This document shows, one piece after another, positions 1 to 64,000 of a stretch of DNA of 64,000 bases (its first letter is position 1; every line of letters starts with the position of its first letter). The notes under the pieces are model-generated. The model worked only from the letters and a program-made list of their open reading frames with translations, had not been told where the DNA came from and did not search any database. The translations under genes were made by a program, and so were the position numbers. Source of the DNA: Bradyrhizobium algeriense (GTDB lineage: Bacteria > Pseudomonadota > Alphaproteobacteria > Rhizobiales > Xanthobacteraceae); assembly GCF_036924595.1 (NCBI RefSeq), contig NZ_JAZHRV010000001.1, forward strand, positions 682,001 to 746,000, in the 5' to 3' direction.

Positions 1-8
1 CTATCGGA

Positions 9-875
9 ATGGGCCGTGGTACGGCCCGCGCGATTATCAGGATATTTATGGCAACCGCCCTGACCTGGTGCGCCGGCACCATGGCCGCCGCGGGAGCTGA
101 TCTTTATCGCGCGAAGGTCACCGTGACGGGCCAGGGCGAGACGAACCGCATTTTTGGCTTTGCCGTCTGTCTGGAGGACGTCCTCATCAAGGTGTCAGGC
201 GCACTGAAGCTCAGTGGTGATCCGCGACTGGCAGCCTACAAATCGAAGGCAAAAGGTTTCGTCACGGGCTTCAGCTATCGCGACCAGTTTTTTGGCAAGC
301 CCATTCGGGACGAGCAGGGTACCCGCGACCGGCCCTACGATCTCACCGTGGAGTTCGAGGAAAGCAAGATCGACGACATTCTCAAGACGCTTGGCCTCAA
401 GCCCTGGCTTTCACATCGTCCGCGCCTTGCCGTCTTTGTCGAGATGGAACAAGGCGTAAGGAACTATATCGTGACAACAGATGGAACCCAGTCCGACTTG
501 CAGCGCGACGCGTTGCTCGCCGCGGCTGACAAGCGCGGCATGGACATTGTGCTGCCGGGCACGGCGGCGTTGGCGAAATCGAACATCACGGGCGCGGAGC
601 TCAGGACGGCGCCATTCCCGGCGCTGGCGCCGATTGCGGCCGAGCAGGGTGGCGAAGTCGTTCTGGTTGGGCGATTGGTCTGGAACGATCGGGATCTCGG
701 CTGGGCCACGCAGTGGCAGATGGACTGGGGCGGCCGGATGCACCGTTGGCAGGTTCGCGGCGTCACCTTCGATGAGGCGTTCCGGCGCGGCATCGGCGGC
801 GCGGCCCAGGTCTTGTCCGGCAACGGCGATCCGGTAACCCGGTCGTCGGCGGCGGGAGGAAACAAGCTTCATTGA
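9..875 (+). CDS. DUF2066 domain protein, probably exported
   Basis: A 288-residue protein of the DUF2066 type. The N-terminus has a basic stretch (residues 3-12), a hydrophobic core and an Ala-rich end near residue 29, which reads as a signal peptide, so it is probably periplasmic or membrane anchored. The mature part opens with the family-like start LYRAKVTVTGQ and contains the VLIKVSG motif. Function is unknown in the family. I kept the first ATG because starting at position 48 would remove the basic signal-peptide residues. It ends 20 bases before a hairpin-rich repeat and converges on the SDR gene. Only 8 bases upstream are visible, so its operon context is unknown. Confidence 0.75.
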   Translation: MGRGTARAIIRIFMATALTWCAGTMAAAGADLYRAKVTVTGQGETNRIFGFAVCLEDVLIKVSGALKLSGDPRLAAYKSKAKGFVTGFSYRDQFFGKPIRDEQGTRDRPYDLTVEFEESKIDDILKTLGLKPWLSHRPRLAVFVEMEQGVRNYIVTTDGTQSDLQRDALLAAADKRGMDIVLPGTAALAKSNITGAELRTAPFPALAPIAAEQGGEVVLVGRLVWNDRDLGWATQWQMDWGGRMHRWQVRGVTFDEAFRRGIGGAAQVLSGNGDPVTRSSAAGGNKLH

Positions 876-894
876 TTCCCGTAGGCGCCTGATT

Positions 895-1000
895 AAAGCG
901 TTTTCCAGCGAAGTGGAAACCGGTTCGCGTCAAGAAAACGCGTCAAAACAAGAATCTAGAGCCCCGTTCCGATTCAATCGGAACGGAAAAGGCTCTAGCC
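895..1000. repeat. Dispersed hairpin repeat, copy 1 (between convergent genes)
   Basis: A roughly 106-base element that recurs in inverted orientation at 56052-56160 with only a few mismatches. It contains a nested hairpin: outer arms 956-963 and 991-998 (CTAGAGCC/GGCTCTAG), inner arms 964-973 and 977-986 (CCGTTCCGAT/ATCGGAACGG) with a 3-base loop. It lies between two convergent genes, so it may act as a bidirectional terminator. The TAG stop codon of the SDR gene (995-997 on the minus strand) is inside it. Confidence 0.85.
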
Positions 1001-1729
1001 GGCGAGAAAGCCGCCATCGATTGCGACCACCGTTCCGGTCGCATATTGCGACGCCGGCATGCAGAGGAAAGCTACGGCGCCGGCGACATCTTCCGGCTGC
1101 CCCCATCGTTTGAAGGCGGTGCGGTCGGCGATGCGCTGGTAATGCGCGCGATCGGACCGGCCGGCGGCATTGATCGAGGTCTCGATATAGCCCGGCGCCA
1201 CGGCATTGACGCGGATGCCTTCCTCGGCCCAGGCCAGAGCGAGCGCCTTGGTCAGCATCACGACGCCGCCTTTGCTGGCGCAATAGGCGGGAATGCGCGG
1301 CAGCGCCAGCGTTGCGTTCATCGAGGCGATGTTGACGATCGAGCCCTTGCTGTTGGCCAGCAGCGGGCGGAAAGCCATGCAGGTCCGGAACGTGCCGGTC
1401 AGATTGACATCGAGCACCTTGGTAAAGGTCTCGATCTCATATTCCTTGTCGCGCGCCAAAATGCCGGCGCAATTGACCAGCGCGTCGACGCGGCCATGCC
1501 GTTGCGCAAGCGCTGCGACCGCGGCGTCGTCGGTGACATCAAGCGTTGTCAGCTCAAGTCCTGCCTGAGGCTGCAGCGGCGTCCGGGCAAGATCGGCATC
1601 ATTGACGGCGGTGGCGGTGACCGTCGCGCCGAGCTCGCGGAACACGCTGCTGATGGCGGCGCCGATATCGCCGGCGCCGCCGATCACAACGGCATGAAAA
1701 CCCTGGGCCAGCGAGAAGGTGGAGGTCAT
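995..1729 (-). CDS. SDR-family NAD(P)-dependent oxidoreductase
   Basis: A 244-residue classical short-chain dehydrogenase. It shows the glycine-rich cofactor motif GGAGDIG near residues 18-24, NCAG near 87, and the catalytic Tyr-Lys pair in AYCASKGG, and it ends with the typical DGGFLAG tail. It overlaps the upstream LacI gene by 4 bases (ATGA), so the two are translationally coupled. From its position it probably oxidises or reduces a sugar, polyol or sugar acid handled by the divergent catabolic operon; the substrate is not evident. The last codons and stop run into the dispersed repeat. Confidence 0.88.
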
Positions 1730-2781
1730 CGTGATCGTCCGTGTCGTTTCAGGGGTGCAGGCGGGGCCGTCGACTCGCGAACGACGAGCGAGTAGTCGAT
1801 TTCGTGATGCATGATGGCCTGTTCGCCGGCCAGCCGCCGGACCAGATATTCGCCGGCGCGCTGCCAGGTCTCGCCGGTGGGGACATGAATGGTGGTCAGG
1901 CTCGGCCGCAAATGCCGGCTCCAGTCGAGATCGTCGAAGCCGACGACGGAGAGGTCACGCGGCACCGAGAAACCGCTGCGCTCAGCTTCCAGCAGCACGC
2001 CGTAGGCGATGACGTCGTTGCCGCAGACCACCGCGGTCGGGCGGTCATCGAGGCTGAGCAGATAGCGCGCCGCCTCGCGCGCATCGTCGAGCGTATAGGG
2101 CACCTCGACATGCCACTTATCCGGCAGTTCGACGCCGCCCTCGGCAAGGGCGCGGCGGAAGCCGGCGACGCGGGCGCTGGCGCGGTCGTTGTTGCGCTGG
2201 AGCGCGGAGACGACCCCGATCCTGACATGTCCGAGTTCAACGACATGCGCGGCGGCGCGGTAGGCCGCGGCCTCGTTGTCGGTGCCGACGCAGGGGTAGG
2301 GACGATCGGGCCGATAGATGCCGACATTGATGAAGGGCACCGAATTGTCGGCGAGCATCTTGCGCAAGGCGTCGTGATGGCAATCGCCGCGCAGCACCAG
2401 GCCATCGACGCCGCGACTGATCAGGTTGCGCGCCTGCTCCAGCTCGGCGTCGAGGTCGTAGCCGCTGGTGGTCAGCAGCAGCATGTAGCCGACCGAGGAA
2501 AGATATTTCTGCAGCGAGGCGATACCGCGCGCGAACATGGTGTTGTCGATGGTCGGCACGATTGCGCCGAGCGTGCGCGAGCGGCGCGACGACAGGATGC
2601 GCGCCGGCGCATGCGGGATGTAGCCGACCGCATCGATCGCTTGCGAGATCCGTGCGCGCAAGTCGGGGCTCACCGCTTCGGGATTGTTGATCGCGCGCGA
2701 GACTGATGCCGTCGATACGCCGGCCCGCGCCGCGACGGCACGAATGCCTTGTTTCAATGATCTGGTGGCGGGCGGGTTCAT
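1726..2781 (-). CDS. LacI-family transcriptional regulator
   Basis: A 351-residue LacI/GalR repressor. The N-terminal helix-turn-helix is clear ([19 protein letters not shown], residues 18-36), followed by the hinge region and a periplasmic-binding-protein-like effector domain ([10 protein letters not shown] near 72-81, [19 protein letters not shown] near 276-294). It is divergent from the ABC transporter/catabolic operon and coupled to the SDR gene. Two LacI-type palindromes lie in the shared intergenic region, so it very likely represses both directions and is released by a sugar or sugar acid. Confidence 0.93.
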
Positions 2782-2792
2782 GGCGCGATGGA

Positions 2793-2804
2793 TGTAACGT
2801 TACA
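2793..2804. promoter_or_regulatory. Probable LacI operator O1 (TGTAACGTTACA)
   Basis: A perfect 12-base palindrome with the central CG typical of LacI-family operators, 11 bases upstream of the LacI start codon on the minus strand. It probably mediates autoregulation of lacI-SDR. A second, near-perfect version is at 2901-2914. Confidence 0.75.
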
Positions 2805-2873
2805 CAAATGGCTGATCAACAAAATACGCAAGTTTGGAAATTCTGCAAATTCATCGATGGATTGTCCGTTCTC

Positions 2874-2914
2874 TTGACAGGCGAGAGGTGGCGCTTAGGA
2901 TGTAACCGGTTTCA
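2874..2914 (+). promoter_or_regulatory. Sigma70-like promoter overlapping LacI operator O2
   Basis: TTGACA at 2874-2879, a 16-base spacer, then TAGGAT at 2896-2901. The operator TGTAACCGGTTTCA (2901-2914, one mismatch from a perfect palindrome) begins at the last base of the -10 box, where a bound LacI protein would block initiation. It precedes the binding-protein gene by 49 bases. Confidence 0.7.
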
Positions 2915-2963
2915 GAATGGCGCTGCCGAGCAGGCGGGACAAGCCAGGTCAGGGAGGAGTTCA

Positions 2964-4265
2964 ATGAACGCCAGGATGTTTGCGGCGCACGTCGCGTTGC
3001 CGGTTCTCGCGGTGGCCGCCGTCAGCGCACAGGCAAATGCGGCCGACTTCGACTGGAAGAAGTTCCAGGGCAAGACCGTCACATTCCTCGCCAACAACAA
3101 TCCCGTGGGGCAGGCGCTGCTGACCTACAAAGCCGATTTCGAGAAGCTCACGGGGATAACGCTCAAGGTCGACGGCTACCAGGAGCAGCAGATGCGCCAG
3201 CGGCTGGTCACCGTCATGAATGCGCGCAGCGACGAGGTCGACGTGTTCATGACGCTACCGTCGCGCGAGGGCGAGCAGTTCGCCGTCTCCGGCTGGTACG
3301 CCGATCTCTCCGCCATGTCGAAGAACGAGGTGGCAACGGACTACGACTTTGCCGGCCTGAGCCAGGCGCTGCTCAAGGCCGGGACGTTCAACGGCAAGCT
3401 GACCAGCATGCCCATGAACATCGAGGGGCCCATTCTTTATTATCGCACCGACATCCTCAAGAAATGCGGCGTCGAGAAGCCGGCGACCATCAAGGATCTC
3501 GAAGCCGCAGCACAGAAGATCAAGGCCTGCGACAGTACCGTCACGCCGTTTGTTTCGCGCGGGCTGAAGCCCGCGGTCGCCTACACTTTCAGCAACATGC
3601 TGCACAATATCGGCGGCAGCTACATGGCCAACGGAAAATCCAATCTTTGCTCGGCGAAGGGCAAGGAGACGCTGGATACCTACAGTCGGCTGCTGCGCGA
3701 ATATGGCCCGCCCGGCGTGGTCAACTACAGCTTCCAGCAGATATCGGCGCTCTATCGCGGTGGCCGCGCCGCGATGTCGTTCGAATCTTCCAATGAACTG
3801 CGCACCGTGATGGACGGCGGCGAGCGGCTCAAGGATACCGGCCTGACGCCGTTCCCGGCGGGCGAGGCCGGGCAGGTGCCGACCGCGATCGGCTGGGGCA
3901 TGGCGGTGTCCGCCTACAGCAAGGAGCCGAGTGCGGCCTGGTACTTCGTGCAATGGGCCACGAGTCCGGAGATTCAAAAGCGCACGGCGCTGCAGGGAAT
4001 CGCGCCGCCGCGGCCGGCGGTCGCCAACGATCCTGAATACCGCAAGTGGATCGATGCCGAGCCGGTGCGCAAGGAATGGCAGGCCGCGCTCGACGTGCTC
4101 GCCACCAAGGGATCCTCCGAGGTCGGCTACCCGATCGTCGCCAATCCGCAATCGCGCGAATTCATCGGCCAGGCGGTGCAGGATCTGATCCTGAAGCAGA
4201 AGACCGTCGATCAGGCCTGTGCCGATGCGGACAAGGCGCTCGATGCGCTGATCGCGCAAAAGTAG
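2964..4265 (+). CDS. ABC sugar transporter, extracellular binding protein
   Basis: A 433-residue family 1 (MalE/UgpB-like) solute-binding protein. The ATG at 2964 follows a good ribosome site (GGGAGGAG, about 7 bases upstream) and opens a clean signal peptide ending in an AxA site (QANAADF). The frame is open further upstream, but those codons lie in the promoter and operator. Features include VTVMNARSDEVDVFMT near residues 87-102 and YYRTDILKKCG near 163-173. It delivers the ligand to the two permeases encoded next. The clustered enzymes suggest a hexose, polyol or sugar acid. Confidence 0.92.
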   Translation: MNARMFAAHVALPVLAVAAVSAQANAADFDWKKFQGKTVTFLANNNPVGQALLTYKADFEKLTGITLKVDGYQEQQMRQRLVTVMNARSDEVDVFMTLPSREGEQFAVSGWYADLSAMSKNEVATDYDFAGLSQALLKAGTFNGKLTSMPMNIEGPILYYRTDILKKCGVEKPATIKDLEAAAQKIKACDSTVTPFVSRGLKPAVAYTFSNMLHNIGGSYMANGKSNLCSAKGKETLDTYSRLLREYGPPGVVNYSFQQISALYRGGRAAMSFESSNELRTVMDGGERLKDTGLTPFPAGEAGQVPTAIGWGMAVSAYSKEPSAAWYFVQWATSPEIQKRTALQGIAPPRPAVANDPEYRKWIDAEPVRKEWQAALDVLATKGSSEVGYPIVANPQSREFIGQAVQDLILKQKTVDQACADADKALDALIAQK

Positions 4266-4311
4266 CGGTCGGCGTCACATCGACGACTGCAATCTGAAAG
4301 GAAGCGCAAGC

Positions 4312-5199
4312 ATGTCGGATGCCGCTGCGACATTGACGCAGGACCGGCAAAAGCTGGAACTGTCGGCGCTCTCGGCGCCGGCGGTGATCTTCACTGTCGC
4401 GATGATCGCGTTCCCGGTCGTCTACACGATCTGGCTCGGCTTCCAGAGCTTTTCGTCGACCGGCCAGCAGTCCTTTGCAGGTCTTTCGAACTACGCCAAG
4501 CTCGCCTCCGATTACGAGTTCTGGCACGGGCTGTGGGTCACCATCGCGCTCTATGTGCTCTCGCTGGTCCTGCAACTTGTGTTCGGCGTCTGGCTGGCGC
4601 TGGTTCTGTTTCACGCCAAGCGCCTGCCCGGGATCGTGCGGTCGATGTTCATCTCGCCGTTCATGATGCCGCCGGTGGTCGCCGGCATGATGTGGCTCGT
4701 GATCCTCGATCCGTCGCTCGGGGCGGCAAACTACATCCTGCAATCGCTCGGCCTGCCGCCGTCGGAGTGGCTGGCCTCGCCGAGGTGGGTCATTCCGACC
4801 GTCGCGCTGATCGACAGCTGGCAATGGACGCCCTATGTCGCGCTGATCGTGCTTGGTGGGCTGCAGTCGTTGCCGCCGAGCGTCTATGAAGCCGCCCAGA
4901 TCGACGGCGCTTCGGCGTTCAAGACCTTCCAGCGCATCACGCTGCCGCTCCTTCTGCCGACCATCGTCACCGCAGCCATCCTGCGCAGCGTCGATCTCTT
5001 GCGCTTCTTCGACATCATCTACATCACGACCCAGGGTGGTCCCGGCAACGCCTCGAACACGCTCAACATCTACGGCTTCCGGGTCGGGTTTGAGTTCTTC
5101 AACATCGGCTATGCCAGCGCATTGATGCTGACGCTGACCGCGATCGTGTTCGGCGCGGTGCTCGCGTTCAACCGCCTGCGCGGCGCGGTCGCCTGGTAG
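4312..5199 (+). CDS. ABC sugar permease (MalF/UgpA type)
   Basis: A 295-residue integral membrane permease with about six membrane segments. The ATP-binding-cassette contact loop is recognisable near residues 189-208 (YEAAQIDGASAFKTFQRITL, the EAA motif). It forms a heterodimer with the next gene product. An AAGGAAG ribosome site precedes the ATG. The length is normal for the family. Confidence 0.93.
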   Translation: MSDAAATLTQDRQKLELSALSAPAVIFTVAMIAFPVVYTIWLGFQSFSSTGQQSFAGLSNYAKLASDYEFWHGLWVTIALYVLSLVLQLVFGVWLALVLFHAKRLPGIVRSMFISPFMMPPVVAGMMWLVILDPSLGAANYILQSLGLPPSEWLASPRWVIPTVALIDSWQWTPYVALIVLGGLQSLPPSVYEAAQIDGASAFKTFQRITLPLLLPTIVTAAILRSVDLLRFFDIIYITTQGGPGNASNTLNIYGFRVGFEFFNIGYASALMLTLTAIVFGAVLAFNRLRGAVAW

Positions 5200-5207
5200 A
5201 TGCCGCG

Positions 5208-6035
5208 ATGACCGACGCACCGACCGCCGATCGCTGGATCCGCCACCTCAACCTGCTGCAGCTCGTGCTCGCGGGCATCATCATCATGACGCCGACGGTA
5301 TGGATGGTGCTGTCGTCGTTAAAGCCTTCGTTCGAGGTGACGGCCTATCCGCCGACGCTTGTTTTCTCACCGACGCTGGAGAACTACGTCGAGCTGATGA
5401 AGACGACGCCGTTCGTGAGCTACGCGGTCAACAGCCTGATCGTCACTATCGGCTCGACCAGCCTCGGATTGCTGTTCGGGATTCCCGCAGCCTTCGCCGT
5501 GTCATGGACCCGGATATCGTGGCCGGCCATCCTGACGCTGGCGGCGCGCATGGCGCCCGGCACGCTGTTCCTGCTGCCGTGGTACGTCATGTTCCGCCAG
5601 GTCGGCATGATCGGCTCCTATACGGCGCTCATTCTCAGCCACGCCGTCATCACGCTGCCGATCGTGATCTGGGTGCTGCTGCCGTCCTTCGATGGCATCC
5701 CGCGCAGCGTGTTCGAAGCAGCTCAGGTCGACGGTTGCAGCATCACGCGCATTCTCTGGCGCATCGCGCTCCCGCTGGTCGGCTCGGGCATCGCGGTTGC
5801 GGCGATCCTGGCCTTCGTATTTTCCTGGAACTATTTCCTGTTCGCGCTGGTGCTGTCGAACGGCGACAGCAAGACGCTGATCGCGGCCGCGTTCAACTTC
5901 ATCGGCGAAGGCTCGACGCAATGGGGCGCGCTGATGGCGGCGGCGACGCTGATCGCGCTGCCGCCGCTCGTTCTCGCCGCACTGGTTCAGCGCTGGCTGG
6001 TCTCCGGGCTGACGCTCGGCGCGGTAAAAGGTTAG
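5208..6035 (+). CDS. ABC sugar permease (MalG/UgpE type)
   Basis: A 275-residue permease, partner of the preceding gene and separated from it by 8 bases. The EAA loop is visible as FEAAQVDGCSITRILWRIAL near residues 167-186, and the C-terminus has the typical VSGLTLGAVKG end of MalG-like permeases. The closest neighbours are the binding protein upstream and the dehydrogenase downstream, all in one operon. Confidence 0.93.
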   Translation: MTDAPTADRWIRHLNLLQLVLAGIIIMTPTVWMVLSSLKPSFEVTAYPPTLVFSPTLENYVELMKTTPFVSYAVNSLIVTIGSTSLGLLFGIPAAFAVSWTRISWPAILTLAARMAPGTLFLLPWYVMFRQVGMIGSYTALILSHAVITLPIVIWVLLPSFDGIPRSVFEAAQVDGCSITRILWRIALPLVGSGIAVAAILAFVFSWNYFLFALVLSNGDSKTLIAAAFNFIGEGSTQWGALMAAATLIALPPLVLAALVQRWLVSGLTLGAVKG

Positions 6036-6043
6036 GTGCTCCG

Positions 6044-7048
6044 ATGAATATCTCTCCATCAGCCAATTCGATCATGCGTGCCGCCGTCTTCCACGGCCAT
6101 GAACGCATCACCATCGAGCGCGTGGCGATGCCGGAAGTGGCTGTTGGCGAGGTGCTGGTGCGCATCTCGCGCACGGCGCTATGCGGCTCCGACTTCAAGC
6201 TCTGGCACAAGGGCGCGGAATTCACGGCTGGTCACGAAATCTTCGGCGTGGTCGAGCAGCCGGGCCATCGCCTGCATGGCCGTCGCTGCGCGATCTATAT
6301 CCCGCTGCATTGCGACCGTTGCGCCGCCTGCAAGCGCGGCGACACGCAGATGTGCCTGGAAGTGTCGAGCCTGATCGGCTGGAACCGGCCGGGCGGCTAT
6401 GCCGAATATGTGCCGGTGCCGGAGAACTGCCTGCTGGAGGTGCCCGACGACATCGAGGACAGTATCGCGCCGCTGCTGCTTGACGTGATCGGCACCTCGG
6501 GCCACGCCGTGCGGTTCGTCAGCCGAGTGGTGCCGCCGCAGGAGGCTGGCCCTGTTCTGGTGATGGGGGCGGGGCCGGTCGGGCTTGGCGTCGTATTGGC
6601 GCTGCGCAGTCTCGGCTATGACGACATCCATGTCTCCGATCCGAACGCGACACGGCTTGCCATCGCGCAATCCTTCGGCGCAAAAACGCACCCGGTCGGC
6701 GGTACCTCGAAACGCTTTGCGCTGATCATGGAGTGCTCGGGCGCGCATGCGGCGCGCAACCTCGGGATCGAGCTCGTCCTGCCTCGCGGCGCGCTGGTGC
6801 TGGTCGGCGAGAACGCCGCGCCATGGACCATCGAGGAAGGCAAGGTGTTCCGCCGCAAGGACTTTTATATGATCCGCACCTTCTATTTCCCGATCGCCGA
6901 TTTCGAGCCGAACGTCGCGCTGCTGCGCCGCTACAAGGACGAATACCGCGTCCTCGTCGACGGCGAGTTCGGACTTTCGAGTTTGCCGGAAAATTTCGCA
7001 CGCTTCGCCAAAGGCGAGTTGATCAAGCCCGTGCTGGCGCTGGACTGA
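6044..7048 (+). CDS. Zinc-dependent medium-chain alcohol/polyol dehydrogenase
   Basis: A 334-residue MDR-family dehydrogenase. It has the catalytic zinc Cys in TALCGSDFK near residue 47, the GHE motif near 64-66, a four-cysteine structural zinc lobe (CDRCAACKRGDTQMC, near 90-104) and a Rossmann motif MGAGPVGLG near 174-182. It probably oxidises a hydroxyl of the imported sugar or polyol. I chose the ATG at 6044 (AGGT ribosome site 8 bases upstream); the alternative is 6074. It is inserted between the permeases and the ATPase gene, which ties it to the transporter. Confidence 0.88.
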   Translation: MNISPSANSIMRAAVFHGHERITIERVAMPEVAVGEVLVRISRTALCGSDFKLWHKGAEFTAGHEIFGVVEQPGHRLHGRRCAIYIPLHCDRCAACKRGDTQMCLEVSSLIGWNRPGGYAEYVPVPENCLLEVPDDIEDSIAPLLLDVIGTSGHAVRFVSRVVPPQEAGPVLVMGAGPVGLGVVLALRSLGYDDIHVSDPNATRLAIAQSFGAKTHPVGGTSKRFALIMECSGAHAARNLGIELVLPRGALVLVGENAAPWTIEEGKVFRRKDFYMIRTFYFPIADFEPNVALLRRYKDEYRVLVDGEFGLSSLPENFARFAKGELIKPVLALD

Positions 7049-7053
7049 CGATT

Positions 7054-8127
7054 ATGGCCTCTATCTCGATCCGCAATCTCGTCAAGCGCTACGGCAACTT
7101 TGCCGTGATCCCCGATCTCAACCTCGAGATATCAGATCACGAGTTTGTCGTTTTTGTCGGCCCTTCCGGTTGCGGTAAGTCCACGCTTCTCCGCATCATC
7201 GCAGGGCTCGAGCCGATCACGGCGGGCGAGGTCTATATCGGCGACAAACGCGTCAACGGCATCCCGGCGGCGCAGCGCGATATCGCCATGGTGTTCCAGG
7301 ACTACGCGCTCTATCCGCACATGCGCGTCTACGAAAACATGTCCTTTGCGCTCGAACTGCGGGGGACGCCAAAGGCCGAGATCGACGCGCGGGTGAAACG
7401 CGCCGCGGCGCTGCTGCATATCGAACCCTATCTCGACCGCAAGCCGAAGGAATTGTCCGGCGGCCAGCGCCAGCGCGTGGCGATGGGGCGCGCCATCGTG
7501 CGCAATCCCAAGGCTTTTCTGTTCGATGAGCCGCTTTCCAATCTCGATGCAAAGCTGCGCGGGCAGGTGCGGGCCGAAATCAAGGCATTGTCGCAGGAAC
7601 TGAAGACCACGATGGTCTTCGTCACCCATGACCAGATCGAGGCCATGACCATGGCCGACCGCATCGTGGTGCTGCAGAGCGGCGCGGTGCAGCAATACGA
7701 CACGCCGGAGGCGGTCTATGAGCGGCCGGCCAACCAGTTCGTGGCAGGCTTTATCGGCTCGCCGGCGATGAATTTCTTTCCGGTCGAGTGGCGCGCCGAC
7801 GGCGTGGTGTTTTCGAAAGACGGCGCGGCGGTGCCGCTCGGCGCGGAAAGTTGCGGTCCGCTGCGCAAGGCCGGCAATGGCGTGCTCGGAATCCGTCCCG
7901 AGCACTTCGCACTGGCGGCAGATCCGGCCGACGGCATGGCGGTGACGATCAAGCTGGTCGAGCCGCTCGGCTCGGATACGCTGATCCATTTCGACCTCGC
8001 AGGCGCCTCGGCGATTGCGCGCGTCGATCCGTCGCTGCGGCCGAAGGTCGGCGAGATACTCAGCCTTCGCCCGCAGCCGGGAAAAACCCATCTGTTCGAC
8101 AGCGCCGACGGCCGGGTGCTGCAGTGA
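7054..8127 (+). CDS. ABC sugar transporter ATPase (UgpC/MalK type)
   Basis: A 357-residue ATPase. Walker A is GPSGCGKS near residues 36-43, Q-loop VFQDYALYPH near 80-89, signature LSGGQRQRV near 134-142, Walker B FLFDEPLSNLD near 154-164 and switch His in VTHDQ near 190. A C-terminal TOBE-like regulatory domain follows (GIRPEHFAL). It energises the permease pair encoded upstream. Its last four bases overlap the GTG start of the kinase gene. Confidence 0.95.
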   Translation: MASISIRNLVKRYGNFAVIPDLNLEISDHEFVVFVGPSGCGKSTLLRIIAGLEPITAGEVYIGDKRVNGIPAAQRDIAMVFQDYALYPHMRVYENMSFALELRGTPKAEIDARVKRAAALLHIEPYLDRKPKELSGGQRQRVAMGRAIVRNPKAFLFDEPLSNLDAKLRGQVRAEIKALSQELKTTMVFVTHDQIEAMTMADRIVVLQSGAVQQYDTPEAVYERPANQFVAGFIGSPAMNFFPVEWRADGVVFSKDGAAVPLGAESCGPLRKAGNGVLGIRPEHFALAADPADGMAVTIKLVEPLGSDTLIHFDLAGASAIARVDPSLRPKVGEILSLRPQPGKTHLFDSADGRVLQ

Positions 8128-9083
8128 CCGCGCGCGAGGCGACCGAAGATCGGGAGGCGATCGCTGATATCGCGTCGAGCGCGGAGCGGGTCCGTATCGT
8201 CTGCCTCGGGCTCTCCGCGCTTGATCAGGTCTGGCGCGTCGACCGGTTTTTTTCTGGCCAAAGCGAGAAGATCAGGAGCCTGGACTATTCGACGCTCGGC
8301 GGCGGAATGGCGGCAAACGCCGCCGTGACGGGTGCGCGGCTCGGCGGCTCCATCGCGTTCTGGGGCCGCGCTGGAGACGATGCCGCAGGGCGCGAAATGC
8401 GGTCGGCGCTGGCTTCCGAAGGGATCGACGTCGCAAACTTCAGATTATTTCCGGATGGACGCTCCTCGGTTTCGGGGATCATCGTCGACAGATCAGGCGA
8501 GCGGCAGATCGTGAATTTTCGCGGGGCCTTTCCCGAGGCGGCCGATTGGCTGCCGCTGGATGAAGTGGCGCAGACGTCCGCGGTGCTTGCCGATCCGCGT
8601 TGGGTCGAAGGCGCAATCGCGCTGTTCGGCAAGGCGCGCGCGCTTGGCATCCCGACCGTGCTCGACGGCGATGTCGCCGACGCCGAGGTGTTCGAGCGCC
8701 TGCTGCCGCTCACCGATCACGCTGTCTTCTCCGAGCCTGCGCTCGCTTCCTTTGCCGGATCGGCGGATGATGCGGCCCTGAACAAGCTGGCGCGGTTCAA
8801 TTGCCGTGTCGTCGCCGTCACGCGCGGCAGCGAAGGGGTGAGTTGGCACGAGAACGGCCGCCTGCAGCGGCGCGCCGCATATCCTGTTTCCGTCGTCGAT
8901 ACGACAGGCGCCGGCGACGTCTTCCACGGCGCCTATGTCTTTGCGATCGGCGCGGGCCTTAAGGTGCAGGATGCCATGGCGTTCGCCGCCGCGGCCGCCG
9001 CGCTGAAATGCACCCGTTCGGGCGGCCGCGCCGGAATTCCTTCCATCAATGACTGTCTTGCCTTCATGAGGACGCACCAATGA
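8124..9083 (+). CDS. PfkB-family carbohydrate kinase
   Basis: A 319-residue ribokinase/PfkB-family sugar kinase starting at GTG 8124, in a 4-base overlap with the ATPase gene. It shows the N-terminal substrate region (GLSALDQVWRVDRF), the di-glycine motif (GGGMAANAAVTGARLGG, near residues 56-72) and the catalytic anion-hole motif DTTGAGDVFHGAY near 260-272. It should phosphorylate a ketose or keto-deoxy sugar acid with ATP before aldol cleavage by the next enzyme. The substrate cannot be named from sequence alone. Confidence 0.9.
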   Translation: MTAREATEDREAIADIASSAERVRIVCLGLSALDQVWRVDRFFSGQSEKIRSLDYSTLGGGMAANAAVTGARLGGSIAFWGRAGDDAAGREMRSALASEGIDVANFRLFPDGRSSVSGIIVDRSGERQIVNFRGAFPEAADWLPLDEVAQTSAVLADPRWVEGAIALFGKARALGIPTVLDGDVADAEVFERLLPLTDHAVFSEPALASFAGSADDAALNKLARFNCRVVAVTRGSEGVSWHENGRLQRRAAYPVSVVDTTGAGDVFHGAYVFAIGAGLKVQDAMAFAAAAAALKCTRSGGRAGIPSINDCLAFMRTHQ

Positions 9084-10117
9084 GAACGATCGGAAAAAAC
9101 CGGGGCATCGCGCGCCTGGCGGATGCGGATGGCCACTTTCGCATGGTTGCGCTGGACCAGCGGCCGCCACTGTTCGACGCCATCGCGCAGGCAAAGGGCA
9201 TCACGCGCGACCAGGTTGAATATTCCGATGTGACTGCCGCCAAGCGGCTGCTCGTGGAAAATCTCTCGCCGCATTGCAGTTCGATGCTGTTCGATCCGAA
9301 CTTTGCGGTGCCCGCCGCCATCGACCTGCTGCCCGCGCGCTGCGGTCTCATCATGACGCTTGAGGAGCACCGCGTCGAGGAGACTGCGGGCGGCCGCAAA
9401 TCGCGCGCCATCGCCAACTGGAGCGTGGAGAAGATCCGTGCGATCGGCGGTGACGCGGTCAAGGTGCTCGCCTGGTACCGTCCCGATGCCGACCCTGGTG
9501 TCAACGAACATCAGAAGCGGTTCGTGCGCGAGATCGGACAGGAATGTGCGCGCTACGACATTCCCTATGTGCTGGAGCTTTTGGTCTATCCGTTCCTGGG
9601 TAGCGCCAATCACACTGCTGATTATGTGGAATCGCCCGGCAAGCTGCCGGGGCTTGTGATCGACAGCGTGCGCGAGTTCGCCAAGCCGGAATATGGCGTC
9701 GACCTCTTGAAGCTGGAGAGCCCGCTCGCCGCCAACAGCCTGCCGCCGCGGGACGGCAGCGCGGCGGCGCAAGCCGCGCAGAAGGAGTTCGACGCCATCG
9801 GCGTGATCTGCCGCGAACGGAACATTCCCTGGGTGCTGCTGTCGGGTGGTGCTGCGCCAGAGAAATTCGAGCGGGTGCTGGAGTTTGCCTATGCGGCGGG
9901 CGCCGGCGGCTTTCTTGCGGGACGCACGATCTGGCTTGACGCCGTTCGCAAGCATTTCCCGGATCGCGCGGCGGTCGCGGCAAGCCTGCGCAAGGACGGC
10001 GTTGCGGTGCTGGAAAGCCTCAATGCGCTGACGAAGGCAAAGGGCACACGATGGAAGGCGCGCTTTCCCGCCTTTGGCGAGATCAAGCAGGAAGGCGATT
10101 TCGCGCGCGCATACTAA
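9080..10117 (+). CDS. LacD-like (tagatose-bisphosphate/YihT-type) class I aldolase
   Basis: A 345-residue protein resembling the LacD/tagatose 1,6-bisphosphate aldolase superfamily, which also includes the sulfofructose-phosphate aldolase YihT. It has the early MVALDQRPPLFDAI motif (residues 23-36), a lysine in AVKVLAWYRPD and one in VDLLKLESPLA that fits a Schiff-base lysine, and a phosphate-binding-like GAGGFLAGRTIW end. With the PfkB kinase it would form a phosphorylate-and-cleave pair giving triose phosphates. It overlaps the kinase gene by 4 bases (ATGA). Confidence 0.85.
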   Translation: MRTIGKNRGIARLADADGHFRMVALDQRPPLFDAIAQAKGITRDQVEYSDVTAAKRLLVENLSPHCSSMLFDPNFAVPAAIDLLPARCGLIMTLEEHRVEETAGGRKSRAIANWSVEKIRAIGGDAVKVLAWYRPDADPGVNEHQKRFVREIGQECARYDIPYVLELLVYPFLGSANHTADYVESPGKLPGLVIDSVREFAKPEYGVDLLKLESPLAANSLPPRDGSAAAQAAQKEFDAIGVICRERNIPWVLLSGGAAPEKFERVLEFAYAAGAGGFLAGRTIWLDAVRKHFPDRAAVAASLRKDGVAVLESLNALTKAKGTRWKARFPAFGEIKQEGDFARAY

Positions 10118-10143
10118 CTGCGTCGTGACCTGATCGTTACCAA

Positions 10144-11283
10144 GTGAAATCGCTGGATCCAAAGATGGCCTTCTCCGTTCGCACAATCCAGGCGTTTTGC
10201 TACCGCTACCCCCTGTCGACGCCGGTGGTGACCTCGTTCGGCCGCATGCTGAACCGTCCCGCGGTGTTCGTTCGCGCCGAAGACGAAGACGGCGTTGTCG
10301 GCTGGGGCGAGGTCTGGTCGAACTTTCCTTCGACGGGCGCCGAACATCGGGCGCGGCTCGTCAATGAGGTGCTTGCGCCTGCGCTGATCGGGCGCGAGCT
10401 CGATGGTCCCGCGCAGGCTTTCGAGACCCTGACGCAGGGCACTTCGGTGCTGGCGCTGCAATGCGGCGAGCCCGGGCCGTTCGCCCAGGCCATCGCAGGA
10501 ATTGATCTTGCGCTGTGGGATCTCCATGCGCGCCGGCACAGGCAGCCGCTGTGGCGGTTGCTGGGCGGCCGTTCCGGCAAGATCAAGGCGTACGCCAGCG
10601 GCATCAATCCCGGCGGGGCGCGGCAGACCGCCGAGGCGGCCATGAGGCGCGGGCATCGCGCGCTGAAGCTCAAGATCGGCTTCGATGTGGCGGCGGATCT
10701 CGCCAATCTGGCCGCGCTGCGCGCCGGCGTTGGCGACGGCATGCTGGCGGCGGATGTCAATCAGGGCTGGTCGATCGATCAGGCGCTGGAGATAGTGCCG
10801 CGGCTCGGCGAGTTCGGTCTGCGTTGGCTGGAAGAGCCGCTTCGTGCCGATCGTCCCCGGCAGGAGTGGCAGAGGCTGCGTACGAGCGCCGGCATGCCGC
10901 TTGCGGCCGGCGAGAATATTGCAAGCTGCGAAGGCTTCGAACAGGTTCTTGCAGAGGATGTGCTTGATGTCGTTCAGCCTGACATCGCCAAATGGGGCGG
11001 GCTGACGATTTGCCGTGGACTGGCGGACGACATCCTGAAAGCGGGCAAGACCTTTTGCCCGCATTACCTCGGTGGCGGAATAGGATTGCTTGCGTCCGCA
11101 CATCTGCTTGCCGGCGCCGGAGGCGACGGCTGGCTGGAAGTGGACGTCAACGACAATCCGCTCCGCGATCAATTCTGCGGACCGGTCTTCGACGTGTCCG
11201 AGGGCCTGGTCGCTCTGAACGAGGAGCCGGGCCTTGGAATAGCGCCCGATTTTTCATCGATCGAGCGCTACCGCACGCTATAG
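10144..11283 (+). CDS. Mandelate racemase/muconate lactonizing (enolase superfamily) dehydratase
   Basis: A 379-residue enolase-superfamily enzyme. Visible residues are K175-L-K177 on strand 2, metal ligands D204 (DVNQGW), E230 (EEP) and E257 (GEN), D280 in QPDIAKWGG and H307 in CPHYLGG. This KxK plus His pattern matches acid-sugar dehydratases and racemases of the mandelate racemase subgroup. It probably dehydrates or epimerises a sugar acid produced by the neighbouring dehydrogenases. The GTG at 10144 and the ATG at 10165 are both possible starts. It is the last gene of the operon. Confidence 0.88.
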   Translation: MKSLDPKMAFSVRTIQAFCYRYPLSTPVVTSFGRMLNRPAVFVRAEDEDGVVGWGEVWSNFPSTGAEHRARLVNEVLAPALIGRELDGPAQAFETLTQGTSVLALQCGEPGPFAQAIAGIDLALWDLHARRHRQPLWRLLGGRSGKIKAYASGINPGGARQTAEAAMRRGHRALKLKIGFDVAADLANLAALRAGVGDGMLAADVNQGWSIDQALEIVPRLGEFGLRWLEEPLRADRPRQEWQRLRTSAGMPLAAGENIASCEGFEQVLAEDVLDVVQPDIAKWGGLTICRGLADDILKAGKTFCPHYLGGGIGLLASAHLLAGAGGDGWLEVDVNDNPLRDQFCGPVFDVSEGLVALNEEPGLGIAPDFSSIERYRTL

Positions 11284-11469
11284 GGCGCTCAGGAGGCTGC
11301 GGGTGCCGCCGGACCGGGTGGGTGCGTCAAGACCCGATCGGGCAAGCACCTGAAGGCGAGCGGAATCCTGTCAGCATTGTAACGATCTGCTCGCGCAATC
11401 GTGTGCGGCCAGGCGGCGCGCCGGACTTAGCTTTAAGTGCAGGTCGTTGCAACGCGTGGAGTGTGAACC

Positions 11470-11757
11470 ATGAAACCATTTTCGCTTCTCTTGTTCGCCG
11501 CTTGCCTTGTGCTCTCGGATGCCGCGTTTGCCCGTGGCGGCATGGGATCGCACATGTCGATGCCGATGACAGGCGGCGGAGCGCTCGGCACGAGTGCTGC
11601 TGCACCCGGGACGAATTCTCTGGGTACCGCGCTGCCATCGTCCGGCATTGCTGGCCACGTCATGAAGGGGCCGTTGCTTGGTACAGACCCCACCATCGAC
11701 AAGGAAGACGCGCGGCTCGAGAAGATGCTTCAAGGATCAATCTGCCGCGGCTGTTGA
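11470..11757 (+). CDS. Small secreted protein, unknown function
   Basis: A 95-residue protein with a clear signal peptide (Lys3, hydrophobic 5-17, cleavage after AFA near residue 22). The mature part is low-complexity and rich in Gly, Ser, Met and Ala, and ends in an Arg/Glu-rich segment with a CRGC tail. That C-x-x-C tail could bind metal or form a disulfide, but nothing proves it. A GGAG ribosome site precedes the ATG. I recognise no family. It stands alone between two operons. Confidence 0.6.
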   Translation: MKPFSLLLFAACLVLSDAAFARGGMGSHMSMPMTGGGALGTSAAAPGTNSLGTALPSSGIAGHVMKGPLLGTDPTIDKEDARLEKMLQGSICRGC

Positions 11758-11950
11758 GGAAAGCCCGGCGCGCTCGGTGCAGCGTTAGCCTGGAAGCCGC
11801 GGAGGTATGGCAGTGCATGGACGAAGACAGCGCATTTCTGGTGCGGTGATTGCCGCTGGACGGCTTCGTCGTGCCGGTCCTGGCTTGCCGAGCCGTAGCT
11901 CGCGGGCCGAGCAGCCCGCCTTCGGCCGCCAGCCAGCGAACAGTCAGCTG

Positions 11951-12964
11951 TCAAAACGTCTCGGTAATCTTGCTCAGGCGAGGGGGACGGTCCGGGTCAA
12001 ATCCGAAGGTGCGCGCCGTCTGTTCGATCATCCGATAGGCCGGAACGAGCATGGTGATCGGGTCGGTGGCGGGATCATCCTCGGCCAACCAGGGCAGCGA
12101 GCCATGTGGTCCGCCGCATAGATGCAGCGTGATCTTTTGCTCGCGCAATTCTTCTGCCAGTGCGTCCACCGTCGCTGCCGTTTCATCCATGAGGCGCATC
12201 ATGACAACCGGCGTGCGCGATGATAGCGCGGCGCGCGGCCCGTGCTGCAGCTCGGCGGCGCTTAGACCGATGGAAGGCAGGCGCAGGATTTCCGAAAGTT
12301 TGAGCGCGATCTCCCGCGCCGAGCCCAGGCCCAGGCCCCGCGCCGCCACAAACACAGCTGACGCCTTGGCGAGATCATCGGCAATCTCGGACCAGTCGAG
12401 CGCCAGCGCGCGGTGCAGGCGGTCGGGCAGCCTGTCGAGGGCTGACCGCAGCGCACGATCCTCCGCCAGTTCGGCAACAAGTCCGGCGCCAGCGGCCATC
12501 GAGCCGATCACCGTCTTGGTCGCGGCTACGGAGTGCTCTCTGCCGGCTTCGATCGGAACGACGAACTCCGCTTCGTCAGCCACCGGCGACGACGTCGCAT
12601 TGACGATGGCGATGGTGCGGGCGCCCGCGGCGCGCGCCGATCTGGTCGCCGCGATAAGATCCGGGCTGCGCCCGGATTGCGAGATCACGATGAACAGCGC
12701 ATGGCGCAGCATCAACGACGTGCGAAATGCTGTGATCACCGAAGGAGCGCTGGCTGAAACGGGAAGGCGAAGCCGCGTCTCGACAAGGTATCTTAAGAAA
12801 ACCCCGGCATGCCCGGAGCTTCCCCGGCCGCACACGACGCACAGGGGAGCGGAGCCAATCCCAATTCGCTGTGCAATATCGCGCGTGGCGGGGCGGTTAC
12901 GAACAATTTTGGCGACCACATCCGCGCTTTCCCCGATTTCGCTCGCCATTGCGGATGACGTCAC
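11951..12964 (-). CDS. SIS-domain protein, probable glucosamine-6-phosphate deaminase (NagB-II type)
   Basis: A 337-residue protein with two sugar-isomerase (SIS) domains and no glutaminase domain. Motifs are CGRGSSGHAG (near 45-54), VISQSGRSPDLIAATRSA (near 92-109) and ELQHGPRAAL (near 241-250), all typical of the GlmS isomerase fold. GlmS-isomerase-like proteins without a glutaminase domain include the NagB-II deaminases, which convert GlcN-6-P to Fru-6-P. With MurQ, a GlcNAc-type kinase and NagA nearby, that role would complete the pathway. It overlaps murQ by 4 bases (ATGA). Confidence 0.8.
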   Translation of the reverse strand: MTSSAMASEIGESADVVAKIVRNRPATRDIAQRIGIGSAPLCVVCGRGSSGHAGVFLRYLVETRLRLPVSASAPSVITAFRTSLMLRHALFIVISQSGRSPDLIAATRSARAAGARTIAIVNATSSPVADEAEFVVPIEAGREHSVAATKTVIGSMAAGAGLVAELAEDRALRSALDRLPDRLHRALALDWSEIADDLAKASAVFVAARGLGLGSAREIALKLSEILRLPSIGLSAAELQHGPRAALSSRTPVVMMRLMDETAATVDALAEELREQKITLHLCGGPHGSLPWLAEDDPATDPITMLVPAYRMIEQTARTFGFDPDRPPRLSKITETF

Positions 12965-13992
12965 GGCTCAACCGCTCCGCCCTGCTTGCGCGCCGGCGCT
13001 CCCTTGGGATGCCGGTCACGATGCGAATCACGATCCTTGGCGAGCTCGGCAAACACGCGCCGAAGGTTGCCGTCACAGTTTTTCAGAATGGTCTCGGCAT
13101 CAACCCTGTCGACACCCAACGCCAGAAGGCTTGCCGTCTTGATGTCTCCCTCGGCCTGCTCAAGCCAGCGTGCCGCGTGCGACGGATCACAGTGCGCGAT
13201 TTGCGCCACCATGGCCTCGGCGCGCCGCTTCAGCTTGGCGTTGGTCGGCTGCATGTTCACCATCATGCCGCGGTACACCCGGCCAAGGCGCAGCATGATC
13301 CCTGAGGAGATCAGGTTGAGCACAACCTTCTGCGCGGTGCCCGCCTTCATCCGCGTGGAGCCGGCGATCAGCTCGCGGCCGGTCTCGATCAAGATCGGAA
13401 ACTTTGCCGACGCCAGCAGTGCGGTGCCGGGATTGTTGGCAACACCGATCGTCACTGCACCGAAAGAGCCTGCCTGCTGCAGCGCCGCGACCGTGAACGG
13501 CGTTGTCCCGCTGGCGGCAACGGCGATCACCACATCGTGCGCGGTGAGCTGCGCGGCATTGATCTGCATGACTGCATCATCGACATCATCCTCCGCGCCC
13601 TCGATGCTGGTGACGAACGCGCTGTCGCCGCCGGCGACGATGAAGCGGACGCGCTCGCTGGGCCAGGCGAAAGTCGGCGTCAGCTCGGCGCCGTCCTGGA
13701 CCGCCACGCGGGCCGAGGTGCCGGCGCCGACATACACAATGCGTCCGTGATCACCCAGCGCCGCTTTGGCCGCTTCGGTCGCCGCAGTGATCGCGGGAAG
13801 GGCATGGCCGATCGCCGCGACTGCCGCAACCTGGCCTTCCCACATCGCTTCCATCGCTGACGTCAGCGACCATGCATCAAGATCGGCAAAGCGGGGATCG
13901 ACTTCTTCGGTGGCCATATAGTTGATCCATGCGCCATCAAACGCGGAACTTTGAAGCCTGTTCATGGTCAGTTTCTCTCTTGGGCAGCTCAA
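12961..13992 (-). CDS. murQ: N-acetylmuramic acid 6-phosphate etherase
   Basis: A 343-residue MurQ. Recognisable segments are the N-terminal TEEVDPRFADLDAWS (near 28-42), the SIS-domain phosphate motif VYVGAGTSARVAVQDG (near 96-111), the VAASGTTPF loop (near 159-167) and GSTRMKAGTAQKVVLN (near 213-228). The enzyme removes D-lactate from MurNAc-6-P to give GlcNAc-6-P in murein recycling. The last roughly 70 residues form a helical C-terminal extension as in the family. It overlaps the kinase gene upstream by 56 bases, which implies coupling. Confidence 0.95.
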   Translation of the reverse strand: MSCPREKLTMNRLQSSAFDGAWINYMATEEVDPRFADLDAWSLTSAMEAMWEGQVAAVAAIGHALPAITAATEAAKAALGDHGRIVYVGAGTSARVAVQDGAELTPTFAWPSERVRFIVAGGDSAFVTSIEGAEDDVDDAVMQINAAQLTAHDVVIAVAASGTTPFTVAALQQAGSFGAVTIGVANNPGTALLASAKFPILIETGRELIAGSTRMKAGTAQKVVLNLISSGIMLRLGRVYRGMMVNMQPTNAKLKRRAEAMVAQIAHCDPSHAARWLEQAEGDIKTASLLALGVDRVDAETILKNCDGNLRRVFAELAKDRDSHRDRHPKGAPARKQGGAVEP

Positions 13993-14860
13993 GCCGCCCT
14001 CGCGCCACCAGTAACGCCCCGGCGGCCGCGTCGGCGTCAGGACACCTGAGGCGGGCGCGCAGGTCAGGCGTCAGCCAGGGCGTAATGGCATCCGCCAGCC
14101 CGCCTACCAGCGAGAGCCGGTCGATTCCTCTAGCCAGGAACAGATCGAGCAGATCGCCGATGGCATCGGCCGCGCGTTCGACAATGCGACGGCCGACCGG
14201 GTCGCCCTGATTGGCGTGCCGCATCACGATCGGCGCGAACGCAGCATAGTCTGCGGCCCTGGCTTCTTCAGACCAGGCCACCGCCTGATAAGGATCATGA
14301 TCGAATGCGCCGAGCACCTCTGAAAGCAACGGGGTCAGCTCGCCGCGGCGATCCGCGGCCCGCAGCGCCAGTCGAACAACCTGCAGGCCGATGTCGGCAC
14401 CGCTGCCTTCATCCGACACCGGAAAGCCGTAACCGGCGAGACGGATCTCGCGGCCGTCGATCAGGCCGACACCCACCGAGCCTGTGCCGGCGACCACGAT
14501 GGCCCCGTCCGCGCCGCTATGCGCGCCGAGACAGGCCGCCAGGCCGTCGCTGATGAAGATGGCGGACGCAAAGGGATGCGCGATCTTGTTGAGCGCCGCT
14601 TCCGCACCCCGGCGACCGAGACCGGCCAGGCCAATTCCGGCGTGCATCCGCGCGAAATCCTCGCGCGTCAGCCCGGCCTGCGCGGCTGCCGCTTCGGTGG
14701 CCTCAATGATGGACCGCCAGGCCTTCTCGAAGCCAATCCGCGTCGTGGCAGGCCCCGAGCTCGCCGCACCGAGTACCTTGCCGTTTTCGTCCTCGATCCG
14801 GGCGCGGCAGCGGGTTCCGCCACCATCAATGCCGAGATACGTGGTACCTTTTGTTCCCAT
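13937..14860 (-). CDS. N-acetylglucosamine/N-acetylmuramic acid kinase (BadF/BcrA ATPase fold)
   Basis: A 307-residue ASKHA-fold kinase. It has the phosphate-1 motif YLGIDGGGTRCRARI (residues 8-22), phosphate-2 VVAGTGSVGVGL (near 121-132), GSGADIGLQVVR and the adenosine loop LVGGLADAI. The family phosphorylates GlcNAc or MurNAc at O6, giving the substrates of NagA or MurQ. It is the first gene of the minus-strand amino-sugar operon and is divergent from nagA across 90 bases, so both directions may share a regulator. Confidence 0.88.
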   Translation of the reverse strand: MGTKGTTYLGIDGGGTRCRARIEDENGKVLGAASSGPATTRIGFEKAWRSIIEATEAAAAQAGLTREDFARMHAGIGLAGLGRRGAEAALNKIAHPFASAIFISDGLAACLGAHSGADGAIVVAGTGSVGVGLIDGREIRLAGYGFPVSDEGSGADIGLQVVRLALRAADRRGELTPLLSEVLGAFDHDPYQAVAWSEEARAADYAAFAPIVMRHANQGDPVGRRIVERAADAIGDLLDLFLARGIDRLSLVGGLADAITPWLTPDLRARLRCPDADAAAGALLVARGRLELPKRETDHEQASKFRV

Positions 14861-14932
14861 GGAAAGTTAACGCGAAGGTTTCGCTCGGGGTCCCCCCAAA
14901 GCTCCTTGGTGTACATATGAAGTCTTGTAGGT

Positions 14933-14949
14933 GACTCGCCTCACGAGTC
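14933..14949. promoter_or_regulatory. Inverted repeat at the nagA/kinase divergent region
   Basis: GACTCG, five bases, then CGAGTC, ending 1 base before the GTG start of nagA. It could be an operator or a hairpin controlling nagA translation. No Shine-Dalgarno-like sequence is seen before either candidate nagA start (14951 GTG, 14978 ATG). Confidence 0.4.
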
Positions 14950-14950
14950 C

Positions 14951-16159
14951 GTGACTGCTATTCTCGGATCAATACCGATGGGCGACGCTAATCCTTCCTC
15001 TCTCACGATTGCCGCGCAGCACATCTTTGACGGTGCCGCCATGCGCGGGCCGGGATCGGTCAGGATCTCGCAGGGGCGGATTGAAAGCATGACCTTCGGC
15101 GAGGCGAAGGTGCGCGCCTCAATCCACCTTCCCGCAGACGCGATCCTCGCACCCGGATTCATCGACATCCAGGTGAACGGAGGCGGGGGCGTTCTTCTCA
15201 ACGACCAGCCCACGGAGGCTGGCGTTCGACGCATCGTTGAGGCGCACCGCAAGGAGGGGACCACGGGCTGCTTGCCGACCCTCATCACCGATCGCAGCGA
15301 GGTCATCGAGCGATTGGCTGCAGTCGCCCAGGATTGTCTGAAGATTCCCGGCGTTCTCGGCTTTCATCTGGAAGGACCGGCCCTCAACAGGTCTCGCAAG
15401 GGCATTCATCCGGAAGCCGAGATCCGCGTGCCCGATCGGCGCGATCTCGCCGCGATCAAAAGTTTTGGGGGCCGCGGCCGCTCCATTGTGACCTTGGCCC
15501 CGGAATGCGTGCCCGCGTCCATGATCGATGAATTGATCGGCGCCGGATTGCGTATCGCGGCCGGCCACAGCGACGCCACCGCAGCCGAAATCGGGCAGGC
15601 GGTCGATCGCGGTGTCTTGGGGGTGACCCATCTGTTCAATGCCATGTCGCAGTTGAACGCCCGGGAGCCGGGCCTGGTGGGCGCCGCGCTTGATGATGAC
15701 CGGGTGTTTGCAGGGATCATCTGCGACGGCATCCATGTTGACCGCGCCGGTTTGCGTGTTGCCTTCCGCTGCAAGGGACGCGATCGATTGATGCTGGTCA
15801 CCGATGCCATGCCATTGGTGGGCACGACGGACCGGCAATTCATGCTGCAGGGAAGGCCGATCATGTTGCACGAAAATCGCCTGACTGGCCCCGATGGCAC
15901 ACTCGCGGGCGCTCACCTCACCATGATCGAGGCGGTGCGCAACGCTGTTGCGCTGCTCGGAATCTCGCTTGCAGATGCCCTCATTATGGCCTCGCGGACA
16001 TCAGCGGCATTTCTGGGCCTTGAGTCCGAGCTTGGACGGATCGCGCCCGGATACCGCGCGGACCTTGTCGCCTGCAATCCGAACTTCGAAATCGTCGGCA
16101 CATGGATAGGCGGTGTCGGTTCGATGGGCGAGGCGAGCGAGGCTTCTCACCGAGGTTAG
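14951..16159 (+). CDS. nagA: N-acetylglucosamine-6-phosphate deacetylase
   Basis: A 402-residue amidohydrolase. The metal and substrate motifs are clear: APGFIDIQVNGGGGVLLND (near 67-85), GFHLEGPALNRSRKGIHP (near 136-153), AGHSDATAAEIG (near 198-209), THLFNAMSQLNAREPGLVGAAL (near 221-242) and LVTDAMPLVG (near 281-290), whose Asp is the catalytic base. It converts GlcNAc-6-P to GlcN-6-P plus acetate. GTG 14951 gives the longest form; ATG 14978 removes nine residues. It is followed with no gap by the aspartokinase-like gene. Confidence 0.95.
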   Translation: MTAILGSIPMGDANPSSLTIAAQHIFDGAAMRGPGSVRISQGRIESMTFGEAKVRASIHLPADAILAPGFIDIQVNGGGGVLLNDQPTEAGVRRIVEAHRKEGTTGCLPTLITDRSEVIERLAAVAQDCLKIPGVLGFHLEGPALNRSRKGIHPEAEIRVPDRRDLAAIKSFGGRGRSIVTLAPECVPASMIDELIGAGLRIAAGHSDATAAEIGQAVDRGVLGVTHLFNAMSQLNAREPGLVGAALDDDRVFAGIICDGIHVDRAGLRVAFRCKGRDRLMLVTDAMPLVGTTDRQFMLQGRPIMLHENRLTGPDGTLAGAHLTMIEAVRNAVALLGISLADALIMASRTSAAFLGLESELGRIAPGYRADLVACNPNFEIVGTWIGGVGSMGEASEASHRG

Positions 16160-17362
16160 ATGCGCAACCATCCCATCATCGTTCAAAAATATGGCGGTGT
16201 CTGTCTTGAAACACCGGCGAAAATTCGTGCGGTTGCGCGCAGTCTCGCCGACCTTCATGGCCGTGGTCATCGTGTCGTGGCGATCGTCTCCGCCATGGGC
16301 AAGACCACCGACCAATTGATCGAGATGGCTTATCAGGTAAGCCCTGCTCCCAATCGCCGTGAACTTGACATGCTGCTAACGACCGGTGAGCGCATCAGCA
16401 TGTCCCTGATGAGCATGGCGCTTGCCGATCTCGGCGTGGCCGCGATCAGCTTCACCGGCAGCCAGGCCGGCGTGATGACCGACGACTCCCATTCCTCCGC
16501 ACGCATCCTGGATGTACGGCCCATTCGCGTGCGCGAGGAACTTGATCGTGGACGCGTTGTAGTGCTGGCAGGATTTCAGGGCGTGAACCCCGTGACCAGG
16601 GAAATCACCACGCTCGGCCGGGGCGGCAGCGACACCACGGCGGTTGCGATGGCCGCGGCGCTAAAGGCAGAACGCTGTGAAATCATCAAAGAGGTCGACG
16701 GAATTTGTTCGGCCGATCCGCGCATCGTGCCTGACGCAAAGCCCCTGCGGCGAGTGGACTTCGCATCCCTGTCCGAAATGTGCTTCTGGGGCGCAAAGAT
16801 CCTGCACTTTCGCAGCGTAGAGCTGGCGCAAAGTCAGGATGTGCCTCTGGTTCTCAAGCAGTGGGGCGGCGTTAAGCACGGCACGCAAGTGATGAAAGAG
16901 GTTGCAGGCATGGAAAACGGAAAGGTTCTGGCCGTCAACTCGATGGCTCGCATTGAGCATGTGGAAATCGACTCCAACGATCTCAATCACGGTTTCGAGA
17001 AATTCGCGCAGCATCTCAAGCAAAACAGCCTGTCCTGGCCGCAGCTCCTTGCATCACACTTCACCGCGGGAAAAACCAGCATGACCGTGGCCTGTGATTC
17101 AGAGTGGCTCGACGCCCTGTTGCGCACGCTGGAGCAATGCTCGGATCTGCGCAGGCAGCGCGAGGCTTCAAGCTCGGTTACTCTCACCTGCTTCGGCGGC
17201 GCTTCGTCGGAATTGCCGTTCAGGGCGTTGCAGGTTCTCGGACATCACGGGATTGTCCCCGACAAGTACGTGTTGTCGCCGCATTCGGTCAGTCTGTTTG
17301 TCCCTGTGGAGAACCGGGAGGCCGCGGTCAGGGCGTTGCATTCGCTTGTCCAGCAAACGTAG
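16160..17362 (+). CDS. Atypical aspartate kinase (aspartokinase family)
   Basis: A 400-residue aspartokinase-family protein: amino-acid kinase domain (about 1-255), then two ACT-like regulatory segments (about 265-400). Canonical features kept are [10 protein letters not shown] (near 39-48), [11 protein letters not shown] (near 73-83), [14 protein letters not shown] (near 152-165) and SADPRIV. Altered ones are the N-terminal KxGG(T/S)S signature, which reads KYGGVCLET here, and the HPRSVE motif, which reads HFRSVE. It starts on the base after the nagA stop codon. It may be a true LysC isoform feeding diaminopimelate synthesis or a relative with a changed substrate. Confidence 0.82.
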
Positions 17363-17430
17363 GTTCGAGGAGCGGCAGGGATCGCTTCGATGCGCAGCTG
17401 GCAGCCGCGATGGCCATGAAAGCGCGGCGG

Positions 17431-17570
17431 CGAGCCTGTTGCCGGGTAGGGCCAGGGGCGTTTTACAATGACGCGATGATCGAGTAGTGCCCCTGATTTG
17501 CCCGAACTGTCAAAATGTTTTCGCAGGGAAAGCATCCATGCCAGCGACCCCCTGTTACTTTGCATGGCGG
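17431..17570. repeat. Dispersed intergenic repeat family A, copy I (truncated)
   Basis: The block around TGCCCCTGATTTGCCCGA (from 17488) through CTTTGCATGG (ending near 17567) recurs at 25133-25331 and 32795-32992. This copy ends soon after CTTTGCATGG and lacks the tRNA-containing half of the other two. The surrounding 17363-17628 gap holds no convincing gene. Confidence 0.8.
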
Positions 17571-17628
17571 CCGGCGTCCGAAACACCTCACACAAGTGGC
17601 CATTCAGCAATGGGCCATCCAGTCAGAC

Positions 17629-20600
17629 CTATGCTCTCAATTGAGCAAGGAGCGCTTTGGCATCTTCCAGGTCGACTGTGTCGAAGCCCTCGGTGAACCA
17701 GCCATAGACAGGCGCAAGTAGATCACGGGCTTCAACATGCCTCCCCTGGTCGTGCCATAGCCGCGCGAGGCTCGTGGCGGCGCGGAGTTCGAACATCCTG
17801 GCGCCCTGCGCGCGGCTCACGTCGAGCGCTTTACCAAAGCATTCTTCCACATCGGTCAATGAATGTCCCGCGGCGCGCCGCACCTCGCCTTCATTCCGGT
17901 GAAGCTCCGCCTCCCAAATGTATTGTTCGGAGCGCTGTGATCTTTCTCGCGCATCGATGCACAGAGCCAAGGCTGATTGGAAGTCGCCAGCGCGACCACG
18001 AACCTGGGCCAACAGGCTCGTGAAAAGCGGAACAAGAAATGTCAGGTTCTTGGCGTCGACATCGGCAATGCCCTTTTGCATCAGGGAAATGCCGCTCTCC
18101 GGTCCACTAGTCAATGAGAGGGCCCAGCCCTCAAAAATGATCCCACTGCTCCGCCATGCCAACACGCCGTGCTCCGTCGCAAGAGCACTCAAGGTTTGCG
18201 TATGAGTTAGCACTGCGGCCACATTTCCGAAAAGCTGCTCGAGCGCGGCTCCCGCTAAAAAGTGAACGAAACCAATTGTGTTGACGTGATTGAGTTCGGC
18301 AGCGTAGCTGAGAGCTTGTATCTGCATTTTTGCTGCACGATCGGGGAAGCCTGAAATCCATGCGATTGAAGCTAACAATGCCGATGCAGACGCGAATGGA
18401 TCAGTGAGGTACCGAGCCGCAAGGAATCGGTCACGCTTGGGATCATATAGCGCAAGAGATTGCTCGAGTTCTTTCCGAGCCAGTCCAAATTTTCCAAGCT
18501 GATACAACACAATCCCGGTTCCACGGTGTGCCATCAGCTGCATCGCCCGGTCGCCTTGGCGGATGCCTAGCGTCCGGCAGCGTTCTGCGAATTCCAGTGC
18601 CTTGTAAGTGTTGCCGGTCGTGTTGCAGTAAGAGAACTGGGCATAGAGCGCCGCAAACAGGTGTCCGACATCATCCAGCTTCTCGGAGAGGAGAATTGCG
18701 CGCTCGCTCGCAGCCCCGACCTCAGGACTTGAGTATCCACTCACTGCCACCAAAGGTGTGCCTAAGGTGATCTGGAAATCGAGCTCATGGCGATCGCGGT
18801 CCTCCGACTCCGGGAGCGTCCTCAGAAGCGCCAATCCTCGCTCAAGATGGCGGACTGCTTCCTGATCAGCCGAGCGCTCGGTGGCGCGTTGGCCCGCCTT
18901 GAACCAATGGCCGATCGCCTCCGTTGCAAGCCCGGCCTCGGTGAAATGGTGGGCGACAATCTCAGGCAGGGTTTCGGCCAGCGCCGGGAACCGCTCGACC
19001 AGCACATTGGCGATGCTCGCATGCAACTGCCGCCGCCGACTCTTGAGCATCGTGGTGTAGGCGGCGTCCTGCACCAGCGCGTGCTTGAAGGCGTAGGTCG
19101 CGATCGGCGGCGTTCCGCGCCGGGAGATGAGGCCGGAGACCGTCAGCCGCTCGAGCGCCGCGTCGAGGTCCTCCGGACTCAAAGATGCCACCGCGCCAAT
19201 CAGCTCGTGGGAGAACTCCCGTCCGATCGCAGAGCCGATCAGCGCCACATCCTTGCCCGAGCCAAGCCGGTCGAGGCGGGCCACCAGCGAAGCCTGCAGC
19301 GTCGTCGGTATAGCGAGCTCTGGCAGCGGTCCGTCGAGCACGTAGCGGTCCGTTGTCTCCCGCAACAGCCCGCTCTCGAGCAGCGTGTTCGTCAGCTCCT
19401 CGATGAACAACGGCACGCCATCCGTGTGCGCAAGGACCTGCTCGACGACCGCGGCGGGCAGCGCCTTGCCCTTGGTGACACCGCCAACAATGCCGGCGCT
19501 GTCGCGACGGCCGAGGCGGCTCAAGGGCAGCATCGTCACATGCGGCTGGCCGACCCAGGTTGGCTGGAGCTCCGGCCGGACCGTGACGATCAGCAGCAGC
19601 GGCAGGCTGGCGGCGCGGGCAACCATTCGATCGAGCAAATCCTGGGATGTCGGATCAATCCAGTGGGCGTCCTCGAACACGATCATCACAGGGCCCCGCG
19701 CCGCTGCGCCGTCGAGCTGGTCGAGAAGCGCGGTGAGAGTCATCTCTCGCTTCTGCTGCGGGCTGATCGCCAACGCCGGGTAGCGCTCGTCCGCCGGCAC
19801 CCCCAACAGCTCGGCAATGAGACCCACGTCGCGTAGCACATTTTTCGTCGTCGGCTTGAGCAAGGCCTCCAATTTGTCGAGTTTCACACTGGCGCTGCTC
19901 CCCGGTTCGAAGCCCGCGGCCCGCTCGAGCTGCGCGATGAACGGGTAGAGCGGGCTCTGCACATGGTAGGGCGAGCAGAAATATCGAATGCGAGCATGCG
20001 GCTCGCCCTCGCGCGCGGCCAGCAGGCTTTCAGCGATACGCGACTTGCCGATGCCGGGCTCTCCCGTGAGCAGCACGACCCGACCCTCGCCGAGCTTGGC
20101 TTGATCCCAACGGCGCAGCAGCAGCTCAATCTCTTCCTGCCGGCCAACGAGCGGGGTCAGCGCGCCCGCGCGCCGCACCTCGAAGCGGCTAACGCCGGCC
20201 GTCTCGCCGCGCACCTGCCACGCCTCCACCGGTTGCGGCAGCCCCTTCACGTCGATGGCAGCAAGCGCACGGCAGTCGAACATCCGCCCCGCCAGCCGAT
20301 GCGTGCTGGCGGCGATCACGACCTCGCCGGGCGCTGCCGCGGCCTGCAGCTGCGCTGCCACGTTTGGCGCCTCGCCGATCGCAACGCACTGCTGTGTGTC
20401 GCCGGTCCCTGACCGCTCGCCGATCACAACGAGCCCGGTGGCGATGCCAACGCTCACCTGAACAGTCACGCCTGGAGACGCTTTCAACGTGCCGATCGTG
20501 TCAAGGATCGCAAGGCCCGCACGCATGGCTTGCTCGGCGTCATTCTCGCCAGCAGCGGGGTAGCCAAAATAGACGAGCACGCCATCGCCCAGGTACTGGG

Positions 20601-21681
20601 CGACAAATCCATCGAAGCGCGAAACAATATCGGCGACCGATTTGTGGAAGGCGGCGATGAGATCGTGCATGTCTTCAGGGTCGAGGCGCGCCGAAAGCGG
20701 CATCGACCCGACCATATTGCAAACCATGATCGTCAGCTGTCGCCGCTCGGGGCTTCCGGAGCCGACTGCCACCGCAGACGATGCTTCATCGCCGTCCGCT
20801 GCGGGATTGTCAGCGTTCTCGTGGTCTCTCCTCATATTGCCAAAGGGCAACGCCACAATCGATGACCGGTCGGGTTGCGGCAGCGTGGGCTTGGCGATCT
20901 CCCTTTCAGCGGACGACCTGCCCGGCGGCTCCGTGGCGCGAAGCTCGGCGGCGAGCGATCTGGTCGCAGCATCGGGCTCCGTGTTCAGTTCGCGCTTGAG
21001 CAACGCAACGAGGTCCTGGTAGTGCTTGAGAGCCTCGGCCTTGCGTCCCGTAGCGGCCAGCGCCCGTACCATCAACCGGTGGGCGTCCTCGCGCATGTTG
21101 TTGAGCGCGATGGCGCGCTGGCCGGCCTTCAGCGCTTGTTCGGCACGGCCGGCGGCAAGATCTTGTTCGCCGAGCCCCATCATGGCGCCAAGGGCAAGAT
21201 CCAGCAATCTCTCGCGTTCACCAGTTAGCCATTCGTTCCAGCCCTCCTCGCCTACGCTAACGTCGTCGATCAGCCGACCCCGGTAGAGATCGGCTGCCGC
21301 GCTCAGCGCATCCCGGCTACCGTCACGTACCAGGGCCTCGAACTGGCTGACGTCGCATCGGACGGCCGCCGCATTGAGCGATACGACCTCACCATCGCTC
21401 TCCAGAGCGTCCTCGCCGAGCACTTTGCGCAGCCGGAACAAAGCCTGGCGCAGGTTCTGCCTGGCCTGCGCGTCGAAGCGGGAGCCCCACAACAGGGCCG
21501 ACAGCTTCTCACGCGACTGCGGCCGGGGCGCGTTGCAGGCCAGATAGGCCAACAAGCCTGCAAGCTTCTTGCTTGGCAGGTCGACCACGCCATCCGGTCC
21601 GGTCAGCTCAAAGCCTCCCAGCAGCGAAAGACCAAATCTTGGAAAAAGCACGCCGTCCATTGGCGCACGCGGAATTTGCAC
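17629..21681 (-). CDS. Giant regulator: BTAD DNA-binding + nucleotide-cyclase-like + AAA/STAND ATPase + TPR
   Basis: A 1350-residue protein started at GTG 21681, which sits 7 bases after an AGGAGGAG ribosome site. Order of domains: OmpR-like winged helix plus BTAD (about 15-250), class III cyclase homology domain (about 310-490), ATPase with Walker A GEPGIGKS (540-547) and EDAHWIDPTSQD Walker B region, then a long helical TPR-type tail. In the cyclase domain the first metal-ligand Asp of the usual CDLVGST motif is Asn (CNMVGS, residue 322), while the second (YLGDG, 366) is kept, so cyclase activity is doubtful. Divergent from a LuxR-type gene. Confidence 0.88.
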   Translation of the reverse strand: MQIPRAPMDGVLFPRFGLSLLGGFELTGPDGVVDLPSKKLAGLLAYLACNAPRPQSREKLSALLWGSRFDAQARQNLRQALFRLRKVLGEDALESDGEVVSLNAAAVRCDVSQFEALVRDGSRDALSAAADLYRGRLIDDVSVGEEGWNEWLTGERERLLDLALGAMMGLGEQDLAAGRAEQALKAGQRAIALNNMREDAHRLMVRALAATGRKAEALKHYQDLVALLKRELNTEPDAATRSLAAELRATEPPGRSSAEREIAKPTLPQPDRSSIVALPFGNMRRDHENADNPAADGDEASSAVAVGSGSPERRQLTIMVCNMVGSMPLSARLDPEDMHDLIAAFHKSVADIVSRFDGFVAQYLGDGVLVYFGYPAAGENDAEQAMRAGLAILDTIGTLKASPGVTVQVSVGIATGLVVIGERSGTGDTQQCVAIGEAPNVAAQLQAAAAPGEVVIAASTHRLAGRMFDCRALAAIDVKGLPQPVEAWQVRGETAGVSRFEVRRAGALTPLVGRQEEIELLLRRWDQAKLGEGRVVLLTGEPGIGKSRIAESLLAAREGEPHARIRYFCSPYHVQSPLYPFIAQLERAAGFEPGSSASVKLDKLEALLKPTTKNVLRDVGLIAELLGVPADERYPALAISPQQKREMTLTALLDQLDGAAARGPVMIVFEDAHWIDPTSQDLLDRMVARAASLPLLLIVTVRPELQPTWVGQPHVTMLPLSRLGRRDSAGIVGGVTKGKALPAAVVEQVLAHTDGVPLFIEELTNTLLESGLLRETTDRYVLDGPLPELAIPTTLQASLVARLDRLGSGKDVALIGSAIGREFSHELIGAVASLSPEDLDAALERLTVSGLISRRGTPPIATYAFKHALVQDAAYTTMLKSRRRQLHASIANVLVERFPALAETLPEIVAHHFTEAGLATEAIGHWFKAGQRATERSADQEAVRHLERGLALLRTLPESEDRDRHELDFQITLGTPLVAVSGYSSPEVGAASERAILLSEKLDDVGHLFAALYAQFSYCNTTGNTYKALEFAERCRTLGIRQGDRAMQLMAHRGTGIVLYQLGKFGLARKELEQSLALYDPKRDRFLAARYLTDPFASASALLASIAWISGFPDRAAKMQIQALSYAAELNHVNTIGFVHFLAGAALEQLFGNVAAVLTHTQTLSALATEHGVLAWRSSGIIFEGWALSLTSGPESGISLMQKGIADVDAKNLTFLVPLFTSLLAQVRGRAGDFQSALALCIDARERSQRSEQYIWEAELHRNEGEVRRAAGHSLTDVEECFGKALDVSRAQGARMFELRAATSLARLWHDQGRHVEARDLLAPVYGWFTEGFDTVDLEDAKALLAQLRA

Positions 21682-21905
21682 GATGAAGCTCCTCCTAGGA
21701 CGCAATTTCTACGCTTTTCTTGGCCCTCCGAGCAAGATTAACGCCGCTGTCACGCCGAACTGACGCCGGCGACGACGGCGGCAGGGCTCAATTGGCGAGG
21801 TACCGGGCATCCCGGCCGCAAGAATCGGAGGACCACCATGCGCTCCGTCGGGATCATTGCATCCCTCGGCGCACTATCGAGTGGCGCTGCCGGGGAGGGC
21901 TCTAC

Positions 21906-23051
21906 GTGATCGGTTTGGACGGTGTCTCCGCCCAGCAGCTATCCGACACAATCGGCGCGATCTACGACTGCGCGCTCGATCCACATCAGTGGCCGGACAC
22001 TTGCCGGAAAATTGCCGATCTGTGTGAAAGCACAGCGGGCGGAATATGCGTTCACGATATGCGGCACGTGCAAAATGATCAGTTATTCGTGTTCGGATAC
22101 CAGCCGGAATTCCTTGAAAAGCTGGGAAGCCACTATGCACAAAGTCCAATGGCAGCAGCGGATATCGTCTCGAAGATCGGTGACGTTAGTGCTCTCTCTA
22201 TGATGCGCCTCGAATTGTTGGGAAGCCGTTTCGCTCGAGAAGTGCTAGAGCCGTTCGGACTACTGGACATAATCTGGTTCCCGGCGTTGCGGACTGGCGG
22301 TCGCATGGCCTCCATGCATGCCTCACGGAGCGAGAAGGCGCCGCATTACCAACAGCTCGAGATCGGCCTGCTCAAGCTTCTTTCCCCGCACGTCTGCCGT
22401 GCCCTCGCCATCTCGGATGCGCTCGATATCAGGGCGCTGAGGTCGGAGATGTTGGAAAAGACGCTTGATGCACTTGTCACAGGTGTTTTTCTCACGTCAC
22501 GCGATGGCCGCGTCGTCTACATGAATGCCGCTGCCGAGAGGCAGGTCAAAACCGGCAGCTCCATTCGCATCGTGAACAATCGGATTTCTCCCACCGATCC
22601 CGCCACGCGCGCTGCGCTGTCGAAGGCCATTGACAAGGCGTCGCGCGACGATATCGACTTGGATACAAGCGAGCATTCCCTTGCGATCCCCGATGTCGAT
22701 GGCGCCGGCTTTGTCGCAACCCTCCTTCCGGTCGATCGCGGTCAGCGCAGCGGCATTATCGCGCCGTTTGCAGCATCGGTAGCTGTGTTCACAAAGGATC
22801 CTGCTGAGGCGCCGCTGATGCCGGGTGAGGCTTTTGCCAGGCTTTACAGGCTGACCGGCGGCGAACTCCGCGTGCTGCTGGCGCTTACTCAGGGGTTGGG
22901 CGCCAAGGAGGCAGCCGACATGCTCGGCATCAGCGAGCCGACGGCGCGCACCCACCTGCAGCACATCTTCTCCAAGACCGATACGACCCGGCAGGCCGAT
23001 CTCCTGCACCTGTTGCAGAACTCGACGCCTCAGGTTCGGGCCCCACACTAG
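21906..23051 (+). CDS. LuxR-type HTH transcriptional regulator with PAS-like sensor
   Basis: A 381-residue regulator started at GTG 21906 behind a GGGGAGGG ribosome site; upstream codons are open but unlikely to be used. The N-terminal 190 residues form an unrecognised sensor region, residues about 195-290 look PAS-like (LDALVTGVFLTSRDGRVVYMNAAAE), and the C-terminus is a LuxR HTH (LTGGELRVLLALTQGLGAKEAAD, then SEPTARTHLQHIFSKT). No acyl-homoserine-lactone domain is evident. It is divergent from the giant BTAD regulator and precedes a run of small genes it may control. Confidence 0.85.
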   Translation: MIGLDGVSAQQLSDTIGAIYDCALDPHQWPDTCRKIADLCESTAGGICVHDMRHVQNDQLFVFGYQPEFLEKLGSHYAQSPMAAADIVSKIGDVSALSMMRLELLGSRFAREVLEPFGLLDIIWFPALRTGGRMASMHASRSEKAPHYQQLEIGLLKLLSPHVCRALAISDALDIRALRSEMLEKTLDALVTGVFLTSRDGRVVYMNAAAERQVKTGSSIRIVNNRISPTDPATRAALSKAIDKASRDDIDLDTSEHSLAIPDVDGAGFVATLLPVDRGQRSGIIAPFAASVAVFTKDPAEAPLMPGEAFARLYRLTGGELRVLLALTQGLGAKEAADMLGISEPTARTHLQHIFSKTDTTRQADLLHLLQNSTPQVRAPH

Positions 23052-23204
23052 CCGGTTCATTAATTCTTGAGGCAGCCTGTCTCTTGATCGGCACCGCGTC
23101 CTATGGGCGACGGGACCGGTGCAATTGCGATCTGGGCTGGGGCCGACGGGCCCGGGCAGTACGATTGGAAGGCAGCACACAACAGCAGTACCAGCCTCAT
23201 TGGT

Positions 23205-23261
23205 TCCGATGATGCGGCGGCGGCGGTCGATTGCATAACATCAAGCATCGCCAATCCCAGG
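23205..23261 (+). repeat. Imperfect direct repeat, copy A, upstream of a small gene
   Basis: The segment from TCCGATGATGCGGC to GCCAATCCCAGG matches 23929-23985 at roughly three bases in four. Both copies lie upstream of small genes (24 and 107 bases before the starts), which suggests a duplicated control region or duplicated ancestral gene start. Confidence 0.55.
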
Positions 23262-23284
23262 CACGTGCAACCGAAGGAACCGTC

Positions 23285-23506
23285 ATGCGCGCACATCCCG
23301 TTGTCGCGGTCGCCACACTTATCCTGGTCGGGGTCGGGGTGAAGCTCACCTTCTTTTCCGTGCCGATGGCTGCGGCGGACGTACGCTCCACCAAAAGCGC
23401 GAGCATCGACGTCGCCGAGATTCACCGAGAGATCAAAGATCTTCCGGTGGAGAATCTTCACGACATGACGTTCGTATTTCCAGTGGCGATTGATCGCACG
23501 ATCTAG
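23285..23506 (+). CDS. Small exported/membrane protein, unknown
   Basis: A 73-residue protein from ATG 23285, preceded by GAAGGAA. Residues 6-32 form one hydrophobic segment ending in an AAAD site, so it is either a secreted 45-residue peptide or an N-terminally anchored protein. The remainder is mixed charged (IHREIKDLPVENLHDM). I recognise no family; the ending resembles small lineage-restricted proteins. It follows the LuxR-type gene by 233 bases that contain repeat copy A and no gene. Confidence 0.5.
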   Translation: MRAHPVVAVATLILVGVGVKLTFFSVPMAAADVRSTKSASIDVAEIHREIKDLPVENLHDMTFVFPVAIDRTI

Positions 23507-23639
23507 CGCCTCCGAGACGCGGGCGTTGCCTTTCTTCTTATTACTCACACCCGGAGCGGCAATCGATATTGAGCGGTGAATATCTAGGCGCCTTCTTTTC
23601 AAAAAGTCATCGTGGACCAAACTGCCTCAGGAGGTTTTC

Positions 23640-23906
23640 TTGCAAATTTACAGAAATAAACTTGGTCGCGCCGATCATGCCATTGCGGTAGGCGCAGGAT
23701 TTGCCTCAGGCGACTATGATCTGCGCATCCCGGCGATCTTGGGGCTGCCTTTGACATGGTGGGAGCGCGCCTGCTTCCGGTCAAAGCTGCGCGCGGATAT
23801 CAGGGACAGATCTGATTTTCTACGCGATATCGGCATCGACGTGCTGGAAGCGCATGCTGAAGCGTGCCGCCTTTTCTGGCAACCGATCACGCTGAAGCGG
23901 CCATAA
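23640..23906 (+). CDS. Small DUF1127-like protein
   Basis: An 88-residue protein starting at TTG 23640, 7 bases after a strong CAGGAGG ribosome site. The C-terminal half fits the DUF1127 (YjiS-like) pattern: a WWERACFRSKLRADI segment, then RDIGIDVLEAHAEACRLFWQP, matching the arrangement of arginine-rich helix, DIG turn and terminal aromatic residues. Such proteins are small, basic and often linked to stress or phosphate/sulfur adaptation through RNA interaction in rhizobia; that is family knowledge, not shown here. Confidence 0.6.
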   Translation: MQIYRNKLGRADHAIAVGAGFASGDYDLRIPAILGLPLTWWERACFRSKLRADIRDRSDFLRDIGIDVLEAHAEACRLFWQPITLKRP

Positions 23907-23928
23907 TCGGTTCCGCGGCATCAGCGAG

Positions 23929-23985
23929 TCCGATGATGCGGCTACTGCGATCTATTGCCTGACATCGTGCACTGCCAATCCTGGA
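23929..23985 (+). repeat. Imperfect direct repeat, copy B
   Basis: Counterpart of 23205-23261 (shared TCCGATGATGCGGC start, ATTGC, ACATC, GCCAATCC). It lies in the gap between the DUF1127-like gene and the next small gene. Confidence 0.55.
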
Positions 23986-24091
23986 GCTTATGCCCCTGCA
24001 ACTGCCGCCATCGCTCGGCCAGCCGTCGAGGCCATTGGTTCCAGACATTGTGCTGACAACGCATCAATCAATCTACCGTGGTGTCCTGATA

Positions 24092-24496
24092 ATGAAAAAC
24101 ACTTCGCGCCCTTCGGCCGTACTGCCGCCTATCGCTTCGTTTCACGTCGAAAAGGAAGGGCGAAGCTTCTTCGCTTTTATCACGTCGGCGCTGCACAGCT
24201 CACGGCGCCTTCAGGCGGGTCGAATCCTGCGTCAATACGAACATTTGATCGCGCCTTCCGAGCAATCCGCTCCGCGCCAATCTAGCCAGGATTCCGAAAC
24301 TCGGGAAATGCTCGTCACCAGCAGGCCGGCTCAACCGAGGTTGCCTGCTCAGCCTTCTGCCCGAAATGAGATGGGCTGGCTCGTGGCCGTGGCCGCGGCA
24401 TTTTTAATCATTCACATCGTCGCCGGGACGATCTGGCTGCGCGCTTCCGTGAATGAGACCACAGCCTCTCAGGCAATATCCTCGTTGTACGACTAG
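24092..24496 (+). CDS. Small protein with C-terminal membrane segment, unknown
   Basis: A 134-residue protein taken from ATG 24092 (MKNTSRPSAVLPP). An in-frame start at 23990 would place the N-terminus close to repeat copy B and is less likely. Residues about 1-95 are polar and arginine/serine rich. A single hydrophobic segment near residues 98-117 (WLVAVAAAFLIIHIVAGTIW) suggests a tail-anchored or single-pass membrane protein with a short outer tail. No family recognised. Confidence 0.5.
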   Translation: MKNTSRPSAVLPPIASFHVEKEGRSFFAFITSALHSSRRLQAGRILRQYEHLIAPSEQSAPRQSSQDSETREMLVTSRPAQPRLPAQPSARNEMGWLVAVAAAFLIIHIVAGTIWLRASVNETTASQAISSLYD

Positions 24497-24626
24497 CGAA
24501 GCACAACGCAGCTTGCGCGATGGTGCAAGCCGTTGCGCTTCATCATTCGAACTCACCGATGGTCCTGATTCATCCGCGGCATTGCATCGCGCGGGGATTG
24601 CGATCTTGCCGCAGGAGGTCGTTCCC

Positions 24627-25046
24627 TTGAATAGCCTGATCGCAATCTACATCGCATGGATCGTTGCCCAGACCGGTTTGTCGGCTCCCGATCATCCGCC
24701 GATCCACTTCGTGACACCGGCGGAAATGGGAATGCGACATGGCTCGCCGGAAAATAGCGGGCTGGAGTTGCAAGCGCTCTATAATCGCAACGAGGGCTCT
24801 ATTTACCTGCCGCAGGAGTGGCGACCCAATGATCTGCGGCAGAAGAGCGCCCTGTTGCATGAATTGGTGCATCATGTGCAGCGATTCAACAAGATAGAGC
24901 TGCCCTGTCTCGCCGCGCTTGAGCGCCAGGCCTACGACCTACAAATCAAATGGCTGCGCGAACAAGGGGTGGACGATCCCTATGATCTGATCAAGACAAA
25001 CGAGCTCAGCATCTACTTGGTGAGCACTTGTCGTGACGGATCATAG
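24627..25046 (+). CDS. Putative zinc-peptidase-like small protein (HELVH motif, DUF6647-like)
   Basis: A 139-residue protein started at TTG 24627 behind a GCAGGAGG ribosome site; a longer form from ATG 24453 would overlap the previous gene. It has a hydrophobic N-terminus (LIAIYIAWIVA), a central LPQEWRPNDLRQKSALLHEL segment and HELVHHVQ, an HExxH zinc-binding motif near residues 82-86, plus a downstream Glu in LAALERQAYDLQ that could be the third ligand. The arrangement resembles minimal metallopeptidase-like domains; activity is unproven. Confidence 0.6.
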   Translation: MNSLIAIYIAWIVAQTGLSAPDHPPIHFVTPAEMGMRHGSPENSGLELQALYNRNEGSIYLPQEWRPNDLRQKSALLHELVHHVQRFNKIELPCLAALERQAYDLQIKWLREQGVDDPYDLIKTNELSIYLVSTCRDGS

Positions 25047-25132
25047 TCACTTACGACAAGAGCTGGTTCTCAACGATTTCGGCAGGGTGAATTGAGTGAT
25101 CGACCGCGCGCGAGCCGGTGCAACTTCAATTG

Positions 25133-25499
25133 TCCGGGTTTTGCCTGCAATCGGCCGAACGGCCCGTTGGTCGGGCAGGGCCAGGGGCATTTTACAAATG
25201 GCGCAATGATCTAGTAGTGCCCCTGATTTGCCCGACGTGTCAAAATGTTTTCGCGGAGTTCGCTCAAAGCATCCATGCCGGCGGCCACCTCGCTACTTTG
25301 CATGGGGTTGTTTTCGATATTTTAGTTGGGAGTAGCCCGCCTTCGCCCGTAGCCTTCAGTTCGGCTTCGCTCAGCTACGCCGGACACCACGCTTCGCCCT
25401 CGAGGCCCCGCGAGGCTGCGCCGCGCGTAGCCCGAAGGGTGAAGCGTGGTGGGTCGGGCAGGACTCGAACCTGCAACCAGACCGTTATGAGCGGTCTGG
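25133..25499. repeat. Long direct repeat, copy II (family A plus tRNA 3' half)
   Basis: It matches 32795-33170. It begins with GGTTTTGCCTGCAATCG, contains the CCCCTGATTTGCCCGA block and the GTTGTTTTCGATATTTTAGT block, and ends in a tRNA-derived segment. Fills the 25047-25540 gap, where no protein gene is convincing. It marks the left edge of an island-like 7.7 kb region. Confidence 0.85.
25447..25499 (-). pseudogene. tRNA 3'-half fragment (CAU anticodon), left copy
   Basis: On the minus strand it holds the anticodon arm (CAGACCG, loop CTCATAA, CGGTCTG), the T arm (GCAGG-TTCGAGT-CCTGC), the acceptor 3' strand CCGACCC, discriminator A and CCA. The D arm and acceptor 5' strand are missing, so no functional tRNA can form. 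CAU could be Met or lysidine-modified Ile. 3' halves of this kind are typical scars of integrases that target tRNA genes. Confidence 0.85.
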
Positions 25500-25540
25500 A
25501 TAGCGACGAAACGATTTGCCTGACTGGCGGCCGGTCGCAA

Positions 25541-26674
25541 TCAAGACAACGAGATCGTGGCCAGGCGCGCCACGACGGCCTCAATCTCGTCGGCTGTGGT
25601 GTGCCTTCCCAGGCTGAAGCGGATCGCTCCCATTCCGATCCGTTCCGGCACGCGCATCGCCGCGAGAACGGGCGAGAGCTCAATCTGCCCCGAATGGCAC
25701 GCCGAACCCGTCGATGCCGCCACATTGCGCAACTGGCCCAATATGTCAGCGCCGATTCTACCGACGAATGACACGTTGAGAGTGTTCGGCAAACGATGCG
25801 TGGGATGGCCGTTGAGCGCGACGCCTTCGTTGAACCTCTCTTGCAGCGCCTTCCACAGGCGATCGCGCAGGGCCTCTACGTGCCTCATTGATGCAAGGTC
25901 AGCCGCCAGCGCGCAAGCCGTTCCAAGTCCAGTGGCAAGCAGGACGCTCTCGGTTCCGGCGCGTCGGCCCGATTCATGGCCGGCGCCATGGATAAGCGGC
26001 TCAAGCTCGAGGCCCGACCTGACATACAGCGCGCCGACGCCCTTTGGGGCGTAGAGCTTGTGACCGGCGACCGTAAGCATATCGACGCCGAGTTCGTCCA
26101 CCCTGGTCGGGATTTTTCCGACTGATTGCGCCGCATCGGTGTGAAAACGGATCCCGTGCTGCCGCGCGATCGCGCCGATTTCCGCGATCGGCTGTATGGT
26201 GCCAACTTCGTTGTTGGCGTGCATGATGCTGATCAGCACCGTCTGCGGAGTAATGGCGCGCCGCACGTCCTCTGGATCGATCAATCCTGTCCGATCCACC
26301 GGGAGATGAGTAACCGAGGCGCCGAACCCCTGGAGAAATCGGCAGGGAGCGAGAACAGCCGGATGCTCGATTGCTGAGGTGATGATGTGCGCCCCGTGGC
26401 GGTTGGGCGCGAAGAACGTGCCCTTGATTGCGAGGTTGTCTGCTTCGCTGCCGCCGCTGGTGAACACGATCTCCTCTGGTGCAGCGCCGATCAGCGCGGC
26501 GACCTGGCCGCGGGCGCGCTCCAGGGCGGCCTTGGCCGGCGTGCTCGCCCAATGCCCGCTCGATGGGTTGCCGAAGGCCTCCTCCAGCAATGGCCGCATG
26601 GCCGCCGCGACTGCAGGATCCACCGGCGTGCTTGCGTTGTAGTCGAGATAGATTGGCGGCATCGTCGCAGTCAC
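25541..26674 (-). CDS. Cysteine desulfurase (NifS/IscS-like)
   Basis: A 377-residue class V PLP aminotransferase-fold enzyme. It has YLDYNASTPVD at residues 9-19, SGGSEADNLAIKG (73-85), the PLP-lysine motif AGHKLYAPKG (Lys206) and the catalytic-loop Cys in STGSACHSG (Cys326). It removes sulfur from L-cysteine as an enzyme persulfide. No Fe-S scaffold genes (iscU, sufBCD, nifU) are adjacent; its partners are a GFA protein, an MFS transporter and an MBL protein in 4-base overlaps or tight spacing, so a role in sulfane-sulfur handling is more likely than housekeeping Fe-S assembly. It is the last gene of that operon. Confidence 0.9.
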   Translation of the reverse strand: MTATMPPIYLDYNASTPVDPAVAAAMRPLLEEAFGNPSSGHWASTPAKAALERARGQVAALIGAAPEEIVFTSGGSEADNLAIKGTFFAPNRHGAHIITSAIEHPAVLAPCRFLQGFGASVTHLPVDRTGLIDPEDVRRAITPQTVLISIMHANNEVGTIQPIAEIGAIARQHGIRFHTDAAQSVGKIPTRVDELGVDMLTVAGHKLYAPKGVGALYVRSGLELEPLIHGAGHESGRRAGTESVLLATGLGTACALAADLASMRHVEALRDRLWKALQERFNEGVALNGHPTHRLPNTLNVSFVGRIGADILGQLRNVAASTGSACHSGQIELSPVLAAMRVPERIGMGAIRFSLGRHTTADEIEAVVARLATISLS

Positions 26675-27057
26675 TTGCCTTGCTCGTCGTGATTAAGCCG
26701 CAGCCACGGCAGTTTCTCATCGGTGAAGAAGTGCTTGCTCGGTTGCAGCTCCGTCGCCCGGTCGAAGGCACCGACGTGATAGTGCGTTTCCGTCGGAAAA
26801 TGCACGGTAGCGCAGGTCAGCGTGGAGCCGCAGCGGGAACAGAAGCCCCGCGTGGTGCCCGGCGATGATTTGAACGTGGTTATGGTGCCCTCGGTCAGCG
26901 TGACAGCGTCGTTTTCGAACCCGACGAAGACGCTGACCGGCGCACCAGAATGGCGGCGGCAGCTATCGCAGTGACACCAGAAGACCCCTTTCGGCCGGCC
27001 TCGCGCCTCGAAACGCACCGCCCCGCAGAGGCAGCGTCCTGAAAAGGCCTCGGTCAT
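26671..27057 (-). CDS. GFA (CENP-V-like) family zinc protein
   Basis: A 128-residue protein with the GFA zinc-cysteine pattern: CLCGAVRF near residues 9-16, CHCDSCRRHSG near 29-39 and CSRCGSTL near 75-82. The family is named for glutathione-dependent formaldehyde-activating enzyme, but most members have no proven activity; thiol adduct chemistry is plausible. Overlaps by 4 bases with both the MFS gene upstream and the cysteine desulfurase gene downstream, so translation is coupled on both sides. Confidence 0.85.
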   Translation of the reverse strand: MTEAFSGRCLCGAVRFEARGRPKGVFWCHCDSCRRHSGAPVSVFVGFENDAVTLTEGTITTFKSSPGTTRGFCSRCGSTLTCATVHFPTETHYHVGAFDRATELQPSKHFFTDEKLPWLRLNHDEQGK

Positions 27058-28313
27058 TGTCGCGCTCCGGGTCTGGACTCCATGGCGATGAATACGATCG
27101 CCCCCGACAGGAAGGTGAGCGCGCCAATCGTTCCGATCGCCCAACCCATGCCGAAGAGGTCGGCGATCAGGCCGGCCGACAGCGCACCGATCGCGTAACC
27201 GAGATCGCGCCAGAAGCGGTAGACACTGAGCGATCGTGCGCGCCAGCTCGGATGCGAGGCGTCGGAGACGGCGGCGATCAGGCTGGGATACACCATGGCC
27301 GTGCCAAGCCCGAGCAGCAGGCTGCCGACAAGCCACCATTCGAAATGACTTGTTGCTGCAGTCAGAAACAAGCCTACGGCCTGCACCCACATGCCAGGCA
27401 CTATCAGTCCCTTGCGGCCCCAACGATCGGAAAGAGGGCCCGTAGCGATCTGCAGGATGCCCCAGGTCACCGGATAGACGGCCTTCAAGATACCGATCCG
27501 GTCGACATGGAGGCCGAACGAAGCGAAGAACAGGGGAAAGATTCCCCAGCTCATCCCATCATTAAGATTATTGACGAGCCCGGCCTGCGACGCGGCAAAA
27601 AGGTTGCGATCCCGGAACGAGGTGAGAAGGAATATCTCGCGGAAGCTGATCGGCACCGATTGCTGCGTATGGGCCGCCGTTTCCAGTCGGACGTGCTCCC
27701 GTGTATCCTGCACCAGTAGGATCGAGAGCGCCGTGCCAAGAATCGCATAGGCAACGCCTAGGTAGATCGGCGCCGGCCGCAGACCGTACTTCGAGGCAAG
27801 ATACCCGGTGAGGAAGGCGGTCACGCCCACCGCGAGATAGCCGGCGAACTCGTTGAGGCCGACGGCAAGTCCACGCGACTTCGGCCCGACGAGATCGATT
27901 TTCATGATCACCGTCATCGACCAGGCAAGACCCTGGTTGATGCCGAGAAGGGCGTTCGCTGCGATGATCCATCCCCAACTCGGCGCCCAGACGATCATGA
28001 ACGGCACCGGCAGGCCGACGAGCCAGCCGAGGACCAGAACCCGCTTGCGCCCCCAAGCATCGGCGAGCTGACCGGAGACCAAGTTGGCGCACGCCTTCAC
28101 GACTCCGAAGCTGACGATGAAGGAAACGACGAGCGTCGTCGAACTGATCCTGAACTCCTCGGAGCCGATCAGCGGCACGACTGTTCGTTCGATTCCGACC
28201 ATGCCGCCGACGAAGGCGTTGATCAGGACGAGCAAGGCGAACTGTGGCCAGTTCTCCCTGAGACCCAGGCGAATCGGGGAGGTTGGCTGTTGTGTCGTTG
28301 CCGCTTCGCTCAT
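27054..28313 (-). CDS. MFS transporter
   Basis: A 419-residue major facilitator protein with about twelve membrane segments. The inter-helix motif SGQLADAWGRKRVLVLG (near residues 63-79) is the conserved G-x-x-x-D-x-x-G-R loop, and a related one in the second half reads GPLSDRWGRKGLIVPG. Substrate unknown. Its position between the MBL protein and GFA/cysteine desulfurase genes, 3 bases after the MBL gene, suggests it moves a sulfur compound or a thiol adduct in or out. Confidence 0.9.
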   Translation of the reverse strand: MSEAATTQQPTSPIRLGLRENWPQFALLVLINAFVGGMVGIERTVVPLIGSEEFRISSTTLVVSFIVSFGVVKACANLVSGQLADAWGRKRVLVLGWLVGLPVPFMIVWAPSWGWIIAANALLGINQGLAWSMTVIMKIDLVGPKSRGLAVGLNEFAGYLAVGVTAFLTGYLASKYGLRPAPIYLGVAYAILGTALSILLVQDTREHVRLETAAHTQQSVPISFREIFLLTSFRDRNLFAASQAGLVNNLNDGMSWGIFPLFFASFGLHVDRIGILKAVYPVTWGILQIATGPLSDRWGRKGLIVPGMWVQAVGLFLTAATSHFEWWLVGSLLLGLGTAMVYPSLIAAVSDASHPSWRARSLSVYRFWRDLGYAIGALSAGLIADLFGMGWAIGTIGALTFLSGAIVFIAMESRPGARQ

Positions 28314-28316
28314 GGA

Positions 28317-29057
28317 TCAGGCTGCGGCGGCGGCCGCGCCCGAATTGGCCGCCCTGATCTTCGCGGCTTCCGGTGGCGCCGGCGGAATCTCGGCGACCAT
28401 GAACCGAACAAACTCGGCTTCGTCCTCGATCGTGAACGCCTGATTGTGCCGTTTCTCGAAGCCGATCGCCGACGATGGTTTGCCGCTTAGTCGCCGGCCG
28501 CAGACCGAGCCCGCATAGGCGCCCGGCAGCACCTCGACGTAGTCAGGCAGCTCCTTCAGCCTTCGCACGCTCTTGAACAATTGCCTCGCGCCTTCCTCCG
28601 CGCTCGCGGCGAGTTCGGTGCGGCCGAGATCGCCGACCATGAGCGTGTGTCCGGTGAAGACGAACCACGGCTCGTCCGCGCGCGTTCGATCCGTCACAAG
28701 GATGCAGATGTGCTCGGGCGTGTGTCCGGGCGTGTGCAGCACGGTGGCAGAGACGTTGCCGAGGGGAAGAACGTCGCCGTCGCGCACGCCCTTGTGCGGA
28801 AACGATACGCCGGCCTCCGCCGAGAGCACGTACTCCGCTCCCGCTGCGGCCGCGAGTGCCCGGCCGACCGATAGGTGGTCGGCATGGACATGCGTGTCGA
28901 TGACGAAATGTATCCGCATGCCGGCATTGTCGGCGGCCTGCAGGTAGGGCTGAATATCGCCGACTGGGTCAACGACCGCCCCGGCAGCCTGGCCGCCGCA
29001 GCCGAAGAGGTAGGAAATACCGACCGGATCGCTATGCAAGAACTGGCGGAGAATCAT
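28317..29057 (-). CDS. MBL-fold protein related to persulfide dioxygenases, altered metal ligands
   Basis: A 246-residue metallo-beta-lactamase fold protein started at ATG 29057 (GGGAG site upstream); the longer reading from 29093 runs into the promoter. It keeps THVHADH (H56, H58, D60, H61) and TPGHTPEH (H112). Two expected ligands differ: the FTGD motif is FTGH (H137), and the PxHG histidine region reads LPGAYAGS (Ala180). Sequence flow (GRTEL, GFEKRHN) is like ETHE1/Blh persulfide dioxygenases and their relatives. First gene of the minus-strand operon, divergent from an ArsR-rhodanese regulator. Function likely in sulfane-sulfur oxidation, but metal content may be unusual. Confidence 0.85.
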   Translation of the reverse strand: MILRQFLHSDPVGISYLFGCGGQAAGAVVDPVGDIQPYLQAADNAGMRIHFVIDTHVHADHLSVGRALAAAAGAEYVLSAEAGVSFPHKGVRDGDVLPLGNVSATVLHTPGHTPEHICILVTDRTRADEPWFVFTGHTLMVGDLGRTELAASAEEGARQLFKSVRRLKELPDYVEVLPGAYAGSVCGRRLSGKPSSAIGFEKRHNQAFTIEDEAEFVRFMVAEIPPAPPEAAKIRAANSGAAAAAA

Positions 29058-29090
29058 GGACTTGCACTCCCTCGTGAGAAACGCTAGATA

Positions 29091-29112
29091 CATTCAATCG
29101 ATCTGCTGAATG
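29091..29112. promoter_or_regulatory. Probable ArsR-type operator
   Basis: CATTCA, ten bases, TGAATG: an inverted repeat in the 73-base divergent region between the MBL operon and the ArsR-rhodanese gene. The flanks are AT-rich (GATA and ATATAT), unlike the surrounding GC-rich DNA. One site here could control both directions. Confidence 0.55.
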
Positions 29113-29130
29113 ATATATGGAAGGAGCGCC

Positions 29131-29799
29131 GTGTCAAGCTCGGGACCGAAACAGGCGATTTATGAGAATCTTGCCCAGGTGGCGCAGGCGCTCGGCCACG
29201 CTCACCGGCTTGAACTTTTGGAACATCTTGCGCAGGGAATACGCACCGTCGAGGAACTGTCGGCTCGCGCACATCTATCGTTCGCCAATACGTCGCGGCA
29301 CTTACAGATCCTGAGGCGCGCACGGCTTGTTGAGACCGAGCGTCGCGGCAAACACATTCTCTATCGTCTGGCCGGCGATGCCGAAGTGATCACGCTGATC
29401 AAAGCGCTAGGGCGCGTCGGTGAACGGAACGTTGCCGAGATCGGGCGCTTGGTCACCGATTATTTTCACGCGCGTGACGCGCTTGAGCCTGTATCGCGTG
29501 ATGACCTGGTCGCGCGATTGCGGGACGATCTGGTGACGGTCCTCGACGTGCGGCCCGAAGATGAGTTCGCCCTGGGCCATCTCCCGGGCGCGCTCAACAT
29601 TCCTCTGGCCGAACTGGAAAGGCGTTTGGGCGAACTGTCAAAATGCCGTGAGGTGATTGCTTATTGTCGCGGGCCCTATTGCGTTCTTTCGTTCGAAGCC
29701 GTGTCAGCCCTGAGGGCGCGCGGCTATCGCGTTCGCCGTCTTGAGGACGGTTACCCCGAATGGAAAGCCGCCGGCCTGCCGGTCGAATCCGTGGCTTGA
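29131..29799 (+). CDS. ArsR-family repressor fused to a rhodanese domain
   Basis: A 222-residue fusion, started at GTG 29131 directly behind GGAAGGAG; ATG 29110 overlaps the operator. Residues about 10-95 are an ArsR winged helix (RTVEELSARAHLSFANTSRH, LVETERRGKHILYRLAG). Residues about 125-220 are a rhodanese domain with DVRPEDEFALGHLPGA and active loop C-R-G-P-Y-C (179-184). The DNA-binding domain has no cysteine, so the paired-Cys switch of SqrR/BigR is absent; the only Cys are 172, 179 and 184, all in the rhodanese part, so persulfide sensing through that domain is the natural inference. It is divergent from the MBL/MFS/GFA/desulfurase operon. Confidence 0.9.
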   Translation: MSSSGPKQAIYENLAQVAQALGHAHRLELLEHLAQGIRTVEELSARAHLSFANTSRHLQILRRARLVETERRGKHILYRLAGDAEVITLIKALGRVGERNVAEIGRLVTDYFHARDALEPVSRDDLVARLRDDLVTVLDVRPEDEFALGHLPGALNIPLAELERRLGELSKCREVIAYCRGPYCVLSFEAVSALRARGYRVRRLEDGYPEWKAAGLPVESVA

Positions 29800-29820
29800 G
29801 ACAGGTCGATCAGGTGCGTC

Positions 29821-30645
29821 ATGGATGATAAGCCTCATCGCGCGGAATCCGCGTGGCCGATCGTCGGTGTCAAGGATCACAAAGCGCCCTCGGTATTCCG
29901 GCCTGAATCCCTGTTGAGGGAGGCGCGCCGGCAGAGGCAGTTGCCACTCCTCAACGTGCCCGAAATCTGCGTGCTCGATCCGGACGGTGACGTTGTCCGC
30001 CACCTCAAGCGGACCGGCGCTGGCCGCATCCATGAAGGTTGGGCCTGCTATCACACCGAGCTTCTTGCCTTCGATCTCGACGGCATCGGCGAGATCGGCA
30101 TCGTCGGTTGCGCCGTTGGTGCGCCGTTCGCCGTGCTCGTGGCAGAGCAGCTCTTCGCGTCCGGCTGCCGACTTCTCGTCAGCGTCACGTCCGCCGGACA
30201 AATCACCGCAATCGGGCCGACGCCGTACTTCGTCCTGATTGACCGAGCGCTGCGCGATGAGGGGACAAGTTATCACTACCAGCCGGGCTCGACTTTCGCC
30301 GAAGCACCCGACTCGTCGCTTCTGGACCGCGTCGAGCGGGCGTGCCGATCGCTGCCCGAGAAACTGCATCGCGGCTCGACCTGGACGACGGACGCTCCGT
30401 ATCGCGAGACGGAAGCGGCCATCGCGCGGGCGCTCGATCTGGCAACGCTTGCAGTCGAGATGGAAGCGGCCGCTCTCTATGCCTTCAGCGCGACGAGCGG
30501 CCATTCCATCGTCTGTTTCGCGCACGTCACAAATTCGATGGCGCAAACGGAGGTCGATTTTGAGAAGGGTGAGGCTGACGGCGCCAAGGCAACCCTTGCT
30601 GTCGTCGCAGCAGCCGCGCGCGGCTGGCGACGCTATGACCCATGA
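29821..30645 (+). CDS. Nucleoside phosphorylase family protein
   Basis: A 274-residue protein of the PNP/UDP phosphorylase superfamily. It shows the GIVGCAVGAPFAVLVAEQL segment (near 94-112), the central substrate motif VEMEAAALYAFSA (near 216-228) and a preceding TWTTDAPYRET segment, matching the uridine-phosphorylase-like subgroup. It cleaves nucleosides with phosphate; the base is not readable. It follows the ArsR-rhodanese gene by 21 bases in the same direction. A link to thio-nucleoside salvage (for example methylthioadenosine) would fit the sulfur neighbours but is speculation. Confidence 0.83.
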   Translation: MDDKPHRAESAWPIVGVKDHKAPSVFRPESLLREARRQRQLPLLNVPEICVLDPDGDVVRHLKRTGAGRIHEGWACYHTELLAFDLDGIGEIGIVGCAVGAPFAVLVAEQLFASGCRLLVSVTSAGQITAIGPTPYFVLIDRALRDEGTSYHYQPGSTFAEAPDSSLLDRVERACRSLPEKLHRGSTWTTDAPYRETEAAIARALDLATLAVEMEAAALYAFSATSGHSIVCFAHVTNSMAQTEVDFEKGEADGAKATLAVVAAAARGWRRYDP

Positions 30646-30690
30646 CCAGTTATGGCCGTAGCTGAAAGTTTCGCCCACATCTCTATACGT

Positions 30691-30737
30691 TTGACTTAAT
30701 CATCAGCGCGTGCTAATCATTAGCTATGACTAATGAT
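30691..30737 (+). promoter_or_regulatory. Promoter and operator of the ArsR/AHA1 operon
   Basis: TTGACT (30691-30696), a 17-base spacer and TAATCA (30714-30719). A perfect inverted repeat with arms ATCATTAG (30716-30723) and CTAATGAT (30730-30737), six bases apart, covers the -10 box and the expected start point, which fits autorepression by the ArsR protein encoded next. Confidence 0.7.
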
Positions 30738-30756
30738 ACGCTGAGAACCCTGTGTC

Positions 30757-31128
30757 ATGACCGAATTGAAAGGTCCCGTTGGCACTCCCGGCTTCGGACG
30801 TCGGCCAGCCATGGCTAAAGACAACGCGCAACTGGCCGCTCTGGGCGATTCGACTCGCAGACGAATATTCGAACTTGTGGGCGCGCGGCCTCGCACTGTC
30901 GTTGAACTCACCCGAGAACTGACAGTCTCCCAGTCAGCCGTCTCCCAGCATCTGAAGGTGCTGCGCGAATCTCGTTTGGTTCGTGCCGAGCCAAAGGGGG
31001 CCAGCAACATTTATCACATCGATCCTGCGGGACTCGGCCAGATGCGCGTCTGGCTTGACCGGTTCTGGAGCAGCACACTGGCAGCTTACAAAGTGGCCGT
31101 CGAAAAATCAGTGGAGGACCAGCAATGA
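30757..31128 (+). CDS. ArsR-family transcriptional repressor
   Basis: A 123-residue winged-helix repressor. The recognition region is clear: LGDSTRRRIFELVGARPRTV (about 29-48), then ELTVSQSAVSQHLKVLRESR (about 56-75) and a wing GASNIYHID. It has no cysteine at all, so no metal-thiolate or persulfide site. ATG 30811 would give a 105-residue form starting at MAKDN and is a fair alternative. The 4-base overlap with an AHA1-type gene is the common ArsR/SRPBCC pair, in which the repressor controls its neighbour. A palindromic operator lies over its promoter. Confidence 0.88.
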   Translation: MTELKGPVGTPGFGRRPAMAKDNAQLAALGDSTRRRIFELVGARPRTVVELTRELTVSQSAVSQHLKVLRESRLVRAEPKGASNIYHIDPAGLGQMRVWLDRFWSSTLAAYKVAVEKSVEDQQ

Positions 31129-31610
31129 CTAAACGTGTATCGGCAGCGCCCATCAAACAATCTGTCGTGGTCGAGGCGCCTATCGATCGCGCGTTCAAGG
31201 TCTTCACTGAAGACTTCGGCAGCTTCAAGCCACGCGAGCACAATCTGCTCTCCGTCCCGATCGCAGAGACCGTGTTCGAACCGCGGGTCGGGGGTCACGT
31301 TTATGATCGAGGTGTCGATGGAAGCGAATGCCGCTGGGCGCGTGTGTTGGCTTTTGAGCCGCCGAATCGCGTCCTTCTAAGCTGGGACATCAGCCCGCGC
31401 TGGCAAATCGAAACTGATCCCGACAAGACCAGTGAATGGGAGGTTCGGTTCATTGCCGAATCGCCAAGCCGGACTCGGTTGGAGCTTGAGCACCGTCACC
31501 TTGAACGCCATGGCGAGGGTTGGGAAAGCGTCCGGGATGGAGTCGAGGGCGATCAGGGCTGGCCGCTTTATCTGAAACGGTTCGCCGAACGGATTGTCGG
31601 CGAGGCATGA
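31125..31610 (+). CDS. SRPBCC / AHA1-domain protein
   Basis: A 161-residue START-like (SRPBCC, activator of Hsp90 ATPase homologue 1 type) protein. It begins SVVVEAPIDRAFKVFTEDF, has the GGHVYDRGVDGSECRWARVLAFEPPNRVLLSWDI stretch split over strands in the middle, and ends in a long C-terminal helix (GWPLYLKRFAERI). Such proteins bind small hydrophobic ligands in a cavity; ligand unknown. It is coupled to the ArsR repressor gene by the ATGA overlap. Confidence 0.87.
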   Translation: MTKRVSAAPIKQSVVVEAPIDRAFKVFTEDFGSFKPREHNLLSVPIAETVFEPRVGGHVYDRGVDGSECRWARVLAFEPPNRVLLSWDISPRWQIETDPDKTSEWEVRFIAESPSRTRLELEHRHLERHGEGWESVRDGVEGDQGWPLYLKRFAERIVGEA

Positions 31611-31654
31611 TGCTCGCGTCCCTTGCGACATGATCGTAATCGGCGGAGGTCTGT

Positions 31655-32068
31655 ATGGCAGCCTACTCGCTTAGCATTGTCGGCGTGCTTTTCCTTTGCC
31701 TCCTGTTAATTGGACTGGCGGTCTTTTCAGGAGCGTCCAAAGGCAGGTCCGGGGCACTCTCCGGACCTGTCCTTCCAGCCGATGAAGACAATCTGCTGTA
31801 CCGGATCGATCGCGTTCACATGAACGCGGTGGAGGCGCTGACTCCTTTTGTCGTCCCGTCTGTTCTGGCTATGTTGATGGGGGTAAGACCCGCTACGCTT
31901 GCAACGCTCGTATGGATCTATATCGCAATTCGTCTGACCCACGTTGCGGTCTATTTGCGCGGAGGCAACGCCGCCAAAGGCGGCAGCATCAGAACCGTTC
32001 TCTATGTTTCAGGTGCGCTCGTAACTATCATTCTCATTGCCGTAACCACCGTGGCAGCCATCCATTAG
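31655..32068 (+). CDS. MAPEG-family membrane protein
   Basis: A 137-residue protein with four hydrophobic segments (near 5-25, 60-77, 80-97, 113-134) and the MAPEG-type core RIDRVHMNAVEALTPFV, where the basic residue and Asn/Glu contact glutathione in the family. MAPEG proteins are membrane glutathione transferases or peroxidases. A GGCGGAGG ribosome site precedes the ATG. It follows the AHA1 gene by 44 bases and probably shares its transcript. Confidence 0.85.
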   Translation: MAAYSLSIVGVLFLCLLLIGLAVFSGASKGRSGALSGPVLPADEDNLLYRIDRVHMNAVEALTPFVVPSVLAMLMGVRPATLATLVWIYIAIRLTHVAVYLRGGNAAKGGSIRTVLYVSGALVTIILIAVTTVAAIH

Positions 32069-32213
32069 GGTATCAACACCGGGCCGCCTGACGACGGTGA
32101 TCATTTCGGCTGTTGGCCCATCGCGTCATTTCGCTGGGCTGCGGAACTTGGTCGCTATCCGGGCCGAGCGGACTTTGGCAAGCCGTCCGCCCGGCAGATC
32201 TATAGTTTCACGC

Positions 32214-32726
32214 CTAGATTGCTCGAATGCTGCGAGTGCGGACAGCTGGCTTGGTAGTCTGGGCGGTGCCGACGACGCGCTTGATCTTCTCCCTCTTGCG
32301 AGTGATCGCCCCGGACGCTTCCTTCATGTAATCGGGATGGTGATGACCCTAGGTGTCGATTAGAACCTTCACCGACATGCCGAGATAACCAGCCGCTTCC
32401 CATGGGTCAGTGCCCAGCTGCATGAGCCAGGTCGCTGCCGTATGGCGTAGCGTGTGCGGCGTGACGTTGCCGTCCGAGAGGTCGAGCTTCGCCACCTCCA
32501 CGGCGCGAGCGAAGCCGTTCTTGACCGACTTCACGCCCGTGCCCTGCCACTCGACGAAGTGGTTGGCGATGATCTTCTTGTCGCACCAGCGACGCATGTG
32601 GACCAGCAGTCGGTCCGGCAGCGGCACGGTGGGCTGACGCTTGTTCGTAGCGCGCCGGCCGATCGCCAGACGGTGATAGAGGCCGCTCAAGAGGCACGTG
32701 ACAGCTTGCCCGCAACCAAGCATCAA
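32214..32726 (-). pseudogene. Tyrosine recombinase (integrase) remnant
   Basis: The reading frame carries the catalytic HTLRHTAATWLM box (H-x-x-R) and GYLGMSVKVLIDT. A TAG at 32349-32351 stands where the family has the catalytic Tyr (followed in frame by GHHHPDYMKEASG), and the frame then stays open to a TAG at 32214. The N-terminal catalytic Arg region is missing. So this is a 5'-truncated phage-type integrase with a nonsense change in the active-site tyrosine. It lies beside the right tRNA-fragment repeat, as expected for the enzyme that formed the island. Confidence 0.85.
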
Positions 32727-32794
32727 GTCCGGCAGCGGGCTCTGTCGGGAAACCGAGCAAAATCAGCGGTTCTTGATCGAGATCATGCACGTTT

Positions 32795-33170
32795 GGACAG
32801 GTTTTGCCTGCAATCGCGCCGAAGAGCCTGCTGCTGGGTGGGGCCATGGGCGTTTAACGAATTGCGCGACGATGCATTAGTGCCGCTGATTTGCCCGACG
32901 TGTCAAAATGTTTTCGCAGGATTCGCTCTAGGCATCCATGCCCGCGACCACCTGCTACTTTGCATGGGGTTGTTTTCGATATTTTAGTTGGGAGCGCAGC
33001 GCGGTCCGCCCTTCGCCGCTCCAGTCCGTCTTCGCTTTCGCTTTGCTCAAGCTACGCCGGACACCACGCTTCACCCTTCGGCCCCGCGTGGCTGCGCCAC
33101 GCGTAGCCCGAAGGGCGAAGCGTGGTGGGCCCGGCAGGATTCGAACCTGCAACCAGACCGTTATGAGCGG
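32795..33170. repeat. Long direct repeat, copy III (family A plus tRNA 3' half)
   Basis: Same order and orientation as 25133-25499: GGTTTTGCCTGCAATCG, CTGATTTGCCCGACGTGTC, GTTGTTTTCGATATTTTAGT, a GC-rich hairpin stretch (ACCACGCTTC ... GAAGCGTGGT), then the tRNA fragment. Right edge of the island-like region. Confidence 0.85.
33123..33170 (-). pseudogene. tRNA 3'-half fragment (CAU anticodon), right copy
   Basis: Minus-strand CCG-CTCATAA-CGG anticodon remnant, T arm GCAGG-TTCGAAT-CCTGC, acceptor 3' strand CGGGCCC, A, CCA. The 5' half is absent. It differs from the left copy in the T loop and acceptor bases (CGGGCCC against CCGACCC), so one copy has drifted or the two came from different tRNA genes. 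Confidence 0.85.
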
Positions 33171-33189
33171 CAGAATATCGATCAGCTTC

Positions 33190-33276
33190 GTTGATTTTGC
33201 CGCGTTTTTGTTCGATTTCGATCGCGTTCGTTGCGTTCTGATGAGGTTGTTTCTGGTGCGAAACTGGTGCGGCGTC
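33190..33276 (+). repeat. Repeat family B, copy 1 (next to tRNA fragment)
   Basis: The segment from GTTGATTTTGCCGCG to AACTGGTGCGGCGTC recurs at 39019-39105 with about three quarters identity. It starts 19 bases after the tRNA fragment. Between here and 33540 no gene is convincing. Confidence 0.7.
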
Positions 33277-33539
33277 ATTCTCAGACATTGGCGCACGAAC
33301 CCGCGATGTCCGCTTACGCTAAACAAATGCGGAGTATTGTTTGGATCAGACCCGGACTACTTGGCCGCAGCCGCTGCGGTTTCAACCGGTGGCACAATCC
33401 GGAACATGAAGGTCGAAACCTTTCCCCGGGTTTGAACGGACCGGGAATCTGGTTGCTGACCGGTCCAGAGTTCGTGCGGGCCCCGCTGCCGACAAGGCGC
33501 TGCGAGCGATTGCGGCAGCGAAGCGTAGCGCTCGCGGCA

Positions 33540-34718
33540 TCAACTCTCAAATGGCAGGCCGACATACTGCTCGGCGAGCGATGCCTGCGCACGCTCCGAC
33601 GCAAGAAGGTAATCGAACTGGTTCTCGCGCATGCGCCGGTCGAACGGCGCTTCATGAGGGAACTGGTGGATCAACGTGGTCAGCCACCACGACATGCGCT
33701 CGGCGCTCCACACCCGGCGCAGCGCCATATCGGAGTAGCCGTCGAGATAGTGGGTGCGGCCGGCCTTCAAGGCCTCGGTCAACGCGCGCGAGAGGTAGAA
33801 CACATCGGAGACCGCGAGGTTGAGACCTTTCGCTCCTGTGGGAGGGACAATGTGCGCTGCGTCGCCCGCCAGAAACAGGCGACCATAGCGCATCGGCTCG
33901 GCGACAAAGCTCCGTAGCGGCGCGATCGATTTCTCGATCGAGGGACCGGTCACGATGCTGTCGGCCATGTCCTTCGGGCAGCGCGCCTTCAACTCCTCCC
34001 AGAAGCGGTCGTCCGGCCAGTCCTCGATGCGGGCGTCGAGATCGCACTGGATGTAGTAGCGGCTCAGCATCGGGCTGCGCTGCGAGGCGAGCGCGAAGCC
34101 GCGCGAATGATGGCAATAGCAGATCTCCGGGTAGGGCGGCGTCTCCGACATGATGCCGAGCCAGCCGAACGGATAGCCGCGCTCGAACGTGCGCAGCACC
34201 GACGCCGGGATCGATTGCCGGCTCACGCCATGGTGGCCGTCGCAGCCAGCGACATAGTCGCAATCGATCCGGCGGGTCTGCCCGCCCTTTTCGTAGGTCA
34301 CGTGCGGGCGGTCCGACGTCAGCTCATGCAGCGCGACGTTTGTCGCGTCATCGATCACGACGCCGCCAGCCGCGTCGCGCGCGGCATAGAGATCCTCGGT
34401 GATCGCGGTCTGGCCATAGGACATCATCGGTCGGCCGGTGAACTTGCGGGTGTCGATGAAGAAGTGCGGCTTGCCTTCCCACGCGATGCCCGAGCCGTCA
34501 TGGACACGTCCCTCCCGATCCATGCGCGCGCCGAGGCCGACCTCGCGCAAGAGTTCGATCGTTCCCGCTTCCAGCACCCCGGCGCGGATGCGCCCGAGCA
34601 CATGGCTGCGGCTCTGCCGCTCCAGCACGATGCTGTCGACGCCGTTGCGGGCGAGCATGTGGGAGAGCAGTAGACCGGCGGGACCGCCGCCGATGATGGC
34701 AACCTGCGTTCGCGTCAT
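33540..34718 (-). CDS. pobA: 4-hydroxybenzoate 3-monooxygenase
   Basis: A 392-residue flavoprotein hydroxylase. The FAD motif IGGGPAGLLLSHML (9-22), the diagnostic GRIRAGVLEAGT segment (near 42-53), the DG motif (CDGHHGVSRQSI, near 159-170) and GDAAHIVPPTGAKGLNLAVSD split around residues 285-305 are all present. It hydroxylates 4-hydroxybenzoate to protocatechuate with NADPH and O2. The normal length supports an intact gene. No pob regulator or protocatechuate-cleavage genes are in the window. Confidence 0.95.
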   Translation of the reverse strand: MTRTQVAIIGGGPAGLLLSHMLARNGVDSIVLERQSRSHVLGRIRAGVLEAGTIELLREVGLGARMDREGRVHDGSGIAWEGKPHFFIDTRKFTGRPMMSYGQTAITEDLYAARDAAGGVVIDDATNVALHELTSDRPHVTYEKGGQTRRIDCDYVAGCDGHHGVSRQSIPASVLRTFERGYPFGWLGIMSETPPYPEICYCHHSRGFALASQRSPMLSRYYIQCDLDARIEDWPDDRFWEELKARCPKDMADSIVTGPSIEKSIAPLRSFVAEPMRYGRLFLAGDAAHIVPPTGAKGLNLAVSDVFYLSRALTEALKAGRTHYLDGYSDMALRRVWSAERMSWWLTTLIHQFPHEAPFDRRMRENQFDYLLASERAQASLAEQYVGLPFES

Positions 34719-34868
34719 CGCCGCATGAGGCCTCCCTTGAGTTCACAAAAAGGCGCGCAACATCGGCCTTTGTGCGAGAAGACAGCTACCGGTTCACCTG
34801 CGCGCGATCGAAGCCTGCCATCCTGGCGTAGCCCGCGCGGCGCGTCACGTGCGAGGGCACTTTATGCC

Positions 34869-35993
34869 CTACGGCTTGCGGCCGATCACGGCGCCGTTCG
34901 CGGCGGGTGCGTCGAACCAGACCGTCTCGACGTGCCGGAAGCCGGCTTCCTCGAGCCACGCCGAATATTCGGCCGGCGTGTAGTTCCGCCCTTCCGTCTC
35001 GATCAGCATGTTGAGGCTCATCAGCGCGGCCGGCGCCGGCCCGGTCTTTTCGTCATTGACGAGAAGCTCGCTGATGACGACTGCGCCGCCGCTCGACAAA
35101 GCCTCGAAGGACCGGCGCAGCAGCGCGCGGTTCTTCGCCTCATCCCAATCGTGCAGGATCATCGACAGGAGATGCACGTCGTGATCCTCGGGAAGCTGTT
35201 CGAAGAAGTTGCCGCCGGCGGTCTCGATGCGGTCGGTCAAGCCGGCCGCGGTAATTTTTCCTGCGGCGATCGCGGCCACATGCGGCAGATCAACTACGGT
35301 CGCGCGCAGCTCCCCATACAGTTTGCAAAGCTCGATGTCGTACGCGCCCGATCCGCCGCCGATGTCCAGAAGGCGACGGAAATGATCGAGATCCACGGCT
35401 TCGCCGAGCTTGCGCGCGGTCATCGTGGAGAGCGAATGCATCGCCTCCCAGAAGAGTGCCAGCACCGTCGGATCCTCGCCGTCGAACATCGAGGATTGCA
35501 CTGCCGGGTCCCACGTGGTTGGCCGGTTCGTGCGCAGCGCTTCGGCAAGTTTGCCCCAGCCCGCGTAGAGCCGCTTGTCGGCCATCTGCACGAAGCCACC
35601 GAAGTAATACGGCTTCCCGCGCACGAGAAAGGCTTCGCTTAAGGGCGTATTGCGATAACGGCCGTCCGTTTTCTCCAGAAGCCCGAGTGCAGCGCAGCCG
35701 GTCAACAGCATCTCGGCCGGGCGTGGATGCAGACCGAGCGCTTCCGCCAGCTCCGCAACCGTGGTGCCGGCGCCGCCTGCAAGGTGACTGAACAGGCCCT
35801 CCTCGTGTGCTGCAGCCAGGGTCTTGAAAGCCCAGAAGCCGGTCGAAAGTGCCATTAGCGGGACGGCGGAAGGAAGCTCCTGCGTGGTGACGATCGGTTG
35901 ATCGGCCGCGCGCAGCCTTGTCTCGCCCGAGATCGAACCGGGCTGGCGGGCAAGCGTTGTCCTGTGCGCAGCAGCGTGCTGATGGTTGGGCAT
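34869..35993 (-). CDS. O-methyltransferase (CrtF/hydroxyneurosporene-type fold)
   Basis: A 374-residue SAM-dependent methyltransferase with an N-terminal dimerisation winged helix (about 45-130) and a C-terminal Rossmann domain. SAM motif I is LDIGGGSGAYDIE near residues 218-230, then DLPHV, and the catalytic-region HDWDEAKNRALLRR. A GAGGAG ribosome site 6 bases upstream supports the ATG at 35993. It sits 150 bases upstream of pobA in the same direction. Substrate unknown; a phenolic or isoprenoid hydroxyl is typical of the family. Confidence 0.85.
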   Translation of the reverse strand: MPNHQHAAAHRTTLARQPGSISGETRLRAADQPIVTTQELPSAVPLMALSTGFWAFKTLAAAHEEGLFSHLAGGAGTTVAELAEALGLHPRPAEMLLTGCAALGLLEKTDGRYRNTPLSEAFLVRGKPYYFGGFVQMADKRLYAGWGKLAEALRTNRPTTWDPAVQSSMFDGEDPTVLALFWEAMHSLSTMTARKLGEAVDLDHFRRLLDIGGGSGAYDIELCKLYGELRATVVDLPHVAAIAAGKITAAGLTDRIETAGGNFFEQLPEDHDVHLLSMILHDWDEAKNRALLRRSFEALSSGGAVVISELLVNDEKTGPAPAALMSLNMLIETEGRNYTPAEYSAWLEEAGFRHVETVWFDAPAANGAVIGRKP

Positions 35994-36155
35994 CGTGCTC
36001 TCCTCAGGCGTTGACGGTTAATTCGCAGCTCCTAAGCCGCGCGGTGGTTTGCGCGCCGAGGCCGACCCATGCACTGTGGAGGCAGCTGGAGCGCGAATGC
36101 GCTGGCGAGCCCGAGCAGAGCGGCCGGTGCCAGAATGGCCGGCGCGGCCTGCCAG

Positions 36156-36788
36156 TCAGACGATGCGGGCGCATAGCGAAGCTCCCAGGGCCATCAGGAG
36201 AATCCCGGTGAGCCTGTTGAACCGATCCAGCGCGGCTTTCTGCAAGCTCCGAAACATGGTGTTCGTGCTGAGGGCGAGGAAGAGATACCAGAATGCACTG
36301 CCCAGCATCACACCGATGGGCGTTGCCAGCGCGCGATCCATGATCAGCGGCTTGCCGGTTTCCAGCGCGGACGTGACGCCCAGATACGGCAGTACCGTCA
36401 TTGGGTTGGCGGCCGCGATCAACAGGGTCGATGTATAGGCCGAAAGCAAACCTCCGCATGTAAGCAAATCTCCGCATGTCGCGCCGTGCGCCGCGCGCGT
36501 GGACACGAGAATGGTTCTGAGGCCCATCAAGACCAGGACGATCCCTCCAGTGATGCGCAGCGGCGTGTGCAGGGCGAGCGTCATCTGCGTCAACACGGTC
36601 CCGCTCACCGTGGCCAGGCAACTGAACATGCCGTGCGCTGTTGCCGCACCCATGCCGCTCGCGATCCCAAACCAGATTCCGAATGCCAGCGTCCGCTGCA
36701 CGCACATCAAGCCAATCGGGCCGAACGGGATAGCGACGCACAGGCCCAGCGCCGCCGCCGGCAGCAAGTGCGCGATGAACGGCGTCAT
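36156..36788 (-). CDS. LysE-family amino acid exporter
   Basis: A 210-residue membrane protein with about six hydrophobic segments. The N-terminus has the LysE/RhtB-family GLCVAIPFGPIGLMCVQRTL segment (near 15-34), and AANPMTVLPYLGV (near 126-138) is the conserved N-P motif. It should export an amino acid or related metabolite. It overlaps the DUF1127 gene by 4 bases. The MocR regulator upstream on the same strand is a common controller of this exporter type. Confidence 0.88.
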   Translation of the reverse strand: MTPFIAHLLPAAALGLCVAIPFGPIGLMCVQRTLAFGIWFGIASGMGAATAHGMFSCLATVSGTVLTQMTLALHTPLRITGGIVLVLMGLRTILVSTRAAHGATCGDLLTCGGLLSAYTSTLLIAAANPMTVLPYLGVTSALETGKPLIMDRALATPIGVMLGSAFWYLFLALSTNTMFRSLQKAALDRFNRLTGILLMALGASLCARIV

Positions 36789-37045
36789 TTCCAGAACGGC
36801 TTGGCCGCTTCGGCCATTGCCTCTTGCCGCGTCTTGCCGATGTCCTTGAGATGGTGGTCATCGAGCTCCGCCAGGGCTTGCCGCTGCCGCGACCGCTCCG
36901 AACACTGGGCACACCAGCTCAAGAACCGTGTTCCCCACCCAAGTCGACGTGTCTCGGCGCTGTCGTGACGGCTGGACGCCGCGGCAGCTTTCCGACTCGT
37001 GAACGAATTGACGCCTGCGATTGCAAAAATCATCGGATGCTTCAT
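36785..37045 (-). CDS. DUF1127 protein
   Basis: An 86-residue protein whose C-terminal half is a clear DUF1127 domain: RSRQRQALAELDDHHLKDIGKT, then ARKPFW-like ending AAKPFWK. An N-terminal hydrophobic stretch (MIFAIAGVNSF) is unusual for the family and may be a remnant anchor. A GGAGG site precedes the ATG. Its stop overlaps the LysE start by 4 bases, so exporter translation depends on it. Confidence 0.85.
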   Translation of the reverse strand: MKHPMIFAIAGVNSFTSRKAAAASSRHDSAETRRLGWGTRFLSWCAQCSERSRQRQALAELDDHHLKDIGKTRQEAMAEAAKPFWK

Positions 37046-37488
37046 GTGAAACCTCCTGTTCGATTTCGATAGGTCAGCTTGCAGTGGCTGATTAGGTCGA
37101 GCTGCGACCCGCGGCCGTGAATTGCTTCACAACTCACGCGCTCGTGTCTCCAAGTTGTGAGTTCGCGATTTTGCAGGTCGGCGGACGTCCGCTTTAATGC
37201 GATTTGCGGTGATGATTGATCTGCGATTTGGAAAGTGCGTGCGGGTGCGAAATGGAACGCGCCCGCCCTGCATCGGTCCGTCGACCTTTTCAACGGTCCG
37301 ACACTAAAAAGCGAAGCGGTATGACGGAAGGTCCAATTTGCGGAAGATCAATCAGTCCAATTCGGGCGGCGGCTCGGGGCTGTTGTTGATCGGATTGACC
37401 TGAGCGTCTGGCTCTCGTCCGGTCTTAATTCGCCGCTTGCCGTCACCTCAGCGACATCGCTCACGCCGCTTCCCGTCGAGGCACACGT
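37046..37488. other. 443-base intergenic region without a convincing gene
   Basis: Upstream region of the DUF1127-LysE pair and downstream of the MocR gene. It holds an imperfect inverted repeat TCACAAC (37127-37133) ... GTTGTGA (37154-37160), possibly regulatory. Base composition is less biased than the flanks; otherwise nothing recognised. Confidence 0.5.
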
Positions 37489-38952
37489 TCATCGAAGCAT
37501 CTGCGCAGCCGGCCTCAGCCCTTCGGCAATCCGTGCCGTCTCGATCGCCCCGTATCCCAGGACGAGGCCGGCCGGAGGCTTTCTGTCCACCCGGTTGCGC
37601 GACATCGTATCGATGGCAACGCCGAGATCAAAGGCTCGTGATACGATCGCATCGATATGATCAACCGACGCTCCTCGTGCGCAGGCGGTGATATGCAGCC
37701 CGGTGCTCGATGGAACAAGGTCGAGGTAATCGCCGAAGTTCCTCTTGATCTCCGCGGTCAGCATCGCATGCCGTTCGCTATAGATGCGGCCCACCCTGCG
37801 AATGTGGCGTGCAAACGCCCCGTCGTCGATGAACTGCGCCAGCGCGCTCTGCGCTGTTGTCGCTGTATGCCAATCGGTGACGAACTTCGCCTTGTGCGCC
37901 GCCTCTCGCAGCGACGGCGGCACGACCATGAAGGCCAGCCGGAGAGCCGGCAGCAACGTCTTTGAGAACGTGCCGACATACACAACGCGACCGGTCGAAT
38001 CGAGGGTCTGAAGCGGCTCGAGCGGACGTCCGCCGAAGCGAAACTCGCTGTCATAGTCGTCCTCGACGACAACCGCGTTGTTGCGCTCGGCCCAGGCAAG
38101 CAGCGCCCGTCGACGCGACAGGCTCATGGCCACGCCAAGGGGAAACTGATGCGACGGCGTCACGTAGACCGCCCTGGCCTCGGCCGGCAGCGCCTCAACG
38201 ACCAGGCCTTCGCTGTCGACCGGCACACCGATCACGCGCGCGCCCAGCGCCTTGAGCAACTCCTTTAGAGGCCGATAGCCCGGATCTTCCATCGCAACGA
38301 TATCGCCGGGCCCGAGAAGCACGCGAGCGACGATGTCGAGTGCCTGTTGGGTGCCGTTGGTCACGATGACGTCGTCGGGCGATCCGGAAACGCTGCGTGA
38401 GATGCCGATGTGGCGAGCGATCGCCGCGCGCAGGTCCCAATTGCCAGCAGGATTCTCGTAGACGCCTGCCGCCATCTCGCGCGAGCGCAGCGCACGGGCG
38501 ACGACTCGCCGCCAGGCTCGGTGTGGAAATAATGAAGTGTCCGGAAGCCCGGTTCTGAAATCGAAACGTGCTGTGCGGTCAAAGCCTATCGGAAGGGGTA
38601 TCGTCTCCCAAACTCCACGCACCCGAATTGCGCGGACCGTCGACCGCCTTGTTTTCGATGCCGGTCGTTTCGTCTCAAGATGATGGCTGACGAACGTCCC
38701 GGAGCCGGTATGGGATGTCGCAAATCCTTCTGCGAGAAGGCTTTCATACGCGACCGTCACAGTCGATCGTGAGACCCTCAGCGTGGTGGCCAGTTCTCGC
38801 GTGGGTGGCAAACGTTCTCCAGGTCGAAGGCGCCGGTCCAGAATTGCTTGCCGGATCTGACGGTAGATCTCGCCACTGAGGTCAGTTCGACCAACAAGAC
38901 TGACGTGAAAAGCCACAATCCTGGTCCATGTTCCCTTGCAATGGACCGGCAA
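37489..38952 (-). CDS. MocR-type regulator (GntR HTH fused to class I aminotransferase)
   Basis: A 487-residue protein: GntR winged helix (about 25-90, GEIYRQIRQAILDRRLRPGERLP and RELATTLRVSRSTVTVAYESL) joined to an aminotransferase-fold domain (about 115-480). The latter has TNGTQQALDIVARVLL, DDYDSEFRF and the PLP-lysine segment YVGTFSKTLLPALRL. MocR proteins sense PLP or an amino-acid adduct and regulate neighbouring metabolism or export. A start near GTG 38913 (VAFHVSLVG) is also possible. The likely target is the DUF1127-LysE pair. Confidence 0.92.
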   Translation of the reverse strand: MPVHCKGTWTRIVAFHVSLVGRTDLSGEIYRQIRQAILDRRLRPGERLPPTRELATTLRVSRSTVTVAYESLLAEGFATSHTGSGTFVSHHLETKRPASKTRRSTVRAIRVRGVWETIPLPIGFDRTARFDFRTGLPDTSLFPHRAWRRVVARALRSREMAAGVYENPAGNWDLRAAIARHIGISRSVSGSPDDVIVTNGTQQALDIVARVLLGPGDIVAMEDPGYRPLKELLKALGARVIGVPVDSEGLVVEALPAEARAVYVTPSHQFPLGVAMSLSRRRALLAWAERNNAVVVEDDYDSEFRFGGRPLEPLQTLDSTGRVVYVGTFSKTLLPALRLAFMVVPPSLREAAHKAKFVTDWHTATTAQSALAQFIDDGAFARHIRRVGRIYSERHAMLTAEIKRNFGDYLDLVPSSTGLHITACARGASVDHIDAIVSRAFDLGVAIDTMSRNRVDRKPPAGLVLGYGAIETARIAEGLRPAAQMLR

Positions 38953-39018
38953 CCCTGCACAACGATGAACGTTCCATCATACCGCTTCACAGATGTGGAG
39001 ATGGCAACCGACAGTTTT

Positions 39019-39105
39019 GTTAATTTTGCTGTGGTTTTGTTTGATTTTGTTCGCGTTCGTTATGTCTTGAAGACATCGTTTCCGGTGCGGAACTGGTGCG
39101 GCGTC
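39019..39105 (+). repeat. Repeat family B, copy 2
   Basis: GTTAATTTTGCTGTG ... AACTGGTGCGGCGTC, the counterpart of 33190-33276 in the same orientation. It falls in the 184-base gap between the MocR and IclR genes and marks the right edge of the pobA-LysE-MocR module. Confidence 0.7.
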
Positions 39106-39136
39106 CTGCGACTTCTGCTTCCAGACCAAAAGCCGA

Positions 39137-39967
39137 CTATTTGCGAGAGCGACGCTGGGTTTTTTCCAGTACAGCGCTTCCGCCATCTTCGTCAGCTTGG
39201 AGAATTGTCTCCGAGAGGAGCGCGGCCGCTTTCTGAAGCGGCGCAATGAAGCGGTCCAGCTCGGCATAGCTCACGCGCGCAACCGGGACGGAGACGCCCA
39301 GGCAGGCGATCAATTCGCCGCGTGGCGACAGGATCGGAACCGCGCATCCAACGACCCCCTTCACATATTCCTCGTTCGTTTTGGCCCAGCCGCGCTTGCG
39401 GGTCTCCCCGAGAACCTTCATCAGGATGTCGAAATCCACGATCGTGGTTTCCGTGTATCTGGTCAAAGTGAGTGCGCGACATAGCTTCTCCCGTGCCCGC
39501 TCGGACAGCCGGCTCATGTAGATCTTTCCGGTCGACGTGCAGTGTAACGGCGCGGCTTCACCTGGATTGAATTGCAGGCCCTGTGGTTGCGAGACGCGGA
39601 CGCTGTCCACATAGGCAACGACATTGTCGCGCACGACTCCGATCTCGCATTGCTCACCGATTTCAGCCGCGACCGCCCGCAGCACCGCATGGCGGCGCGC
39701 GGTACGGAAGGCTGCACCAATGACCTTCGCCGACAGCGTGACCAACTGATTGCCCACAACGTATCGCTTGGTTCCAAGCGCCTTCTGCAGCAGGCCGCGC
39801 TCCTCCAGATTTCCAATGAGCCGATGCGCGGTCGGAAGCGGGAGCGAAAGCGCCTTGGCGATTTCCGCGACCGAGACGGCTTTGGTTTCCCCGGCGACGT
39901 GGCCCACGATCGCGAAAGCGCGGTCGAGCGGTCCGTCATTTTTTTTGTCTTGTTCGTTCATCAGCAA
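39137..39967 (-). CDS. IclR-family transcriptional regulator
   Basis: A 276-residue IclR protein: N-terminal winged helix (about 15-75, SVAEIAKALSLPLPTAHRLI) and C-terminal GAF-like effector domain (about 90-260) with LHCTSTGKIYMSRL and the GCAVPILSPRGELIACLGVSVP stretch around residues 220-242. It is divergent from the aminotransferase/ABC amino acid operon, across an AT-rich 200-base region, and is the likely regulator of that operon. The 3' end approaches repeat B copy 2. Confidence 0.9.
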   Translation of the reverse strand: MLMNEQDKKNDGPLDRAFAIVGHVAGETKAVSVAEIAKALSLPLPTAHRLIGNLEERGLLQKALGTKRYVVGNQLVTLSAKVIGAAFRTARRHAVLRAVAAEIGEQCEIGVVRDNVVAYVDSVRVSQPQGLQFNPGEAAPLHCTSTGKIYMSRLSERAREKLCRALTLTRYTETTIVDFDILMKVLGETRKRGWAKTNEEYVKGVVGCAVPILSPRGELIACLGVSVPVARVSYAELDRFIAPLQKAAALLSETILQADEDGGSAVLEKTQRRSRK

Positions 39968-40175
39968 CTCCTACCAAAAAATTATCATTTTTCGGAATAA
40001 AAACTACTGAAATATGAAAATTAATTGGACGGGCGGCCGCGGATGCTCATACCGTTGGCGTTGCCGGCGGATGCGCATGGCTTATGCAGCGCGCACCGGA
40101 CTTCGACCGGCATTCGCGCTGCTTCAGCTGGCATTTCCCGGCCGTCGCCAAGGGGGTGCTCAACAGGAGACCGAG

Positions 40176-41336
40176 ATGTCTCGTCACTACGACGTGGATG
40201 CCGTCCGCAGGGAATTCCCGGTCGCCGATCGGATGGTCTATCTCGACTCGGGATTCCAGGCGCCCTTGGCGCGCCCGGTGAAGGCCGCGATCGACCTGTT
40301 TCTGCGCGAGGGGCTGGAAGCGGCCGGACCGAAGAGCGTCTGGCTCGATCGCGTTGAGCAGACGCGGGCCAGGGTTGCGCGCTTCCTGGGCGTTTCAGCC
40401 GACGAGATCGCCTTCACGAAGAATACGTCGGAGAGCATGAACATCGCGGCCAACGCGCTGCCGCTGCGTGCCGGCGACAACGTGCTGATGATCCGTGGCG
40501 ATCATCCGAACAACGCCTATGCGTTCCTCAATCTGCAGAAGAGGGGCGTCGAGGTGCGCTTCCTTGCGATGTCTGATGTCGTCAACGCGGAAAGCTTTCT
40601 ACCCCACATCGATGAGCGCACGCGGGCGATTTCGATGTCGCACGTCACCTTCCATGCGGGCCACCGCTTCGATATCGAGAGTGTTGGTGCCCTGTGCCGG
40701 GAAAGGAAACTCTACTTCATCGTCGACGTGATGCAGGCGATCGGTGTCGTGCCGATCGATGCCAGGGCGGCCGGAGCGACCTTCGTGGGATCGGGAAGTC
40801 ACAAGGGCTTGCTCGTCCCTCAGGGATTGGGGCTGCTCTATTGGGACAAAGCCCTGAAGGATCTGGAGCCAACCTATCTGGCCGCCGCGAGTCTTGCGGA
40901 AATACCCGTTGATCTGATCGCGCGTCCGAACAGCCTCGCGCCTTCGCCGACGGCCCGGCGCTTTGAGCTCGGTAACTTCAATCTTCCGGCGATCCATGCG
41001 CTCGGTGCGGCGCTTGACATGATCGAGCAAATCGGGGTGGCCAACATCCAGAACCACTGCTTCGAACTCGGCGACCATCTCATCGCTCAACTCGATGAGC
41101 TCGATATTCGCCTCGTCGGCCCACGTGCTCGCCTGCATCGCGCGCCGCACATCTACGTTCTTGATCTGCCGGCCACAGACTGGTTCGGCTATTTCGACGA
41201 GAACAATGTGCGCGTTTCGCCGGAGCGCGACGGCATCAGGGTGTCGTTCGGAATGTTCAACACGGTCGCCGATGTCGACCGCCTGATCGAACTGATTCGC
41301 AAGCGCGGGCTGAAGCAGGCAACGGCAGCAGCGTAG
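40176..41336 (+). CDS. Class V aminotransferase-fold PLP enzyme
   Basis: A 386-residue PLP enzyme from ATG 40176, behind CAGGAGA; the upstream open frame is AT-rich then arginine-rich and not coding-like. It has VYLDSGFQAPL (20-30), KNTSESMNIAANAL and the PLP lysine in GSGSHKGLLVPQG (near residue 211). The SufS catalytic Cys loop is absent, so it is closer to isopenicillin-N-epimerase/ kynureninase-like members than to desulfurases. It is the first gene before an amino acid ABC transporter, so it probably acts on the imported amine or amino acid. Confidence 0.82.
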   Translation: MSRHYDVDAVRREFPVADRMVYLDSGFQAPLARPVKAAIDLFLREGLEAAGPKSVWLDRVEQTRARVARFLGVSADEIAFTKNTSESMNIAANALPLRAGDNVLMIRGDHPNNAYAFLNLQKRGVEVRFLAMSDVVNAESFLPHIDERTRAISMSHVTFHAGHRFDIESVGALCRERKLYFIVDVMQAIGVVPIDARAAGATFVGSGSHKGLLVPQGLGLLYWDKALKDLEPTYLAAASLAEIPVDLIARPNSLAPSPTARRFELGNFNLPAIHALGAALDMIEQIGVANIQNHCFELGDHLIAQLDELDIRLVGPRARLHRAPHIYVLDLPATDWFGYFDENNVRVSPERDGIRVSFGMFNTVADVDRLIELIRKRGLKQATAAA

Positions 41337-41355
41337 TTTTCGTTTACAGGAGAGG

Positions 41356-42267
41356 ATGCACGACATGAAGAACGTCGTACGGCTACTGGGAGTTCTTCCG
41401 GGCCTCTTTGCGGTCGGAGCGATGGTGAATTCGTCTGCCGCGGCAGAGAGCCCAACGCTGAGCAAGATCAAATCGAGCGGCGCCATCACGATCGGTTATC
41501 GCGAGGCTTCCATCCCGTTCTCCTACCTGGGACCGGATCAAAAGCCCGTCGGCTTCTCGCTGGACCTCTGCGCGGCGATCGTCGAGCGCATCAAGGCGGA
41601 CCTTAACCTGCCGAAGGTGACCGTCAACTACACGCCGGTGAATTCGTCGAACAGGATTCCCCTGATACAGAACGGCACCGTGGACATTGAGTGCGGAGGC
41701 ACGGCGAACGACAGGAAGCGCCAGGAGCAGGTCTCGTTTTCGATTGCGACGTTCGTCAGCCAGCCCCGCTGGCTCGTCAAGACCGAAGGCGGTGCCAAGA
41801 GCGCTGCCGACCTGAAGGGCAAGACGATTGTCGTTACGCAAGGCTCCAACGCGGTTGGATTTGCTCAGGGCGTGAATGCGAAGGAACAGCTTGGTCTGAA
41901 CATCGTGCAGGCGAAGGATCATGCGGAATCATTCCTCATGCTGAACACCGGCCGCGCAGCGGCTTTCATGGAGGACGACATCCTTCTCGCCGGCCTCAAG
42001 GCCGCGGCACCAAATCCGAACGCCTTGACGTTCCTTCCCGAAGGATACGCAAGGATCTATTACGGGCTGATGTTCACGAAAGGCGATGCCGGATTCAAGG
42101 CGCTCGTCGATGATATCCTCGCCAAGCAGATGGCATCGGGGCAATTCGAGAAGACATATGCGAAGTGGTTCACCAGCCCGATTCCGCCGAAGGGCGAGAA
42201 TCTCGCTTTTCCGCTGACCGAAACCCTGAAGGAGCGGATTGCGCATCCAAGCGACGCGGTCGACTAG
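41356..42267 (+). CDS. Polar amino acid ABC transporter, binding protein
   Basis: A 303-residue family 3 binding protein (GltI/GlnH type). The signal peptide ends near NSSAAAES. Typical motifs are GAITIGYREASIPFSY (near 38-53), PVGFSLDLCAAIVE and CGGTANDRKRQEQVSFS (near 114-130, the ligand-binding arginine loop). ATG 41365 would fit the AGGAGAGG site better than ATG 41356 and costs three residues. Likely ligand is an acidic or neutral amino acid or an analogue. Confidence 0.92.
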   Translation: MHDMKNVVRLLGVLPGLFAVGAMVNSSAAAESPTLSKIKSSGAITIGYREASIPFSYLGPDQKPVGFSLDLCAAIVERIKADLNLPKVTVNYTPVNSSNRIPLIQNGTVDIECGGTANDRKRQEQVSFSIATFVSQPRWLVKTEGGAKSAADLKGKTIVVTQGSNAVGFAQGVNAKEQLGLNIVQAKDHAESFLMLNTGRAAAFMEDDILLAGLKAAAPNPNALTFLPEGYARIYYGLMFTKGDAGFKALVDDILAKQMASGQFEKTYAKWFTSPIPPKGENLAFPLTETLKERIAHPSDAVD

Positions 42268-42334
42268 TCGCGGTGTGGTCGGCGCGGCCGTCTCGCGCCA
42301 GCAGGTCGATATCCATGTAGTCGTGAGGCTCGCG

Positions 42335-43132
42335 ATGTTCGGAGTTCTTTTTGAACAGACGGCGGATGGCCAACGGTATATCGATTGGCTGCTGTCGGGT
42401 CTTGGCTGGACGCTGGCGCTCGCGTTCTTCGGCTGGTGGATCGCGTTCGCCGTCGGAGTCCTCGTCGGCATCGGCCGAACGGTGAAAAATCGATTCGTCG
42501 CGGCACTGGCTCGCCTGTATGTGGAGATTTTCCGGAACATCCCCGTACTCGTGCAGATGTTCCTCTGGTATTTCGTCCTGCCGGAGGTGCTGCCGGGTAC
42601 ACTCGGAAACGCAATCAAGCAGATCCCGCCGCCCTGGGGATCGTTTTTCCCGGCGCTGCTGTGCCTGGGCTTGTACACCGCCGCCCGCATCGCCGAACAG
42701 GTTCGCGCCGGGATCGAGGCGTTGCCGAAGGGGCAGGCCGAAGCCGCCAATGCGTTGGGCCTGAGCGCATACCTCACCTATCGACACGTCATTGTCCCGC
42801 AGGCGCTGCGCCTCATCGTGCCGAGCCTGACCAGCGAGGTGATGGGCGTTTACAAGAATACATCCGTAGCCCTGACGATCGGCTTGATGGAGTTGACCGC
42901 GCAGGCGCGCCAGATCAGCGAAGCAACCTTCCAGACCTTCACCGCATTCGGCGCGGCGACGCTCATCTATCTGGCGCTCGCCCTGATCGCCTACCAGTCG
43001 ATGATGCTCATCGACAAGGCCCTTCATATCCCGGGCACTGCGGCTGCCCGAGATGATATCACGGTGGAGGCCCCGGCCAGCGAACTGCAGCAAGGCGGCG
43101 CACTGCGGGAGGCGATGGAGATCGCGAAATGA
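42335..43132 (+). CDS. Polar amino acid ABC permease 1 (HisM/GltJ type)
   Basis: A 265-residue permease with five or six membrane segments. The family loop reads EALPKGQAEAANALGLSAYL near residues 128-147, and EIFRNIPVLVQMFLWYF near 60-76 is the conserved R-x-x-P segment. I chose ATG 42335 (GTGAGG upstream); the frame is open from 42239 but those codons overlap the region just after the binding-protein gene. It overlaps permease 2 by 4 bases. Confidence 0.92.
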   Translation: MFGVLFEQTADGQRYIDWLLSGLGWTLALAFFGWWIAFAVGVLVGIGRTVKNRFVAALARLYVEIFRNIPVLVQMFLWYFVLPEVLPGTLGNAIKQIPPPWGSFFPALLCLGLYTAARIAEQVRAGIEALPKGQAEAANALGLSAYLTYRHVIVPQALRLIVPSLTSEVMGVYKNTSVALTIGLMELTAQARQISEATFQTFTAFGAATLIYLALALIAYQSMMLIDKALHIPGTAAARDDITVEAPASELQQGGALREAMEIAK

Positions 43133-43827
43133 ATAGCCTCGATTTTTCGATCGTCCAGCAGGCGTGGCCCTATCTCTGGTCGGGATTGCTGTTCTCGCTG
43201 ACGCTGACGGCGGCTGCCTTCGTCATTGGCATGGTGTTGGGGACATGCTTTGCGCTGGTGCAGCATTTCGAGGTGCCGGTCATCAGCCAGATCGTCCGCG
43301 GCTATATCGCCTTGATCCGCTCGATCCCTCTCATCCTTGTCCTGTTCTGGTTCTTCTTTCTGGTGCCGATCGTGCTAGGACACCTGAGCGGCAATGGGCG
43401 TCCGATTCCGATTGGCGCCACCTATACTGCATTCATCACATTCGGCCTGTTCGAGGCGGCCTACTATTCGGAAATCATCCGCGTCGGGCTGCGTGCAGTG
43501 AACAAGGGCCAGTTCGAGGCATGCCAGGCCCTTTCGTTGTCCGCGTTCGACACCTACCGCTGTGTGATCCTGCCGCAAGTGATCCGCGTGGCTAGCCCGA
43601 TCATCCTGAGCCAGACCATCATCCTGTTCCAGGATACGTCGCTGGTTTACGTGTTGTCGCTGACCGATCTTCTTGGGGCTGCCTCGAAGCTTGCGCAGCT
43701 CAACGGACGGTTGGTTGAAATGTACCTCGCGGTCGCAGTGGTTTATCTTGTCATCAGTTCGGCCGCTTCGCAGTGTGTCGCGTCGCTGCGGAAGCGGTAC
43801 GCGGTCCCCGGGACGTTCCGCAACTGA
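43129..43827 (+). CDS. Polar amino acid ABC permease 2 (HisQ/GltK type)
   Basis: A 232-residue permease, partner of the preceding one. The conserved YIALIRSIPLILVLFWFFF (near 56-74) and GLRAVNKGQFEACQALSLSAF (split over 120-140) are present. ATGA overlap with permease 1. Ends 34 bases before the ATPase gene. Confidence 0.93.
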   Translation: MNSLDFSIVQQAWPYLWSGLLFSLTLTAAAFVIGMVLGTCFALVQHFEVPVISQIVRGYIALIRSIPLILVLFWFFFLVPIVLGHLSGNGRPIPIGATYTAFITFGLFEAAYYSEIIRVGLRAVNKGQFEACQALSLSAFDTYRCVILPQVIRVASPIILSQTIILFQDTSLVYVLSLTDLLGAASKLAQLNGRLVEMYLAVAVVYLVISSAASQCVASLRKRYAVPGTFRN

Positions 43828-43861
43828 TCAGTCAATCGAAGCCTACTTCATGGAGACGAAC

Positions 43862-44632
43862 ATGCCGCAGGAAAGCCCAGGCGGTCAGACCAGGCGGCCA
43901 GCCTCGATCGTCATTGTGGAAAATCTGGTGAAGCGGTTCGGAAACTTCACAGCCTTGAGCGACATCAGTCTCAATGTCGCGAAGGGCGAAAAGATCGTTC
44001 TGTGCGGGCCCTCGGGCTCCGGAAAATCCACGCTGATCCGGTGCATCAATCATATCGAGAAGCCCGATGAAGGCCTTGTCGTCATCGATGGTGTCGAGCT
44101 CGCCGGCCGCATGGCCGACATCAACAGCGTGCGCCGCGAAGTCGGCATGGTATTTCAGAGCTTCAATCTGTTCCCGCACCTCTCGGTGGTCGAGAATTGC
44201 ATGCTGGCTCCAATCAGGGTTCGCGGCCTTTCCCGATCCGAAGCGCATGACCGCGCGATAGGTCTGCTCAGGAAGGTCCGCATACACGATCAGGCGAACA
44301 AGTATCCAGCGCAGCTATCGGGAGGTCAGCAGCAGCGTGTCGCGATCGCGCGGGCCCTGTGCATGCAACCCAAGATCATGCTGTTTGACGAGCCGACATC
44401 CGCGCTCGATCCGGAGATGGTCAAGGAGGTGCTCGAAACGATGGTAGACCTCGCGCAGGAGGGAATGACCATGGTTTGCGTCACCCACGAGATGGGCTTT
44501 GCGCGCCAGGTTGCCGATCGGGTGGTCTTCATGGATCGGGGCGCCATCGTCGAAGAAAGCGACCCGGACACATTCTTCCGCGCGCCCCGCACGGAACGGG
44601 CGCGGAGTTTCCTGAACCAGATCATTCACTAG
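43862..44632 (+). CDS. Polar amino acid ABC transporter ATPase (GlnQ/GltL type)
   Basis: A 256-residue ATPase. Walker A GPSGSGKST, Q-loop VFQSFNLFPHL, signature LSGGQQQRVAIARAL, Walker B MLFDEPTSALDPEM and VTHEMGFA are all canonical. I start at ATG 43862 because GGAG lies 7 bases upstream; ATG 43850 adds four residues. Last gene of the operon. The 238 bases that follow hold nothing convincing before the amidase remnant. Confidence 0.94.
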   Translation: MPQESPGGQTRRPASIVIVENLVKRFGNFTALSDISLNVAKGEKIVLCGPSGSGKSTLIRCINHIEKPDEGLVVIDGVELAGRMADINSVRREVGMVFQSFNLFPHLSVVENCMLAPIRVRGLSRSEAHDRAIGLLRKVRIHDQANKYPAQLSGGQQQRVAIARALCMQPKIMLFDEPTSALDPEMVKEVLETMVDLAQEGMTMVCVTHEMGFARQVADRVVFMDRGAIVEESDPDTFFRAPRTERARSFLNQIIH

Positions 44633-44869
44633 CAACCGAAGTTTACTCACGCTCAAAAGCCGAGTTCGCGGAAGACGCTATCGGTTCAGAGCAAACACTT
44701 TCGAAGCATAGGCGACCGTTGATGGGTAGTTCGATGAAATTGCGCACGGCGTTGTTTGGCCTTTTCTTGCGATAAGGGCGCCGAATCTACGATCGAATGT
44801 GACTGGAGTGGCCATCGACCAAGCGCCAGCGTGTGTGCCGACCTCCAGGAACGAAGAGATCCGCCCACG

Positions 44870-45700
44870 TCCGCCTTCGCCCAGACGCTTACAGTTTCGT
44901 ATTCAATGCGCTTCGCTGCGCGCAGCAAGAGCCTGTCTTGTCCTCTTCGTGCGATAATCTGAATCCCGAACGGAAGGCCGCTTGCGTCTCGGCCGCACGG
45001 GATTGAAATCGCTGGAAGTCGTGCGTGATTTACGAAAGGTGTGAAGGCGGCATGAGCTCGGCGACTCGCTTCCTTCTCCGATCATTTTTGGGCCAAGTTG
45101 TACCAGGGGGCCAGGCGACACAGGGAACGGTCCGTGCCAGAAGGAGGTCAAAATTCGCAAAGAAAGCTGCGAAAGCGGCGCTGATAGCAGAGCTTGCGCC
45201 AAGCGCCGCAGCTATTTCTACACCCCGCCAGGAAAGACCGCGTTCGATCTGCTTGGCCACGTCCGAATCGAATTGCCCCGGATCCTTGTGGAAGTCTGGG
45301 CCGTAGAGCGCAGCTAGTCCCACATGCTGCAGTGGCATCAACGCTTCCTCTGTCACGCCGAGCGGCCATCAATGGGTGTATCGAGTGCCAGCGTAGGCGA
45401 AAACGCGATGCGCAGATCCGCCGCATCGACGTGATCGCTTTCAACCGTGGCGGAGTCAGGATCCCGCGGATCGAAATCAGTCATCGCCTCGAACGCGAGC
45501 GCGGTAGCAACTCGGAGCCTCATCAAGGAAACGGCGCTGTGCCCGATTTGCGCAGCGCGCTTTCGATCTTCGTCAAAAGCTCAAACATGCAGAACGACTC
45601 GTTCGAGCGACGCCATCCCGAAATTGAATTGGCGAAGCAAAATGAAATTGCTTTGAAATTGGAGCGCCAGCAGGACGCGCGCAGTTGATACCGCCGCTAT
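44870..45700 (-). pseudogene. Decayed amidase-signature-family gene
   Basis: Minus-strand fragments in different frames together follow an amidase C-terminal half: LRIAFSPTLALDTPIDG (near 45390), QHVGLAALYGPDFHKDP (near 45320), FDLLLARTVPCVAWPPG (near 45145), then after a frame change TPFVNHARLPAISIPCG (near 45010), SGLPFGIQIIARRGQD and LLRAAKRIEYE. At least two frameshifts or stops separate them. The N-terminal catalytic Ser-Lys region is not readable. Limits are approximate, most uncertain at the 45700 side. Confidence 0.7.
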
Positions 45701-45793
45701 AGCGTCCGAGCTGATTGTTTTGTGAGTTGTGTCCGGCCGCCACGAGCTTGCTGGGAAACCACATGAGAGCCCCGGCGACAGGTCGCTTGCAAT

Positions 45794-45819
45794 GTTTAGT
45801 AACTTATGTCTTACTAAAC
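45794..45819. promoter_or_regulatory. Perfect inverted-repeat operator of the ABC/Dha operon
   Basis: Arms GTTTAGTAA (45794-45802) and TTACTAAAC (45811-45819), eight bases apart, 152 bases before the binding-protein start. A further half-site GTTTAGTCA is at 45871-45879. The regulator is not encoded in the immediate vicinity, so its family is not identified. Confidence 0.65.
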
Positions 45820-45970
45820 AAATCGAGCTTTGCCGGTCCTTAAGAATCCGGGTAGCGCGAGGGAACGTCAGTTTAGTCACTTAGCCCGTCAGGACTGTGT
45901 CGCACTGCTCGAAGCATTCGAGCGGGCAGGAACGCCGCGCCATGTCGATGGCCGGTTCAACAGGAGGGAA

Positions 45971-47320
45971 ATGCGCATGAACAATAGCATGAAGGCGCTC
46001 TTTGCTGCAGGCGGCGCACTTGCCGCCGCGCTCTGCATCGGAGCGGCGACCACGCCCGCACAAGCGCAGGGCAAAACCATCACGCTGTGTTGGGCCGCAT
46101 GGGACCCGGCCAACGCGCTGGTCGAACTGTCGAAGGACTTTACCGCCAAGACCGGGATCGGCATGAAGTTCGAATTCGTGCCCTGGACCAATTATGCCGA
46201 TCGCTTTCTGAACGAACTCAATTCACGGGGGTCGCTGTGCGATCTCATCATCGGCGATTCACAATGGATCGGCGGCGCCGCGGAGAACGGCCAGTACGTC
46301 AAGCTGAACGACTTCTTCAAGAAGGAAGGAATCAGCATGGACGACTACATGCCGGCCACCGTGGTCGGTTATTCGCAGTGGCCGAAGAACACGCCGAACT
46401 ATTGGGCGCTGCCGGCCATGGGCGACGCGGTGGGCTGGACCTATCGCAGGGACTGGTTTGCGCGCCCCGACGTGCAGAAGGATTTCAAGGCCAAATATGG
46501 CCGCGATCTCGCTGTGCCGAAGACGCTCGATGAGCTGCGCGACATCGCACAGTTCTTCCAGGGCCGCGAGATCGACGGCAAGAAGGTCTATGGTGCATCG
46601 ATCTATACCGAGCGCGGTTCGGAAGGCATCACCATGGGCGTTTCGAACTATCTCTACGACTATGGCTTCAAATATCAGGACCCCAACAAGCCGTATGCAA
46701 TGGATGGCTTCGTCAACTCGGCGGGTGCCGTCAAGGGCCTCGAAGCCTACAAGGAACTCTACAAATGCTGCACGCCCCCCGGTGCTTCCAACTCCTACAT
46801 GTCGGAAGGTCTTGATGCGTTCAAGTCCGGCCAGGTGGCGCTGCAGATGAACTTCTTCGCCTTCTTCCCGGGCCTCTACAAGGACCCCAATGTCGGCGGC
46901 GACAAGATCGGCTTCTTCTCCAATCCCGCCGCTACCACTCAGGCAACCCAACTCGGCGGACAGGGTATCTCCGTGGTTTCCTATTCCAAGAACCAGGGTG
47001 AAGCGCTGCAATACATCAAATGGTTCGCTGGCGGGGATGTGCAGAAGAAGTGGTGGGCGCTGGGCGGCTATTCCTGCGCCAAATCCGTGCTGAACGACCC
47101 GGGTTTCCCGGACAGCGCGCCCTTCGCCAAGGAGTTCCTGAAGTCGATGGGTATGGTGGTCGATTTCTGGGCGGAGCCCTCCTACGCGCAACTCCTGCAG
47201 GCCGAGCAGAAGCGCGTGCATGACTACGTGGTCGCCGACAAGGGGACTGCTCAGGAAGCGCTCGACGGGCTGGTGAAAGATTGGAAAGCCATCTTCAAGG
47301 AAGAGGGCAAGAAGTTCTAG
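45971..47320 (+). CDS. ABC sugar/polyol transporter, binding protein
   Basis: A 449-residue family 1 solute-binding protein. ATG 45971 follows CAGGAGGG; the signal peptide runs to PAQAQGK near residue 32. Motifs: CWAAWDPANALVELSKDF near 39-56, DLIIGDSQWIGGAAENG near 88-104, and the aromatic-rich pocket WALPAMGDAVGWTYRRDWF near 142-160. The downstream dihydroxyacetone kinase genes suggest a ligand that enters metabolism as dihydroxyacetone or a related triose or polyol; this is inference. A strong hairpin follows its stop. Confidence 0.92.
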   Translation: MRMNNSMKALFAAGGALAAALCIGAATTPAQAQGKTITLCWAAWDPANALVELSKDFTAKTGIGMKFEFVPWTNYADRFLNELNSRGSLCDLIIGDSQWIGGAAENGQYVKLNDFFKKEGISMDDYMPATVVGYSQWPKNTPNYWALPAMGDAVGWTYRRDWFARPDVQKDFKAKYGRDLAVPKTLDELRDIAQFFQGREIDGKKVYGASIYTERGSEGITMGVSNYLYDYGFKYQDPNKPYAMDGFVNSAGAVKGLEAYKELYKCCTPPGASNSYMSEGLDAFKSGQVALQMNFFAFFPGLYKDPNVGGDKIGFFSNPAATTQATQLGGQGISVVSYSKNQGEALQYIKWFAGGDVQKKWWALGGYSCAKSVLNDPGFPDSAPFAKEFLKSMGMVVDFWAEPSYAQLLQAEQKRVHDYVVADKGTAQEALDGLVKDWKAIFKEEGKKF

Positions 47321-47326
47321 GATAGC

Positions 47327-47359
47327 GGCCTGGAGCGCGGTTCGCTCGCGCTCCAGGCC
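47327..47359 (+). terminator. Strong intercistronic hairpin after the binding-protein gene
   Basis: A perfect 13-base stem (GGCCTGGAGCGCG / CGCGCTCCAGGCC) with a 7-base loop, then ATTCTTTT. It probably stops most transcripts or protects the binding-protein message from decay, giving an excess of binding protein over permeases. Confidence 0.8.
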
Positions 47360-47429
47360 ATTCTTTTCCGCAATACCAGGCCTCTCCTCCGAAGCCGACG
47401 ATCACGGCGCATCAGGACCAGCCGACGCC

Positions 47430-48389
47430 ATGAATGATTTGAGTGCCTCATCGCGGATCACATACGGCGCTGTGCCCCTGCAGCCGGGCTTGGCGCGCCG
47501 TGTCCGGGGCTTGTCCGACAAGGCTCTCGCATGGCTCTTCATTACCCCGACGATCGTGCTGCTGCTGGCGATTAATATCTTCCCGCTGGTCTGGACCATC
47601 TATCTGTCGTTCACCAACTATCGGGCCAACCGGTCGAACGCACCGGTGAAGTGGCTGGGGATCGATTGGTACCAGACGATCCTGACCGATCCGGACATTT
47701 GGGCGGCGATGCAGGTGACGGCACATTTCGTGTTCTGGACCGTCGTCATCGAGACCGTGCTTGGCTTTGGTCTTGCCTTCCTGATTGACAAAAAATTCCG
47801 CGGCCACGGCATGTGGACCACGATCATTCTGCTGCCGATGATGCTTTCACCGGCCGTGGTCGGCAATTTCTGGACATTTCTCTACCAGCCGCAGATCGGG
47901 CTTTTCAACTATATGGTGGCCTTCCTCACGGGCCGCTCCGCATCGTCGTTCCAGATGCTGGGCGACGTGACACTCAGTCCCTGGGCGATCGTCATCGTCG
48001 ACGCCTGGATGTGGACGCCCTATGTGATGCTGATCTGCCTTGCCGGCCTGCGATCGATCCCGGATTACATCTATGAGGCGGCGGAGGTCGACCGCGCATC
48101 GAAATGGCGTCAGTTCTGGTCGATCACTCTGCCGATGGCATTGCCGTTCATCATGCTCGCCGTCCTTTTCCGCGGCATCGAGAACTTCAAGATGTTCGAC
48201 ATGGTCAACCTACTCACCGGGGGCGGGCCGGGGTCGACCACCGAGGTTGCCTCGATCACGCTGAAGCGCGCGGCGTTCGAGAGCTGGAGGACGGGCTATT
48301 CCTCGGCATTCGCGATCATCCTGTTCGTGACGGTGTTTGGACTAGCCAACATCTACGTCAAGGCGCTGAACCGGGTGAAGAGCCGATGA
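47430..48389 (+). CDS. ABC sugar/polyol permease (MalF type)
   Basis: A 319-residue permease with six membrane segments. The EAA loop is YIYEAAEVDRASKWRQFWSI near residues 211-230. N-terminal 30 residues are cytoplasmic and basic. It overlaps the next permease gene by 4 bases (ATGA). Confidence 0.93.
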   Translation: MNDLSASSRITYGAVPLQPGLARRVRGLSDKALAWLFITPTIVLLLAINIFPLVWTIYLSFTNYRANRSNAPVKWLGIDWYQTILTDPDIWAAMQVTAHFVFWTVVIETVLGFGLAFLIDKKFRGHGMWTTIILLPMMLSPAVVGNFWTFLYQPQIGLFNYMVAFLTGRSASSFQMLGDVTLSPWAIVIVDAWMWTPYVMLICLAGLRSIPDYIYEAAEVDRASKWRQFWSITLPMALPFIMLAVLFRGIENFKMFDMVNLLTGGGPGSTTEVASITLKRAAFESWRTGYSSAFAIILFVTVFGLANIYVKALNRVKSR

Positions 48390-49339
48390 GCATCGCCAAC
48401 ACGGCCCATTCCGTCGTCGAACCATCGCTCAATACCAGGCGATTGGCGGGTTCGCTCGTGGTTCTCTATGCCGTAATCACGATGATTCCGTTGGTCTGGA
48501 TCGTTCTTACCTCATTCAAGTCGCCGGACGATGCGATCTCCTATCCGCCGAAAATCGTCTTTACTCCATCGCTCGAAGGTTACTGCAATCTTTTCACCAC
48601 GCGATCGCGCCAGACGCCGGAATTCATCCGCACGCTTGGACCGCCGCAGGGGCTTTGCGACGACATTGCGCGCAGTCGCAATATGGTCGTCGCCGGACCG
48701 TCGAACTACGTGCCGCGTTTCGTCAATTCGCTGATCATCGCGTTCGGCTCGACCGTGCTCGCGGTCGCGCTCGGCACGTTGTCCGCCTACGGCTTCTCGC
48801 GATTCCGCGTGCCCCTGAAGGACGACCTGCTGTTCTTCATCCTGTCAACGAGGATGATGCCGCCGATTGCTGTCGCGATCCCGATCTACCTGATGTACCG
48901 TACCATCGGGCTGTCGGACACCCGGCTCGGCATGATCCTGCTCTACACCTCGGTCAACGTCTCGCTCGCCGTCTGGCTGCTCAAGGGCTTCATCGACGAG
49001 ATCCCGCGCGAGTACGAAGAAGCGGCCATGATCGACGGCTATACGCGCTTTCAGGCCTTTGTGAAGGTGGTGCTGCCGCAGGCAACGACGGGAATCGCGG
49101 CAACGGCGATCTTCTGCCTGATCTTCGCCTGGAACGAATACGCTTTCGCGGTGCTCTTGACCTCCGGCAACGCGCAGACGGCGCCACCCTTCATTCCGAT
49201 CATTATCGGGGAGGGCGGGCAGGACTGGCCTGCGGTAGCCGCCGGCACGACGCTTTTTCTGGTGCCGATCGTCGTCTTCACGGTGCTTTTGCGCAAGCAT
49301 TTGCTGCGCGGCATTACCTTTGGAGCCGTTCGCAAATGA
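48386..49339 (+). CDS. ABC sugar/polyol permease (MalG type)
   Basis: A 317-residue permease from ATG 48386. The EAA loop is YEEAAMIDGYTRFQAFVKVV near residues 211-230. The first periplasmic loop carries an insertion of about 40 residues (RSRQTPEFIRTL, then a CDDIARSRN segment), longer than in standard MalG proteins and a candidate contact for its binding protein. C-terminus RGITFGAVRK is typical. ATGA overlap with both neighbours. Confidence 0.93.
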   Translation: MSIANTAHSVVEPSLNTRRLAGSLVVLYAVITMIPLVWIVLTSFKSPDDAISYPPKIVFTPSLEGYCNLFTTRSRQTPEFIRTLGPPQGLCDDIARSRNMVVAGPSNYVPRFVNSLIIAFGSTVLAVALGTLSAYGFSRFRVPLKDDLLFFILSTRMMPPIAVAIPIYLMYRTIGLSDTRLGMILLYTSVNVSLAVWLLKGFIDEIPREYEEAAMIDGYTRFQAFVKVVLPQATTGIAATAIFCLIFAWNEYAFAVLLTSGNAQTAPPFIPIIIGEGGQDWPAVAAGTTLFLVPIVVFTVLLRKHLLRGITFGAVRK

Positions 49340-49548
49340 GCCTCGATGCAAATTCCTCCATGCCGGGTCGGAGCTTCGCGGACAGAATTCTACGACGCGG
49401 TCCGCTGGAGGCCGTCGCGACGACGATCATCGCCGCGGGCGTCGTGATGCTGATGCAGCCATTTTCGCTGACGCTCTATTCCTGGTCGTTCGCGACCACT
49501 CTGTTCGGAACGGTGATGTTCATCGTTGTCTCGAAGGTCAGGGAGTAG
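49336..49548 (+). CDS. Small two-helix membrane protein in ABC operon, unknown
   Basis: A 70-residue protein with a basic cytoplasmic N-terminus and two hydrophobic segments (near 26-41 and 46-65), ending in VSKVRE. It overlaps the MalG-type permease by 4 bases and is 6 bases before the ATPase gene, so it is a genuine member of the operon. Small membrane proteins of unknown role occur in glycerol/polyol ABC operons of rhizobia (GlpU-like position), but I see no clear sequence motif. It may stabilise the permease pair. Confidence 0.75.
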   Translation: MSLDANSSMPGRSFADRILRRGPLEAVATTIIAAGVVMLMQPFSLTLYSWSFATTLFGTVMFIVVSKVRE

Positions 49549-49554
49549 GGCGGG

Positions 49555-50652
49555 ATGGCACAGATCAGGGTCGAAGCGCTCGACAAATCCTTCGGGGACT
49601 TCCATGCCGTCAAGGCTGCCAGCTTCACGGTCGAGGACGGCGAGTTCCTCTGTCTGCTGGGTCCTTCCGGCTGCGGCAAGACGACAACGCTCCGCATGAT
49701 TGCAGGACTGGAATTGCCGACGGCCGGCACCATTCGGTTGGACGGCGAGGACGTCACGATGAACCGCGCATCGGCTCGCGATATCGCTTTCGTGTTCCAG
49801 CTGTTCGCCCTCTATCCGCATATGAATGTCCGGCGAAACATCGGTTTCCCCTTGAAATGCGAGGGCATTGGCGCGGCGGAGTCCGACCGGCGGGTCGTGG
49901 AGGCCGCGCGCACCCTGCGCATTTCGCATCTTCTCGATCGGCCGGTGTCGGGTCTTGCCGGCGGCGATCGCCAGCGCGTCGCGCTGGGACGGGCGATCGT
50001 GCGCAAGCCAAAATGTTTCCTGATGGATGAGCCGCTCGGAGCGCTCGATACCGAAATGCGCGAGGCGATGATCCGTGAATTGCGTGCGCTGCACGACCGG
50101 CTCCAAGCGACGACGGTCTACGTCACGCACGATCAGCTCGAGGCCATGGCGATGGCCGATATGATCGCCGTGATGAACAACGGCATCGTCGAGCAGGTCG
50201 CGAGCCCGCGCGACATCTATGACCGGCCAGCGTCGCTGTTCGTTGCGGATTTCATTGGCTCGCCGCCGATGAACTTCCTGCCGTTCCGCGGCAGCCTGCA
50301 AGCCGGCGCGCAGGCGATCAGGCTCGGCGAGCGCGACGTCGCCATTCCAGCTGCGCGCCAAGCGCTGCCGGAAAGCGACCTGGTCCTCGGGGTCAGGCCC
50401 GAGCACGTGCGTTTCACCGATCGCGGCGCCGTACGGGGCGAGGTCTATGGGTCGGAGTATCTCGGCACGACACAGATCGTGATCGTGACGACGCGCTATG
50501 GCGCACTCAAGGCCCGGTCGCCCGCCAGCGTGTCGTTTCGGACCGGAGAGAATGTCGGGCTCGACTTCCGGCCCGATACGCTGTCGATCTTCGACAAGGA
50601 GTCCGGCCGGGCGATCCGCACCGTGTTGCATGAGGGAGGCGTGCATGGCTGA
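49555..50652 (+). CDS. ABC sugar/polyol transporter ATPase 1
   Basis: A 365-residue MalK/UgpC-type ATPase. Walker A GPSGCGKT (36-43), Q-loop VFQLFALYPHM (80-90), Walker B FLMDEPLGALD and switch VTHDQ are normal. The signature is changed: where the family reads LSGGQ it has LAGGD (within SGLAGGDRQRV, near 134-144). It overlaps the second ATPase gene by 8 bases, so the transporter probably uses a heterodimer of the two. Confidence 0.92.
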   Translation: MAQIRVEALDKSFGDFHAVKAASFTVEDGEFLCLLGPSGCGKTTTLRMIAGLELPTAGTIRLDGEDVTMNRASARDIAFVFQLFALYPHMNVRRNIGFPLKCEGIGAAESDRRVVEAARTLRISHLLDRPVSGLAGGDRQRVALGRAIVRKPKCFLMDEPLGALDTEMREAMIRELRALHDRLQATTVYVTHDQLEAMAMADMIAVMNNGIVEQVASPRDIYDRPASLFVADFIGSPPMNFLPFRGSLQAGAQAIRLGERDVAIPAARQALPESDLVLGVRPEHVRFTDRGAVRGEVYGSEYLGTTQIVIVTTRYGALKARSPASVSFRTGENVGLDFRPDTLSIFDKESGRAIRTVLHEGGVHG

Positions 50653-51652
50653 GGTCGAGATCAGGGCGGTCTCCAAGGCGTTCAAGAAAACGCAGGCTGT
50701 CAGCGACCTGTCGCTGACCGTCGGAGACGGCGAGTTCGTCGCTTTGCTCGGGCCGACGGGTGCCGGCAAGACGACGACATTGCGCCTCATCGCCGGATTG
50801 GAGATGCCGGACCATGGTTCGATCCGGATCGGCGGACGCGACGTGACCGGCGATGCGCCGGCCGATCGCGACATCGCTTTCGTGTTCCAGCAATATTCGT
50901 TGTATCCGCATCTTACCGTGTTCGAGAACATGGCTTTTGCGTTACGTGCGCCGATCCGCCGCGTACCGGAGGCGGAGGTCCGCGCCAAGGTGCGGGAAGT
51001 CGCGCGTCTGCTCCACATCGAAACCAAGCTCGATAACAAGGCAACCCAATTGTCGGGTGGACAGATGCAGCGTGTCGCGATCGGCCGGGCTCTGGTGCGC
51101 TCGCCCGCGATCTATCTCATGGACGAACCGCTCTCTTCGCTGGATGCCAAGCTGCGCGGCGAAATGCGTCTTGAACTCAAGCGCATTCAGACCGATCTCG
51201 GCGCGACCATACTCTATGTTACTCATGATCAGACGGAAGCGATGACCATGGCTTCGCGCATCGGCGTGATCGAGGCCGGGCGGCTGATGCAGATAGGTAC
51301 GCCGCGCGAGATTTACGAGAACCCGATCAACGCTCATGTCGCCGCGCGGCTTGGGCAACCGACGATCAACCTCCTGCCGGCGGGTCTCTTTGCCGGCGCG
51401 CCGCGCGGGACCAAGACCATCGGCGCGCGCACCGAGCACCTGACGATCGCGCGCGACGGCGGCGACGTGTCGGCGACCGTCACGCGGATCGAACATCTCG
51501 GCGATCAGAGCCACCTCCACCTCGATCTTGGCGGCCAACCCGTCGTGACGTTGTCCGACCCTGAAGCAAGGCTCGGCCCTGGGGATATCGTGTCGCTTCG
51601 GCTCAACAAGCCGCTGTTCTTTGATGCGGCCGGCGGGAGGGTCGCGGCATGA
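50645..51652 (+). CDS. ABC sugar/polyol transporter ATPase 2
   Basis: A 335-residue MalK/UgpC-type ATPase from ATG 50645. All motifs are canonical: GPTGAGKT, VFQQYSLYPHL, LSGGQMQRVAIGRAL, YLMDEPLSSLD, VTHDQ. TOBE-like C-terminal domain. With ATPase 1, whose signature is degenerate, it may carry the fully active composite site. It overlaps dhaL by 4 bases. Confidence 0.93.
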   Translation: MAEVEIRAVSKAFKKTQAVSDLSLTVGDGEFVALLGPTGAGKTTTLRLIAGLEMPDHGSIRIGGRDVTGDAPADRDIAFVFQQYSLYPHLTVFENMAFALRAPIRRVPEAEVRAKVREVARLLHIETKLDNKATQLSGGQMQRVAIGRALVRSPAIYLMDEPLSSLDAKLRGEMRLELKRIQTDLGATILYVTHDQTEAMTMASRIGVIEAGRLMQIGTPREIYENPINAHVAARLGQPTINLLPAGLFAGAPRGTKTIGARTEHLTIARDGGDVSATVTRIEHLGDQSHLHLDLGGQPVVTLSDPEARLGPGDIVSLRLNKPLFFDAAGGRVAA

Positions 51653-52263
51653 GTCTCGATCGGGGAGCCAGGGAAAAACTGGTGCGGGCGCTTGCCGCGT
51701 CAATGATCGAGCACGCCGAAGAATTGACCAGCCTGGATCAGGCGATCGGCGACGGCGATCACGGATTGAACATGAAGCGGGGTTTCGAGGCCGTGCTCGC
51801 GACGCTACCCGGCCTTGCGGACAAAGCATTGCCGGAGATGCTGAAGGCGATAGGAATGACGCTGGTCATGAAGGTCGGCGGCGCCTCCGGGCCACTGGTC
51901 GGCACCTTCTTCATGGAACTTGGCAAGGCGCTTCCGGAGCAGCCGGCGCGTACCGATCTCGTCGCGGCGGCGGATAAGGCGATCGACGCGGTCAAGATGC
52001 GCGGGCGATCCGAAGCGGGGCAGAAAACCTTGCTGGATGTTCTGGTGCCGGTGCAAGCCGTGTTTGCGGGGGGCGGTGATGCCAAGGCGATTGCGGCCGA
52101 GGCGGCGCAAGCCGCCGATCGCACGACGCCGATGCTTGCGACCCGCGGCCGGGCATCCTTCCTCGGCGAAAGATCCATCGGCCATATGGACCCGGGGTCG
52201 CGCTCGGCGTCCCTTCTGATCAGTGCAGCAATTGCGGCACTGGAATTCGAGGCAACTTCATGA
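51649..52263 (+). CDS. dhaL: Dihydroxyacetone kinase ADP-binding subunit
   Basis: A 204-residue DhaL. The metal/ADP motif D30-QAIGD35-G-D37-H38-GLNMKRGF is exact, followed by MKVGGASGPLVGTFF (near 84-98) and RGRASFLGERSIGHMDPGS. In PTS-type systems DhaL holds tightly bound ADP, is rephosphorylated by DhaM and passes the phosphate to dihydroxyacetone on DhaK. ATGA overlaps on both sides. Confidence 0.95.
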   Translation: MSLDRGAREKLVRALAASMIEHAEELTSLDQAIGDGDHGLNMKRGFEAVLATLPGLADKALPEMLKAIGMTLVMKVGGASGPLVGTFFMELGKALPEQPARTDLVAAADKAIDAVKMRGRSEAGQKTLLDVLVPVQAVFAGGGDAKAIAAEAAQAADRTTPMLATRGRASFLGERSIGHMDPGSRSASLLISAAIAALEFEATS

Positions 52264-52661
52264 GCAATTCAAGTTCCGGCAATGTCGGCATCGTCATCGT
52301 TTCGCATTCCTCCAAAATCGCGGAAGGCGCAGCGGACATGGTGCGTCAGATGGTAGGCAATGCCGTGCCGCTCGCCTGGACCGGCGGCGATGCCGATGGA
52401 GGGCTCGGCACCAATGTCGCCGGTATCCTCGAGGCAATCGAGGCGGCCTGGTCGTCGGCCGGCGTGGCGATCCTGGTCGATCTTGGCGGGGCGGAGACGA
52501 ATTCGGAGATGGCGGTAGAGATGCTGGCCGAAGATCGACGTGCGCGCGTCGTTGTCTGCAATGCGCCGGTGGTGGAGGGCGCCGTGATCGCAGCGACCGA
52601 GTCCTCGGGCGGTTCGTCACTTGCTGCCGTCAAACGTAGCGCGGAGGAATTCTATGCATGA
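52260..52661 (+). CDS. dhaM: DhaM-type PTS EIIA domain protein
   Basis: A 133-residue EIIA-mannose-fold protein corresponding to the N-terminal domain of DhaM. The phosphorylated His is His16 in IVIVSHSSKI. GGADADGGLGTN-like segment near 41-52 and ILVDLGGAETNSEMAVEML (near 76-94) match DhaM. E. coli DhaM fuses EIIA, HPr and a partial EI; here the HPr and EI are separate genes directly downstream, overlapping by 8 bases and 5 bases away. It transfers phosphate from HPr to DhaL-ADP. Confidence 0.93.
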   Translation: MSNSSSGNVGIVIVSHSSKIAEGAADMVRQMVGNAVPLAWTGGDADGGLGTNVAGILEAIEAAWSSAGVAILVDLGGAETNSEMAVEMLAEDRRARVVVCNAPVVEGAVIAATESSGGSSLAAVKRSAEEFYA

Positions 52662-52968
52662 TGTCAACGCTAGCCGGGCGTCTAACGCCTTCGTGCCGCT
52701 GATGGCCTCGGCGGTTCTCGTCAATGCCGTCGGTCTTCATGCGCGGCCGTCGGTCAAGCTCACGCAGTGCGCGAAACGCTTTGCGGCGAAGATCGAACTC
52801 GCGCTTGCGCCGGACGGTCCCTGGACGGATGCGAAGAGCCCGGTAAAGGTGATGCGCGTCAAGGCCCCGCAGGGAGCGACGTTGCATTTCCGCATCACCG
52901 GCCCCGATGGCACGGCAGCGCTTGCTGCCGTGCTTGCGCTTGTGCATGACGGTTTCGGCGAGGCCTGA
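52654..52968 (+). CDS. HPr-like phosphocarrier
   Basis: A 104-residue HPr-family protein with an N-terminal extension of about 18 residues. The active-site His is His29 in VGLHARPSVKL. A Ser regulatory site of Firmicutes HPr (Ser46) is not evident: that region reads DAKSPVKVMRVKAPQG. It lies between the EIIA and EI genes, so it is dedicated to the Dha phosphorelay rather than to a sugar PTS. Confidence 0.92.
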   Translation: MHDVNASRASNAFVPLMASAVLVNAVGLHARPSVKLTQCAKRFAAKIELALAPDGPWTDAKSPVKVMRVKAPQGATLHFRITGPDGTAALAAVLALVHDGFGEA

Positions 52969-52973
52969 TCGCG

Positions 52974-54575
52974 GTGGCAGAGATCCATCTTATCGGCCGT
53001 GCTGCCTCGCCGGGTCTCGCGATCGGGCCGGTCACCATGCTGACTGCGGCTGTGGTGGTCAGGCGGGCGGCGAGCGACGATCCCGCGCAGGAGGCGGCGG
53101 CACTGCGGGCGGCAATTGAAGGCGCGAGGGCGGAGATCGCCGAGCAGATCAAGACGATTCAGGGCGAGGTGGCCGACATTCTGGAATTCCAGGTCGCCAT
53201 GCTTGAAGATGATGCGCTGGCGGATGCGGCATATGAGGTCATCTCGGAGGGGATCACTGCCCATCATGCCTGGCGCTTGGCACTCGACGTGGAGATAGCT
53301 GGCTATCGCGCGGCTGAAGATGAATATTTCCGTGCCCGTGCCGCCGATATCGTCGACATCCGCGATCGCGTGCTCGCGCATTTGAGCGGCGTGGACACCG
53401 TCGCCAGGATTACCGGTGGCTCGATCGTGACGGCTGACGACATCACGCCTTCCGCTTTTCTTGCCGCCGACTGGTCACACGGCGGCGCCATCGCGCTGGC
53501 CGGGGGCTCACCTTCCTCGCATGTCGCGATGTTGGCGCGGGCGCGCGGGGCGCCCATGGTCGTCGGGCTCGGTCCGTTGTCGTGGAACGGGCAGCCGCCG
53601 GCGTTGGCACTGGTCGATGGCGATGCAGGAAGCGTGATCTTCGATCCCGAGCCGGAAACGCGTCGCCTGTTCGAGCAGCGCATGGCTGCTGCGAACGCTG
53701 CGGTGGCCGCCGCCGAGAGCGCCAGGCTTGCGCCTGCCTATACGGTCGACGGCCGGCGGATCGCGGTTCTGCTCAACATTGCCGCCCCTGAAGACCTTGC
53801 AGGCCTCGATCCCGCAATCTGCGACGGCATTGGTCTTGTGCGCACCGAATTTCTGTTCGAGACGTCTCTTGGCCTGCCCGACGAGGACACGCAATATGCA
53901 GTCTATCGGCGCATTCTCGACTGGGCCCAGGGAAGGCCGGTGACGATCCGCACCCTCGATGCCGGCGGCGACAAGCCAATCAAGGGCCTGACGATCGATG
54001 GTGAGAGCAATCCGTTTCTCGGCCTTCGCGGCATTCGCCTCTCGCTTGCGCGACCGGAGGTGTTTCGCGTGCAACTGCGGGCGCTGTCGCGCGCGGCGGT
54101 GCACGGGGTACTGAAAGTGATGCTGCCGATGATCGCCGTTCCCGGAGAGCTCGATCGTGCCGGTGTCATGCTTGACGCCGAGTTCGCGGCGCTCAGGGCG
54201 GAAGGGACCGCTTGCGCCCGGCCGCCGCTTGGTATCATGATCGAGGTTCCGGCGGCCGCGCTCTGCGCCGAGGATTTCGACGCTGCGTTCTATTCGATCG
54301 GATCGAACGATCTGACCCAGTATACGATGGCTGCGGCGCGCGATATCGGTTCGGTCGCCGACCTCAACGATGCGGGCCATCCGGCGGTGCTGGCGCTGAT
54401 CGCCCGCACTGTTGAGGCCGCGCGCAAGCGCGATGTCGAGGTCTCGCTCTGCGGCGACGCTGCCGCCGACACCCGCCTGACGAAGGCGTTGCTTGCGACC
54501 GGACTGACGAGCCTTTCGGTGGCACCGGTTGCGGTAGCGCGGCTCAAGGCGGCGATCGCAAAGGTAGGGTCATGA
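52974..54575 (+). CDS. PTS enzyme I (phosphoenolpyruvate-protein phosphotransferase)
   Basis: A 533-residue EI from GTG 52974. Phospho-His domain: GGSPSSHVAMLARARGAP (His183). PEP-binding domain: GLVRTEFLFE, RTLDAGGDKPI, NPFLGLRGIRLS, LPMIAVPGE and IMIEVPAAAL, with IGSNDLTQYTMAA and the catalytic Cys in SLCGDAA (usual form CGEMA). It is about 40 residues shorter than E. coli EI, mainly at the ends. It supplies phosphate from PEP to the HPr encoded next to it. It overlaps the next gene by 4 bases. Confidence 0.94.
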   Translation: MAEIHLIGRAASPGLAIGPVTMLTAAVVVRRAASDDPAQEAAALRAAIEGARAEIAEQIKTIQGEVADILEFQVAMLEDDALADAAYEVISEGITAHHAWRLALDVEIAGYRAAEDEYFRARAADIVDIRDRVLAHLSGVDTVARITGGSIVTADDITPSAFLAADWSHGGAIALAGGSPSSHVAMLARARGAPMVVGLGPLSWNGQPPALALVDGDAGSVIFDPEPETRRLFEQRMAAANAAVAAAESARLAPAYTVDGRRIAVLLNIAAPEDLAGLDPAICDGIGLVRTEFLFETSLGLPDEDTQYAVYRRILDWAQGRPVTIRTLDAGGDKPIKGLTIDGESNPFLGLRGIRLSLARPEVFRVQLRALSRAAVHGVLKVMLPMIAVPGELDRAGVMLDAEFAALRAEGTACARPPLGIMIEVPAAALCAEDFDAAFYSIGSNDLTQYTMAAARDIGSVADLNDAGHPAVLALIARTVEAARKRDVEVSLCGDAAADTRLTKALLATGLTSLSVAPVAVARLKAAIAKVGS

Positions 54576-55003
54576 CGAACGAAGCACGCGAAGATACCCG
54601 CGGGCCTGGTGACAGCAATGTCGCCGACTACAAGCTCATCCTGCGGCGGGTACTCGACAACCGGCCTTCCGGGACCCGGCTCAAGCTCGCGGCGGCGCTG
54701 GGCAAGAACCGCTCCTTCGTGACCCAGATCACCAATCCGGCCTATCTGGTGCCAATTCCGGCGAAACATGTCGCGATTATCTTCGATGTCTGCCATCTGT
54801 CCGGCGCCGAGCGCGCCGCATTCCTGGAAGCCTACGGACGCGCGCATCCCGGCCGCCTGCGCACATCCCATCGCGAAGCGCGCACGCGCACCATCGCGGT
54901 GACGGTGCCGGATCTCGGCGACGACAAGAAGAACCGCGCGCTCGAACAACTCATCATCGATTTTGCGGCGCAACTCGCGCGCTACGCCGAGAGCGTCGGC
55001 TGA
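54572..55003 (+). CDS. Conserved small protein of the dha operon, unknown
   Basis: A 143-residue soluble protein. Residues about 18-70 (DYKLILRRVLDNRPSGTRLK, ALGKNRSFVTQITNPAYLVP) read like a helix-turn-helix of the lambda-repressor class, with PIPAKHVAIIFDVCHLSGAE following as in XRE-type proteins. The rest is helical and charged. It is coupled to EI by ATGA and lies 43 bases before dhaK. A local regulator or adaptor is the most likely role; no family name can be given. Confidence 0.7.
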   Translation: MTNEAREDTRGPGDSNVADYKLILRRVLDNRPSGTRLKLAAALGKNRSFVTQITNPAYLVPIPAKHVAIIFDVCHLSGAERAAFLEAYGRAHPGRLRTSHREARTRTIAVTVPDLGDDKKNRALEQLIIDFAAQLARYAESVG

Positions 55004-55046
55004 CGGATTGATCCGGACCGAAAAAATGAGGCACGGGAGGGCGTTT

Positions 55047-56036
55047 ATGAAAAAGCTGATCAACGGCGCCGAGACAGTACTCGAGGAAAGTCTCGACGGC
55101 TTTGCCGCCGCGCATGCGGATATTCTGCTTCTTGGTGCCGAACGCAAATTCGTGCGCCGACGCACGTTGAAGTCCGGCAAGGTTGCCCTGATTTCGGGCG
55201 GCGGTTCAGGGCATGAGCCATTGCATGCGGGCTTTGTCGGCCACGGCATGCTCGATGCCGCCTGTCCCGGCCAGGTCTTCACCTCGCCGACACCGGACCA
55301 GATGATCGAGGCCGCCGAGGCCGTCGACACCGGCGCCGGCGTGCTCTTCATCGTCAAGAACTACGAAGGCGATGTCATGAACTTCACTATGGCCGCCGAG
55401 ATGGCCGGGCGGGAAGTGGCGAGCGTGGTGACCAACGACGACGTGGCGGTGGAGAAATCGACCTATACGACCGGCCGCCGCGGTGTCGCGGGAACGCTGA
55501 TCGTGGAAAAGATGGTCGGCGCCGCGGCCGAAAACGGAATGCCGCTTGCGGCCCTCAAGGCGCTCGGCGATGAAATCAACCGGCGCACGCGCTCGATGGG
55601 CGTGGCGCTGTTGCCGTGCACCGTGCCGGCGGCGGGGCGGCCCAATTTTACGCTGGCCGACGACGAAATGGAAATGGGGGTCGGTATTCATGGCGAGCCT
55701 GGCCGACGCCGGGTACGGCTGGCTTCCGCCGATGCGATTGCCGAGGAACTCGTTGGCGCGATCCTCAAGGACCTTGCGCCGGAGCCGGGCAGTGAAGTTC
55801 TGCTTCTCGTCAACGGGTTCGGCGCAACGCCGCTGATCGAGCTTTATTTGATGGTCAACAGCGCCAAGCGAATTCTGGAAGGTGCGGGGATCACCGCAAC
55901 GCGGTTCCTGACCGGATCCTACGTCACATCCCTCGACATGGCTGGCGTGTCGATCACCGTGTCCGTGCTCGATGGCCAAGCAATGGAATTGTGGGGTGCT
56001 CCCGTCCACACGGCGGCGCTGCGCTGGGGCACATGA
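55047..56036 (+). CDS. dhaK: Dihydroxyacetone kinase, substrate-binding subunit
   Basis: A 329-residue DhaK from ATG 55047 (CGGGAGGGC upstream). It has ISGGGSGHEPLHAGFVG (His56) and the covalent-substrate histidine in GVGIHGEPGR (His215), which forms a hemiaminal with dihydroxyacetone. The length matches the single-domain PTS-type DhaK, so ATP-dependent fused DAK is excluded. The set DhaL, DhaM-EIIA, HPr, EI and DhaK is thus complete. It is the last gene, converging on the Gfo/Idh gene across the hairpin repeat. Confidence 0.95.
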   Translation: MKKLINGAETVLEESLDGFAAAHADILLLGAERKFVRRRTLKSGKVALISGGGSGHEPLHAGFVGHGMLDAACPGQVFTSPTPDQMIEAAEAVDTGAGVLFIVKNYEGDVMNFTMAAEMAGREVASVVTNDDVAVEKSTYTTGRRGVAGTLIVEKMVGAAAENGMPLAALKALGDEINRRTRSMGVALLPCTVPAAGRPNFTLADDEMEMGVGIHGEPGRRRVRLASADAIAEELVGAILKDLAPEPGSEVLLLVNGFGATPLIELYLMVNSAKRILEGAGITATRFLTGSYVTSLDMAGVSITVSVLDGQAMELWGAPVHTAALRWGT

Positions 56037-56051
56037 TCACCTCTCGCGGCA

Positions 56052-56160
56052 TCTAGAGCCTTTTCCGTTCCGATAGAATCGGAACGGGGCTCTAGATTTT
56101 TGTTTTGACGCGTTTTCTTAACGCGAACCGGTTTCCACTTCGCTGGAAAACGCTCTAGCC
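56052..56160. repeat. Dispersed hairpin repeat, copy 2 (inverted relative to copy 1)
   Basis: Near-exact reverse complement of 895-1000, including the CTAGAGCC/GGCTCTAG outer stem and the CCGTTCCGAT-type inner stem. It again lies between the ends of two convergent genes (dhaK and the Gfo/Idh gene), starting 15 bases after dhaK and ending 7 bases before the other stop. Confidence 0.88.
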
Positions 56161-56167
56161 GCGCGCC

Positions 56168-57307
56168 TTACACGTCGCTGAGGCTTGTCCACATGCTCTG
56201 ATTGTCACTTGATCGGACCGCGGCGGCGATGAATTCCATTCCTTCAATCCCGTCAGCGAGCGATGGCAGGTCGGGACAGGCAGTGTCTCCGGAGCGGATC
56301 AGTTGAGCAAACTGACTGTAAAGTGTGGCGAACGCCTCGAGATAACCTTCGGGGTGCCCGCTCGGCAGTCGAACCTGAATCGGAGGGGCGTCACCGGAAA
56401 TCGCGCCGCCTCGCGTAAGAAGTTGCTTGGGCCTGCCAAATTCGGTGAACCACATCTGGTTTGGATTCTCCTGGCGCCACTCAAGCCCGGCCTTTTCGCC
56501 GTAAACGCGAAGCTGCAGACCATTTTCGCAGCCTACGGCAACTTGGCTGGCCCACAGCATCCCGCGTGCATTGCCTTCAAACCGCAGCAGTATGTGCACG
56601 TTGTCGTCGAGCCGTCTGCCCTCCACGAAAGTCGACAGGTCCGCACTTACGGCCGCCGTTTTTAAGCCCGTGACAAATCGTGCAAGGTTATAGGCGTGCG
56701 TACCGATGTCTCCGATAGCACCGCCTGGTCCTGAACGAGCGGGATCCGTGCGCCAATCCGCCTGCTTGTTTGAAAGAGGGCGAGTTAGCCAATCTTGCGG
56801 ATACTCGACTTGAACCACCCGAATCTTGCCCAGATCACCATTCGCCACCATGGCACGCGCCTGTCGTACCAAGGGATAACCCGTGTAATTGTGCGTCAAC
56901 AGAAACTTCGCGCCATTCTTGGGCTTGATTTTGGCCAGCGCACGAGCCTCATCGAGCGTTGACGTAAGGGGCTTGTCGCAAATCACGTGAATTCCAGCCT
57001 CAAGAAATGCCTTGGCCGGCGCAAAATGCAGGTTATTTGGCGTGACGATTGAGACGGCCTGAATGCCGTCTTCGCGGGCAGCCTCTTTAGCCGCCATCTC
57101 GGCAAAGCTGGTATATATCCGGTCTTCGGCCAGCCCAATCTTTCTACCGGATTCCTGAGCCAGGGCAGGATCGGAGGACAGCGCTCCCGCAACCAGTTCA
57201 TAATCGTCGTCAATTCGCGATGCAATTCGGTGCACGTAGCCAATGAAGGCCCCGATCCCACCACCGACCATTCCCAATCGGATGCGCGACGCCTCGCTGT
57301 CTCTCAT
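56168..57307 (-). CDS. Gfo/Idh/MocA-family NAD-dependent oxidoreductase
   Basis: A 379-residue oxidoreductase. Rossmann motif LGMVGGGIGAFIGYVH near 12-27, the conserved CDKPLTSTLDEA (catalytic Lys of the EKP-type motif is in DKPL, near 95) and GGAIGDIGTHAYNLARFV near 196-213 with the catalytic His. The family oxidises sugars, inositols or sugar phosphates at a ring hydroxyl. It overlaps the TIM-barrel isomerase by 4 bases (ATGA), a common pairing in inositol and keto-sugar pathways. Confidence 0.9.
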   Translation of the reverse strand: MRDSEASRIRLGMVGGGIGAFIGYVHRIASRIDDDYELVAGALSSDPALAQESGRKIGLAEDRIYTSFAEMAAKEAAREDGIQAVSIVTPNNLHFAPAKAFLEAGIHVICDKPLTSTLDEARALAKIKPKNGAKFLLTHNYTGYPLVRQARAMVANGDLGKIRVVQVEYPQDWLTRPLSNKQADWRTDPARSGPGGAIGDIGTHAYNLARFVTGLKTAAVSADLSTFVEGRRLDDNVHILLRFEGNARGMLWASQVAVGCENGLQLRVYGEKAGLEWRQENPNQMWFTEFGRPKQLLTRGGAISGDAPPIQVRLPSGHPEGYLEAFATLYSQFAQLIRSGDTACPDLPSLADGIEGMEFIAAAVRSSDNQSMWTSLSDV

Positions 57308-58377
57308 GACATGCCCTCATCTGACCGCAGACCAAGCATTCTCAGATTTGCTTCCCTATTTGTACCGGAGCCCGCAAAGTCGTCAAAAGCTCGCTCGGTT
57401 ACCCGTATGATGTAATCGGAGATCAACCGGGCTCCTTCCCGAGCGCCATCTTCCGGATGCTTTAGTGCGCACTCCCACTCCAGCACGGCCCACCCCGCGT
57501 AATCGTAGGCCGTGAGCTTCGAAAAGATCGATCGAAAATCAACCTGACCGTCTCCAATCGATCGGAAACGTCCGGCGCGGTTGACCCACGACTGAAAACC
57601 TCCGTAGACACCCTGCCTGCCGGTTGGATTGAATTCGGCATCCTTGACGTGGAATGCCTTGATGCGCTGGTGATAGATATCGATGAAATCGAGATACTTG
57701 AGTTGCTGCAGCACAAAATGACTTGGGTCGTAAAGAATATTGGCGCGAACGTGGTTCTTCACTTGATCGAGGAACATTTCGAAAGTTGCACCGTCATGCA
57801 GATCCTCGCCCGGATGTAACTCATAGCAAACGTCTACGCCGTAGTGATCGAACTCATCCAGAATTGGTAACCATCGGCGGCCAAGTTCACCAAAGGCATC
57901 GTCGACCAGGCCCTCGGGGCGTTGGGGCCAGGGGTAGATGAAAGGCCACGCAAACGCGCCCGAAAAAGTTGCATGGGCATTCAGACCAAGGTTGCTCGAA
58001 GCCCTTGCGGCCCATTTCAATTGTTGAACTGCCCACGCCGTCCGGGCGGAGCAATTGCCATGGACTGCAACCGGCGCGAAACCATCAAAAGCACTGGAGT
58101 AGGCTGGATGCACTGCCACCAGTTGCCCCTGAAGGTGCGTCGACAATTCAGAAATCTCGAGTCCATGACGATTGACTGTGCCACGCAGTTCATCCGCATA
58201 TGTTTTCGACGTCGCAGCCTTTTCCAGGTCAATAAAGCTGGAGACCCAGCTAGGTATCTGCACGCCCTTGTATCCAAGACCCGCTGCCCAGGCGCATATG
58301 TTATCCAAGGTATCAAACGGAGCAGCTTCAGCGGCGAACTGAGCCAGGAATATTGCCGGTCCCTTGATGGTGCGCAC
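57304..58377 (-). CDS. Sugar phosphate isomerase/epimerase (xylose isomerase-like TIM barrel)
   Basis: A 357-residue AP-endonuclease-2-fold protein. Metal-site motifs include VCYELHPGEDLHDG (near 180-193), YDPSHFVLQQ (near 217-226), KAFHVKDAEF (near 243-252) and the C-terminal WAVLEWECALK (near 296-306). It isomerises or epimerises the product of the partner dehydrogenase. Start at ATG 58377, behind a GGAGAG site on the minus strand. No transporter is adjacent on this strand. Confidence 0.88.
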   Translation of the reverse strand: MRTIKGPAIFLAQFAAEAAPFDTLDNICAWAAGLGYKGVQIPSWVSSFIDLEKAATSKTYADELRGTVNRHGLEISELSTHLQGQLVAVHPAYSSAFDGFAPVAVHGNCSARTAWAVQQLKWAARASSNLGLNAHATFSGAFAWPFIYPWPQRPEGLVDDAFGELGRRWLPILDEFDHYGVDVCYELHPGEDLHDGATFEMFLDQVKNHVRANILYDPSHFVLQQLKYLDFIDIYHQRIKAFHVKDAEFNPTGRQGVYGGFQSWVNRAGRFRSIGDGQVDFRSIFSKLTAYDYAGWAVLEWECALKHPEDGAREGARLISDYIIRVTERAFDDFAGSGTNREANLRMLGLRSDEGMS

Positions 58378-58507
58378 AATTAATCTCCTCTCTCTTGTCT
58401 TCGAAGGGCCTCAGCCTGACGGCTCTGGACCCCACCGCAGTTCTGCTTCTTACGCCACGGCGCGACATGGTCACGGTTGAAGGGATCGCGCTGCACCTGT
58501 CCTCCGT

Positions 58508-59995
58508 CTACATCGTGACGGCGAGATATTTCGCCTCCATGAACTCGGCGATGCCGTGCCCCCGTCCGCCTTCGCGTCCAATGCCGCTCTGCTTGACGCC
58601 GCCGAACGGAGCGGCCGGATCCGACATGAGGCCGCGATTGAGCGCGATCATACCCGTTTCAATCTTCGCGGCTACACGCATGCCGCGGGCAAGATCGCGG
58701 GTGTAGATGTAGGCAGCGAGCCCGTATTCCGTGTCGTTCGCCCGCTCGATCGCCTCGCTCTCCTGTTCGAAGCGCGAGATCGGCGCCACAGGACCGAAGA
58801 TTTCCTCTTGCGCCATCGCGGCGTCGGCCGGCACGTCGCAGAGGACTGTCGGAGGATAGTAAAATCCCGTCCCGCTCCCGACCGAGCCCCCGCACAGAAC
58901 GCGCGCGCCACGCGCGACGGCGTTCTGAACCAGCCGATCGATCTTATCGACGGCCTTTTTCGTGATCATAGGACCGCATTCGGTGGCGGCTTCGACGCCC
59001 GCGCCCACTTTGAGCGCCGTCATGCGCTTTCGAAGCCCTTCGGCGAAGGCGTCGTGGATGCCGGATTGCACATAGATGCGGTTTGCGGCGGTGCAGGCTT
59101 CGCCGGCGTTGCGCATTTTCGCTACCATCGCGCCGTCGAGCGCGGCCTCGAGATCGGCGTCGTCGAAGACGATGAACGGCGCGTTGCCGCCGAGTTCCAT
59201 CGAGCACGAGATGACGTGCTTGGCCGCTTCGGCGAGGAGGAGGCGGCCAACTCCCGTCGAGCCGGTGAACGACAGTTTCCGCACCCGTGGATCCGCCAGC
59301 ATGGCGGCGGTGGCCGGAGCAGGATTGGAAACCGTAAGGACGTTGACGACGCCCGGGGGAACGCCGGCTTCTTCATACAGCGCAGCGAGCGCGTAGGCTG
59401 TGAGAGGCGTCTCGCTCGCGGGCTTGAGCACAACTGTGCAGCCCGCTGCCAGGGCGGGAGCGATCTTGCGCGTCGCCATGGCCGCCGGGAAGTTCCAGGG
59501 CGTGATCAAAACGCAGACGCCGATCGGCTGATAGTCGACGATGATGCGGTTCGCGCCCGAAGGAGCGAGGCCGAACTCGCCGATAATTCGCACGGCTTCC
59601 TCGGCGTTCCAGCGGAAGAACTCGGCGGCATAGGCGACCTCGCCGCGCGCATCGCGCAAAGCCTTGCCGTTCTCGATTGATATCAGCTCGGCGAGCGTTT
59701 CCGAACGCTGGGTCATCAATTCGAAGCAGCGCCTCAAAATCTCGGATCGCTTGCGCGGCGGCGTCTCCCTCCAGCCGGCCGCTGCCCGGGCGGCGGCCTC
59801 CACCGCTGCCTCGACGTCGACCATGGCCGCATCGGGAACCTCGGCGATCACGCGCTCGGTGGACGGATCGACCACCTCGATAAGCCGGCCGTCAGCGGCC
59901 TGCCGCCATTGGCCGTCGATATAGAGGCCGCGCGAATAAGCGCGGAGGTCGAGGGTTTCGTGGTCGGTCTTGAACGTGTGCTGGGGCATGCTCAT
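58508..59995 (-). CDS. NAD(P)-dependent aldehyde dehydrogenase (succinate-semialdehyde type)
   Basis: A 495-residue ALDH. Motifs: [20 protein letters not shown] (near 152-171), the catalytic Glu in [16 protein letters not shown] and the catalytic Cys in [11 protein letters not shown] (near 290), plus [15 protein letters not shown] near the end. The overall pattern is that of the GabD/SSADH group. It lies 17 bases downstream of the iron alcohol dehydrogenase gene, so the two likely oxidise an alcohol to an acid through an aldehyde. The 130 bases after its stop hold no gene. Confidence 0.9.
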
Positions 59996-60012
59996 GACGG
60001 GGTCCTGTCAGC

Positions 60013-61239
60013 TCAGATGGCGCTGCCGGCGAGATCGCCGTCGTAGGCGGCTTTCACCAGTCGTTTCATCGCGGGAAGGTCGAACGGGCGGGGATTGTTC
60101 TTGATCAGGCGATCGATGCCGAGGGCGAGTTCTGCGGTCCAATCAATCTTGTCGGCGGGAAGTCCAAGACCGGCCAATGTCGGAGTGATCCCAATCGCCG
60201 CGAACATGCGGCTGATTTCTTCAATCGTCGTGCGGGCCATCTCGCCGTCGCTCCGACTCGAGCGCTCGAGGCCGAGAGCGACTCCGACTTTGGCGATTTC
60301 GGTTGTCGCCGCGGAGCAATTATAATTCATCACATAAGGCAGCATGGTCGCGACGCCGAGCCCGTGCGGCGTGTGGGTTAAGGCGCCGATCGGATATTGC
60401 ACCGCGTGCGCGGCCGCTGTTCCCGCGGTTCCGAACGCGCAGCCGGCCGCCAGAGCTCCCATCATCACATCCGCCCGCGCGTCCTCGTCGGCACCATCGC
60501 GGCAGGCCTTCTCGAGACTGCGTCCCAGTAGCTTGATGGCGAGCAGAGCGAAGTGATCGGTAAGCGCCGTCTTGCCGATGAAAACATGTTTCTGCGGCAG
60601 GTCGGAAGCGACATCGCGTCTAACCGCAGTGAAGGCCTCGATCGCGTGGGTCAAGGCGTCGGCCCCTGCGATTGCCGTCAGGGACGGCGGACACGTCATC
60701 GTCAGTTCCGGGTCGCAGATCGCAGCGGTGGCAATCAGGTGGGGGCTCGAAATGCCGACCTTTAAAAGTCGATCAGAATCGGAGATCACCGCGACCGGCG
60801 TCACTTCCGAACCGGTGCCCGCTGTGGTCGGCGCGGCGATCACTGGCAGGATCGGACCCGGCACCTTGAACTCACCATAGTAGTCCTGAAGCTTGCCGCC
60901 ATGGCTGAGCAGCAAGGCTGCGCATTTCGCAAGATCGAGACAGCTGCCGCCGCCGATGCCGATCACCATATCGGGCATGAAGCTGCGAGCCTCCTCAACG
61001 CAGACGCCGACCGTGTCGACCGGCACGTCCGGCTGCACGCGATCATGAACGAAAATCTCAACCGACGACGCTCTTAAGCCCGCGACGATTTCGGAAAAAA
61101 CGGCCGTGCCGGCGAACCGCTCGTCGGTGCATAGGAGCGCTCGACGCCCATGTTTGGCTGCGACGGTGGAAAGCGCGTGGCGCTGACCCTTGCCAAATAA
61201 AATCTCGCGGGGCAGCCTCAGGGCGGCGAACAGGGTCAT
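60013..61239 (-). CDS. Iron-containing alcohol dehydrogenase
   Basis: A 408-residue group III Fe-dependent alcohol dehydrogenase. GIGGGSCLDLAK (near 94-105) is the NAD-binding glycine motif; APTTAGTGSEVTPVAV (near 136-151) follows. Metal ligands lie in DALTHAIEAF and in HAVQYPIGALTHTPHGLGVA. The Agrobacterium blcB/attL (gamma-hydroxybutyrate dehydrogenase) next to a succinate-semialdehyde dehydrogenase is a precedent for the gene pair; substrate here unproven. ATGA overlap with the remnant upstream. Confidence 0.9.
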   Translation of the reverse strand: MTLFAALRLPREILFGKGQRHALSTVAAKHGRRALLCTDERFAGTAVFSEIVAGLRASSVEIFVHDRVQPDVPVDTVGVCVEEARSFMPDMVIGIGGGSCLDLAKCAALLLSHGGKLQDYYGEFKVPGPILPVIAAPTTAGTGSEVTPVAVISDSDRLLKVGISSPHLIATAAICDPELTMTCPPSLTAIAGADALTHAIEAFTAVRRDVASDLPQKHVFIGKTALTDHFALLAIKLLGRSLEKACRDGADEDARADVMMGALAAGCAFGTAGTAAAHAVQYPIGALTHTPHGLGVATMLPYVMNYNCSAATTEIAKVGVALGLERSSRSDGEMARTTIEEISRMFAAIGITPTLAGLGLPADKIDWTAELALGIDRLIKNNPRPFDLPAMKRLVKAAYDGDLAGSAI

Positions 61240-61688
61240 AATGCATATCCTCTGGCGACGGACGAATTGGATTGTGCGCGACCGAGTTCGCTCCAGAGGC
61301 GAGGTTCAATCTCAGAGCCGTTCTCGGCGCGAAGGCGGCCCGCGCTGTCGCCGGGACTGCTGACAGGCGCGCCGGCCTGCATGGGCAGCGCAGCGCGAAC
61401 CAGATCCATGTAGCCGGAGAGTCTCGGTACCGATTCCGGAGCGGAGCCCAGATCTATCGCAAGGATGACGTCGCCCTTGCAGGTGGCGTCGGATCGCCAG
61501 CGCCCGACGCTGCGCGTGTGGGATTCGGTCGAACCGCGTTGAACACGATGGAGTTGTTGCAGGCCATGCGACGGGTGCCCCGTCAATTCGGCATCAAAGA
61601 GCACGTCGGCTTGGTGAAATTCATTTTCTTCCAAAGCATCACGCTCCATGAGCAAGCCCACGCCTGCGCCCGAGTTTGCACCGTTCAA
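61236..61688 (-). pseudogene. Internally deleted malate/L-lactate dehydrogenase (Ldh_2 family) remnant
   Basis: The 150-codon frame joins an Ldh_2 N-terminal piece (ADVLFDAELTGHPSHGLQQL, near 29-48) to a C-terminal piece (GDVILAIDLGSAPESVPRL, then RAENGSEIEPRLWSELGRAQ). The roughly 200 central residues, including the NAD-binding and catalytic parts, are missing, so it cannot be active. It still opens the reading frame overlapping the iron dehydrogenase start, so it may be kept for coupling. The alternative is a coincidental ORF. Confidence 0.6.
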
Positions 61689-61701
61689 TCTTCGTCGATT
61701 A

Positions 61702-61722
61702 AATCCTATATGATATAGGATT
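61702..61722. promoter_or_regulatory. GntR-type operator in the divergent promoter
   Basis: A perfect inverted repeat, arms AATCCTATA and TATAGGATT around three central bases, 34 bases before the regulator start and 14 bases before the first codon of the minus-strand operon. AT-rich in a GC-rich genome. It is positioned to control both directions. Confidence 0.75.
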
Positions 61723-61755
61723 GAATATTGCGCAAGATCCTGCTAGAACCGACTT

Positions 61756-62472
61756 GTGTCAAGAGGCGGGCCGAAATCGATGAACGTCACCAATCCCTCT
61801 CAAACCGGGGCCGCCAGCGGGCAGATTCATCGCCCGACCAGTCTGGCGGACGACGTGTATGAGGCGATTTTTGCACAGCTCATGTCGCTCAAGATCGCGC
61901 CAGGCGCCCGCATCACGGTCGATAGCCTGGTCCGCGAATTCAATGTGTCGCAAACGCCTATCCGTGAGGCGCTAGGTCGGCTCGAGGGTGAAGGGTTGGT
62001 GCTGAAGACGCACTTGATCGGGTATCGCGCGGCGCCGCAGATCACGAAGCGCCAGCTTGACGAAATTTATGAGCTTCGATTGCGTCTCGAGCCCTACGGC
62101 GCCGCGAAGGCGGCGGCGCGTATGGACGACACGAAGCTGGCGATGCTTCGCGAAGCGGCCGGCATGATGGCCCGCCGGGAAGGCAAGGACGAACGCCTGC
62201 GGTATTCGAACTTCGCGCGGCAGGACGCTGCCTTTCACGACAAGATCTTGGCCTGCGCTGAGAACGAACTCATTCGTCAAGCCATCGCTTTCCAGCACAC
62301 CCACTTTCACATTTTTCGGCTCATGTTCCATTCGCGTGTCACCGAAGAGGCTCTCGACGAGCACGAAGCCATACTGGCAGCCTTCGCGGCTGCGGACCCC
62401 TTGGCCGCCGAAGAAGCGATGCGCGTTCATATAGAACGCTCTCGCGATCGCCTGCTGTTAGCGTTCGATTGA
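61756..62472 (+). CDS. GntR-family (FadR/FCD) transcriptional regulator
   Basis: A 238-residue regulator: winged helix near residues 25-90 (SLADDVYEAIFAQLMSLKIAPG, VREFNVSQTPIREALGRLEGEG) and an all-helical FCD effector domain with the metal/ligand histidines in AFHDKIL, HEAILAAF and RVHIERSRDRL. FCD regulators sense organic acids. GTG 61756 or ATG 61780 are possible starts; the latter follows a weak GGGCCGAAAT region. It likely controls the Fe-ADH/ALDH operon and the ABC genes downstream through the 61702 palindrome. Confidence 0.92.
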   Translation: MSRGGPKSMNVTNPSQTGAASGQIHRPTSLADDVYEAIFAQLMSLKIAPGARITVDSLVREFNVSQTPIREALGRLEGEGLVLKTHLIGYRAAPQITKRQLDEIYELRLRLEPYGAAKAAARMDDTKLAMLREAAGMMARREGKDERLRYSNFARQDAAFHDKILACAENELIRQAIAFQHTHFHIFRLMFHSRVTEEALDEHEAILAAFAAADPLAAEEAMRVHIERSRDRLLLAFD

Positions 62473-62482
62473 GCCGCCCCCG

Positions 62483-62662
62483 ATGTCGATGAATGTCACA
62501 ACGGACAGAGTAAAAGTGGTCATGCGGCTCGGAAGCGGCGAAGCGAAGGCAGTTGAGCCTGTCCTGCAGGCGACGAACCTCTCGAAGCAACACGGCTCAG
62601 TGACCGTGCTTGCGGAGGTCACGCTCGGCGGTGGTCTGGGAGATGGCAATGGGGCAGTCTGA
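62483..62662 (+). pseudogene. Truncated ABC ATPase N-terminus
   Basis: A 59-codon frame whose residues 27-48 (PVLQATNLSKQHGSVTVLAE...) read like the first strands of a sugar-transport ATPase, stopping before Walker A. It overlaps the start of the next ATPase gene. It is probably the remnant of a first ATPase of a two-ATPase transporter, or an N-terminal fragment left by a deletion. Confidence 0.5.
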
Positions 62663-63740
62663 GAAATCTGCACTGCGTTTGACAAATGTAAGCAAGTCAT
62701 ACGGCCGCGTGCGGGCCCTTGAAAACCTGTCCTTCAGGGTGGCGGAAGGTCGTTTCTTCGTATTGTTTGGGCCGAGCTCAGTTGGCAAGACGACGACGCT
62801 TCGCACGATCGCTGGTCTCATCGCTCCCGAACGCGGGCACGTCGAGATTTTTGGCAAGGATTGGACGCATGAGCCGATTGCGGGCCGGGGCGTGTCAATG
62901 GTGTTCCAGTCCTTCGCGCTCTATCCGCACCTCACCGTTTACGACAACCTCGCCTATCCGCTGATCGAAGAAAAGCGCCCGCGTGAGGAGATCGATCGCC
63001 GCGTGAAGGAGACGGCGGCGATGCTCCGGCTCGACACGAAGGTCTATCGAAAGCCCAATACGCTTTCGGGTGGCGAACAGCAGCGCGTGGCCTTGGGTCG
63101 CTCCTTAATACGCCGCCCCAGGATCCTGTTGCTGGATGAGCCTTTGACCAATCTCGACGCGAAGCTCCGCCATGAGATGCGGGCGGAACTGAAGCGCCTT
63201 CACCGCCAGTTTGGTCTCACCATCGTCTACGCCACGCCCGATGAGCTCGAAGCCCTCTCGATGGGTGAGGAAATCGCAGTGATGCGCGACGGCGGCGTGG
63301 TGCAGATCGGAACGCCGGACGAGCTCTTCGAAGCGCCGTGTGATCTTTATGTGGCAAGCAAGATCGGCTCGCCCCACATGAACATGATCAAAGGCAGGCT
63401 GGCCACAGACAACGCCGCCCTCGAATCCGCAATTGGGCCACTACCTTTCGTGAAAAAGCTGCAAGCCGCAGAAGCAGGCGAAGCGGCCGTGGTCGGCATC
63501 CGCCCGAGCGACGTGCGCTTTGCCGGGAAGGGCGAGCAAGGCCTCAAGACCAATATTTCCATGCTTGAGCCGCTGGGGGACGTCACGATCGTGTCCGTGG
63601 AAACCGGCGGCGAAACGCTGCGCATGGTGTTGCCGGAATCTGCCGCCTCGGGTTTGCAGCCCGGCCAACAGGCGGCAGTTATTCTCGATCCAAGCAAATT
63701 CTACATCTTCCGCGCTTCGAGTGGACGGACGATGGCCTGA
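62649..63740 (+). CDS. ABC sugar transporter ATPase lacking the switch histidine
   Basis: A 363-residue UgpC/MalK-type ATPase from ATG 62649 (GGGAG 7 bases upstream; ATG 62643 also possible). Walker A is GPSSVGKT, Q-loop VFQSFALYPHL, signature LSGGEQQRV and Walker B LLLDEPLTNLD. The H-loop reads YATPDELEAL: Pro stands where the catalytic switch His of YxTHDxxEA belongs. Such a subunit normally works as the degenerate partner of a second ATPase; only a truncated one is seen upstream, so the partner is probably encoded beyond the window. Confidence 0.9.
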   Translation: MGQSEKSALRLTNVSKSYGRVRALENLSFRVAEGRFFVLFGPSSVGKTTTLRTIAGLIAPERGHVEIFGKDWTHEPIAGRGVSMVFQSFALYPHLTVYDNLAYPLIEEKRPREEIDRRVKETAAMLRLDTKVYRKPNTLSGGEQQRVALGRSLIRRPRILLLDEPLTNLDAKLRHEMRAELKRLHRQFGLTIVYATPDELEALSMGEEIAVMRDGGVVQIGTPDELFEAPCDLYVASKIGSPHMNMIKGRLATDNAALESAIGPLPFVKKLQAAEAGEAAVVGIRPSDVRFAGKGEQGLKTNISMLEPLGDVTIVSVETGGETLRMVLPESAASGLQPGQQAAVILDPSKFYIFRASSGRTMA

Positions 63741-63788
63741 GGCGAGCGATTTAAAAGAAAAAATGAAACCCAAACGGAGGAGACCAGG

Positions 63789-64000
63789 ATGACCGCGACA
63801 AGGGAGATCAACAGGATAGTGATGGCGGCCGGGCTTGCCGCTTCGCTGGTGCTGGGAGCGACGGTTGCTTTCGCCGGTGATGTGACGCTGACGATGGCTG
63901 TGCCGGATTGGCCACCAACACGCATCATGAAGAAGTTCTTCGACGAGCAGTACAAGCCAAAGTCCGGCAACACGGTGAAGCTCCAGGTGGATTTCATTCC
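63789..64000 (+). CDS. Start of an ABC substrate-binding protein (cut by window end)
   Basis: ATG 63789 follows CGGAGGAG. The first 70 codons give a signal peptide (basic MTATREINR, hydrophobic core, cleavage at TVAFAGD near residue 30) and a mature start VTLTMAVPDWPPTRIMKKFF, as in family 1 sugar-binding proteins. It is 48 bases after the ATPase gene, in the same operon. The rest is outside the window. Confidence 0.8.
   Translation, partial: MTATREINRIVMAAGLAASLVLGATVAFAGDVTLTMAVPDWPPTRIMKKFFDEQYKPKSGNTVKLQVDFI

Follow-up and report, generated by a model that had tools for sequence, protein, structure and literature searches.

A short stretch of Bradyrhizobium algeriense DNA carries an ArsR-rhodanese fusion regulator facing an MBL-fold protein and an MFS transporter, and it raises the question of what these genes sense and process and which of their neighbors belong with them. 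The window, meaning the whole 64,000-nucleotide stretch that was analyzed (contig NZ_JAZHRV010000001.1, positions 682,001 to 746,000), supplies the coordinates used throughout.

Gene layout and the conserved core

The minus strand encodes a NifS/IscS-like cysteine desulfurase (25541-26674), a GFA-family protein (26671-27057), an MFS transporter (27054-28313), and an MBL-fold protein of the persulfide-dioxygenase type (28317-29057). Facing them on the plus strand are a fusion of an ArsR wHTH domain to a rhodanese domain (29131-29799) and a nucleoside phosphorylase superfamily protein (29821-30645). The first-pass annotation named these six genes and described those on the minus strand as tightly linked; all six reading frames are present, the families are as named, and the stated spacing (4-base overlaps at two junctions, a 3-base gap at the third) is confirmed. 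For the regulator, the GTG start at 29131 is favored over 29110, because several relatives have a stop codon within the match if it begins at 29110. The cysteine desulfurase scores below every NCBIfam cut-off shown, and it contains both a GHK motif (Lys206) and a GSAC motif (Cys326), the motifs of the PLP lysine and the catalytic cysteine, respectively. Further along the plus strand are a second ArsR regulator lacking a rhodanese domain (30811-31128, with an ORF start possible at 30757), a protein paired with it (31125-31610) that matches no Pfam or NCBIfam model and is provisionally labeled SRPBCC, and a MAPEG-family protein (31655-32068).

The six genes had been proposed to act as one module. 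Among 80 related loci, a set that excludes the window's own genome, the complete six-gene set occurs in 3, which rules it out as a single conserved unit. The conserved core consists of the ArsR-rhodanese regulator, the MBL enzyme, and the MFS transporter, which occur together in 58 of the 74 relative loci with enough sequence, and the operator between the divergent genes is conserved as well. Cysteine desulfurase (22/64 loci) and nucleoside phosphorylase (27/64) are frequent additions to this core. DsrE is present in 21/64 loci, DsrE or desulfurase in 33/64, and both in 10/64. GFA, counted at a threshold of at least 45% identity that weaker matches (36-37%) near L047-L049 fell below, appears in only 4/80 loci and is ruled out as a core part. 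It occupies the place that SHOCT and DsrE genes hold in other Bradyrhizobium and is a local alternative to them; therefore, the thiol-adduct chemistry of the GFA namesake, cited in the first-pass annotation, is not required.

The MBL gene is missing from 16/74 loci while the MFS gene is retained in 6 of these 16, so the transporter may be of greater weight than the enzyme. At L048, one of these loci, a C-terminal MBL remnant is left. A search for solved relatives of the MFS protein returned none at E 1e-6.

The locus had also been called island-borne, which is true in the particular sense that the module forms a 7.7 kb insertion flanked by direct repeats that end in the 3′ part of tRNA-Met. 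The last 48 nt (25447-25494) of the left repeat (25173-25494) match the tRNA-Met(CAT) 3′ end on the minus strand, and positions 33123-33171 of the right repeat (32836-33171) match 49 nt of the same end. An empty site is present in a related genome, and together with the flanking tRNA 3′-end repeats it fits a tRNA-anchored integrative element. In place of an intact integrase of its own, the interval between the repeats holds only a 125-aa C-terminal tyrosine recombinase remnant (32349-32726, minus strand). With repeats, empty site, and gene reordering all observed, the block would travel as a cassette between tRNA-Met 3′-end repeats. Circular permutation of the block from the second ArsR gene to the MAPEG gene by these repeats is unsupported, as its breakpoints (30657/30690) lie away from them.

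The ArsR-rhodanese regulator and its operator

Cys179 and Cys184, within the CRGPYC motif of the rhodanese loop, are invariant in 83/83 regulators, and every other alignment column contains at most 5 Cys. Within the ArsR domain of these 83 proteins no Cys is conserved, so the two wHTH cysteines of BigR/SqrR-type repressors are absent; what the regulators share with that type is the ArsR domain itself and a palindrome at the divergent promoter. This operator-like element, CATTCA-N10-TGAATG (29091-29112), lies between the divergent genes and overlaps the -10-like hexamer of the promoter match for the MBL gene. Allowing at most one mismatch, it is found in 73/81 upstream regions, compared with 0.72% of 4050 shuffles. 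Scanning for promoters gave 2 sites where chance alone predicts 1.9. Within its own genome, CATTCAA-N9-TGAATG with at most one mismatch occurs at three places (exact in the module and at 5042319, and once mismatched) against one match for the reversed control, and a wider regulon is therefore not claimed. The structure model of the regulator (pTM 0.47) packs its domains weakly and is of low confidence at the CRGPYC loop; it serves for domain order only.

Conservation of the palindrome suggests that the regulator would sit on it over the divergent promoters. Sulfane sulfur would then load Cys179, and Cys184 would close the loop as a di- or trisulfide, releasing the DNA. If true, this fused layout splits sulfur sensing, in the rhodanese domain, from DNA binding, in the wHTH domain, and so opens the sensing chemistry to simple experiments.

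The CRGPYC cysteines could instead bind a soft metal or an oxidant. The module would then answer thiophilic metal, metalloid, or chromate stress, with the MFS protein expelling the toxicant, either free or as a thiol complex, while the MBL protein and desulfurase repair thiol or sulfur pools. The regulator does score above the HTH_metalloreg model cut-off, and one related regulator, at L095, has another kind of MFS as its partner, next to DUF411 and RND genes; retention of the transporter at 6 of the 16 loci that lost the MBL gene is also consistent with a toxicant exporter. Metal ATPase, CDF, RND, or chromate-transporter genes accompany 18/80 loci (23/80 counting MerR, YnfA, and DUF411) within retrieved flanking sequence of at most 9 kb, with each cluster named from one representative. 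This observation suggests another stress and counts against a sulfur function, but 18/80 is a raw count that carries no background rate for the surroundings of mobile genes. However, the Cys pair belongs to the rhodanese loop, none of the conserved Cys falls in the ArsR domain, and partners such as MBL and DsrE favor a link to sulfur. On balance, we judge a metal-stress function unlikely.

The altered metal site of the MBL enzyme

The MBL protein is nearest to CstB/ETHE1-type persulfide dioxygenases by both sequence and fold. Its best solved relatives are 3tp9 (E 1.6e-52) and 3r2u (E 6.7e-47), and a Foldseek search with its AlphaFold model (pLDDT 87.9) returns only ETHE1/PDO/CstB-type or uncharacterized MBL chains at ranks 1-22 (best TMq 0.91). 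The persulfide-dioxygenase fold named in the first-pass annotation is confirmed, but the position of the Asp iron ligand is His137; this position is His in 63/63 neighborhood MBLs. Among 111 distinct sequences, positions 137/180/148 read His/Ala/Glu in 69 and Asp/His/Asp in 42, with no mixtures. The His/Ala/Glu sequences are separated from the rest by a branch supported at 100/99 and form a single well-supported clade that is mostly alphaproteobacterial and includes a few records labeled Acidobacteriota or Mycobacterium.

A 2-His-1-Asp facial triad is described for persulfide dioxygenases (PMC6060420, PMC12856154), and His137 breaks it in all 69 distinct clade sequences. The second-shell network is altered as well, with Ala180 and Glu148 changed and Arg146 kept. 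The iron ligands of a persulfide dioxygenase are described as almost irreplaceable: in the Acidithiobacillus caldus enzyme, changing the Asp ligand to Ala, Glu, or His leaves 0.5-2% activity, and the D130H variant has low iron (PMC6060420). Its network residues are H171, a His of the second shell that bonds to the Asp ligand, and the R139-D141 pair; the H171A and D141A variants are inactive or nearly so (PMC6060420). Here, H171 and D141 are equated with Ala180 and Glu148 from their places in the motifs, since the alignment did not include the A. caldus protein. Because the Asp ligand is missing and the corresponding A. caldus mutants are nearly dead, ordinary persulfide dioxygenase activity is not to be presumed. 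Judging from its residues, the MBL protein is probably a rewired, triple-His enzyme.

Three His residues could also hold Zn, which would suit a glyoxalase II-like hydrolase of S-acyl or S-adduct thiols that clears electrophile-thiol conjugates with GFA and MAPEG and sends the product out through the MFS protein. GFA and MAPEG do share the cassette, and many of the source names listed for the protein read hydroxyacylglutathione hydrolase. However, the bridging Asp and motif-5 His of the glyoxalase II dinuclear zinc site have given way to His137 and Ala180, glyoxalase II chains appear in the fold search only from rank 23 (TMq 0.70), and GFA is missing from 76/80 loci. Such a hydrolase seems quite unlikely.

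The joint change of the Asp ligand and two network residues might instead mark a lost catalytic function, leaving a protein for binding or sulfur transfer that works through Cys186. This Cys is kept in 26/27 alignment rows and aligns with a Cys in the CstB chain 3r2u, presumably CstB Cys201. However, the HxHxDH residues His56, His58, Asp60, and His61, along with His112, are invariant in 27/27 rows, a conservation that an inactive metal site would not call for. Loss of catalysis is very unlikely.

Returning to a rewired active enzyme, we tentatively suggest, as a possibility we would not bet on, that the His/Ala/Glu proteins are naturally occurring MBL-fold metalloenzymes with a triple-His site. 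They would oxygenate thiols or persulfides at a site that converged on the cysteine-dioxygenase type and that works because the second shell changed to compensate, and they would be governed by repressors that sense sulfane sulfur through the fused rhodanese loop rather than through DNA-binding-domain cysteines. A literature search run mostly outside subscription journals found no natural triple-His persulfide dioxygenase and no ArsR-rhodanese fusion regulator, both weak absences. A natural clade with the Asp-to-His exchange and two further changes offers a direct test of the second-shell demands of a 3-His site on the MBL fold, or a pointer to a different reaction.

A proposed mobile reactive-sulfur operon and its known counterparts

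The module is somewhat more probably than otherwise a mobile, self-regulated operon for detoxification of reactive sulfur (persulfide or polysulfide) that combines sensing, detoxification, and export. Sulfane-sulfur sensing and processing, as originally proposed, persists as the best reading through the MBL relatives, the two-Cys rhodanese loop, and DsrE, with three core genes in place of a six-gene unit. In the proposed pathway, a low-molecular-weight persulfide would be the substrate of the MBL enzyme, whose mononuclear metal site would consist of His56, His112, and His137 with its co-changed second shell, and the MFS protein would export the product or a persulfide adduct or conjugate. Cysteine desulfurase and DsrE, or GFA in this genome, may be optional parts that tune sulfur flux or handle thiol adducts.

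The module is best read as analogous to the cst and bigR operons, with another sensor layout. The cst operon of Staphylococcus aureus contains tauE, cstA, cstB, and sqr under CstR, so that there, too, an MBL enzyme of the CstB type is under a persulfide sensor, along with a sulfurtransferase and a putative exporter (PMC5480029). The cst regulator is CsoR-like rather than an ArsR-rhodanese fusion, whereas here the MBL protein stands alone, with neither a fused rhodanese nor the Asp ligand, an MFS protein takes the place of TauE, and there is no sqr among the cassette genes. The bigR operon encodes an ArsR-type repressor, a DUF442-ETHE1 protein (Blh), and a TauE-like sulfite transporter, and it shares with this module the repressor type, an MBL enzyme, a transporter, and an operator at the -10 region (PMC5823870). 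The sensing cysteines of BigR, Cys42 and Cys108, lie in its only domain, a wHTH, in contrast to the conserved Cys pair in the fused rhodanese loop, and the ETHE1-like domain of Blh is fused to DUF442.

ETHE1 and other persulfide dioxygenases share the fold, the HxHxDH motif, and the second His ligand with the MBL enzyme but differ at the His/Ala/Glu positions, where 42 distinct aligned relatives have Asp/His/Asp. Cysteine and cysteamine dioxygenases adopt the cupin fold, whereas the enzyme described here has the MBL fold. Their likeness is the three-His metal site (PMC4019311), which for the MBL enzyme is predicted from the alignment only.

Gene layout and conservation of the gene set

On the minus strand, genes for a cysteine desulfurase (25541-26674), a GFA protein (26671-27057), an MFS transporter (27054-28313) and an MBL-fold enzyme (28317-29057) lie divergent from plus-strand genes for an ArsR-rhodanese regulator (29131-29799) and a nucleoside phosphorylase (29821-30645). 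Reading frames and family matches in the window confirm these six genes where the first-pass annotation placed them, and the minus-strand spacing it described, with overlaps of 4 and 4 bases and a gap of 3 bases. For the regulator, the GTG start at 29131 is favoured over 29110 because the latter puts a stop codon within the match in several relatives. The desulfurase clearly belongs to its family and scores under every NCBIfam cut-off shown, so its subtype is left unclaimed. The cassette extends beyond the phosphorylase with four further genes. A second ArsR (30811-31128) and its partner (31125-31610), which matched no family, come first; they are followed by a MAPEG gene (31655-32068) and the remnant of a tyrosine recombinase (32349-32726).

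The regulator is present in 18 of the 117 genus genomes examined, own genome counted. Its relatives occupy 284 stretches of the genome collection, of which the best 80 were kept, and the sample is therefore biased to close relatives. Core genes were counted in the 74 of these 80 loci with at least 3 kb upstream, and accessory genes in those 64 that extend 5.5 kb or more upstream and 1.5 kb or more downstream; presence was called at 30-50% identity, set per gene, and the names DsrE, SHOCT and methyltransferase come from Pfam. Among the 74 loci, a divergent MBL gene occurs in 58, MFS in 64 and both in 58; MFS stands without MBL in six and MBL without MFS in none. One of the six (L048) keeps a C-terminal MBL remnant, a sign of MBL loss. 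Accessory genes among the 64 loci are phosphorylase (27), cysteine desulfurase (22), DsrE (21), SHOCT (21), methyltransferase (12) and GFA (3). The proposal that all six genes form one module did not hold across these relatives: the full set occurs in 3 of the best 80 of 284 loci, all Bradyrhizobium. GFA is found in 4 of the 80, and none of these four carries DsrE or SHOCT. Loci without the core MBL-MFS pair retain the regulator, and some adjoin DsrE, phosphorylase or a different MFS.

The altered metal site of the MBL enzyme

The nearest solved chains to the MBL protein are 3tp9 and 3r2u, the latter of which we take to be CstB, followed by ETHE1-type enzymes; the fold of its predicted model (mean pLDDT 87.9) matches the same chains. 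His137 aligns with an Asp ligand (D130 of the A. caldus enzyme, equated by motif position; presumably Asp154 of ETHE1) that is Asp in the five solved chains with printed alignments. In the neighbourhood set, this position is His in 63/63 MBLs. Whole-genome scans covered 289 genomes of the class, 398 of the phylum and 117 of the genus plus the own genome, and 68 loci were fetched, with the regulator called at E 1e-15. Twenty have His and a full-length regulator, 44 have Asp without a full-length regulator, three have Asp and a distant regulator (42-44% identity), and one is not alignable at this position. In L121, another locus with Asp, the regulator match is full-length but weak, at 27% identity. 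The own genome holds four other MBL matches, three with Asp and one not aligning there.

The change at His137 is accompanied by two others. Positions 137/180/148 read H/A/E in 69 and D/H/D in 42 of 111 distinct sequences, with no mixed set among them, and all three residues of H/A/E are invariant in 27 family-alignment rows, down to 59% identity. In a 56-row tree, with long branches flagged and the root for drawing only, a branch supported at 100/99 sets the H/A/E sequences apart, with D/H/D rows L130, L131 and L133 next to them. Since the H/A/E sequences are a single clade, a common history may account for all three changes, whose evidential strength lies in their fixation. In L131, L132 and L133, distant sets that serve as the unswitched comparison, the MBL keeps the Asp ligand and the regulator, MBL and MFS are already together, with CRGP[YFL]C; the association thus seems to predate the residue switch. 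Regulator and MBL share a strand in L132, and the exact operator was not found in L130-L133.

Public names for the MBL protein are hydroxyacylglutathione hydrolase, glyoxylase-like and MBL-fold hydrolase. Glyoxalase II has a dinuclear zinc site that includes the motif-5 His, and loss of this His argues against a site of that type here. In PMC6060420, replacement of D130 in the A. caldus enzyme with Ala, Glu or His leaves 0.5-2% activity, the D130H form has low iron, H171 and D141 belong to an essential network, and H171 bonds to D130. Its authors consider the iron ligands almost irreplaceable and describe the triple-His form as mimicking cysteine dioxygenase. Our own equation of H171 and D141 with Ala180 and Glu148 means that the natural H/A/E clade pairs a damaging change with changes in the helper residues of the lost Asp. 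This leaves two readings, a second shell rebuilt for a three-His site or a different enzymatic reaction. No natural triple-His persulfide dioxygenase was described in the accessible text of the literature searched, including PMC6060420, PMC12856154, PMC9774590, PMC5480029, PMC5823870, PMC12423496 and PMC4019311.

Regulator, operator and proposed function

In the regulator, a rhodanese domain follows an ArsR wHTH, a fusion for which the searched literature, as far as its text was available, held no description. All 83 relatives compared keep Cys179 and Cys184 of the CRGPYC loop, and no other column exceeds 5 Cys. SqrR uses Cys41/Cys107 (PMC9774590) and BigR uses Cys42/Cys108 (PMC5823870); if the regulator senses sulfur, its site must differ from both pairs.

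The best match to ATTCA-N10-TGAAT in 81 upstream regions (the best 80 of 284 loci plus the window) has no mismatch in 52, at most one in 73 and at most two in 80, and at most one mismatch occurs in 0.72% of 4050 dinucleotide shuffles. It lies approximately 40 bases upstream of the regulator start. In the window, it occupies 29091-29112, where it shares bases with the -10-like hexamer of a promoter match (11 of 12) assigned to the MBL gene; the scan returned 2 sites vs 1.9 expected, so the promoter match alone is weak. The regulator probably represses through this conserved candidate operator. A second exact match to the operator pattern, scanned as CATTCAA-N9-TGAATG, lies elsewhere in the own genome (G000:C1:5042319-5042340, L184).

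The sequence data establish the cassette, the divergent arrangement, the conserved operator, the Cys pair and the altered site. In the most likely model, a persulfide would be both signal and substrate, the MBL metal would be held by three His residues, and the MFS protein would act as an exporter. The nearest systems in logic are cst (PMC5480029) and bigR (PMC5823870). Two observations count against this reactive-sulfur model. MFS outlasts MBL in six loci, and 18 of the best 80 of 284 regulator loci (L023-L102) also have a gene for a metal ATPase, a CDF or RND protein or a chromate transporter, a raw count uncorrected for background, so a role in handling thiophilic metals is a less likely alternative. 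A regulator relative is publicly named metalloregulator ArsR/SmtB.

Repeats derived from tRNA-Met and mobility

The module is bracketed by direct repeats at 25173-25494 and 32836-33171, approximately 7.66 kb apart, and the terminal 48-49 nt of each are a 96-98% match to the tRNA-Met(CAT) 3′ end. Elsewhere in the own genome, a single intact tRNA-Met gene has this same 3′ end (overlapping loci L106 and L112). A related genome (G103, L188) has the empty site, in which one copy of the repeat alone connects the left and right flanks. In genome G019 (L186), the module is 92% identical over 7.6 kb and is preceded by pieces of the neighbouring 33.1-39.0 kb segment, which follows it in the window. A further partial repeat lies at 17444-17567 and another pair at 33183-33276 and 39012-39105. 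Together, these related repeats divide 17.4-39.1 kb into two segments of approximately 7.7 kb and one of approximately 5.8 kb, and the region resembles a string of cassettes, each bounded by repeats. The absence or reordering of segments in L186 and L188 resembles cassettes at one tRNA-Met-derived site.

The order of blocks within the module also varies. In L023, L039 and L193, the block of second ArsR, partner and MAPEG precedes the desulfurase-to-phosphorylase block; in the window (25503-32125) it comes after, with breakpoints near 30657/30690. L023 and L193 carry a 41-44 nt repeat piece approximately 40 nt from the block. The tRNA-Met 3′ piece occurs at 12 places in the own genome, seven of which cluster at 5.60-5.71 Mb, in one other region that includes the intact tRNA-Met gene and may represent a similar but larger island.
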